Assembly: GCA_030625325.1 (NCBI GenBank)
Contig: DAOURA010000005.1
Location: forward strand, 1 to 36,029
DNA length: 36,029 nt
Reading direction: 5' to 3'
DNA from: Marinosulfonomonas sp.
GTDB taxonomy: Bacteria; Pseudomonadota; Alphaproteobacteria; Rhodobacterales; Rhodobacteraceae
Shown: one piece after another, positions 1 through 36,029 of the stretch
Layout of the letters: each line of letters begins with the position of its first letter
Numbering within the stretch: the first letter of the stretch is position 1
Position numbers and translations under genes: made by a program
Notes under the pieces: generated by a model
The model's database searches: none
The model's input: only the letters and a program-made list of their open reading frames with translations
What the model was told of the DNA's origin: nothing

Positions 1-348
1 CCAGCCCAAGAATTCGCCGGCTTCCGGGCCAAATGGCACGGCCGCAAACAATGACGCGGCGTTCATCTTACCCTGCCAGTAACCGGCAGTCTGGAAACCC
101 GCGTCAACGGCGCCATCAGAAACCGCGTCCAGTGCTTCCAATGCAGGGACAAGTTTGCCCGGATCGAACTGTTCAAATTCAACTTCGCTGGAAATCAGAT
201 TGACCTTAGACACAAAGTCAGTGGCAGCCGTACCAAGAATTGGCAGGTTCTGTGGAAATGCAGATGTCATTTCCAGTGCTGTCTGTGCTGACGCTGCACC
301 GCCCATCAGGGCAAGGCCGGCGGCGGCTGTAAGTAGAGTGTTTTTCAT
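1..348 (-). CDS. TRAP transporter substrate-binding protein, N-terminal part (runs off the left edge)
   Basis: This is the first 116 residues of a periplasmic TRAP (DctP-type) solute receptor. Such receptors bind a carboxylate or related solute and deliver it to DctQM-type membrane subunits, which would lie off the left edge. A typical signal peptide (MKNTLLTAAAGLALMGGAASA) is followed by a mature start with the beta-strand pattern LEMTSAFPQN. Further on, the run ALEALDAVSDGAVDAGFQTAGY is the usual TRAP receptor segment in which the solute site is built. The ATG at 348 has a strong GGAGGA ribosome site at about 353-358. The gene diverges from the acetoin-dehydrogenase-like operon, so the two may share control, but its substrate cannot be read from this fragment. 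Family assignment is by eye. Confidence 0.85.
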   Translation of the reverse strand, partial: MKNTLLTAAAGLALMGGAASAQTALEMTSAFPQNLPILGTAATDFVSKVNLISSEVEFEQFDPGKLVPALEALDAVSDGAVDAGFQTAGYWQGKMNAASLFAAVPFGPEAGEFLGW

Positions 349-415
349 ATTGTCCTCCCAAGAACATTAACCGGTGCAAGTCCGGCAAAATTGGCAACTG
401 TTATTGCCGTTGAAA

Positions 416-525
416 TGGTAAACTTCAGTTACCAAAATCCATAAGTTGTTTGACGCAGCGACTGCGCGGTGTCCAGTGCTTTGTTCTCACCAATTAGTCA
501 CCACAACAAAGAAAATGCATTGCAT
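416..525. promoter_or_regulatory. Candidate operator sites between the divergent TRAP receptor and aco-like operon
   Basis: The 320-base gap 349-668 has no convincing gene. It holds two clean dyads. TGGTAA (416-421) and TTACCA (429-434) are perfect 6-base arms around a 7-base centre. ATGCA-T-TGCAT (515-525) overlaps TTGCATACAA (520-529), which resembles operators of FCD-type GntR regulators often found near TRAP genes. No convincing -35/-10 pair was found for the plus-strand operon. Regulator identity is inference; no such regulator is in the window. Confidence 0.35.
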
Positions 526-668
526 ACAAAAACCAACCATCGGGCAATGGCCCCTTAAGGCACAAGGGCGACTATGTCACAATGCGCTGAAGGCGGTTTA
601 TGATTGACAAATACCACCGGCCCCCCAAGCTGAAAGTCAGGCGTTCAACAGATTGTGCAGAGGTTAAT

Positions 669-1721
669 ATGAGCATTAAACCGACAACCCGATCTGCACC
701 TTCCGGGAAGGTGTCAAACACCGACCTGATCGGGCTATACCGCGAAATGCGGCGGATACGCACCTTTGAAGAACGGGTGGGGGAACTGTTCGTTCGGGGC
801 CAAAGCGCCGGATCGATGTTGCACCTGTCCATTGGTGAAGAATCTGCCGCCGTGGGCGTTTGCTCTGCCATGAAAGGCGGCGATACCTTTACCACCCACC
901 ATCGCGGCCACGGGATTTTCCTTGCGCGCGGGGCGGACCCCAACCGAATGATGGCCGAAATTGCCGGTAAGGATACCGGCTATTGTCAGGGCAAGGGCGG
1001 TTCCATGCATATTGCCGACCGGGGCCTTGGGCATCTGGGTGCAAATGCCATTGTGGGCGGCGGCATACCTGCGGTTGTCGGGGCCGGCCTGGCCGCAAAG
1101 CGGCGTGGTTCTGGTGCGGTTTCGGTTGCATTTTTTGGTGACGGGGCGATGGGACAGGGCATTTTATACGAAAGCATGAACATGGCCGCCCTTTGGTCCC
1201 TGCCGGTGGTTTTTGTCTGCATCAATAACCAATGGGGCATGGGAACAAGGGTTGATCAGGCCACGCGCGCCACGGTTTTGCATGAACGCGCCCTGGCCTT
1301 TGGCCTGAAGGGGGACACTGTTGATAGCATTGATGTGCTTGATGTGGTGGCGGCAGCGCAAGGCACAATTGACGCCGCCCGCGCCGGTATGCCCGGTTTT
1401 CTTGCCGTCGATTGCTATCGTTTTTTCGGTCACGCGCGCAAAGACAAAAGCCCCTATCGCAGTGAAGAAGAAGAGACCGACGGGCGTAAAAAAGACCCCA
1501 TTAAACAGGCGCACACTGAATTGACCCAAGCCGGCCACACCCAACAGGAACTGGATGCCATCGACGGGGCAGCCGCCGCTGAAATGGATGCCACGATTGA
1601 TTTTGCCATTGCGTCAAACCCACCGGCGCAAGACGCGATGTTTCGGGATGTGTTTGCCCCCGGCGAACCAGAACCAGAGCCACTGCGCCAGCGGCTTGAT
1701 CGTATATTGGCAAGGGATTAG
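669..1721 (+). CDS. Thiamine-diphosphate-dependent dehydrogenase E1 alpha subunit (acetoin dehydrogenase AcoA-like)
   Basis: This is a 350-residue E1 alpha subunit of a 2-oxoacid/acetoin dehydrogenase complex. With E1 beta it uses thiamine diphosphate to cleave a ketol or decarboxylate a 2-oxo acid and passes the acyl group to a lipoyl arm. The ThDP motif is clear: FFGDGAMGQG at about residues 155-164 and the closing INN at about 185-187. The THHRGHG stretch near residue 76 and the PYRSEEE loop near 280 are also typical. I start it at ATG 669, behind an AGAGG site at 659-663; the longer reading from 600 lacks a ribosome site. It opens an operon with E1 beta 2 bases downstream. Length and the C-terminal hydrolase on the partner E2 point to the acetoin type rather than pyruvate dehydrogenase, but the true substrate is unproven. 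Confidence 0.88.
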   Translation: MSIKPTTRSAPSGKVSNTDLIGLYREMRRIRTFEERVGELFVRGQSAGSMLHLSIGEESAAVGVCSAMKGGDTFTTHHRGHGIFLARGADPNRMMAEIAGKDTGYCQGKGGSMHIADRGLGHLGANAIVGGGIPAVVGAGLAAKRRGSGAVSVAFFGDGAMGQGILYESMNMAALWSLPVVFVCINNQWGMGTRVDQATRATVLHERALAFGLKGDTVDSIDVLDVVAAAQGTIDAARAGMPGFLAVDCYRFFGHARKDKSPYRSEEEETDGRKKDPIKQAHTELTQAGHTQQELDAIDGAAAAEMDATIDFAIASNPPAQDAMFRDVFAPGEPEPEPLRQRLDRILARD

Positions 1722-1723
1722 TC

Positions 1724-2698
1724 ATGGAAAAAATGACATACCGCGATGCCCTGCGTCAGGCGCTGCGTGATGCAATGCACGAAGATGAAGACATTTTCAT
1801 CATTGGTGAAGAGGTCGGCCGATATGGCGGGGCCTATGGTGTCACCAAGGGGCTGATTGATGAATTTGGCCCAGAGCGTTTGCTTGATACGCCGATTTCA
1901 GAACCCGCAATTGTGGGGGCGGCTGTGGGGGCGGCGATGGCCGGGATGCGCCCGGTGGCCGAATTGATGTATGTAGATTTCATCGGAATGACGATGGATC
2001 AGCTGTGCAATCAGGCGGCCAAGATCCGCTATATGTTTGGGGGTCAGATCGGCGTGCCGATGGTTTTGCGCACACAGGGCGGAACCGGGCGGTCGGCGGG
2101 GGCGCAACACAGCCAAAGCCTTGAGGCATATGTGATGCACACACCCGGCCTGCGTCTGGCGATGCCCGCCACGGTACATGATGCCTATCACCTGTTACGT
2201 CAGGCCCTGAAACAGCCCGACCCGGTGGTTTTCATTGAACACAAGGGGCTTTATGCGCTGCAGGAAGACGTTGATCTGAACGCACCACCACCGGCATGGG
2301 GCAAGGCCGCGGTTCACCGTCAGGGTGATGATCTGGTGATCGTAACCTATTCGCGTCAATTGCATTACGCGCTTGAGGCCGCAGAAATTCTGGCACAGGA
2401 CGGTATTGAGGCAACGGTGATCGACCTGCGCACCCTTAACCCGCTTGATTTTGAAACGATACGCCACGCAGTTGAACAAACCGGTAAGGCGATGGTCCTG
2501 TCCGAAGGGCCATTAACGGCGGGTGTTGCGGCCGAACTGGCAGCCCGGATTTCAGAGGAATGTTTTGATTTTCTTGAAAACCCGGTGCTGCGCCTTGCCG
2601 GAGAGGACATCCCCATTTCGGTCTCTGCCGGGCTTGAGGCCGGATCAGTGCCCAGCCCGTCACTGGTGGTTGAATATGCGCGCAAGCTTATGAAATGA
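1724..2698 (+). CDS. Thiamine-diphosphate-dependent dehydrogenase E1 beta subunit (AcoB-like)
   Basis: This 324-residue protein is the E1 beta partner (transketolase pyrimidine-binding and C-terminal domains). It opens with the standard YRDALRQALRDAM helix. The IIGEEVG segment near residues 26-32 and ISEPAIVGAAVGAA near 58-71 contain the conserved glutamates that contact ThDP in this family. The GGTGRSAGAQHSQSLEA loop near residues 119-135 carries the active-site histidine and the K-ion loop. The C-terminal half reads ATVIDLRTLNPLDFETI and ends in a normal E1 beta tail. It starts 2 bases after E1 alpha and overlaps E2 by four bases (ATGA), so the three are translationally coupled. Function as a pair with E1 alpha is near certain; acetoin specificity is inferred. 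Confidence 0.9.
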   Translation: MEKMTYRDALRQALRDAMHEDEDIFIIGEEVGRYGGAYGVTKGLIDEFGPERLLDTPISEPAIVGAAVGAAMAGMRPVAELMYVDFIGMTMDQLCNQAAKIRYMFGGQIGVPMVLRTQGGTGRSAGAQHSQSLEAYVMHTPGLRLAMPATVHDAYHLLRQALKQPDPVVFIEHKGLYALQEDVDLNAPPPAWGKAAVHRQGDDLVIVTYSRQLHYALEAAEILAQDGIEATVIDLRTLNPLDFETIRHAVEQTGKAMVLSEGPLTAGVAAELAARISEECFDFLENPVLRLAGEDIPISVSAGLEAGSVPSPSLVVEYARKLMK

Positions 2699-3972
2699 CC
2701 AAGGGCATCCTGAAAATGCCGCGCCTTGGCGAAACCATGGAACAGGGGCGGATTATCGGCTGGTTGGTGGCGCCCGGTCAGGCGTTCCACCGGGGCGATG
2801 CGCTGGTTGAGGTGGAAACCGACAAAACGGTGGTTGAATTTCCGGCTCTTGGCCCCGGCACCCTGATCGAAACCCTTATGGATAAAGGGGACATGGTGGA
2901 AATCGGCACCCCGATTGCAAAGGTCGACACAGGTGATGGGCCAGACTGGACCGTGAACGCGGATTCAGACGGGTCAGACGATGTGATCAGTGCCCAGGAT
3001 ACCCCTGTGCCCCCTAAAGTTTCATCTGCCGTGGCCGCCGAAAACAGGGCTGAAGCACGTCCGCGCGCCACCCCGGTTGCGCGACGCCTTGCACGCATGG
3101 CCGGTATTGATATCGCAGAGATTACCGGCACCGGGCGACGGGGCCGGGTTGAACGGCGCGATGTTGAACAGGCACTGGATGAAATGACATCAGGGCACGA
3201 CGCTGTTTTGCACCAAAACGGTATCGCCTATGTTGACCGGGGGGCCGCAGGTGGGGCGCCGGTATTATTGCTGCACGGGTTTGCCGCCGATCACACGATA
3301 TGGTCGGGGTTGATTTCGGGGCTGATAAAGCGCGGGGCACATGTGGTCGCGCCCGATCTTCCAGCGCACGGGGAAACCCAGGTTGAGGCCGTGCAAACAG
3401 GCGATCTGGCCGCTGGTTTGGCGCCATTTACCAGTTCCATTTTTGGCGAAAAACCCCTGCATCTGGTGGCCCATTCCCTTGGGGCTGTGCCTGCGGTGGC
3501 CCTTGGCGAACACCTGCACTTACGCTCGCTTACCCTGATCGCCCCGGCGGGCCTTGGCACGCAAATTAACGGGGGTTTTGTGGACGGTCTGGCCCACGCG
3601 AAATCCCCCGAGGCCGTCGCCACTTTGTTGGGCCAGATGACTGACGGGGCGGTGGCACTGTCACCATCGGCCATTGATCGGTTTTATCACAGCCTGCAAA
3701 AAAACCGCTTAACCGGGATTGCAGCGGAACTGTTGGGCAAAGACGGCGGGCAGCCCCCCGACATCAAGCCCGCGCTTACCCGGCTGGCGGAACAAATTCC
3801 GGTGCGCATCATTGTCGGGCACCGGGATCAGATTGTTGGCTGGTCTGATGCGCCGGGCGTGTCACCACGCATTGCTGTGCACCACCTGCCCCAAGCGGGC
3901 CACATGCCCCATTGGGAAGAATTGCCGGCAGTTCTGGACATTCTGAAGGGTGTAATAAACCCGGCGGGCTAA
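2695..3972 (+). CDS. Lipoyl-domain E2 fused to alpha/beta hydrolase (acetoin dehydrogenase AcoC-like)
   Basis: A 425-residue E2-type protein. Residues 4-78 form a lipoyl domain with the modifiable lysine at about 44 (ETDKTVVEF). After a flexible linker, residues about 124-160 are the peripheral subunit-binding domain (ATPVARRLARMAGIDI, then TGRRGRV). Residues about 188-420 are an alpha/beta hydrolase: oxyanion HGFAAD near 194, nucleophile Ser261 in AHSLG, likely Asp378 in GHRDQ and His403 in AGHMPHW. This layout matches AcoC of acetoin dehydrogenase, where a hydrolase fold replaces the usual trimeric acyltransferase core. The HxxxDG acyltransferase motif of ordinary E2 is absent. It overlaps E1 beta by four bases. 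No dihydrolipoamide dehydrogenase (E3) is visible in the window, so E3 is encoded elsewhere or shared. Confidence 0.87.
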   Translation: MTKGILKMPRLGETMEQGRIIGWLVAPGQAFHRGDALVEVETDKTVVEFPALGPGTLIETLMDKGDMVEIGTPIAKVDTGDGPDWTVNADSDGSDDVISAQDTPVPPKVSSAVAAENRAEARPRATPVARRLARMAGIDIAEITGTGRRGRVERRDVEQALDEMTSGHDAVLHQNGIAYVDRGAAGGAPVLLLHGFAADHTIWSGLISGLIKRGAHVVAPDLPAHGETQVEAVQTGDLAAGLAPFTSSIFGEKPLHLVAHSLGAVPAVALGEHLHLRSLTLIAPAGLGTQINGGFVDGLAHAKSPEAVATLLGQMTDGAVALSPSAIDRFYHSLQKNRLTGIAAELLGKDGGQPPDIKPALTRLAEQIPVRIIVGHRDQIVGWSDAPGVSPRIAVHHLPQAGHMPHWEELPAVLDILKGVINPAG

Positions 3973-4048
3973 GTGGAAAGCATTTGGGTGCAGGGCACCG
4001 TTCTGGTATGAATACTGGGCGTTGCGGCACAGTTGAAAAGGATATGTC

Positions 4049-5539
4049 ATGGCCTATTTTCTGACGGCAGACGGCGGAACCGAAAGCCTGCGCGCGCGTA
4101 TCTATGACCTGAACGGTAAATGCATCGCAAGCTGCGCCGTGCCCTATGAGACATCATTTTCAGCCGGGGCGCGGGCCGAACAAATGCCCGCCGACTGGTG
4201 GGCCAGTTTCGTTAAGGCAAGCCGTGGTGCGATTTCCAAAGGCGGAATTGACCCCGGTCAGATTGAGGCAATCGCCTATGCCACCACCAGTTGTTCAGTT
4301 GTCGCGCTGGATCAAAATGGCGATGCCCTGCGCCCTGCATTGATCTGGATGGATGTGCGCGCCCACGCCGAGGCAGACGCGGTGCTGGCAACCGGTGATC
4401 CGGCCCTTCAACTGAACGGTGCCGGTCAGGGGCCGGTTTCAGCCGAATGGATGTTGCCCAAGGCGCTATGGCTTAAACGTAACGAACCTGAGGTGTTTGA
4501 TCGGGCATACCGGATCTGTGAATATCAGGATTTCCTGACCTATAAGTTGACCGGCGAATGGGCGGCCAGCCTGAATAATGTCGGCCTGCGCTGGCATTTT
4601 CGCAATGACGCGGGCGGGCGACCTGAAACGTTGCTTGGCGCGCTTGGCCTTGAGGCCCTGCTGGACAAATGGCCACCACGGGTCGTGGCACCGGGCGAAG
4701 TAATCGCAACCCTGACCGCACAGGCCGCAACCGAACTGGGCCTGTCGCGCTCGGTTAAGGTGGTACAGGGCGGGGCGGACGCCCTGATTGGAATGATCGG
4801 TCTTGGTGTGGCCCGGCCCGGTCAACTGGCGCTGATAACCGGGTCGTCACACCTTCAGTTTGGGGTGACCGAGGCCGCTTTGTCTGCGCCGGGTGTCTGG
4901 GGGGCGTATGCTGATATCGTTTATCCGGGGCGCTATGTGGTTGAGGGGGGGCAAACCTCAACCGGATCAATTATCAATTGGCTGGGCCGCCTGACAGGTG
5001 GGCTGAATTACGATGAACTAAATGCCAGGGCTGCGGAACTTGAACCGGGGTGTGACGGGCTGATCATTCAGGACCATTTTCAGGGCAACCGCACGCCATA
5101 CACCGACCCGTTGTCGCGCGGTGCCATTTTGGGGCTGACGCTGGCCCATGAAAAGCACCACATCTTCCGGGCCATCATGGAAGGCATCAGTTTTGGCACA
5201 CGGGCGATACTGGATGCGTTCGGGCGGGCCGGTTATACCAGTTCTGAAATCACCGTGGGTGGCGGCGCGTCAGCGTCAGATTTGTGGATGCAAATACACG
5301 CCGACACGGCGGGCCTTACGATCAAAATTCCGGCGTCAGCCGATGCCCCATCAACCGGGTCTGCCATTTTGGCCGCCCACGGCGCCGGGCGTTTTGAAAC
5401 AATCGACGATGGTATTGCCGGCATGGTCCATCCGGGCCGCACCATTGACCCCATCGCGGCAAATGTCGCAAAATACGAAGAAATCTATCAACAATACCTT
5501 GCCCTTTATCCGGCTGCAAAAACTGTGCTGGAAACCTGA
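4049..5539 (+). CDS. FGGY-family carbohydrate kinase
   Basis: A 496-residue kinase of the FGGY family (actin-like ATPase fold), which phosphorylates sugars, sugar alcohols or hydroxyketones with ATP. The N-terminal phosphate loop reads TADGGTESLRARIYD. The catalytic-acid region is ALIWMDVRAHAEA near residues 97-109. The C-terminal signature region is FRAIMEGISFGTRAILDAF followed by TVGGGASASDLWMQIHAD, with the adenine-binding GGG. Start ATG 4049 has AAAAGGA at about 4036-4042. It follows the E2 gene after 76 bases, so co-transcription is likely. It is related in style to ribulokinase/xylulokinase and to the four-carbon erythritol kinases, but I cannot assign the substrate. LsrK-type AI-2 kinase was considered and is not supported by obvious signature matches. 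Confidence 0.85.
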   Translation: MAYFLTADGGTESLRARIYDLNGKCIASCAVPYETSFSAGARAEQMPADWWASFVKASRGAISKGGIDPGQIEAIAYATTSCSVVALDQNGDALRPALIWMDVRAHAEADAVLATGDPALQLNGAGQGPVSAEWMLPKALWLKRNEPEVFDRAYRICEYQDFLTYKLTGEWAASLNNVGLRWHFRNDAGGRPETLLGALGLEALLDKWPPRVVAPGEVIATLTAQAATELGLSRSVKVVQGGADALIGMIGLGVARPGQLALITGSSHLQFGVTEAALSAPGVWGAYADIVYPGRYVVEGGQTSTGSIINWLGRLTGGLNYDELNARAAELEPGCDGLIIQDHFQGNRTPYTDPLSRGAILGLTLAHEKHHIFRAIMEGISFGTRAILDAFGRAGYTSSEITVGGGASASDLWMQIHADTAGLTIKIPASADAPSTGSAILAAHGAGRFETIDDGIAGMVHPGRTIDPIAANVAKYEEIYQQYLALYPAAKTVLET

Positions 5540-5586
5540 CCGAAATTTGCACAGACTAACGAACATAACACCTGGAGGATAAGACA

Positions 5587-6669
5587 TTGGAATACAGAAC
5601 ACTTGGCAAGACCGGGCTGAAAGTATCGGCACTTACCATGGGCACCTTTACCTTTGGCGGTGAAGGCCCATTTGGCATGGTTGGCAATCACGGCGTGAAA
5701 GAGGCCCGCAGATTGGTTGATCTTTGCATTGATAACGGGGTGAACCTGTTTGATACGGCCAATATGTATTCCACCGGCCGGGCCGAGGAAATTCTGGGCG
5801 AGGTTCTGGAAGGGCGATATGACGATATCCTTGTGACATCCAAGGCGCGAATGCGTATCGGTGATGGGCCAAATGACGAAGGCACGTCGCGCTGGCATTT
5901 GATCCGGGAATGCGAAAGAACCCTGAAAAAGCTGCGCACCGATCATATCGACATCTATTACATGCATGCATGGGACGGCGTGACCCCGGTCGAAGAAACA
6001 ATGGCCGCACTTGATACATTGGTTCAGCAGGGCAAGGTGCGCTATGCTGGCTGTTCGAATTATTCGAGCTGGCATGTGATGAAATCACTGGCCGCCGCTG
6101 ATCGTCGTGGTGGCACGCGCTTTGCCACGCAACAGATCCATTACACAATTGAGGCCCGCGAAGCCGAATACGAACTGTTGCCGATGTCTGTTGATCAGGG
6201 ATTGGGTGTCCTTGTCTGGAGCCCACTTGCCGCCGGTTTGCTAAGCGGCGATCACCGCCGGGGACAGCCCGCACCGGAAGGGTCGCGTCAGGCCGTGGGT
6301 TGGAACGAACCACCAATCCGCGACGCCGAACGCCTGTGGGATATTGTTGATTGTCTGGTGGACATTGGAAAGGCCCACGATGTGGCCGCCGCACAAATCG
6401 CGCTTGCCTGGCTGCTAAGCCGGCCAGCGGTTAGTTCGCTTGTTGTTGGTGGGGTGAACGAAGACCAGTTCCGCGATAATTTCAGGGCTGTGGATCTAAA
6501 GCTGACGGATGACGAATTGCAGCGCCTGAATGATGTCAGCCGCCTGCCGCTGATCTATCCCTACTGGCATCAGCACAATTTTGCGCGCCCCCGCTTTAGT
6601 GCCGCCGATCAGGCCTTGCATGCCGATTATCCTGATCGCCACTATGGCGGCGAAGACCCCCTGATTTAG
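5587..6669 (+). CDS. Aldo/keto reductase
   Basis: A 360-residue NAD(P)H-dependent aldo/keto reductase of the Tas/YghZ-like branch. The TIM-barrel signature is complete: EYRTLGKTGLKVSALTMGT at the N-terminus, FDTANMYSTGRAEEILG with catalytic Asp and Tyr, TSKAR with the lysine, and DIYYMHAWD with the histidine. The cofactor end shows LLSRPAVSSLVVGGVNEDQ. The start is an uncommon TTG at 5587, fixed by a strong GGAGG at 5574-5578 with normal spacing and by the family's usual MEYRTLG opening. It is the last gene of the aco-like/kinase operon and converges on dhaL, with only 23 bases between stops. It would interconvert a ketone or aldehyde and an alcohol in the pathway; substrate unknown. Confidence 0.9.
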   Translation: MEYRTLGKTGLKVSALTMGTFTFGGEGPFGMVGNHGVKEARRLVDLCIDNGVNLFDTANMYSTGRAEEILGEVLEGRYDDILVTSKARMRIGDGPNDEGTSRWHLIRECERTLKKLRTDHIDIYYMHAWDGVTPVEETMAALDTLVQQGKVRYAGCSNYSSWHVMKSLAAADRRGGTRFATQQIHYTIEAREAEYELLPMSVDQGLGVLVWSPLAAGLLSGDHRRGQPAPEGSRQAVGWNEPPIRDAERLWDIVDCLVDIGKAHDVAAAQIALAWLLSRPAVSSLVVGGVNEDQFRDNFRAVDLKLTDDELQRLNDVSRLPLIYPYWHQHNFARPRFSAADQALHADYPDRHYGGEDPLI

Positions 6670-6676
6670 GCGGGGG
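6657..6676 (+). terminator. Weak GC hairpin overlapping the aldo/keto reductase stop
   Basis: CCCCC (6657-6661) and GGGGG (6672-6676) can pair around a 10-base loop that contains the stop codon. There is no T-run, so this is only a possible end signal between the two convergent operons. Confidence 0.25.
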
Positions 6677-6692
6677 TTACGCGCGGGGGCAA

Positions 6693-7310
6693 TCAGCCCT
6701 CGCGGTTGGCCAGTGCCTTGATGATGCGGTTCATCGCCAGCATACCGGGGTCGTCCATGCCCACACTTTTGTCGGCAAAAATACGGGCGCGGCCAATGGT
6801 GGCCTTCTTGTCGCGCAGGGCGTCCAGTGCATCATCAACGGCTTTTGATGCGGCGTCGGCCACTTCGGCTGTGCCGGTTTTTCCCGCGGTGGCCCCGGCA
6901 ACAGCGTCAAGACTGTCAAGGACGGTTTTGCCGCCAAGGTCTGCCTTGCCACGCGCCTGCATCTTGTCACGGGCGGCGGCGACCAGTTCAGACACCTGCC
7001 CCGCCGACACTTCACTCTGACCCTTCACCGATTTGGCAATCGCCATCAGACCGGTGGCCAGCAATGTCCCATAGGACGAGCCAGAGGTTTTGGTGAACGC
7101 CTGCGCGCATTGCAACAAAGCCAGCCCCAGGTCGTCCGGTATGGTGGCCGAATTTTCCGCCACCATGCGCATACCGCGCCGCATCGTGATCCCCAGATCA
7201 CCATCCCCCAGCGCCCCATCGGCGGTGTTGAGCATATCAAAGTCACGTTCCATCGCCGCCGCCAGGCGCTCGATGGCCGTGATGACAGACGCTCGGTCGA
7301 TATTACTCAT
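6693..7310 (-). CDS. dhaL: Dihydroxyacetone-kinase-type subunit DhaL
   Basis: A 205-residue nucleotide-binding subunit of a dihydroxyacetone kinase. The DhaL fold is an eight-helix barrel that holds ADP/ATP through two Mg ions. The metal-binding acidic motif GALGDGDLG is present at about residues 32-40 (Asp31, Asp36, Asp38), followed by the TSGSSYGTLLATG helix and a GKTVLDSLDAV segment. I place the start at ATG 7310: it overlaps the dhaK stop as ATGA and has GGAGAG just upstream, whereas the longer reading from 7331 lies inside dhaK. No DhaM (PTS) subunit is nearby, so it could use ATP directly as in fused or tetrulose-specific DhaKL enzymes. Substrate is inferred only. Confidence 0.88.
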   Translation of the reverse strand: MSNIDRASVITAIERLAAAMERDFDMLNTADGALGDGDLGITMRRGMRMVAENSATIPDDLGLALLQCAQAFTKTSGSSYGTLLATGLMAIAKSVKGQSEVSAGQVSELVAAARDKMQARGKADLGGKTVLDSLDAVAGATAGKTGTAEVADAASKAVDDALDALRDKKATIGRARIFADKSVGMDDPGMLAMNRIIKALANREG

Positions 7311-8308
7311 CCAACTCTCCAAAAGGCGCAATCGCAGGGGGCCTTCAGCAGGTCTTCAAGCTCAGCATCCAGTTTGCACATGGTAAAGGAAACGCCAGTC
7401 ATTTCCATTGACGTGGCATAACGGCCAACAAGGGGCATCACAATTTCAACGCCCACGCTTTCAAGTCGCTGTTTCACGATACGATAAAGGATATACAATT
7501 CTTCCGGCGGGGTTGCGCCAAGACTGTTTACCATGATCGAAACACGATCCCCGGTTTTCAGGGGCATGTCGTCCAACAGACGGTCCATCATTTCACCGGC
7601 GATCTGGTCGGCGGTGCGCAGCTTGCCGCGCCACACGCCGGGTTCACCATGGATGCCCATGCCCATTTCCATTTCGTCATCGGCGATTTCAAACGTTGGT
7701 TTTCCGGCCTGTGGAACCGTGCAGGGGCTAAGGGCCGCCCCCACTGAACGACAGGCATCGGCCGCCTTTTGTGCAACGGCCGTTACAGCGGCAAGGTCCC
7801 CCCCCGCTTCGGCGGCGGCACCGGCCAGTTTGAAGGCATAAACCATCCCCGCAACACCGCGGCGCTTTTCATGCTCGGCCGGGGGGGCGGACGCAACATC
7901 GTCTGCCAACAAAACCGTGGTGCATTCGATATCATCAAATTCAACCAGATCACCGGCCATGTCAAAATTCATGACATCGCCACCATAATTCCCGTAAAGG
8001 CGCAGCACACCGGCCCCCTGATCAGCGGCGCGGATGGCATCGGCCATTTGTTCAGCTGAGGGTGAAGAAAAGACATCACCGATAGCGCAGGTGTCCAAAA
8101 GCCCCGTACCAACATACCCGGTAAAAACCGGAAGATGCCCCGACCCGCCGCCCGTTACGATCCCTACTTTGCCGTCAACCGCCTTTTGGGCGCGCGCAAC
8201 AACCTTGCCGGTATCGCCGTGCAGGCGGTAATATTCCGGATGGGCCGCGACCATTCCGGCCAGCATTTCATCGACGTAATCGTTTGGGTTATTTAGAATT
8301 TTCTTCAT
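7307..8308 (-). CDS. dhaK: Dihydroxyacetone-kinase-type subunit DhaK
   Basis: A 333-residue substrate-binding subunit of dihydroxyacetone kinase. In this family the hydroxyketone is bound covalently as a hemiaminal on a histidine; that residue is His220 here, in MGMGIHGEPGV. The substrate loops GGGSGHLPVF (about 53-62) and NYGGDVMNFDMA (about 107-118) are intact. The ATG at 8308 has GGGAG upstream. It lies 15 bases after the second permease and is coupled to dhaL. Similar DhaK/DhaL pairs linked to sugar ABC transporters have been shown in other bacteria to act on L- or D-erythrulose rather than dihydroxyacetone, so a tetrulose or related ketose is a reasonable guess. Confidence 0.9.
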   Translation of the reverse strand: MKKILNNPNDYVDEMLAGMVAAHPEYYRLHGDTGKVVARAQKAVDGKVGIVTGGGSGHLPVFTGYVGTGLLDTCAIGDVFSSPSAEQMADAIRAADQGAGVLRLYGNYGGDVMNFDMAGDLVEFDDIECTTVLLADDVASAPPAEHEKRRGVAGMVYAFKLAGAAAEAGGDLAAVTAVAQKAADACRSVGAALSPCTVPQAGKPTFEIADDEMEMGMGIHGEPGVWRGKLRTADQIAGEMMDRLLDDMPLKTGDRVSIMVNSLGATPPEELYILYRIVKQRLESVGVEIVMPLVGRYATSMEMTGVSFTMCKLDAELEDLLKAPCDCAFWRVG

Positions 8309-8323
8309 GGCGTTCTCCCTGTG

Positions 8324-9343
8324 TCAGCCGGATTTGTTACTATTTTTACGACCCTGCCCCAGGCTGGCCCAATCAATGGTATTGATCAGCAGCACGAAAA
8401 TCAGCAGCCCGCCCCAGATCAGTTCCCGTGCAAAATTTGAGATTTGAAGCATATTCAGCCCGCTTGACAGGAACTGCATCGACAGAACGGCCAAAACAAT
8501 GCCAATCGCGCGACCATAGCCCCCATAGGGGTTCACCCCGCCCAGAACCGAAATCAGAACCGCAAGCAAAAGATAGCTTGATCCGTAATCGGCTTTGGCT
8601 GAATTGGCGCGGCTCATGATGATCATGCCTGCAACCGATGAAAACATGCCTGCAATCACATAGACCCGCAAGATCAGCGCCGTGACGTTGATGGCGGCAA
8701 ACATCGCCGCCAATGGGTTGGCACCATACATCGTGACCCGAAGCCCAAAGCCTGTTTTCGTCAACAGGATGTGCAGCCCAATCGCCAACAGCACAAAAAC
8801 AATCAGCGGCACCGGCACCCCGATAAGTTTGCCGTTGCCAAGCCATGCAACAATATCAGGAAACCCCATAACTGCACTGCCGCCGGTCATGGCGATGGCC
8901 AGCCCGGTAAACACCAGCCCCGACCCCAGCGTCGCAAGGATAGGCGGCAGGCCGAAATAAGCCACCAGTGCCCCGTTCGCCAACCCCGCCAGCGCCCCCA
9001 CCAACAGGGCGGCGGCAAAGGCAATCAAATACCATTTCATCGCCACGCCAACGGACATGTCCGGGCCGGCGTATTGCGTCAGGATCGTCGCCGCGACAAC
9101 AGCCGACAGGTTCGCCACGCCAACCACCGATAAATCAATACCGCCGGTCATCATTGTCAGCATCACCGCCAGTGCAAGGATTGCAAATTCAGGAAACTGA
9201 AACGCCATCGATGTCAGGTTTTGTGATGACAAAAACCGATCCGGTGACAGGACCGACATCAACACAAAGACCGCAAGGGCGATAATCGCCAACCGAAATT
9301 CCGGTGAATGGATAAGGCGGGAACTGATCGTTGCTTGTTTCAT
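8324..9343 (-). CDS. Sugar ABC transporter permease (RbsC family), second permease
   Basis: A 339-residue inner-membrane permease of the ribose/galactose/AI-2-type ABC family (BPD_transp_2). It shows about ten hydrophobic segments and the family's TGGIDLSVVGVANLSAVV stretch near residue 70, plus the cytoplasmic coupling segment with GANPLAAMFAAIN near 200. The longer reading from 9466 would overlap the preceding permease deeply; ATG 9343 is chosen because it follows that gene's stop by ten bases and gives the normal family N-terminus (MKQATISSRL). The upstream site is only a G-rich run, so expression may rely on coupling. It should form a heterodimer with the other permease. Confidence 0.88.
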   Translation of the reverse strand: MKQATISSRLIHSPEFRLAIIALAVFVLMSVLSPDRFLSSQNLTSMAFQFPEFAILALAVMLTMMTGGIDLSVVGVANLSAVVAATILTQYAGPDMSVGVAMKWYLIAFAAALLVGALAGLANGALVAYFGLPPILATLGSGLVFTGLAIAMTGGSAVMGFPDIVAWLGNGKLIGVPVPLIVFVLLAIGLHILLTKTGFGLRVTMYGANPLAAMFAAINVTALILRVYVIAGMFSSVAGMIIMSRANSAKADYGSSYLLLAVLISVLGGVNPYGGYGRAIGIVLAVLSMQFLSSGLNMLQISNFARELIWGGLLIFVLLINTIDWASLGQGRKNSNKSG

Positions 9344-9353
9344 ACTGCCCCCC

Positions 9354-10364
9354 TTATGCCGCTTTAGCGGCGGCGCGTTTCGCCTGATACGCAGGAATAC
9401 CGGTGCCCACCAGAATAAGCATGCCGATGGTAACGGATTGCCAGGTTGATGGTATGCCCACCACAATCAGGCTGTTTTGAACCAGAATGATCAACGCAAC
9501 CCCAAGCAATGTTCCCGTCAGGGTGCCATACCCCCCGATCAGGCGGGCACCCCCCAGCACCACAGCCGCAATCACCGATAATTCCAGCCCGACCAGTGAA
9601 AATGGATCAGCCATGCGCCCCATTGAGGCGTGAATAATACCCGCCAGCCCCGCCAGCGCGCCCACATAGACGTAAACAAAAAACTGCACGGCGCGCACGT
9701 TAATACCGACGCGGCGCGCACTTTCAAGGGAGCCACCAATGGCAAAAATTGACCGGCCCAGCACTGTCTTTTGCAGGATGAACCAAGTCAGAACCACCAC
9801 GAAAACCAACGCCGCAACGGCCCAGGGCAACGAATAAAAACTGCCGCCCTCGGTGGTGCCCCGCGCAATCACCATCCGCGAAAAGCCACGCATTTCGGGG
9901 GGCAGTGCGGATATTCGCTCAGACCCAACAAACGTTAGCAAAAACCCCCGGAACACCGACAGGGTGCCAAGGGTCACGATCAGTGTGGGAAGGCCAAACA
10001 GGGCGATTAAAACACCGTTGATCGCCCCCAGACAGGCCCCCAGAAATATTGATATGGTAAAGATCAGATACCACGGCATATCTGGCCAGAACCCAAGGGA
10101 AAAAACCGTGGTCATATACATGGCCGACACCGCGACGGCCGTAAAACTGACGTCAATTCCCCCCGACACCAGCACCAGCATGGCACCAATTGCAAATATC
10201 CCCAGCACAATAGATGCGCGCAAAAGATCACTTACGGTTGTGACAGAAAAGAACAACGGATCAGACAGGGTGGCGATCGCACAAAAGGCGATGATCACCA
10301 CCGCGACCAGTGTTTCGTTACTGGTAAAAAAGCCTTTGGGGAAAAGTTTGATTATTCGGGTCAT
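9354..10364 (-). CDS. Sugar ABC transporter permease (RbsC family), first permease
   Basis: A 336-residue inner-membrane permease, paralogous to the next gene. It has the signature VLVSGGIDVSFTAVAVSAMY near residues 64-83, and the LPTLIVTLGTLSVFRG and GGSLESARRVGINV regions typical of RbsC/LsrC-type permeases. The start ATG 10364 overlaps the ATPase stop by four bases (ATGA), a strong sign of coupling. The C-terminus is short and ends in an Ala/Lys tail. Two different permeases plus one double-domain ATPase match the layout of LsrACD- or rhamnose-type transporters rather than ribose transporters with one homodimeric permease. Confidence 0.88.
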   Translation of the reverse strand: MTRIIKLFPKGFFTSNETLVAVVIIAFCAIATLSDPLFFSVTTVSDLLRASIVLGIFAIGAMLVLVSGGIDVSFTAVAVSAMYMTTVFSLGFWPDMPWYLIFTISIFLGACLGAINGVLIALFGLPTLIVTLGTLSVFRGFLLTFVGSERISALPPEMRGFSRMVIARGTTEGGSFYSLPWAVAALVFVVVLTWFILQKTVLGRSIFAIGGSLESARRVGINVRAVQFFVYVYVGALAGLAGIIHASMGRMADPFSLVGLELSVIAAVVLGGARLIGGYGTLTGTLLGVALIILVQNSLIVVGIPSTWQSVTIGMLILVGTGIPAYQAKRAAAKAA

Positions 10365-11857
10365 GATGCCAGCCTGTGCGCAAGTTCTTCTTCGCTGATT
10401 GACGCGCCTTTGATTTCGTCCGTGATCTTACCATTCCGCATAACCAGAATGCGGTGACAGGTCGCCAGCAGTTCCGGCAGGTCATCGGAAATCACGATCA
10501 CGCCAATCCCGGACGCGGCAAGTTCACGTATGATATTGTGAATATCGGCCTTAGAGCCAACATCAACACCAACACTTGGCCCATTAAGGACCAATACCCG
10601 CGGCGCACGGGCCAGCCATCGGGCCAGCGCCACCCGTTGCTGATTGCCACCCGAAAGGGATTGAACCGGTGCTTCGATATCGGGGGCCTTGACCTTAAGA
10701 CGATTAAGCCAGATGTCGGCCTCGGCATTCAAAGATTTCATATTCAGAAAGCCATACCGTTCATGCGCGGTCAGTCGGCCAACCGCCACGTTACGAATGA
10801 TCGACTGGGTCAAAAACAGGCCTTCGGTCAGCCGGTCTTCGGGCACATAGCCTATGCGCGCCGTTGCCGAGGCAAGTGGGTCCCCAAGGGGGATCACTTT
10901 CGCATCCATAGTGATCCGCCCGCTGTCGGGTTTCGTCAGGCCGAACAGGGCCTTGGCAAGCGGTGTGCGACCACTGCCTAAAAGGCCGGTAATCCCCAGA
11001 ATTTCACCGGCGCGCAGTTCAAAATTGATGTCTTCAAACACCCCGGCCTTGGTCAGGTCTTTCACATGCAACAGCGTTTGCGAAGTCTCTGAAATTGCGC
11101 TTACCGTAACTTGGGGCAGATCGCGGCCAGTCATGTGGCGGGTAAGTGACGCAGCATCAAAGTCGGTCGCCGGACCTTCCACAACGTTCTTGCCGTTTCG
11201 CAGGATAAATACCTTTTCACTTACCTCAAGCACTTCGGCCAGTTTATGGCTGACAAAAACAACCGCGACGCCGTCCTGTTTTAGGCGGCGGATAATTTCA
11301 AGAAGTGAATGCACCTCAAGTTCGGTCAGTGCGGTTGTTGGTTCATCCATGATGATCAACCGCGCTTCACATGCCAAAGCACGGCAAATGGCGACCAGTT
11401 GTTTATGGGCGACCGGCAGGCTTTCCACCCGCGTGTCCAATGGGATATCAACACCAATACGCTGTAAAACTGATCGCGCCAGATCACGTGCATTGCGTTT
11501 TTTGAATAGGGTGTTTTGTTTGCTTAGCTGTGTTGAAAAGGCGATGTTTTCCGCAACGCTAAGATTGGGGAAAAGTGAAAAATCCTGAAAGATCACCATC
11601 ACACCAGCGGCAGAAGATGCGCGCGGGTCAAGGTTGAAACGTTGTTCGCCATTGATGAAAATCTCGCCATCAGTTGGCTGTTCAACACCAGAAAGGATCT
11701 TGATCAGGGTTGATTTGCCTGACCCGTTTTCACCAACGAGACAGACGGCTTCACCCGCGTTTACGGAAAAATCGACCCCGTCAAGGGCCGTAACGCCGGC
11801 ATAACGCTTGGTTATGCCCTTCATGTCGATGAATGCGTGGGGATTTGCCGAGGCCAT
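10361..11857 (-). CDS. Sugar ABC transporter ATPase with two nucleotide-binding domains (RbsA/MglA type)
   Basis: A 498-residue cytoplasmic ATPase with two tandem ABC domains that powers sugar import. Domain 1 has a full Walker A (GENGSGKST, about residues 42-50), Q-loop (FQDFS), a degenerate signature (SLPVAHKQ) and Walker B with catalytic Glu (LIIMDEPTTAL). Domain 2 has a loosened Walker A (GLLGSGRTPLAK), a good signature (LSGGNQQR) and an altered Walker B, LVLNGPSVGVD, where the usual Asp and Glu are Asn and Gly. One active and one degenerate site is common in this family. The ATG at 11857 has only a weak upstream site; a strong hairpin lies between this gene and the binding protein. Confidence 0.92.
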   Translation of the reverse strand: MASANPHAFIDMKGITKRYAGVTALDGVDFSVNAGEAVCLVGENGSGKSTLIKILSGVEQPTDGEIFINGEQRFNLDPRASSAAGVMVIFQDFSLFPNLSVAENIAFSTQLSKQNTLFKKRNARDLARSVLQRIGVDIPLDTRVESLPVAHKQLVAICRALACEARLIIMDEPTTALTELEVHSLLEIIRRLKQDGVAVVFVSHKLAEVLEVSEKVFILRNGKNVVEGPATDFDAASLTRHMTGRDLPQVTVSAISETSQTLLHVKDLTKAGVFEDINFELRAGEILGITGLLGSGRTPLAKALFGLTKPDSGRITMDAKVIPLGDPLASATARIGYVPEDRLTEGLFLTQSIIRNVAVGRLTAHERYGFLNMKSLNAEADIWLNRLKVKAPDIEAPVQSLSGGNQQRVALARWLARAPRVLVLNGPSVGVDVGSKADIHNIIRELAASGIGVIVISDDLPELLATCHRILVMRNGKITDEIKGASISEEELAHRLAS

Positions 11858-11889
11858 GGAGCTTCTTCAGATTCACATTTTGAGTATAG

Positions 11890-11920
11890 AAAAAAGGGGC
11901 GGCAAGCGGCCTGCCGCCCC
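11890..11920 (-). terminator. Rho-independent terminator/attenuator between binding protein and ATPase genes
   Basis: GGGGCGGCA (11896-11904) and TGCCGCCCC (11912-11920) form a perfect 9-bp stem with a 7-base loop. On the minus strand it is followed directly by six T (A-run 11890-11895). A T-run also exists on the plus side (11925-11930), so it could work both ways. Its place after the binding protein suits partial termination that makes binding protein in excess. Confidence 0.85.
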
Positions 11921-11934
11921 AGTGTTTTTTGTGA

Positions 11935-12921
11935 TCAGAACGGGTAATCGGCCATATTTGCGGCGTTCACATTCACCCAAGCCTGACCATAAAGGACTTT
12001 GCCATCCAACGTGATCTTCTCGTAGCCCGGAAGGCCAAGATCCATCCCATTGGTAACTTCGACACCATCCATCACCATCTGGGCCAGCTTATTCATTGCA
12101 TAGCCAGCAACCGATGGATCCCAAAAGCCGATGCCATCAACAGCGCCGGTTTCGATGTATTGTCCGGCGATCGATGGAAGCGACGTGCCAAAGACGCATG
12201 TTGCGTCTTCCATGCCACGTTCTTCAATTGCCAGGCCAATGCCGGCAACATCGGTTGAGGCCGACCCTTGCATACCCTTGACGTTAGGATAGGCGCGCAG
12301 AACTTCCTGAGCCTTTTCATAGGCCTTTTGGGCGTCATCAAAGGTTTCGTTCTTGTCACCGACCATTGTCATGTTCGGATAATTGGCCAACTGGTGGGCA
12401 ATGCCGCCATCAACCCACTGATTATGGGTCTGGGATGTCAGCGAACCAACAAATACCGCATATTCGCCTTCACCACCCATACAGGTGGCCATCTGTTCCA
12501 TCAGGTTGGCACCAAAGTCTTCGTTCACGAATGCTTCGATGTCGTAGTTGATGTTTTGCTGGCTGGCGGCTTCATGTGCGATGACAACGATGCCCTGCGC
12601 CATAGCGCGCGCCAAAACCGGCTCAAGTGCCTCGGGGGACATTGGAACAACGGCAAGTGCATTAACCCCCTGGGCAATCATGTCTTCGATCAGTGCGGCC
12701 TGCTGCTGTGGGTCAGCCTGTGCCGGGCCAACCTGAAACGCGTTGGTTCCGGTGTCCTTGGCGTATTGATTGACGCCTTCTTCCATGCGGTTAAACCATT
12801 GAATCCCGGCGATTTTTACCACCGTTGCAATGGACGTATCCTGTGCGATTGCCGCTGTTGCGCCCGTAAGCGCGGTACTGGCAACAAGTGCTCCTGCAAG
12901 AAGCTTAATTGATTTAGTCAT
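11935..12921 (-). CDS. Sugar ABC transporter periplasmic substrate-binding protein
   Basis: A 328-residue exported binding protein of the type I sugar-binding superfamily (Peripla_BP_4). The signal peptide runs to about residue 26 ([11 protein letters not shown]). The mature part opens [17 protein letters not shown] and carries the [20 protein letters not shown] helix-strand and the hinge sequences [15 protein letters not shown] and [15 protein letters not shown]. By general pattern it is closest to the RhaS/LsrB branch. The residues that LsrB uses for AI-2 (the Asp-Gln pair before NQW and the Pro/Ala pair) do not seem conserved, as Thr-His and a SASTD stretch stand there, so AI-2 is unlikely. 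ATG 12921 has GGAGG upstream; the reading from 12945 lacks this. Confidence 0.9.
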
Positions 12922-13083
12922 CGTTTCCTCCCGTTTGCTCCGCAATTGGAGCCATTGATACCGGGGTTGTGTTCGTTGGCCCCGATCACTTCAAAAGCAC
13001 CACCGGCAAAGGCGGGCGGCACGAAGCAGCGCATTCAACTGCACTGAAAAATCATGCCTGCTTTTGGTCACGCTGCAACACTT

Positions 13084-13133
13084 GTGCAGACTGCGCACCT
13101 ATGTGACTATAGTTGGGCAAAAAAAACCGTCAA
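13084..13133 (-). promoter_or_regulatory. Sigma70-like promoter of the ABC/dha operon with overlapping dyad
   Basis: On the minus strand TTGACG (13133-13128) and TATAGT (13111-13106) are 16 bases apart, a good promoter about 190 bases before the binding-protein start. The expected transcription start, near 13098-13100, falls beside an imperfect dyad GTGC-N7-GCAC (13084-13098). That is where a repressor such as the adjacent SorC-family protein could block initiation. Hexamers are seen; binding is inferred. Confidence 0.6.
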
Positions 13134-13169
13134 GCGATATTCACGGAATTCGTTTGGGGGAAATCCGCC

Positions 13170-14141
13170 GTGGACAGGGGCCGAAATTTGGTTGGCAAGC
13201 AGCAAAATGACGGGATCGCACAGGTTGCGTGGCTTTACTATGTTGGCAATCTGAGTCAGCAGGAAGTCAGCGCCAAGCTGGGCATTTCACGCTTCAAGGT
13301 TTTGCGGATGCTTGCGGATGCCCGGCGGCTTGGGATGGTGCGAATTTCGGTTGAACACCGAACATCACACACCCTGGCACTGGCGGACAGGCTGGCCAAA
13401 GCCTTCAATCTTAAAGAAGTTCAGGTTGCACCGGTGCCGGTGGCCCAGGACGATTTTGACTATGCCCGTAAGGCGGTTGGAATACTTGCCGCCGCATATC
13501 TTGCGCGGATCGTGGCAGGAAATCAGCCGCTGACAATTGGTATCGGTTGGGGGCGGACGTTATCGGCAATGGCCGACAATCTGACAGGCACCACAAACCG
13601 CAACCTGACATTTGTTTCCCTTACCGGATCAGTCAGCCATGCCAGCCATACTGCCCCAGGTGATGTCTGCATGCGCCTTGCGGCCCAAACCGGCGGTCGG
13701 GCGATGTTGTTGCCAGCGCCGTTTGTGACGGACGACGAAGCCGCCTGCGCCCTGATCCTTGGGCAACGGCTGGTGGGGCAAACCCTGACCATGGCACGCA
13801 ACGCAACCCATGCCATCATGAGCGTCGGAGAATGCCGCAAAGGCGCCGTCCTTTTTGAAAGTGGTTTGTTCAGCGACGACCAGATTGATCAGTTGCACAG
13901 TGGTGGGGTGGTCGGTGATTGTTGTGGGGTGTTTTACACCGCTGATGGGAAAATCGCCGAAATACCCCTTAACCGCAGCACGCCATGTGTACGGCCCGGT
14001 GAAATGGGCAATATGGATACCGTGATCACGGCCGCTGGCATCACCAAGCTGGCCGCGACCCTCGCGGTCTTGCGGGCCGGTTTCGTGGACAGGTTGTTGG
14101 TGGATGAAAACCTGGCGCGCGCCCTGTCGGACACATTATAA
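13170..14141 (+). CDS. SorC-family transcriptional regulator
   Basis: A sugar-responsive regulator of the SorC/LsrR family, about 323 residues. Near residues 20-65 it has an N-terminal helix-turn-helix: VAWLYYVGNLSQQEVSAKL then GISRFKVLRMLADARRLGMV. The rest is the NagB-like effector domain, with IGIGWGRTLSAMADNL (a sugar-phosphate loop) and the family ending TVITAAGITKLAATLAVLRAG. I prefer GTG 13170, which has a GGGGGA site at 13155-13160 and gives the usual family length; a TTG at 13113 is a longer alternative with no good site. It diverges from the ABC/dha operon with the promoter and dyad between them, so it probably represses that operon and is relieved by a phosphorylated pathway intermediate. 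Confidence 0.88.
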   Translation: MDRGRNLVGKQQNDGIAQVAWLYYVGNLSQQEVSAKLGISRFKVLRMLADARRLGMVRISVEHRTSHTLALADRLAKAFNLKEVQVAPVPVAQDDFDYARKAVGILAAAYLARIVAGNQPLTIGIGWGRTLSAMADNLTGTTNRNLTFVSLTGSVSHASHTAPGDVCMRLAAQTGGRAMLLPAPFVTDDEAACALILGQRLVGQTLTMARNATHAIMSVGECRKGAVLFESGLFSDDQIDQLHSGGVVGDCCGVFYTADGKIAEIPLNRSTPCVRPGEMGNMDTVITAAGITKLAATLAVLRAGFVDRLLVDENLARALSDTL

Positions 14142-14149
14142 AATGGACC

Positions 14150-14167
14150 ATCAGCGCCGCTGATTTT
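14150..14167 (+). terminator. Short terminator-like hairpin after the SorC regulator
   Basis: ATCAGC (14150-14155) and GCTGAT (14159-14164) pair with a 3-base loop and run into TTTT (14164-14167), nine bases after the stop. The stem is short, so strength is uncertain. Confidence 0.45.
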
Positions 14168-14177
14168 GCCCCCCCTG

Positions 14178-15386
14178 TCACCCCTGCCCAAGGCGCGGGC
14201 GCAGCATCCAGGGGCCAACCTTGAAGGTCACCAGACCAAAGGCCGCGATCCAGATATAGCCCGCCAGTGTTACCAGCCAGCCAAAGTCAGGCATCACCGC
14301 GCCAAGGGCACGCACCAGTGCGGCCAGCGCAATCAGCACAAATATCGCAATCAGCCCACGATCCGCCGCCAGCGGGCGCCCGGTGTGGCCCAAGGCGGCG
14401 CGCAGGCTGACAGCCATGGTCATGCCGCCAATCGCACCGACACCAAACAGATGCATCGCAGCCGTGTTGATCTGCGGGTCATCCAGTGCCACGGCCAGAC
14501 CAAGGGTCACAAATCCAAGGGGCACAAAGGCATAAAACACATGCAGCACCACCAACAGCGGGTTGGACATACAGCGCACCCCGGCCCAGCGCCACAGGCG
14601 CACAATATGCAACGCCCCGGCCCCGATCAGCAGCGCACCCAAGGCAACTGAACCCGGTAAAAACACCCACCAGAGCATGCCAAATACCGAAACCCCAATA
14701 ACCGTGGCATCAAAGCGGTTGAAAGGCACCGGCATCCGCCCCGGTGTCTGACGCACCATCCAGTTCCGGGTGAAACTGGGGATCACGCGCCCGCCTATCA
14801 ACATGATCAGAACTAAAATCGCCGAAAACCCAAGGCGAATGGCACCATCCGCGCCCCCACCCCCGGCAATGTCTGCGTGAAACCAGATATTGGCCCCCCC
14901 AAGCACCCCAATGGGTATAAGAACTTTCAGGTTTTTCCAGTTGTGCCCGGAAATGATTTCACGCCCGATCACCGCAGAAAAATAAAGCAAAAACAGGATG
15001 TCCAGCACCGCCAGCAGGCCATAAGATGCCCCCCCCACGAACAACATCGCCACCCGTCCCAGAACCCAGATCAACGCCAACGTCAGCAACGGCCAGCCAA
15101 TGACAGGCAAACGCCCGGTCCAGTTGGGCACCGCCGTCAGCAAAAACCCGGCGATCAACGCCGAAGGGTAGCCAAACAACATTTCATGGACATGCCATTC
15201 CAACGCGCCAAGGCCCGCCGGTTCAAGCCCGCCGCCACCAAGAACCAACAGCCAGTTGATCATCGCCAACAGCGCAAACAAGGGGCCGAACAGGAAAAAT
15301 GGCCGAAACCCATAGCTAAACAACAGCGGGCCTGTCCAGTTGCGTTCGCGCTTTGCGCCGGTGGACTTTTTGATATTTCGTGCCAT
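14178..15386 (-). CDS. nnrS: NnrS-family haem/copper membrane protein
   Basis: A 402-residue polytopic inner-membrane protein of the NnrS family, with about twelve hydrophobic segments. The family's hallmark N-terminal sequence is present (LLFSYGFRPFFLFGP), followed by LEWHVHEMLFGYPSALIAGF and LLTAVPNWTGRLP. Histidines in these segments are thought to bind haem and copper. NnrS proteins are linked to nitric oxide and nitrosative stress and are often controlled by NnrR/FNR-type regulators. The start is ATG 15386, giving MARNIKK; the reading from 15470 has no support. An imperfect dyad TTTAGCGCCAAA at 15424-15435 lies upstream, but I see no clear FNR box. Neighbours include a stand-alone Lrp effector domain, not a denitrification cluster. 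Confidence 0.9.
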   Translation of the reverse strand: MARNIKKSTGAKRERNWTGPLLFSYGFRPFFLFGPLFALLAMINWLLVLGGGGLEPAGLGALEWHVHEMLFGYPSALIAGFLLTAVPNWTGRLPVIGWPLLTLALIWVLGRVAMLFVGGASYGLLAVLDILFLLYFSAVIGREIISGHNWKNLKVLIPIGVLGGANIWFHADIAGGGGADGAIRLGFSAILVLIMLIGGRVIPSFTRNWMVRQTPGRMPVPFNRFDATVIGVSVFGMLWWVFLPGSVALGALLIGAGALHIVRLWRWAGVRCMSNPLLVVLHVFYAFVPLGFVTLGLAVALDDPQINTAAMHLFGVGAIGGMTMAVSLRAALGHTGRPLAADRGLIAIFVLIALAALVRALGAVMPDFGWLVTLAGYIWIAAFGLVTFKVGPWMLRPRLGQG

Positions 15387-15499
15387 GTTGGGGACCTTTG
15401 GGATATTTGTCAGGCGGATAATGTTTAGCGCCAAATATAAACGACCGCCATGATTTAATAGAATTGACACAAACGTGCTTGGGAATGGGTCACCCCGCC

Positions 15500-15739
15500 C
15501 TAAAACGCCTTGAACGTCAGTGTGGTAAGGGAACGTTCAATCCCGTCGATATCCAGCAGGTTGTCATTGATAAACATGCCGATGTCCTGATCTTTTGGGA
15601 TATACAGCTTTAGCATCAGATCGAAATCGCCGCTGGTGGAATACAGCTCGGAATGGAATTCGCGCATCGTAATATCATTTGCAACGCGATAGGTGGTGCC
15701 GGGGCGGCATCTGATCTGGATGAAAACACATTCGCTCAT
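15500..15739 (-). CDS. Stand-alone Lrp/AsnC effector-binding (RAM) domain protein
   Basis: A 79-residue protein made only of the Lrp/AsnC ligand-binding alpha/beta domain, with no DNA-binding helix-turn-helix. It opens SECVFIQIRCRPGTTYRVAN and continues with ELYSTSGDFDLMLKLYIPKD, where the glycine-aspartate turn is the effector site in the family. It ends IERSLTTLTFKAF, the standard last strand. Start ATG 15739 is chosen because it gives the family N-terminus and has GGAGAC upstream; the ORF extends further to 15829 without support. Such single-domain proteins form octamers or decamers and may bind amino acids or partner with full Lrp proteins. Its target is unknown. Confidence 0.85.
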   Translation of the reverse strand: MSECVFIQIRCRPGTTYRVANDITMREFHSELYSTSGDFDLMLKLYIPKDQDIGMFINDNLLDIDGIERSLTTLTFKAF

Positions 15740-15860
15740 GTCTTGGGTCTCCGGGTGGTTTGCATTTGTCCCTGAATGGCACAAACCCGGGCGCAGCGAC
15801 ACAGCCAAATTGGGGCCGCGCCCCGGCAATGCACATTCAGTTCAGGGCGTCGCAAACTGA

Positions 15861-18017
15861 CTAATGCTCAAACCGCGCCACAAGTTCGCCAAACCGCGGG
15901 TCTTTGCGCACCGGGGCCAGGTCATGATCCGACACTTTCATGAACTGAAACCATTCATCCGAGCGCCCAAGAATAAGGCACCTTTCCAACGCGGCAAGGG
16001 ATTTGTCGATCTCACCCAACTGGGCATAAAGACAGCCGATATTATACATCTGCGTGCCATCCTCTGTAACCCCGTCCTGCGCAATCTCGGCCCAGCGGAT
16101 TGCCTCGGCCGTTTCACCCAGATCATTGTGCGAAAATGCGATCATCATCGCCGCCGCAACATGGTGCGGATCAATGGCGATGATCTTTTTCGAGATATCC
16201 AGAACCTGCCGGGCATAAAATCGCAGTTCTTGCGGGTAATCCAACCCCCGCAGGCAAACCTGTAACATCATGCAATTGGGAATGGTACGATCGCCCAGTT
16301 CATAGGCTTTCTTGAATGACACAAAGGCTTTTTCGGTGTTTTCCTCAATATTAAGGTAATATTTCCCAAGGCGGAAATGGGCCTCATCCAGCATTGGGTT
16401 TAAAAGTATGGCCTTTTCATAATCCTGTTTGGCGGCGCCCGTATTCCCCATAATCTGATAGACGTGCCCGCGCGCGGCGTAACCTTCTGCAAGGGTTGGG
16501 TTAATATCCAGCGCCCTGTTGCAGTCTTTCAGGGCTGCATCCAGAATATCCGATTTCATTTTTGCGTCAGCCGTCAGGATCGCAGCACAATTGCCAAGGC
16601 CCGCGTAGGCCTGCGCATAATCTGGGTCCAGGTCCACAGCCCTTTGAAAAAGCTCATAGGCCAGTTGGTAATTGTCGATCCCACAAATACGAAATACATT
16701 CCTGCCACGCAGGTAACATTGATAGGCCTCGGCACTGGTGGTGGCCGATTTTCCGGCCCGCTCAGAAATCAGTGGTGTCAGGTTAATATCCAATGCCATT
16801 ACAATGGCCTGTGATATTTCACTTTGCAGCTCGAAAATATTGTCGAACGTGCGGTCAAACCGCTCTGCCCAGATTTGACGGTTGTTTTGTGCATCTATCA
16901 ACTGCGCCGAAATACGAACACTGTTGCCAAATTTGCGCACGCTGCCTTCCAGCAGGTAATGCACCCCCAGATCCTGTGCAATTTGTGATGGCGACACATC
17001 AGCCCCCCGATACACCTGCCCCGCACTTCGTGAGGCCACCGACAATGTGCCAATCCCCGACAGGTCGGTGATGATGTCCTCGGTAATGCCATCCGCGAAA
17101 TAGTTTTGTTCCGCGTCGCCACTCATATTTGCAAAAGGCAGAACCACGACAGAGGCCGCGTTATCCGCGTGAAACAGGGGCTGTTGGGTTGGGGCCGTTA
17201 CGGGGCGGGGCTTGGATTTTGCCGTCTGATAGACCGATGCAACCCGTTGATGTTGCGCCGGGGTGGCATCCGGGTTTTGCAGGGCAATACTATCGGCCAG
17301 TGCCTGTGTTTCAGGGCCCGGGGTCGTGTCCAGTTCGTGCGACAACAATTCCGCGCAGGTCTTGAACTGCGTCAGTGCCAGCGCCCGTTCACCGCTGGCC
17401 ACATAAAGGCGCATGATGGTCCGGTGGGTTTGCTCCCTTAAGGGTTCCAGCGACAGGCTGGCGCGCATCAGATCAATCGCGCCCCGGTTTTGCCCGACCT
17501 CCGCCAGCCGATCAGCGTTATTTTTCAGCAACCCAACAGCCAGATCATTGCATTCGGCGCGAAGGGTGCGCAGCCAAGCCATGAACAGTTCGCTGTCGTG
17601 TTCAAACCCGGCCAGAAAGTCACCACCGTAAAAATCGTTCAGTGTGGCAATGTCTTTGCCCGTTTCTACCAGCCCCCTAAGGTGGTCATAATCAGTGCAC
17701 AAACAGCCGGGGCGCAGGCTGATCATGTCCTGATCAACAATCAGCGCGTCATCCCCAATCGCGCGTCGTATTCCCGACAGCGCGGTGCGCAGGCTGGCGC
17801 GCGCCTGTTCGTCCTGTCGATCGCTCCATAACAATGCCGCCAGTTGATCACGGGTGCGCGCCTGCCCGGCCGGCACCGCCAGATAGGCCAGCAACTGTCG
17901 GCTTTTGCGCGCCTTCAACTCAATGGGTTGCCCGGCGCCATCGCAAAGGGTCAGCCCACCCAGAACATTAAGAACCGGGCTCAGGGGGCGGTTATGGGTT
18001 GAAACCATTTTTTGCAT
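15861..18017 (-). CDS. Large transcriptional regulator: winged helix, BTAD, TolB-like and TPR domains
   Basis: A 718-residue SARP-like regulator. Residues about 15-105 form an OmpR-type winged helix (LKARKSRQLLAYLAV, then QLAALLWSD and ARASLRTALSGIRRAIGDD). Residues about 107-245 are the bacterial transcriptional activator domain of helices. After a Pro/Thr-rich linker, residues about 288-395 read VVVLPFANMSGDAEQNYFADG then SVRKFGNSVRISAQLIDA, the TolB-like domain seen in many proteobacterial adenylate-cyclase and wHTH proteins. The C-terminal 300 residues are TPR repeats (DPDYAQAYAGLGNCAAIL, NPTLAEGYAARGHVY, NPMLDEAHFRLGKYY). No transmembrane segment is seen. The start MQKM has alternatives three codons apart. 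Its signal and targets are unknown; it is transcribed away from hisB and may be autoregulated. Confidence 0.85.
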   Translation of the reverse strand: MQKMVSTHNRPLSPVLNVLGGLTLCDGAGQPIELKARKSRQLLAYLAVPAGQARTRDQLAALLWSDRQDEQARASLRTALSGIRRAIGDDALIVDQDMISLRPGCLCTDYDHLRGLVETGKDIATLNDFYGGDFLAGFEHDSELFMAWLRTLRAECNDLAVGLLKNNADRLAEVGQNRGAIDLMRASLSLEPLREQTHRTIMRLYVASGERALALTQFKTCAELLSHELDTTPGPETQALADSIALQNPDATPAQHQRVASVYQTAKSKPRPVTAPTQQPLFHADNAASVVVLPFANMSGDAEQNYFADGITEDIITDLSGIGTLSVASRSAGQVYRGADVSPSQIAQDLGVHYLLEGSVRKFGNSVRISAQLIDAQNNRQIWAERFDRTFDNIFELQSEISQAIVMALDINLTPLISERAGKSATTSAEAYQCYLRGRNVFRICGIDNYQLAYELFQRAVDLDPDYAQAYAGLGNCAAILTADAKMKSDILDAALKDCNRALDINPTLAEGYAARGHVYQIMGNTGAAKQDYEKAILLNPMLDEAHFRLGKYYLNIEENTEKAFVSFKKAYELGDRTIPNCMMLQVCLRGLDYPQELRFYARQVLDISKKIIAIDPHHVAAAMMIAFSHNDLGETAEAIRWAEIAQDGVTEDGTQMYNIGCLYAQLGEIDKSLAALERCLILGRSDEWFQFMKVSDHDLAPVRKDPRFGELVARFEH

Positions 18018-18027
18018 AGTAGTGACC

Positions 18028-18068
18028 TGAATTATTCAAACTATAGCACCAACGATGACAATAATTCA
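18028..18068. promoter_or_regulatory. Paired inverted repeats around the likely -10 of the large regulator gene
   Basis: TGAATTATT (18028-18036) and AATAATTCA (18060-18068) are perfect inverted copies, 32 bases apart centre to centre, close to three helical turns. The left copy is itself part of the palindrome TGAAT-T-ATTCA (18028-18038). Between them lies TATAGT on the minus strand (18045-18040), a likely -10 for the 718-residue regulator gene. This looks like a looping or cooperative operator, probably for autoregulation. No good -35 was found. Confidence 0.5.
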
Positions 18069-18137
18069 CCGAAATCCTGTGCACCGGGACACAAAGCCAC
18101 GCTTGCCAATAATAATCAAGTCAGCCCCAACCGCGCC

Positions 18138-18167
18138 TTGGCAAGGCCACACCCGCCATCCTATAAG
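18138..18167 (+). promoter_or_regulatory. Candidate promoter of the his operon
   Basis: TTGGCA (18138-18143) and TATAAG (18162-18167) are 18 bases apart, 26 bases before the hisB start. Both match sigma70 hexamers at four of six positions or better. Confidence 0.5.
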
Positions 18168-18193
18168 GCAGCTAAATTCTGACGGAGGCCCCC

Positions 18194-18781
18194 ATGCGGA
18201 CGGCAAAGATCACGCGCAAAACAGCGGAAACGGCGATCACGGTTGAACTGAACCTTGATGGAACCGGCCAATATGACAACCAGACCGGCGTTGGTTTCTT
18301 TGACCACATGCTGGACCAGTTGGCGCGCCATTCGCTGATTGACATGAATATCCGCGCCAAGGGCGATCTGCACATTGACGATCACCACACCGTGGAAGAC
18401 GTTGGTATTGCGCTTGGTCAGGCGCTGACACAGGCGCTTGGCGACAAAAAGGGCATCCGGCGCTACGGCGAATGCCACCTGCCGATGGACGACGCACAGG
18501 TGCGTTGCGCGCTGGACCTTTCCGCGCGCCCGTTTTTGGTGTGGAACGTCACTCTGCCCACCGCGAAGATCGGCACGTTTGACAGTGAACTGGTGCGTGA
18601 ATTTTTTCAGGCGCTGGCCACCCACGGCGGCATAACCCTGCACATTGACCAGTTGCACGGGCTAAACAGCCACCACATTGCCGAGGCCGCGTTTAAGGCC
18701 GTGGCGCGTGCATTGCGTGTGGCGGTGGAAACTGATCCACGCAAAAGTGACGCAATCCCGTCCACCAAGGGGGCGCTTTAG
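18194..18781 (+). CDS. hisB: Imidazoleglycerol-phosphate dehydratase
   Basis: A 195-residue cytoplasmic enzyme for histidine step six, dehydrating imidazole glycerol phosphate to imidazole acetol phosphate. All metal-binding signatures are present: [15 protein letters not shown] (about 34-48), [20 protein letters not shown] (about 57-76) and the C-terminal [13 protein letters not shown] (about 156-168). The two HHxxE/HHxxxE Mn sites are intact. The length matches monofunctional HisB, without the phosphatase domain of enteric HisB. ATG 18194 has a GGAGG site at 18184-18188. It starts the operon that continues with hisH two bases later. Confidence 0.97.
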
Positions 18782-18783
18782 GG

Positions 18784-19422
18784 GTGACCACGGTTCTTGT
18801 AGATTACGACAGTGGCAACCTGCATTCCGCCGAAAAGGCGTTTCAGCGGATGGCGGCGCAATCAGACGCGGGCAAGGTCATTGTCACATCTGACCCTGAT
18901 GTGGTTGCACGGGCGGACCGTATCGTGTTGCCCGGCGACGGGGCGTTTCCGGCCTGCAAGAAACAACTGGCCGACTACACCGGCCTGTTCGAAGCAATTG
19001 AGGACGCCACCCGCAACCGCGCCGTGCCATTCCTTGGTATCTGCGTCGGCATGCAGATGATGGCCAGCGTCAGCCGTGAATACGAAAATACCGACGGCTT
19101 TGGCTGGGTCGGTGGTGAGGTTGTGAAAATTGAACCCTCTGACCCGGCCCTAAAGGTGCCGCACATGGGCTGGAACGATCTGGTGATTGACCACCCCCAC
19201 CCGGTATTAAACGGCATCAACACCGGCGATCACGCCTATTTCGTGCATTCCTACCACATGCGCCTGACAGATCCGGCGCACCTGCTGGCCCATTGCGATT
19301 ATGGCGGGGATATCACGGCAATCATCGGGCGCGACAATATGATCGGCACCCAGTTTCATCCAGAAAAAAGCCAGAGCGCAGGGCTCCGGCTAATCTCGAA
19401 CTTTTTGGGCTGGCGACCCTAG
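18784..19422 (+). CDS. hisH: Imidazole glycerol phosphate synthase, glutaminase subunit
   Basis: A 212-residue class I glutamine amidotransferase that feeds ammonia to HisF. The catalytic triad is visible: Cys in FLGICVGMQMM (about residue 83), and His and Glu in GTQFHPEKSQ near residue 190. The oxyanion PGDGAF loop is near residue 55. The start is GTG at 18784, giving the normal TTVLVDYDSGN opening; it is two bases after the hisB stop, so coupling is likely. It is followed by an opposite-strand gene, and hisA begins only 560 bases later. Confidence 0.96.
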   Translation: MTTVLVDYDSGNLHSAEKAFQRMAAQSDAGKVIVTSDPDVVARADRIVLPGDGAFPACKKQLADYTGLFEAIEDATRNRAVPFLGICVGMQMMASVSREYENTDGFGWVGGEVVKIEPSDPALKVPHMGWNDLVIDHPHPVLNGINTGDHAYFVHSYHMRLTDPAHLLAHCDYGGDITAIIGRDNMIGTQFHPEKSQSAGLRLISNFLGWRP

Positions 19423-19446
19423 GTCACCAGCCAATGGGTGTTGGTG

Positions 19447-19842
19447 TTACTGAACCCGTGTCCAGGTTTGTTTCTTGCAGATCAAGCCACCTGCAACACA
19501 ACCGGCAACCTTCAGAACATTGCCTTTCAACGTCATTTTTGACATGAAAATCTTGTCTGTGGATGGCTGCCAAATCTTGCCACTACCGTATTTGCCGGGG
19601 TTGCTTTTGGGATGCATATCCCAAACCAGATTTTTGCCGATATTTGGTGATTTGTATTCACCATCATCATTAAACGTTCTGGTAATCACGGCACAAAGTG
19701 CAGTGCCACATTGGGCCATTTCAACAAAGGCAAAGGCCCCGTCGTCCACCTGGGTCTTCCAAGTGCCTTCAACCGGGTCAGCCGCAAAGGCCGATGTTGA
19801 AAACCCCAACGCAAGGGCGGTCATCAGTACAAACTTCTTCAT
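19447..19842 (-). CDS. Exported DUF2147-family protein, antisense within the his operon
   Basis: A 131-residue exported protein of the DUF2147 family. The signal peptide is MKKFVLMTALALGFSTSAFA with cleavage after about residue 20. The mature part has the family pattern: VEGTWKT near the start, YGSGKIWQPSTDKIFMSKM in the middle and LKVAGCVAGGL with QTWTRV at the end, with paired cysteines. These small lipocalin-like secreted proteins have no settled role. ATG 19842 has GGGAGAG upstream; the reading to 20001 is an extension over the hisA start. It lies between hisH and hisA on the other strand, so his transcripts would make antisense RNA to it unless terminated. Confidence 0.85.
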   Translation of the reverse strand: MKKFVLMTALALGFSTSAFAADPVEGTWKTQVDDGAFAFVEMAQCGTALCAVITRTFNDDGEYKSPNIGKNLVWDMHPKSNPGKYGSGKIWQPSTDKIFMSKMTLKGNVLKVAGCVAGGLICKKQTWTRVQ

Positions 19843-19982
19843 TCTTCTCTCCCTGAATAATTGCACCACTATGCGCTGGCACCACATTGATGGGCAAGCC
19901 TGACGTTGGGTCGCGCACACTCTTTGCAATTCTTCACGCATTCTGCCAAAGACCGGGGGAATACTAAACAAAGGCAAACCTG

Positions 19983-20705
19983 ATGATCCTTTACCCCGCA
20001 ATTGACCTGAAAGACGGCAACTGTGTGCGCCTGATCAAAGGCGACATGGAACAATCCACCGTGTTCAACAACAGCCCCGCCACACAGGCCCGCGCCTTTC
20101 AGGATGCGGGCTGCGAATGGCTGCATCTGGTGGATTTGAACGGCGCCTTTGCCGGTGAACCCGTAAACGGCGCCGCTGTTGATGCCATCCTGGCCGAAAC
20201 CTCCGTCCCGGCCCAACTGGGCGGCGGCATCCGCGACATGGCCACAATCGAAGGCTGGCTAACCAAGGGGCTGGCGCGCGTCATCCTGGGGACAGTCGCC
20301 GTTGAAAACCCCGATCTGGTGCGCCAGGCGGCGCGCGCCTTCCCCGGTCAGGTGGCCGTGGGGATAGATGCGCGCAACGGCAAGGTCGCAACCAAGGGCT
20401 GGGCCACGGAAACCGACGTGATGGTCACCGATCTGGCCCACAGCTTTGAAGACGCAGGTGTGGCCGCAATCATCTATACCGACATCAACCGTGACGGCGC
20501 AATGCAAGGCCCCAACGTCGCCGCCACCGCCGCCCTTGCCAACGCCGTTTCAATCCCGGTGATCGCCAGCGGCGGCGTGTCGTCACTGGACGATCTGGTG
20601 GCCCTGAAAAACTGCAATGCCCCGCTGAATGGTGCAATTTCCGGGCGCGCACTTTATGACGGGGCGCTGGACCTGAACGCGGCCATTGCGGCCCTTGCTG
20701 ACTAA
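19983..20705 (+). CDS. hisA: Phosphoribosylformimino-5-aminoimidazole carboxamide ribotide isomerase
   Basis: A 240-residue TIM-barrel isomerase for the fourth histidine step. The N-terminal catalytic Asp is in [18 protein letters not shown] (Asp8) and the second Asp is in [16 protein letters not shown] near residue 166. Phosphate-binding loops GGGIRD (about 80) and [12 protein letters not shown] (about 195) are present. It begins with MILYPAID at 19983, with AAGG just upstream, 140 bases after the antisense DUF2147 start. It is separated from hisF by 94 bases that carry a structured element. Confidence 0.96.
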
Positions 20706-20730
20706 TGTATCTTCTGTTCGAAAATATCCT

Positions 20731-20780
20731 CGGGGGGCTTGGCCGAATGGCCAAGTGGGGGCAGACGGCCCCCTCCTCCG
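20731..20780 (+). ncRNA. Three-way-junction RNA fold between hisA and hisF
   Basis: The hisA-hisF gap folds by eye into a compact junction. The outer stem is CGGGGGG (20731-20737) with TCCTCCG (20774-20780), including two G-U pairs. Inside are hairpin CTTGGCC/GGCCAAG (20738-20744 and 20749-20755, loop GAAT) and hairpin GGGGGC/GCCCCC (20757-20762 and 20768-20773). Only one base joins the arms. The G-U pairs become C-A mismatches on the other strand, so a plus-strand RNA is favoured. It starts with AAAATATCC, resembling the repeat at 28160 and 33997. It ends 19 bases before the hisF ATG. Confidence 0.55.
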
Positions 20781-20799
20781 TCAAAATCCGGGAAATACC

Positions 20800-21561
20800 A
20801 TGCTGAAAACCCGCATCATCCCCTGCCTTGACGTCGCCGAAGGGCGCGTCGTTAAGGGCGTCAACTTTGTTGACCTGATTGATGCCGGTGACCCGGTTGA
20901 AAGCGCGCGCGCCTATGACGCGGCGGGCGCGGATGAACTGTGCTTTCTGGACATCATGGCTACCGAAGAAAACCGTGGCACGATGTTTGATCTGGTCACC
21001 CGCACGGCCGAACAATGCTTTATGCCGCTGACCATCGGCGGCGGGGTGCGCACGTCTGATGATGTGCGCGCGCTGCTGCTGGCAGGGGCAGACAAGGTCA
21101 GCTTTAATTCAGCCGCCGTTGCCAACCCCGATGTGGTGGCCCACGCCGCCAACCGCTTTGGCAGCCAGTGTATCGTTGTGGCAATTGACGCCAAAACCGT
21201 AAGCCCCGGCAAATGGGAAATTTTCACCCACGGCGGGCGGCGTGCCACTGGCATTGATGCGGTTGAATTCGCGCGCACGGTTGTGGCCAAGGGCGCCGGT
21301 GAAATCCTGCTGACCAGCATGGACCGTGACGGCACCCGCGCCGGGTTCAACATCCCACTTACCCGCGCCATATCGGACGCGGTCAGTGTTCCGGTCATCG
21401 CGTCCGGCGGGGTTGGCACACTGGACCATCTGGTGGAAGGTGTCACCCAAGGTCACGCCAGCGCGGTGCTGGCTGCTTCAATATTTCACTTTGGTGACTT
21501 CACCATTCGCGAGGCCAAAGACCACATGGCCGCCGCAGGTATCCCAATGAGGATGACATGA
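20800..21561 (+). CDS. hisF: Imidazole glycerol phosphate synthase, cyclase subunit
   Basis: A 253-residue TIM barrel that with HisH makes imidazole glycerol phosphate and AICAR. It opens [19 protein letters not shown] with catalytic Asp11, and has the second Asp in [14 protein letters not shown] near residue 130. The phosphate loops [12 protein letters not shown] and [12 protein letters not shown] are intact. I start at ATG 20800, which gives the family N-terminus; the reading from 20686 would overlap hisA and run through the structured gap. Its stop overlaps the hisE start (ATGA-type coupling). Confidence 0.96.
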
Positions 21562-21866
21562 CTACACTTGAAAAACTAAGCCGCACAATTGAGGCCCGAA
21601 AAACCGCCGCCCCCGACAGCTCATGGACCGCGCGCCTGCTGGCAGCAGGCCCTGAAAAGGCGGCAGAAAAATTTGGCGAAGAAGCAATTGAGGCCATCAT
21701 AGAAGCCGTCAAAGGTGATCGCGCCGCCCTAACCCGCGAGGCGGCAGATGTCCTATATCACCTGTTGGTCATGCTGGCCGCGTGTGACGTGACACTGGAC
21801 GACGTGCTGGGCGAACTGGAACGCCGTCAGGGCACATCCGGGATCGACGAAAAGGCCGCGCGCTAA
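21558..21866 (+). CDS. hisE: Phosphoribosyl-ATP pyrophosphatase
   Basis: A 102-residue all-helical MazG-like pyrophosphatase for the second histidine step. The metal site is in [18 protein letters not shown] (about residues 36-53) and [13 protein letters not shown] (about 60-72). It is monofunctional, not fused to HisI. It overlaps hisF by four bases. Its stop overlaps the stop of the convergent TPR gene by three bases and no terminator hairpin is obvious. HisI, HisG, HisZ, HisC and HisD are not in the window. Confidence 0.95.
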
Positions 21867-23332
21867 CCGCCACCCATCCCAATAGCGGTTGAGCTGGAAA
21901 CCTTGTCACCCATCTGCGTGGTGCGCTTCACCCAGAAATTCAGGTCCGGCGCGATCCACCATTTTGTTTCAACCTCGCGCTTTATTTTCTTCGCCCCCAC
22001 CATCGATGTGGACAGTTCCCGGTAACGCACCACATAGGTGTCAAAATACCCCAGCGGCACATAGATTTGTTCAGTTTTTTCCACATAAAGACTGTAGTCC
22101 AGCGTCCCCATATGCACCTCTTTCATGCCAATGCGACAGCCCAGAACCATCGATTCAAACTGGAATGTTTTTGGGCACATCAACAACAACCGACCGTGCC
22201 CGACCACTTCTTTGCCAACCTCAAGGGGCCACAGATCTGCCGGGTCTGCCCCTTTGTGGGTGATCTGAAAGATCGGGCCCTCAACACCGCGGGGTCGAAA
22301 TTCACTGGTGAACAGACCGCGAAACGTTTCCACACTTTCGGGCGGAATGGCACCGGGGGCCATGAATTTTTCCATGTTATATTCCGCATCCGTTTTCAGC
22401 CCCACAGTCACCCTGTCACCATCCGTGCGTAGGGTCCGGGTGATCATCGCTTTGGCCTCTGGCATGGCTTTGGCTTCGGGCTGAAACCAGTCGGCAATCC
22501 CCTGAATGGCCAGTTCCATTTCCGAGCGGGTTTCACGCGGCAAAATCACCTGCAAAAATTGCACCGACAGGCCCTGTCTGGGCGCATTATAGGCCAGCGG
22601 GGCAAGGGCCGGGACCTGCCCCAGTTGGATCAGTTCATTTTTGCGCCCCTCAGAAACCCGAAAATTCGGATCAATGGTTTGGGCAATCAAAAAATTATGG
22701 CCAGCCAGCCCAATATCCCCGGCATTATAATGGGTTTTATACAGCTCCCTATAGGGGCCTATCAAAAGGGGTTCCAATTGTTTGACACGTTCAAAATCGA
22801 CCACGGCAAGTGCGCTGTCTTTGGCCCGAAGATGCACAAAGGCACGGTGCCACCATGGTCGGTAATAATCGTCTTTCTGGGAAATCGATTTCGTGTAAAA
22901 TTCCTTGGCTTCGTCGTCCCGCCCCATGCTGGCCAGAACCTTACCATAAAAATACGTGTTCCAGTATTTGTCCGGGTCCAGTTCCAACAGGCGCGCGGTG
23001 TCCGCCAGTGCCAGATCATAGTTATTCAGGCCATAATAAATCAGCGCGCGCCCCTCTAGCGAGCGCCAGTGTTCAGGGTCAATTTCAAGGCTGCGGGTGA
23101 ATTCAGGGATTGCCTTTTGGTAAAGCTGATAGTCCTTATAGGTGTCGCCACGCCGCTCAAAAAACCAGGCCTGATCGTCATATTCACCGCTTTCCAGCAG
23201 GGTGTCACAATCACGGATGCGCTCGATATAGGGGGTTTTGCTGCTTTTGCAGCTGGCTTCCAGTTTGGCGTCTTGCGCCACCGACACACCCGCACTAAGG
23301 GCAAAAATAACAACTGCTGCAATCATTCGCAT
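21863..23332 (-). CDS. Exported TPR-repeat protein of unknown function
   Basis: A 489-residue protein with an N-terminal signal peptide (AAVVIFALSAGVSVAQD). Residues about 35-240 are TPR-like helix pairs (QKAIPEFTRSLEIDPEHWR, DLALADTARLLELDPDKYW, DEAKEFYTKSISQKDD). The C-terminal half, from about 250, is a beta-rich region with PRETRSEMELAIQ, a two-cysteine part (LLLMCPKTFQFESMVLGC) and ELSTSMVGAKKIKRE; I do not recognise it as a named domain. Start ATG 23332 or 23326 both fit a signal peptide; the reading to 23407 runs into the next gene. It is likely periplasmic. Role unknown. Confidence 0.75.
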   Translation of the reverse strand: MRMIAAVVIFALSAGVSVAQDAKLEASCKSSKTPYIERIRDCDTLLESGEYDDQAWFFERRGDTYKDYQLYQKAIPEFTRSLEIDPEHWRSLEGRALIYYGLNNYDLALADTARLLELDPDKYWNTYFYGKVLASMGRDDEAKEFYTKSISQKDDYYRPWWHRAFVHLRAKDSALAVVDFERVKQLEPLLIGPYRELYKTHYNAGDIGLAGHNFLIAQTIDPNFRVSEGRKNELIQLGQVPALAPLAYNAPRQGLSVQFLQVILPRETRSEMELAIQGIADWFQPEAKAMPEAKAMITRTLRTDGDRVTVGLKTDAEYNMEKFMAPGAIPPESVETFRGLFTSEFRPRGVEGPIFQITHKGADPADLWPLEVGKEVVGHGRLLLMCPKTFQFESMVLGCRIGMKEVHMGTLDYSLYVEKTEQIYVPLGYFDTYVVRYRELSTSMVGAKKIKREVETKWWIAPDLNFWVKRTTQMGDKVSSSTAIGMGGG

Positions 23333-23406
23333 GGCACAATTCCCGGTCAGGTCCAATCCTGACAAGATAGACGGTTGGGCAGGCAACCGTCCAGCCCACC
23401 AAAACA

Positions 23407-23880
23407 CTACAGCTTTGATGAAATAATTCCGGTGTTAAAGCCACCCATCCGTAATTCAGAAAACAGGCGCTGATATTCGATTTTCGGGCATCTGTCCTGA
23501 ATGACATCCAGACCGTTTTCTTCGGCCTTGGCGGCCGCCACGGCGTGTTCAACACCGATCTGCATCCAGATGGTTTTCAGGCTTGGCAAAACCGCAAGTG
23601 CTTCATCAACAATTGCCGGAACCGCATCGGGGCGGCGAAAAATATCCACCATATCCACGGCCACCGATTTGGGGATATCCGACAGGCTGGCGTAAATTTC
23701 CTGACCAAACAGCCGCTCACCTGCATGTCCGGGGTTAACCGGAATGACCCGAAACCCCTTTAACCCCAGATAACGCGCCACAAAATAGCTGGGGCGTATC
23801 GGGTTCATTGACACCCCGACCCCCGCGATCACCTTGGTGCGCTTAAGAATTTTCCGAAGATGTGCATCTGAATAGTCCAT
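23407..23880 (-). CDS. CoA-binding domain protein (YccU type)
   Basis: A 157-residue Rossmann-fold protein of the CoA_binding_2 family. The nucleotide loop is VIAGVGVSMNPIRPSYFVARYL near residues 17-38, then GFRVIPVNPGHAGERLFGQ, and the IWMQIGVEHAVAAAKAEENGL region near residues 105-125. The conserved RCPKIEYQRL near the C-terminus is also typical. Many such proteins bind CoA, but no enzyme activity is settled. It starts at 23880, just left of a minus-strand terminator, so it forms a separate transcript from rlmB. Confidence 0.88.
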   Translation of the reverse strand: MDYSDAHLRKILKRTKVIAGVGVSMNPIRPSYFVARYLGLKGFRVIPVNPGHAGERLFGQEIYASLSDIPKSVAVDMVDIFRRPDAVPAIVDEALAVLPSLKTIWMQIGVEHAVAAAKAEENGLDVIQDRCPKIEYQRLFSELRMGGFNTGIISSKL

Positions 23881-23903
23881 GCAGACGACCTATCACCCCG
23901 TCA

Positions 23904-23941
23904 CAAAAGAAAAAAGCGCCCGATCTTAATGACCGGGCGCT
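23904..23941 (-). terminator. Rho-independent terminator downstream of rlmB
   Basis: AGCGCCCG (23915-23922) and CGGGCGCT (23934-23941) form an 8-bp perfect stem with an 11-base loop. On the minus strand the stem is followed by a T-rich tail (A-rich 23904-23914). It ends transcripts coming from rlmB and lies 120 bases after the rlmB stop. Confidence 0.85.
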
Positions 23942-24060
23942 AGTCACGGAACGAGGGACAGTGAAGTTGAATGCAGGAGTTCCATGCCCACACCCATGAT
24001 ATCAATCTAGGGCAGGTTCAGGCCACTTAAAGGCATGGTAAGCAAACTGTGAACAGGGTG

Positions 24061-24840
24061 TCAGTTCTGGCTTGCCGCATACAGGGACACCGCCGCCGCG
24101 TTGGACACGTTCAGCGAACCAAATCCCCCGGAGGGCGAGATTTTCACCAACTTGTCACATGTTGCGCGGGTTTTTTCACGCAGTCCCGGCCCCTCGGCCC
24201 CCAGAACAAAGGCGACAGGTCGTCCCTTAATTTCTGACAGGGCTTCTTGCAGGGTTTCTTCGGCTTCACCTGTAAGGCCAAGAACGAAATACCCCATGTT
24301 CTGCAACTTGGTCATTGCATCCGCTAGGTTCCTGACCCGCAAATAGGGCTGACGTTCCAGCGCGCCAGACGCGGTTTTCGCCAATGCCCCGGTTTCGGGC
24401 GCTGCGTTGCGCGCCGTTGCGATCACCGCGCGCGCGCCGAACACTTCTGAAGACCGTAGGATCGCGCCCACATTATGGGGGTCTGTCACCCTGTCCAGCA
24501 ACACAACCACCGGCACCTGCCCTTCGACGGCAATACAGCGTTCTTCCAGGCTGCCCCAGTTCAGCGCCTTGACCTCAAGTGCTGCGCCCTGATGCACCGA
24601 TCCCGGATCAAGGGGGGCGGCAAATTTGCGTGGGTCCGACAGTTCGGGTTCAAGCCCCGACCCGGGCAGCGAATCAGCCAGCTTATCCAGTGCATTTTTG
24701 GTCACCACCAGCCGCAGTTTCGTGCGCGCCGGGTTTTCCAGCGCATCACGCACCGCATGCAGACCAAACAGCCAGATCGTTTCAGCCGCCGAAGCCCGGC
24801 GGTCCTGTTCTTTTTTTACGACCCATTTGGGTTTTTTCAT
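24061..24840 (-). CDS. rlmB: 23S rRNA (guanosine-2'-O-)-methyltransferase RlmB (TrmH/SpoU family)
   Basis: A 259-residue SPOUT methyltransferase that methylates a G in the 23S rRNA peptidyl-transferase region (G2251 in E. coli) with S-adenosylmethionine. Residues about 20-90 are the SpoU substrate-binding domain (WLFGLHAVRDALENP). The knot motifs are LLDRVTDPHNVGAILRSSE, VLGAEGPGLRE and ISPSGGFGSLNVSNAAAVSLY. ATG 24840 gives the usual basic N-terminus (MKKPKWVVKK). The long extension to 25038 translates the tRNA-Tyr gene and is not real. It diverges from tRNA-Tyr. RlmB versus another TrmH-family enzyme is inferred from length and domain order. Confidence 0.9.
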   Translation of the reverse strand: MKKPKWVVKKEQDRRASAAETIWLFGLHAVRDALENPARTKLRLVVTKNALDKLADSLPGSGLEPELSDPRKFAAPLDPGSVHQGAALEVKALNWGSLEERCIAVEGQVPVVVLLDRVTDPHNVGAILRSSEVFGARAVIATARNAAPETGALAKTASGALERQPYLRVRNLADAMTKLQNMGYFVLGLTGEAEETLQEALSEIKGRPVAFVLGAEGPGLREKTRATCDKLVKISPSGGFGSLNVSNAAAVSLYAASQN

Positions 24841-24913
24841 CTTACTTTCACCGTGTTTGTTGCAGGCGCTGGACAATGGGCTTTGCACGCGCCCGGCGCA
24901 AGGGAATTTCGCC

Positions 24914-24942
24914 TTGACGCACCACTTGGCGACAGCTATTCC
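24914..24942 (+). promoter_or_regulatory. Promoter of tRNA-Tyr
   Basis: TTGACG (24914-24919) and TATTCC (24937-24942) are 17 bases apart. The predicted start near 24949 is five bases before the tRNA 5' end. Confidence 0.6.
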
Positions 24943-24953
24943 CCCCCAGTGTT

Positions 24954-25037
24954 GGGCGTCAGGCCGCAAGGTGTGGCAGGGGACTGTAACTCCCTCGAGG
25001 CGACTCACGCCTGGTTCGATTCCAGGGTCGCCCACCA
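24954..25037 (+). tRNA. tRNA-Tyr (GTA), with unusual 5' half
   Basis: An 84-base class II tRNA with encoded CCA (25035-25037). Anticodon stem GGGGA/TCCCT (24979-24983 and 24991-24995) holds loop CTGTAAC with anticodon GTA at 24986-24988. A long variable arm follows, as expected for bacterial tRNA-Tyr, then T-arm CCTGG-TTCGATT-CCAGG (25010-25026). The acceptor GGGCGTC (24954-24960) pairs with GTCGCCC (25027-25033) except for a T-T opposition at the sixth pair. Base 8 reads A and base 14 reads C, where T8 and A14 are nearly universal. The D stem GCCG/TGGC and the GG of the D loop are present. Confidence 0.8.
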
Positions 25038-25250
25038 CTTATCCTTCTTTTCCACACAAGCCATAAACCGATGATCGGGTGCCCCCGGCCCCCAGATACC
25101 TGCGGTGTTCATGTTTTTCTGTCTGTTTTTGAAACCAACAGGCAACAGCATGCCGTAATTCGTATGCTTGCATTTTGGGGTGTAGGATATTTTGATATAG
25201 CCGAACACATCCTGCCCCGGCAAAGCCCTTTTGGGCTGTGAAACATAAAT

Positions 25251-25335
25251 TGGTGCGGGTGAAGGGACTCGAACCCCCACGCCTCGCGGCGCCAGAACCT
25301 AAATCTGGTGCGTCTACCAATTCCGCCACACCCGC
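25251..25335 (-). tRNA. tRNA-Leu (TAG)
   Basis: An 85-base class II tRNA with encoded CCA (25253-25251 on the minus strand). Acceptor GCGGGTG (25335-25329) pairs fully with CACCCGC (25261-25255). Anticodon stem CCAGA/TCTGG encloses TTTAGGT with anticodon TAG at 25301-25299. The variable arm and T-arm GTTCGAGTC are normal. It faces tRNA-Tyr tail to tail. A weak AGCCC-TTTT-GGGCT hairpin at 25224-25237 may end its transcript. Confidence 0.95.
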
Positions 25336-25476
25336 ATCTGGCCGCCTTCTAACAGGGCTTTTTGGCGGATGCGACCCCTAAAGCACACCCCCCAGAAACT
25401 ACTTTGTATTGCCCGCTGATTATCGTATTGTGTCAAAAAAAAGACCGAGGCAGAAATCATAATAAGGGGCAGCCCA

Positions 25477-25977
25477 ATGTCATTACGGACATCCGGGCGC
25501 AGCGCAGGCAAACGACCTGTGCGGCGTCATTTTCTATATAAAACAGGCCTGTGCGAAGGCACCACCATCCAAACCCAGCAGGGTGACCTGCCGGTTGAAT
25601 ACCTAAGCGCGGGGGACAGGGTGATGACCCGACAGGGCATGCGCACCGTCCGCCACATCACATCGCGCATCCTGAAAGATTGCCCAATACAGGTGCGCCG
25701 CGACGCATTGGGGCCAAACCGCCCAGCCCAGGACATGTACCTGGCGCCAGATCAGGGCGTGCACCTGCAGGACTGGCGTGCGTTGCGTTATTTCGGCTCG
25801 GATCAGCCATCGGTGCCGGTCTCGCGCCTGCACGACGGCGAACGCATCCTGTGGGGTGAACACCCGGGCGATCTGACCGTCTATGAACTGGAATTCAGCG
25901 AAGAACAAATCATCTATGCCGAAGGCATGGAAGTGATGAGCGCACCTGCCCCGGCAACGCCCGTCAGCAGCGCATAA
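25477..25977 (+). CDS. Hint (hedgehog/intein) domain protein
   Basis: A 166-residue protein built around a Hint domain, the autoprocessing fold of hedgehog and inteins. The N-terminal Hint block is GLCEGTTIQTQQGDLPVEYL with the nucleophile Cys26, then SAGDRVMTRQGMRTVRHI. A second block reads DMYLAPDQGVHLQDWRALRYFG. The final block ends EEQIIYAEGMEVMSA. Small Hint proteins are common in Rhodobacterales, often as the C-terminus of large secreted proteins; here it stands alone with a basic N-terminus. ATG 25477 has AAGGGG upstream. Whether it still self-cleaves cannot be read: the usual His-Asn end is not obvious. Confidence 0.8.
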   Translation: MSLRTSGRSAGKRPVRRHFLYKTGLCEGTTIQTQQGDLPVEYLSAGDRVMTRQGMRTVRHITSRILKDCPIQVRRDALGPNRPAQDMYLAPDQGVHLQDWRALRYFGSDQPSVPVSRLHDGERILWGEHPGDLTVYELEFSEEQIIYAEGMEVMSAPAPATPVSSA

Positions 25978-25981
25978 TTTA

Positions 25982-26010
25982 GCCCCCCCGCATCTCAGGG
26001 GGTGGGGGGC
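25982..26010 (+). terminator. GC hairpin after the Hint gene
   Basis: GCCCCCC (25982-25988) can pair with GGGGGGC (26004-26010), five bases after the stop. The tail is ACTATTTCT rather than a clean T-run, so termination is only likely. Confidence 0.4.
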
Positions 26011-26025
26011 ACTATTTCTGATTTA

Positions 26026-26399
26026 GGGTCAGGTATCTGATTATAAGGGGGCAAGAAAACTGCTGGATGATTCCCCTGCGGCCAAACACCGTCCGGCGGA
26101 TCGGGGGTATGATGCTGACTGGTTCAGGAACGGCCTGCTGGAAAAGGGGATCACGCCCTGCATCCCCCCAAAAAGAACCGAAAACGCCAGATTGATTATG
26201 ACAAAACCCTGTATAAACAGCGGCATAACGTGGGAATATGTTTGGTAGGCTGAAGGATCTCCTCTCAGCCATGCTATGCATACCCTGCCGGGCAATGGGC
26301 AGCGTATATCAACCCGATATGACCGCTGTGCCCATACATTCCTCTCCGCAATCGGCATCACTGCTTTTGTGATCTTCTGGATTTAACGTATCCTGAACC
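26026..26399. mobile_element. Internally deleted IS5-family (IS427-like) element with both ends
   Basis: GGGTCAGG (26026-26033) and CCTGAACC (26392-26399) are inverted with one mismatch. TA occurs on each outer side (26024-26025 and 26400-26401), fitting a 2-base target duplication. Between them lies the decayed transposase described separately. At 374 bases it is under half the usual IS5-group length. Removing it and one TA restores a plausible original junction. Subgroup placement is from memory of typical transposase sequence. Confidence 0.65.
26051..26386 (+). pseudogene. IS5-family transposase remnant (frameshifted)
   Basis: In one frame from 26051 the DNA reads ARKLLDDSPAAKHRPADRGYDADWF and then GLLEKGITPCIPPKR, the region of an IS5-group transposase that includes the second DDE aspartate (ADRGYDADWF). 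A frameshift then continues as IDYDKTLYKQRHNV. After a degraded stretch a third segment reads RISTRYDRCAHTFLSAIGITAFVIFW and stops at TAA 26384-26386, the normal C-terminus. The N-terminal half is missing. It cannot make an active enzyme. The minus-strand readings of this stretch are shadows. Confidence 0.75.
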
Positions 26400-27484
26400 T
26401 AGTCAAATTTTTCGGCAATCTGCGTTTCGATCAAATCTGCGCCGTCAAACAAACAGTCGATCCGATAGCTCAGTTCTAGGTCAAACGCATTTCGTGCCGT
26501 AAATGACGAAACAACACGGGCGCGACCTAATGCATGTGGGATATAAGCCAAGTCCCAAATGCGTGAGAACTTCACGGTCGAGGGGAGTGTAGCATTTAAT
26601 CGGGCGGCGATTTCACATGCATCTGTTGCTTCAGCCAATGGAAGCGGGTTTTTCGCGCTGAATACCCTTGTGTTCTGCGCCCTGCTTGGGCGGAAAAAAA
26701 CATTGAAAGCCCTCGCTCCACTTCCACAGGTAACGAAGAATACCGGGTCGTTGGGCCCACTACGCGACGGTGACTTTGCAACCGAGAATGCGTCGATTTT
26801 CTTACAGCTTTTATTTTCTCTCGATATTCGATTAACAACAGAAATAATCTGACTCTTAAACTTCTTAGTGTCTGAATCCCAATAAAAATCGGCTTCTACA
26901 AATGTGCGAGTACCATCACTTGTTCTTTCGATTACTCTAAGCGAAGAATTCGGCACCCAACCAGATACATGCGTAAGCCAATCCGGTGTGACAATCTTGA
27001 TTTTTGTCCATTCCGTTTGGGCACAGGTGCGCCGGACAGTGGTTGAATTGTCGATTTGATAATAATGCGTTGTTCCGAGTGCCTGTGAAGCTTTTTCGTT
27101 CTTTAATTTAGGCGCTGTCGCTTTTGCTTCCTGCCTAATGGGGGCTTCGCCCGAAACCGCTACAACATCATTCAGAGCCAGCCCACCTTCGCCACACGCG
27201 TCGGGTATTTCGCCGTCCGTGTTAGTACTGTCCAACAATGCTAACTGGTTCTCTTGTAAGATTGAGGCGTCTGTACGCTTCTCAATAACCGCATCCAATT
27301 GGCCACCTGAAGATACGGTTTGCGGTTGCTCGAGCTTGACTGATGGCAATGCGCCGATGGCAATAAATAGGCCAAGACTTACTAGTAATGCGTTACGCCG
27401 TTTCACGAATGGTCGAAAGGGGTAGGTGACCGCCGCAAGTGAAATCAGTAACAGGATCGAAAGAATTAATATGAGACTTTCCAT
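26399..27484 (-). CDS. Unrecognised membrane-anchored protein with SH3-like segment
   Basis: A 361-residue protein. Residues 1-22 and about 33-48 are two transmembrane helices (LILILSILLLISLAAV and ALLVSLGLFIAIGALP). After a low-complexity linker, residues about 115-185 resemble a bacterial SH3 domain, with CAQTEWTKIKIVTPDWLTHVSGWVPNSSL. The C-terminal 170 residues (including SVVNRISRENKSCKK and CEIAARLNATLPSTVKF) are not recognised. Codon use is visibly more AT-rich than in neighbouring genes. Its TAG stop is formed from the TA target copy plus the first base of the adjacent insertion end; without the insertion the codon would be TAA, so the protein is unchanged. Start ATG 27484 has a poor ribosome site. 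Confidence 0.7.
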   Translation of the reverse strand: MESLILILSILLLISLAAVTYPFRPFVKRRNALLVSLGLFIAIGALPSVKLEQPQTVSSGGQLDAVIEKRTDASILQENQLALLDSTNTDGEIPDACGEGGLALNDVVAVSGEAPIRQEAKATAPKLKNEKASQALGTTHYYQIDNSTTVRRTCAQTEWTKIKIVTPDWLTHVSGWVPNSSLRVIERTSDGTRTFVEADFYWDSDTKKFKSQIISVVNRISRENKSCKKIDAFSVAKSPSRSGPNDPVFFVTCGSGARAFNVFFRPSRAQNTRVFSAKNPLPLAEATDACEIAARLNATLPSTVKFSRIWDLAYIPHALGRARVVSSFTARNAFDLELSYRIDCLFDGADLIETQIAEKFD

Positions 27485-27565
27485 GGCCCATTTGCCTTTG
27501 GGTAACGACTTGGAGGAGCATCCGAAACTCTGTGTGTGGGGTTTAGCCCGTGCAGTTTAAACGAG

Positions 27566-28021
27566 TTATTTGTTGAACGGTTCGGGGTATAGGATAGCGA
27601 ATTGATTTCGGGCGGCAACCCACTCTCTGACGCAGCGGCCAGACTTTTCAAAAACCTCAACAGTCATCCAATCGGTTCCGCGCCCCCGTGGGGTCGCCAG
27701 TTTGCAGATGTCTTTTGACAGATCATCTTTTATCAACCCCTTGAAGCAGATGATATTTTTTGACCGTTTACGCCAGGTCGCGGTTGCCTCTCTCCCTGAT
27801 GGAAATTTAAAATAGGCCTTGCCGGACCGGTCCAGAAACAGACTCCAGGTTTTGGATGAATCCCGTGTCATACCAACTATTGTACGGCCCTTTGCCCGGT
27901 TTATCGTCAGTCCGCTTGCATTATAATCAAAGTCAACATCCGCCACAGCCAACCCAGGCGATATTCCGACCACCAGAATAAAACCCACGACAACCTTCAA
28001 AAACCTTGAAATTCCACTCAT
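27566..28021 (-). CDS. Small exported protein of unknown function
   Basis: A 151-residue protein with a clear signal peptide (FLKVVVGFILVVGISPGLAVA, cleaved near residue 27). The mature part has beta-rich repeats of a G-x-T-x-V type: NRAKGRTIVGM, SLFLDRSGKAYFKF and ATWRKRSKNIICFKG. Three cysteines (near residues 91, 106 and 129) could allow a disulfide. ATG 28021 has GGCAGG a few bases upstream. It runs in the same direction as the SH3-like gene, 81 bases away, and may share its transcript. I do not recognise the family; no function is proposed. Confidence 0.7.
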   Translation of the reverse strand: MSGISRFLKVVVGFILVVGISPGLAVADVDFDYNASGLTINRAKGRTIVGMTRDSSKTWSLFLDRSGKAYFKFPSGREATATWRKRSKNIICFKGLIKDDLSKDICKLATPRGRGTDWMTVEVFEKSGRCVREWVAARNQFAILYPEPFNK

Positions 28022-28159
28022 AATGCCTGCCCCAATCAGCGATCTATTCGCTTTATTTTCTGATGGTTATCTATCAGATACCTGCGGCAACCAGTCCCTC
28101 GTATCAACGCAGATCATGGCTGTAATTAGACAAAATTTGCACATTTTCTTCTGTTTGAT

Positions 28160-28191
28160 AAATATCCCCGCCGGAGGCACCCGCCACCGGC
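28160..28191. repeat. 19-bp intergenic repeat, copy A, with hairpin
   Basis: AAATATCCCCGCCGGAGGC at 28160-28178 is identical to 33997-34015. Here GCCGG-A-GGC (28170-28178) folds back on GCC-A-CCGGC (28183-28191) with a 4-base loop. The copy lies about 20 bases after the nnrD stop on the minus strand. The rest of the gap 28022-28198 shows nothing certain. Confidence 0.7.
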
Positions 28192-28198
28192 AACATCC

Positions 28199-29083
28199 TC
28201 AGACACCCAGCCTGCGAAACACCGCCGGCAACATGTCCGCCAGATCTTCTGCAATCAGACCGGGGCCGAATTCCAGCGCGCATTCCACATGCAACCACGC
28301 CCCTGTTTCGGCCGCCTGCATCGGTCCAAACCCGCGCGCCAGCAACCCGGCGATAAACCCGGCCAACCCATCCCCCGACCCGGCCGTCGCCAGCCACGGC
28401 GCGCTGCGCTCATAATGCGCCGAATTGATCGAACACCTTCCACCGGGGTCCGCAATCACCGTATCCGCCCCCTTAAACAGCACCACACACCCGGCCCGCG
28501 CCGCCGCCTCGCGCGTCGCATCAACCTTGGAATAGGCCGGGCCTTTGGTCGCCGGGGTGTTCAGCTTTTCGGCAATATCCGGGAACAGCCGCGCAAATTC
28601 ACCGGCGTGCGGCGTCAGCACACAATTCTCATGCAGCGCCCCAAACAACCCCGCATCCCCGGCCATCGCCGTCAACGCATCCGCATCCAACACCATAGGG
28701 CGGGGTTCCACGCGTCCGTCGCCCAATGCAACACCCACCAACTCGGCGGCTCTTTTCACCCCCAACCCCGGCCCCAGACACAGCGCATTGATCCGCGCGT
28801 CCTGCAACGCCTCAGCCAACCCATCCGCCCCCTTAAGCGCGCGCACCATAACCGCATCCAACGCCCCCGCATTTTCCTGCAACGCCCCCGGCGGACAACC
28901 AACCGTCACCACCCCCGCCCCAATTCGCAACGCGCCGCGCGCCGCCAACCGCGCCGCCCCGCCTTTGCCAACACCACCAGATAAGATCAACGCATGGCCG
29001 TGGGTGTATTTGTGCCCGTCGGATTTGAGTAAACGTGACTGAATATCCGGCCCCACTGTCACAATTTTTGACTTCCCATACAT
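28199..29083 (-). CDS. nnrD: ADP-dependent (S)-NAD(P)H-hydrate dehydratase
   Basis: A 294-residue ribokinase-fold enzyme that repairs hydrated NAD(P)H (NADHX) using ADP, the C-terminal half of the usual bifunctional Nnr/YjeF protein. It shows GHKYTHGHALILSGG near residue 23, VLDADALTAMAG near 130, the substrate loop VLTPHAGEF near 155 and the anion-hole/active-site loop TAGSGDGLAGFIAGLLA near 233 with the catalytic Asp. The first 20 residues correspond to the linker normally joining NnrE to NnrD. Its ATG lies one base after the nnrE stop (TAG-A-ATG). Codon use is very C-rich, typical of the host. Confidence 0.93.
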   Translation of the reverse strand: MYGKSKIVTVGPDIQSRLLKSDGHKYTHGHALILSGGVGKGGAARLAARGALRIGAGVVTVGCPPGALQENAGALDAVMVRALKGADGLAEALQDARINALCLGPGLGVKRAAELVGVALGDGRVEPRPMVLDADALTAMAGDAGLFGALHENCVLTPHAGEFARLFPDIAEKLNTPATKGPAYSKVDATREAAARAGCVVLFKGADTVIADPGGRCSINSAHYERSAPWLATAGSGDGLAGFIAGLLARGFGPMQAAETGAWLHVECALEFGPGLIAEDLADMLPAVFRRLGV

Positions 29084-29084
29084 T

Positions 29085-29783
29085 CTAGAGACCTATGTTC
29101 ATAACAACGACCTTGCCACAACGCATCGGCCCGTCTGCCTCAACATGCCCGACTTTCTTAGCGTGGAAACTAACGGTGAGATCCGCGGATAAATGGAACA
29201 CTTGTACCGATTTACCAGTGTCGGACGACACTCCGCTCGGCATATCCAATGCGACGATTGGGGCTCGGCACCAATTCTGTTCATAGTAAACACGATGCAT
29301 CATATCTGTTACCTGATCCGGCAAAGCACGATTCAATCCGGCGCCAAAGATCGCATCAATCCAAAGATCAGGATGCGGGTCGTATAGCTCAGACAAGCGT
29401 TGGCTGGTATCTGGAAAGGGTTGCCAGCGGTTAATGGATTCCCACACTTCAAAGTTTGTTCTGGCATCTGGCGGTAGTCTTTGTGGGTCGCCGCACAAGA
29501 AAAGCTCAATCGCCCATCCTTTCATGGCCAGTAGCCTGGCAACGACGAATCCGTCGCCACCGTTGTTACCCGGTCCGCAGAGAACGACAGCCTTGCGTTG
29601 CAACCTGCGAGGAAACGGCAACCATTGGACTGGATTTTTCGCCAACTCCGGCCATTCCTCAAATATCGCCTCAACCACACCGCGCCCGGCGCGCTCCATC
29701 AGCTCCAGCCCGGTGACTTCGCCGCTATCAATCGCCGCCTGCTCAATCGCGCGCATCTGCGCTGCTGTCAAAAGTTCCGTCAT
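29085..29783 (-). CDS. nnrE: NAD(P)H-hydrate epimerase
   Basis: A 232-residue YjeF N-domain epimerase that interconverts R- and S-NAD(P)HX so NnrD can repair both. The Rossmann-like fold has VVLCGPGNNGGDGFVVARLL near residues 66-85, DLWIDAIFGAGLNRAL near 140-155, VALDMPSGVSSDTG near 187 and ADLTVSFHAKKVGH near 206, all family motifs with catalytic Asp and Lys. It ends NIGL* where fused proteins continue to NnrD; the frames differ by one base. The middle of the gene looks less C-rich than nnrD. The two should work as a coupled pair. Confidence 0.92.
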   Translation of the reverse strand: MTELLTAAQMRAIEQAAIDSGEVTGLELMERAGRGVVEAIFEEWPELAKNPVQWLPFPRRLQRKAVVLCGPGNNGGDGFVVARLLAMKGWAIELFLCGDPQRLPPDARTNFEVWESINRWQPFPDTSQRLSELYDPHPDLWIDAIFGAGLNRALPDQVTDMMHRVYYEQNWCRAPIVALDMPSGVSSDTGKSVQVFHLSADLTVSFHAKKVGHVEADGPMRCGKVVVMNIGL

Positions 29784-29888
29784 TTCAATGCCTCAAATGT
29801 CCTCACAGCGCCCATAAACCCGGCATGGCGCCTGTTTTTTAGGCAGTCAGCCCAAAAACCCGGTGCCATAACCACCCGCAACACCCTA

Positions 29889-30294
<406 letters not shown>

Positions 30295-30346
30295 TCCCCC
30301 ACCCAACATTCAGAACCTCACTCAATCCAAGAAGGATCACGTCAAG

Positions 30347-31753
30347 ATGAGCATCCAGAACGTGCTAAAGACCATCAAGGACGAAAACGTCAAATACGTG
30401 GACATCCGTTTCACCGACCCGCGCGGCAAGCTTCAGCATGTGACGGTCATCGTTGATGAAGTCAGCGAAGATTTCCTGGAAGAAGGCTTTATGTTTGACG
30501 GCTCCTCCATTGCGGGCTGGAAATCCATTGATCAGTCCGACATGAAACTTATGCCCGACTGTGACAGTGCCTATATGGACCCGTTCTATGCGGAAAAAAC
30601 CCTGTGCATCCACTGTTCGGTGGTCGAACCCGACACCGGCGAAGCCTATGACCGCGACCCGCGCGGCACCGCCGAAAAGGCCGAGGCTTACCTTAAATCC
30701 ACCGGCATCGGTGACACCGCCTATATGGGCCCAGAGGCTGAATTTTTCCTGTTTGACGACGTGCGCTATAGCGTTGGCATTAACAAAGTGTCCTATCAGG
30801 TGGATGCAATCGATGCATCCTGGAACACCGACACTGAATACGAAATGGGCAACACCGGCCACCGCCCCGGCATTAAGGGCGGCTATTTCCCGGTAAACCC
30901 AATCGATGATGCTCAGGATATCCGCTCAGAAATGCTGTCCACCATGAAACGCATGGGGATAAAGGTCGACAAACACCACCACGAAGTGGCGTCCTGCCAG
31001 CACGAACTGGGGATGATTTTCGGCACCCTGACCAAACAGGCCGACAACCTGCAAAAATACAAATACGTGATCCACAACGTGGCCCAGGCCTACGGCAAAT
31101 CGGCCACCTTCATGCCCAAACCTATCGCCGGCGACAACGGCACCGGCATGCATGTGAACATGTCAATTTGGAAAGATGGCAAACCACTGTTTGCAGGCAA
31201 CCAATACGCCGACCTCAGCCAAGAAGCGATCTGGTTCATCGGTGGCATCCTGAAACATGCCAAGGCCCTGAACGCCTTTACCAACCCGGCGACCAACAGC
31301 TACAAACGCCTGATCCCGGGTTTCGAAGCCCCAGTTCTGCGCGCCTATTCGGCCAGCAACCGTTCGGGTGCGGTGCGCATCCCATGGGCCGAAAGCCCCA
31401 AGGCAAAACGGGTTGAAGCCCGCTTTCCCGACCCGGCCGCCAACCCCTATCTGTGCTTTGCTGCCCTGCTGATGGCCGGTCTTGACGGGATCAAAAACAA
31501 GATTGATCCCGGCCCGGCGTCCGACAAAGACCTGTATGATCTGCCACCAGAAGAACTGGCCGGTATCCCAACCGTCTGTTCGTCCCTGCGCGAAGCCCTG
31601 GACTCGCTTGAGGCAGATCAGGACTTCCTGCTGGCTGGTGACGTGTTCACCAAGGGTCAGATAGAAGGCTATGTCGCCCTGAAATGGGACGAGGTGTTCG
31701 CCTTTGAACACACCCCCCACCCGATCGAATTTCAGATGTATTACAGCTGCTAA
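30347..31753 (+). CDS. glnA: Glutamine synthetase, type I
   Basis: A 468-residue GSI-beta subunit that joins ammonium to glutamate with ATP; the enzyme is a dodecamer regulated by adenylylation. It shows [19 protein letters not shown] (about 47-65), [12 protein letters not shown] (about 127), [18 protein letters not shown] (about 263-280) and the substrate loop [10 protein letters not shown] (about 339-348). The adenylylation Tyr is in the LYDLPPEE segment near residue 397. Start ATG 30347 gives the usual [15 protein letters not shown]; the reading from 30047 lies out of frame within glnB. A strong terminator follows. Confidence 0.98.
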
Positions 31754-31775
31754 ACGCAGTCGGATAAAACAAACC

Positions 31776-31801
31776 AAAGGGCGCCCACTGTGGCGCCCTT
31801 T
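31776..31801 (+). terminator. glnA terminator
   Basis: AAAGGGCGCC (31776-31785) and GGCGCCCTTT (31792-31801) make a perfect 10-bp stem with loop CACTGT, followed by GTGGTTTTAT. It can also serve the convergent NYN gene, which ends at 31818. Confidence 0.85.
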
Positions 31802-31817
31802 GTGGTTTTATAGCCCC

Positions 31818-32537
31818 CTACATCGCCAAGGGTTGTTCGAAATTATATCGATAAAGCAACAGATTACCCGCCTGAAGCTTTACCCCTTTGCGCCATGAAT
31901 TATCTTTGGTCAAAAAATCATAGTTCGCTTCAAAATCCCTGAACCGGTCGTTTGTGACAGCAAAGGAAATTGGCAAATGTGACAGGGTTTCAACAATGAA
32001 CTTATCCGCCTGAATACCACTGGGCACCACGTATATTTCATCTGCTCTCAGGCCGAAAATTCGTTCTAGAATAGATATGGAAAATCTCTCAGATCCATTC
32101 TTATAATCACCACCTTTAATCAGGGTATAATAAATGTTTGCATCGAAAAAACACACCACCCTGAAACCGTCAGATCGCAGGCCCAAAATAAGGGCGCGCA
32201 ACGCCTTTTTGCCAACGCCGTGATCAAGGCCAAAATGGTATATGTTACTGCCGTCAAAAATTGCCGTTTTTTCACAAAGCACAAGGTTTTCCATAAACCC
32301 CTGCCGGTCGCCGTACGTTAAAAAATGGGCTGCCCCTTGCGACGTGGAAACCACCAGAACACTATACAGCATACCCAAAAATACCGCCCCGATCGCCAGA
32401 TCAGGAATTTCGAAAAACCACCAGATTATCCCCCCGGCAATGAATGGTATAAACACAAGGACCCCAACAGGCACCCGACGGTTTTTTGCATTCAGCTTTT
32501 CCCCCAACGTGGCCGCGTCTTCGCCCCTGCCCTTCAA
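31818..32537 (-). CDS. Membrane-anchored NYN/Zc3h12a-like ribonuclease
   Basis: A 239-residue protein with two N-terminal transmembrane helices (about 24-41 and 47-64) and a cytoplasmic PIN-like domain of the NYN/Zc3h12a type. The acidic sites are FDGSNIYHFG (Asp95), VVCFFDANIYYTL (Asp132), IQADKFIVETL (Asp178) and AVTNDRFRDF (Asp197 and Asp201). These match a metal-dependent single-strand RNA nuclease. The start is TTG 32537 with AAGGA seven bases upstream. It converges on glnA. The family is clear by pattern, but nuclease activity and the purpose of the membrane anchor are inferred. Confidence 0.8.
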   Translation of the reverse strand: MKGRGEDAATLGEKLNAKNRRVPVGVLVFIPFIAGGIIWWFFEIPDLAIGAVFLGMLYSVLVVSTSQGAAHFLTYGDRQGFMENLVLCEKTAIFDGSNIYHFGLDHGVGKKALRALILGLRSDGFRVVCFFDANIYYTLIKGGDYKNGSERFSISILERIFGLRADEIYVVPSGIQADKFIVETLSHLPISFAVTNDRFRDFEANYDFLTKDNSWRKGVKLQAGNLLLYRYNFEQPLAM

Positions 32538-32866
32538 TGTGATGTCCTTCTTTTAACTCGATATTTTTCAATTTATTTTTTGCAACTGGGTAGATTACCA
32601 TTTGGTTAAAATCGTAAATATGTGCTGTTTCATTATTGGTCTGATAAAAGCAAACCCACAAGGCACCCCATCTTCATGGTTACCCCCCCCAACCCAACGA
32701 TATTTTTTCTGGTATGATGAAACGCCCAACTACGACTTCGCCCCCACCCTGGGGTCATAACCTATTAACCAAACCAGCCAGTCCTGACGCCAATTCTGCC
32801 TGATTTGGACCAATTGTCGCCCGAATTCTCACCCAAGCTGTGCGCAACAGGTTGCAAGAGGAAAGC
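32538..32866. other. Gene-free divergent gap, AT-rich on the left
   Basis: This 329-base gap separates the NYN gene and the tail-anchored gene. Its left third is AT-rich, with TTTTTCAATTTATTTTTTGC near 32565-32584. There is a C8 run at 32683-32690. Several short minus-strand readings are likely chance. Both genes must be started from here, but I see no convincing -35/-10 pair. Confidence 0.5.
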
Positions 32867-33958
32867 ATGAGGTCCGTCAATACCGCCCTTTTATTCGTAG
32901 GAAATCCGACCTACGATTTTGACCGCCTTGGCGGGCAGCTAAACGCGCGCCTGTCAAAAACCGGTATTGAACTGAAAGAAGTCAGCCCTGATCCCGGCTG
33001 TTTGGCTAAGCTTCAGGCCCCGGGCTATACCATTTCAATATGCGATAATGACTTTCCACTGGCCGCAGAAAATTTTTATGGCGCGCTGGACAGCCCCCTG
33101 TCACAGGCTTTCCTCGGGGTTCTAAGCGATGCGCTGACGCGCCATAACGCCCACCTGCGCATCACCATCACCCCCGACAAACCCGCCCCACAGGATCAGT
33201 TCGAAACCTATATGTCGATGCTTCGCACCGGCCACGGGGTCAACGCTGTCCTTTGCAAATTACTGATGCCAGCGGCGGTTCACTGGCACCAGTCAAACCA
33301 ATTGCTAAGTGGCCCACAATACCTGCGCCTTGCCGGTGAAACCACCCCATGGGCACTGTTTGCCCGCGCCCGCATCATCCCAACCGGGGAACCCGACGAA
33401 ATGGTGCGCCGCTATCGCCTGATGCTTGACGGGGCGAACGAATTCATTGGCCGCCCGGTTTGCTTTGCCGATACCAACCAGCCCGTGGAAGAAAGCCATG
33501 CCGCCGCCCTGTCGTTCCTCAGCCATGCCGTCGAAAACGGCAGCCCCATTCCCCACGGCCACAGCTTTGGCGCCCGTTCAACAAACGGCTTCACCGTGGC
33601 CCATATCCCCCCCGACACTGGACTGCCCCTTGGCATGTTCGAATTATCGGTTGTTACCTACAACGCCGATACGGCCCTGGATGGTGCTGCTCGCCCATCC
33701 GGGGCCAACCCAACGCCGGCCCCCAACACGCTGGCCCCCGCCGACAGCCTGATGGCAGATATCGGGCCAACACACACCACCGGCATGCTGGGGGTCAATG
33801 TGGCCATGGAATCCAACGTCTGGCGCAATGGCTTTATCGCCCTTGGCGCTGTTGCACTGGCCATGGTGATCAGCGCCTATACCTTCATGGGCTCGGGTCA
33901 GGAAAACGCGGCTGAATACTATCAGATCCACCTGAACACTCCCACAGCCAACAACTAA
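32867..33958 (+). CDS. Unrecognised tail-anchored protein
   Basis: A 363-residue protein with no signal peptide and one C-terminal transmembrane helix (FIALGAVALAMVISAYTFM, about residues 323-341) followed by a short charged tail, so a cytoplasmic domain facing inward is likely. The soluble part (about 1-275) has LLFVGNPTYDFDRLGGQL at the start, LLMPAAVHWHQSNQLL near 145 and SPIPHGHSFGARSTNGF near 235, which faintly recalls DUF4261-type proteins. A Pro/Ala-rich linker (about 275-300) precedes the helix. Start ATG 32867 is fixed by AGAGGA at 32857-32862. I do not recognise the family with confidence. Confidence 0.7.
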   Translation: MRSVNTALLFVGNPTYDFDRLGGQLNARLSKTGIELKEVSPDPGCLAKLQAPGYTISICDNDFPLAAENFYGALDSPLSQAFLGVLSDALTRHNAHLRITITPDKPAPQDQFETYMSMLRTGHGVNAVLCKLLMPAAVHWHQSNQLLSGPQYLRLAGETTPWALFARARIIPTGEPDEMVRRYRLMLDGANEFIGRPVCFADTNQPVEESHAAALSFLSHAVENGSPIPHGHSFGARSTNGFTVAHIPPDTGLPLGMFELSVVTYNADTALDGAARPSGANPTPAPNTLAPADSLMADIGPTHTTGMLGVNVAMESNVWRNGFIALGAVALAMVISAYTFMGSGQENAAEYYQIHLNTPTANN

Positions 33959-33979
33959 CCAACGGCCCGCACACACCAA

Positions 33980-34040
33980 CCAATTCGAATTGGCCCAAAT
34001 ATCCCCGCCGGAGGCTCCGGGGCGAACAAAAACACGCCCC
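33980..34040. repeat. 19-bp intergenic repeat, copy B, with palindrome and hairpin
   Basis: AAATATCCCCGCCGGAGGC at 33997-34015 is identical to copy A. A perfect palindrome CCAATTCGAATTGG (33980-33993) precedes it and GGGGCG/CGCCCC (34019-34024 and 34035-34040) follows. As in copy A, it lies just after the stop of a minus-strand gene (34045). Confidence 0.7.
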
Positions 34041-34044
34041 GCCC

Positions 34045-34920
34045 TCACAAATCAAAACGTGCCAGAACCCCAAAATGATCAGACCCCAACAGCCCGCGCA
34101 GTTCCAACGTGCCCTGCCCCTCAGGGGTTAGAATATGATCGATCGGCAGGCGCAGTGGAAAGGTGTCATGCTTGAACGTGCGCAAAACCCGGCCCGCCCG
34201 GTCACTGCCGGTGGCCCGTTCAAACTGGCGCAAGGTATGTGACCAGGGCACCATGTTGAAATCCCCGCCTAAAAGCACCGGACCCTTTAGAAAACCCATT
34301 GCCGCCACAAGGTTCGCAACCTGCTTTGACTGGCTATGCGGATAGGGCCAGTGCAAATGCAGCGCCCCAACCCAAACCGGCCCGTCGGGCGTTTGCACCT
34401 GCATAGCGGCAAGGCCCTGCTCACCGGCACAGTTTTCAGACCCTTCAATAACGGGCCATTTTGACAACACTGCCACCCCGCCAACCCCGGCGAATTTACA
34501 GAACAAATGCGAAGGATACCCCCTAGAAAGCGTATCAAAGATATGCCGGTTACGGCGCGAAACTTCTTCCAGCGTCACAAAATCCGGTGCCAGATCCTGA
34601 ATATCCGCGATGATGTCCCCCGGCGCACTGCCATTATACAGCAGGTTCTTTTGATACAGTGAATAACGCGGCGCACCATTCGTGTCCGGGGTCAGATGCC
34701 CGCTGGCCATCGGCGCAACGGCCAGCACAACCACCAAAGCCCCCAGCCCGGCGCTGCGCATATGCCCACCCAGCATCAACAGGGAACTGGCACTTAGACC
34801 AATCGCCCACCAGTGGCGAAAAACGGCCAGTGAATCCCCCAAACCATGCAGGGCACCGCCAAAACTTGCCACCGTCAGCCCGAAACTGATCCAAAAAACC
34901 ACAACTATCAGCTTACGCAC
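34045..34920 (-). CDS. Endonuclease/exonuclease/phosphatase-family protein, membrane-anchored
   Basis: A 291-residue protein with three N-terminal hydrophobic segments (about 3-22, 37-52 and 58-74) and a C-terminal EEP (exonuclease III-like) domain. Catalytic signatures are QKNLLYN (Asn92), TLEEVSR (Glu118/119), LHLHWP (about 187-192), GGDFNMVPWS (Asp220, Asn222), PIDHIL (Asp261, His262) and GSDHFGV (Asp281, His282). The catalytic domain is after the membrane part and would be periplasmic if the helices end outside. Such proteins include nucleases and phosphodiesterases; the substrate is unknown. Start ATG 34920 has a weak upstream site. Confidence 0.85.
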   Translation of the reverse strand: MRKLIVVVFWISFGLTVASFGGALHGLGDSLAVFRHWWAIGLSASSLLMLGGHMRSAGLGALVVVLAVAPMASGHLTPDTNGAPRYSLYQKNLLYNGSAPGDIIADIQDLAPDFVTLEEVSRRNRHIFDTLSRGYPSHLFCKFAGVGGVAVLSKWPVIEGSENCAGEQGLAAMQVQTPDGPVWVGALHLHWPYPHSQSKQVANLVAAMGFLKGPVLLGGDFNMVPWSHTLRQFERATGSDRAGRVLRTFKHDTFPLRLPIDHILTPEGQGTLELRGLLGSDHFGVLARFDL

Positions 34921-35109
34921 GAATTCTCCTGTCTGTCTGGCTGGCCTGCCCAGCCTGCCCGCCCTGCCAATGCTTTCTTAAATTTAGGCTGCGGGGTCAA
35001 GGCCCGTCACAATCAGGGCTTTCCTTTCACCATGGCGTGAACCACCGCCCCGCTGGCTTGCATCAAAACCCGGCGTCCCCCAGTTTACAGCCAACAAAAG
35101 GATTTCAAC

Positions 35110-36029
35110 ATGCCAACCGAACGCATCACATTCACCGGACACAGCGGCGACACCCTTGCCGCACGCCTTGACATGCCCGACGGGCCGCACCTGGGCACCG
35201 CGCTGTTTGCCCACTGTTTCACCTGCTCCAAGGACATCCCGGCGGCGCGCCGTATTTCATCCCGTCTGGCGGCCATGGGCATTGCGGTTCTGCGCTTTGA
35301 CTTTACCGGGCTGGGCCACAGTGACGGCGAATTTGCCAATACCAGCTTTTCGTCAAATGTCGGGGATCTGGTCGCAGCCGCCGCCTATCTGGGCGGGCGC
35401 GGCATGGCGCCGGGCCTGCTGATCGGCCATTCCCTTGGCGGGGCGGCAGTTTTGCGCGCCGCAGGGCAACTGCCCTCTGTCAAAGCCATCGCGACCATCG
35501 GCGCGCCCTTTGATCCGGGCCATGTCACCCATAATTTTGCCGACGCACTGGACGAAATAGAAACAAAAGGCGTGGCCGAGGTATCCCTTGGCGGGCGCCC
35601 TTTCTGCATCGGGCGCGAATTTGTGCGCGACGTGGCGGCCGAAAACCTTGGCCCGGCGATTGGCAAACTTAAACGCGCGCTTTTGGTGCTGCACGCCCCC
35701 ACCGATACGGTTGTCGGTGTGGAAAACGCCACGCAAATATTCACCGCCGCCCGCCACCCCAAAAGCTTTGTCACACTGGACAGTGCCGACCACCTGATCA
35801 GTCGCCCCGAAGACGCGGAATACGCCGCCCAAGTGATCGCCGCCTGGGTCAGCCGTTATCTGGATATCAAACAGCCCGCCCCACCAAAGGGCGCACCCGA
35901 AGGTGTTGTACGCATACGCGAGGCCGACCCGAGCGGTTTTTTGCAAGACATAAATTCAGGCCCCCTGCACCATGCGCTGGCCGATGAACCACTGGCCTAT
36001 GGCGGCACAAACCGGGGCATGTCGCCCTA
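35110..36029 (+). CDS. Alpha/beta hydrolase-OsmC fusion, N-terminal part (runs off the right edge)
   Basis: The first 306 residues of a bifunctional alpha/beta hydrolase/OsmC protein. The hydrolase has the oxyanion stretch LFAHCFTCSKDIPAARR near residues 32-48, nucleophile Ser108 in IGHSLGG, likely Asp199 in HAPTDTVV and His228 in SADHLIS. At about residue 267 a second domain begins (VRIREADPSGFLQDIN and then LAYGGTNRGMSP), the start of an OsmC-type peroxide-reductase domain. It has no stop in the window. ATG 35110 has AAAAGG at about 35096-35101. OsmC domains use two cysteines, which would lie beyond the edge. Confidence 0.88.
   Translation, partial: MPTERITFTGHSGDTLAARLDMPDGPHLGTALFAHCFTCSKDIPAARRISSRLAAMGIAVLRFDFTGLGHSDGEFANTSFSSNVGDLVAAAAYLGGRGMAPGLLIGHSLGGAAVLRAAGQLPSVKAIATIGAPFDPGHVTHNFADALDEIETKGVAEVSLGGRPFCIGREFVRDVAAENLGPAIGKLKRALLVLHAPTDTVVGVENATQIFTAARHPKSFVTLDSADHLISRPEDAEYAAQVIAAWVSRYLDIKQPAPPKGAPEGVVRIREADPSGFLQDINSGPLHHALADEPLAYGGTNRGMSP

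Follow-up and report, generated by a model that had tools for sequence, protein, structure and literature searches.

The short gap between hisA and hisF in the Marinosulfonomonas sp. stretch examined here (36,029 nucleotides of contig DAOURA010000005.1, hereafter the window) contains a compact and strongly folding element. This raises the question of whether it is an RNA structure particular to these two genes or a local copy of something more general, and, if the latter, which feature of it is conserved.

The element between hisA and hisF

On the plus strand, the interval 20725 to 20790 has a minimum free energy (MFE) of -35.5 kcal/mol (z = -3.0), a stability reached by 1 of 200 dinucleotide shuffles. 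The features to which we refer below are as follows.

19983 to 20705, plus strand: hisA, the upstream gene
20710 to 20720, plus strand: leader TCTTCTGTTCG, common to copies in the same genome and family-wide, starting 4 nt past the hisA stop codon
20721 to 20731, plus strand: AAAATATCC followed by TC, the near-invariant AT-rich AAATAYYCC block, as judged by comparison of copies
20732 to 20736, plus strand: G-tract 1 (G1), proposed third (reverse-Hoogsteen) strand, from its length match to G2 and the mirror rule
20737 to 20756, plus strand: variable hairpin 1 (GCTTGGCC GAAT GGCCAAGT), forming the loop between G1 and G2
20757 to 20761, plus strand: G-tract 2 (G2), the purine strand at the centre of the proposed triplex
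20762 to 20768, plus strand: C-AGACG-G, comprising the loop of hairpin 2 and its closing pair
20769 to 20773, plus strand: C-tract, Watson-Crick partner of G2
20774 to 20780, plus strand: TCCTCCG tail, its last six bases pairing with 20731 to 20736 as an outer stem, in this copy only
20800 to 21561, plus strand: hisF, the downstream gene
28160 to 28178, plus strand: AAATATCCCCGCCGGAGGC, a type A repeat (AAATATCC block, no triplex core)
33997 to 34015, plus strand: AAATATCCCCGCCGGAGGC, the window's other type A copy

A first-pass annotation of this DNA described two perfect hairpins, linked by a single base and enclosed by a 7 bp outer stem, with the plus strand as the folding strand. Both hairpins and the single linking U (20774) are borne out, as is the choice of strand (-35.5 for the plus against -30.0 for the minus strand of the window copy). 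The outer stem is also present, but its length is 6 pairs in the MFE structure, from C20731-G20780 to G20736-C20775 and including G20734.U20777, rather than 7. A sixth G (20737) follows G1 and forms the basal pair of hairpin 1 with U20756. The annotation also had the element begin with a sequence shared with repeats at 28160 and 33997, which needs amendment: the motif in question, AAAATATCC, occupies 20721 to 20729, just 5' of the start given for the element, and only AAATATCC recurs at the other two sites, where it is followed by CCGCCGGAGGC, a 3' part unlike that of the window copy.

A dispersed repeat of the Rhodobacteraceae

Comparison of copies identifies the window element as a member of a dispersed intergenic repeat that extends across the Rhodobacteraceae; the suggestion of a structured repeat was thus well founded, the window copy being one of many both within its own genome and across the family, and it is the plus strand whose folding is under constraint. 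Further copies in the same genome (2.28 Mb in 214 contigs) were recovered by blastn, and a survey pattern in which the C-tract was not required detected the repeat in 118 of 149 sampled Rhodobacteraceae genera, at up to 140 copies per genome, with a reversed-pattern control near zero. Outside the family, one or two chance-like matches in about 20 genomes among 237 other alphaproteobacteria correspond to the noise level.

The anatomy of the repeat was read from an alignment of copies across alphaproteobacterial hisF loci, located in hisA-hisF gaps and elsewhere. The order of parts is a pyrimidine-rich leader (variants include TTCATCTTGGCC, TTCATCTTTGC and TTCTTTGGG), AAATAYYCC, G1, a 3-nt linker or a variable hairpin, G2, a short loop and the C-tract. 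Hairpin 1 is free to vary in sequence, with compensatory changes, and in many copies it is replaced by the 3-nt linker. In most linker-type copies, as read by eye, the linker has the form T-NN and its last two bases pair with the two that directly follow the C-tract (CC/GG, CU/AG, GC/GC, GU/AC, AU/AU and UU/AA as linker/tail pairs), which supports hairpin 2. The outer stem behaves differently: pairing between G1 and the tail equals that of shuffled tails in every group, hisA-hisF included, so that this stem is peculiar to the window copy. Many copies are unable to form it, and consequently the three-way junction that had been proposed is ruled out as a conserved form.

In 22 of 97 distinct hairpins, the base of hairpin 1 reads TGA on its 5' strand and GA or A on its 3' strand, a combination that resembles tandem sheared G.A pairs; these candidate pairs would sit between G1 and the hairpin 1 stem.

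A three-strand rule

G1 is part of no hairpin, yet its length tracks that of G2: the two are equal in 86% of 168 distinct copies, compared to a mean of 52% and a maximum of 62% in 5000 shuffles. Among 181 parsed copies, the third-strand, purine and pyrimidine tracts are mostly 5/5/5, 6/6/6 or 4/4/4 in length, and follow the class I order. Two kinds of pairing make competing predictions about the sequence of these tracts. If G1 forms Watson-Crick pairs with the C-tract, it should be identical to G2, whereas in a purine-motif triplex it should mirror G2; tracts containing A decide between them. With G2 alone fixed in a search of 295 genomes, GGAGGG was found with GGGAGG, GGGGAGGG with GGGAGGGG and GGGGGGAGGG with GGGAGGGGGG, and the reverse prediction also held, GGGAGG occurring with GGAGGG, GGGGAGG with GGAGGGG and GGGGGAGG with GGAGGGGG. 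Among asymmetric tracts, 59 rows (45 distinct strings) follow the mirror and triplex code, none are direct repeats and 13 are neither, several of these 13 being unrelated matches or a misplaced window; copies from the same genome are related and these counts are therefore not independent, the mirror forms coming from about 20 genera. Watson-Crick pairing between G1 and the C-tract, which predicts the direct repeats that were not found, is thereby ruled out.

The mirror rule is also kept across hairpin 1 (e.g. G026, G132). The G1 base that faces an A of G2 is A in 72 cases, T in 14, G in 12 and C in 1, and the T-for-A variants are evidence against the opposite strand forming a pyrimidine-motif triplex. 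The C-tract is the exact reverse complement of G2 in 21 of 23 full-length interrupted copies (from twenty additional stretches and other loci of the survey), and none of the 295 genomes contained an equally perfect hairpin 2 with a pyrimidine within G2 (GGYGGGC..GCCCRCC). The purine motif is built from antiparallel G*G.C, A*A.T and T*A.T triads (PMC4666352). The repeat thus combines the hallmarks of a class I purine-motif element, namely tract order with equal tract length, antiparallel mirror triads and an all-purine G2, and the relation conserved among copies is the one that an intrastrand triplex of the purine motif obeys. Triple helices of this motif reportedly do not arise in RNA (PMC4666352, citing Semerad and Maher 1994), which argues against the RNA-specific role, as a processing site or mRNA stability element, that was initially envisaged.

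The window copy has pure G/C tracts, 5 triads and a 20-nt hairpin loop, and the mirror rule is invisible in pure-G tracts. Judged on its own bases, it follows the three-strand rule in length only, and its membership derives from the family.

Genomic location of the copies

Genes were called with a codon model trained on tblastn-supported coding sequence. Both flanks were called for 134 intergenic copies, 60 of which lie between convergent genes, 72 between tandem genes and 2 between divergent genes, while 4 more lie inside called genes. Copy-free gaps of at least 40 nt at the same loci comprise 46 tandem, 32 divergent and 2 convergent cases; as the loci were picked for holding a copy, the convergent excess arises partly by construction, but the divergent shortage does not. 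Copies nearly always adjoin the 3' end of a gene, in either orientation, and divergent gaps are avoided. Between tandem genes, 33 copies are on the strand of the genes and 39 on the other strand. Some copies occur within co-directional gene runs, including hisA-hisF, and some only a few nucleotides from the next start codon. Replication-strand polarity gave no two-block pattern on a 3.2 Mb contig, on which the origin and terminus were not located.

At one locus (L138) the minus-orientation leader reads GGAGCAAGATGAAA, and the ATG within it is apparently the start codon of the next gene, such that this gene may owe its translation start to a repeat copy.

The first-pass annotation had looked to other hisA-hisF gaps for the same fold, and this expectation holds in part, with a copy in about 27 of 72 short gaps. 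Among 26 single copies in hisA-hisF gaps (two of them in longer gaps), 25 have plus orientation, and as a rule the copies lie directly 3' of a stop codon, either that of hisA or that of an inserted gene. On the hisA tree, presence at this site requires at least 15-16 changes versus a mean of 22.5-25.6 with shuffled labels, so that presence is partly inherited. However, the nearest relatives of the window genome have no copy at the site, and instead have longer gaps, several with a small gene, so that the window copy is either a lineage-specific acquisition or the survivor of repeated loss. Elsewhere the repeat lies beside other genes in many places. Both observations count against a role in tuning hisA versus hisF, and regulation of these genes by the repeat is unsupported.

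The small gene between hisA and hisF in close relatives (L186, L198) encodes MKRFxYxILWIVV..., probably a membrane protein, and is missing from the window genome. Additionally, a GCGCTAnnn block recurs just 5' of hisF in many genera (e.g. L055, L074, L212), 3' of the repeat, and resembles the -10 region of a separate hisF promoter.

Relationship to known repeats

The closest likeness is to the PIT/BoxC/TM-ECO triplex repeats found in E. coli and in other proteobacteria (Hoyne et al. 2000; Hoyne and Maher 2002; Holder et al. 2015, PMC4666352), of which, on sequence grounds, we regard the Rhodobacteraceae repeat as a new family-wide variant. Both are dispersed and intergenic, carry the code of a purine-motif intrastrand triplex without strand bias, form inverted pairs and differ greatly in copy number between related genomes. 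However, TM-ECO is class II (C-tract, purine, third strand), with a stem of 9 and loops of 3-6 nt, whereas the Rhodobacteraceae repeat is class I (third strand, purine, C-tract), with a stem of 4-10, mostly 5, a third-strand loop that is often a whole hairpin, and a conserved AAATAYYCC leader. Given its reversed tract order and different consensus, it does not fit the class II TM-ECO/BoxC consensus, CCCTCNCCC-N3-6-GGGNGAGGG-N3-GGGNGAGGG. Location also differs, with the Rhodobacteraceae repeat at the 3' ends of genes and TM-ECO more often upstream of ORFs. Rhodobacter, Roseobacter, Paracoccus and Ruegeria are not named in the main text of PMC4666352.

REP/BIME elements with their RAYTs are likewise short, dispersed, intergenic and hairpin-forming, and often lie at gene 3' ends, but the Rhodobacteraceae repeat differs from them in its triplex core and in the lack of a Y1 transposase in most genomes. 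Two REP surveys (PMC3733652, PMC12306157) do not mention Rhodobacter, Paracoccus or Roseobacter.

Rfam covariance models gave no match, either at the gathering threshold or at E <= 1, and open-access literature searched by sequence and by topic yielded no description of the repeat, although unnamed ITxF entries for these genomes may exist. The ITxF search admits stems of 6-15 and loops of 1-6 nt, which are the limits of one program and no physical requirement; the window copy falls outside them and other copies (6-10 triads, 3-nt linker) inside. Consequently, 5-triad or hairpin-loop copies, including that of the window, would be missed, and 6-triad linker copies might be listed without a name. 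The repeat is very common, yet apparently undescribed. From the same bacterial family, intercistronic hairpins of the R. capsulatus puf operon were reportedly described in a 1987 study cited in PMC6238624; by description these are similar in lying between co-directional genes and beside an AU-rich RNase E site, but they belong to a single locus, and we know of no dispersed repeat or three-strand rule associated with them.

Alternative explanations

A function in RNA would see the copies as 3'-UTR or intercistronic hairpin clusters, with RNase E cutting in the AU-rich AAAUA leader and GC-rich hairpins protecting mRNA ends, in parallel with the puf hairpins of R. capsulatus. The hairpins of the plus strand are indeed strong, they adjoin an AU-rich site of the kind preferred by RNase E of R. 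sphaeroides (PMC6238624), single hisA-hisF copies are nearly all in plus orientation, and wobble pairs in hairpin 1, read on the plus strand, are always G.U rather than A.C (7 vs 0; 6 vs 0 in 97 distinct hairpins). However, a G.T wobble in single-stranded DNA would explain this bias equally well, tandem copies elsewhere occur equally in both orientations, which would leave half of them antisense, and RNA hairpins need neither a G1 that mirrors G2 nor a purine-only G2 arm; we consider an RNA function unlikely, though a serious rival. Less likely still, in our estimation, is a bidirectional intrinsic terminator serving convergent genes. This would account for the enrichment between such genes and at 3' ends, and for the near-absence from divergent gaps, and the minus strand does present GGRGTATTT after the hairpins. 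Yet the plus strand has no regular U-tract after hairpin 2, the T-rich stretch of the minus strand is separated from the stem by about 10 nt, copies are found inside co-directional gene runs (hisA-hisF among them), and PIT elements of E. coli are without terminator activity (PMC4666352). A terminator scan had no match at the element, and, with a GC-rich stem that lacks a direct U-tract, a canonical Rho-independent terminator is ruled out.

The dispersed, intergenic distribution, the frequent inverted pairs and the absence of the window copy from its site in the nearest relatives would also suit a selfish repeat of the REP kind, mobilised by a Y1 (RAYT-type) transposase and free of host function, with its location reflecting tolerated insertions. 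However, Y1_Tnp (PF01797) is present in 15 of 149 family genomes, and in neither the window's own genome nor those with the highest copy numbers, ruling out a REP/RAYT system; moreover, the family-wide three-strand covariation would be left unexplained by selfish mobility unless the triplex were itself a mobility signal, and we judge a selfish repeat without host function to be about as improbable as a function in RNA, and likewise a serious rival. A G-quadruplex built from two G-hairpins, or H-DNA within double-stranded DNA, is very unlikely to be the structure under constraint. The G-tracts are adjacent, an antiparallel G-hairpin would place mirror positions in the same layer, and mirror repeats are the classical H-DNA sequence, but the C-tract would be unneeded, yet is present and complementary to G2, and the admission of T to G1 but not to G2 is a rule that neither structure needs.

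A proposed mechanism and its significance

We think it probable, from the tract sequences and their position, that the plus strand of this Rhodobacteraceae-wide repeat is able to fold back on itself twice into a short intrastrand DNA triplex, probably serving as a 3'-end boundary. In the proposed fold, running from G1 (the third strand) through the linker or hairpin, G2 and a short loop to the C-tract, G1 would lie antiparallel to G2 through reverse-Hoogsteen pairing, and G2 would be Watson-Crick paired with the C-tract. Strand separation during negative supercoiling, transcription or replication would let the plus strand fold into hairpin 1 and the triplex, with melting beginning at the adjoining AT-rich AAATA block. 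At gene ends, and above all between convergent genes, such a triplex might slow polymerases or take up supercoils between neighbours. The hairpins would fold in any transcript too, and may shield mRNA 3' ends.

We infer that the triplex forms in cells, and in DNA; the preference for DNA over RNA is a matter of interpretation, given that the hairpins form in RNA as well and the wobble bias of hairpin 1 fits both. A boundary role at gene ends is suggested, with less confidence, by location. Most copies have pure G/C tracts of 5, and 5 triads are short for a triplex, with which double-stranded DNA competes; nor does a triplex alone account for the conserved leader. Furthermore, the relative from E. 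coli folds in vitro when single-stranded, and blocked DNA polymerase there, yet a triplex was not seen in vivo and the element had no promoter or terminator activity (PMC4666352), which tempers the claim for the Rhodobacteraceae repeat. A more speculative proposal, which we advance tentatively and do not ourselves favour, is that the whole family uses a conserved DNA triplex as a functional component of the chromosome, in which the AT-rich leader, perhaps bound by a dedicated protein, would nucleate a class I intrastrand triplex that marks transcription-unit boundaries at the 3' ends of genes.

Whether DNA triplexes function in living cells is a long-open question, for which the triplex repeats of E. 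coli have provided structure in vitro but no function. If the triplex reading is correct, the three-strand covariation would be, to our knowledge, the first evolutionary evidence of a natural DNA triplex under selection. The triad code is obeyed in about 20 genera when tracts vary, an outcome that neither a simple hairpin nor slippage nor a direct repeat can yield. The question would also become testable, as these are easily handled bacteria with dozens of natural copies, including natural mirror and T-for-A variants. Moreover, the triplex reading would explain a very common repeat of a major marine and soil family.

A related repeat

The two other copies in the window belong to a related type of repeat, here termed type A. 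About 60 copies of the related AAATATCCCCGCCGGAG are present in the same 2.28 Mb genome, compared to none with a reversed-pattern control. The type A sequence AAATATCCCCGCCGGAGGC has its AAATATCC block and its leaders in common with the triplex repeat, and has a different, almost invariant 3' part. Type A copies also occur as inverted pairs (L015/L016, L020/L021, L010/L011), arranged either leader-to-leader on both sides of a CCAATTCGAATTGG palindrome or face to face across an AATTTTTCGCGCGAAAAATT palindrome.
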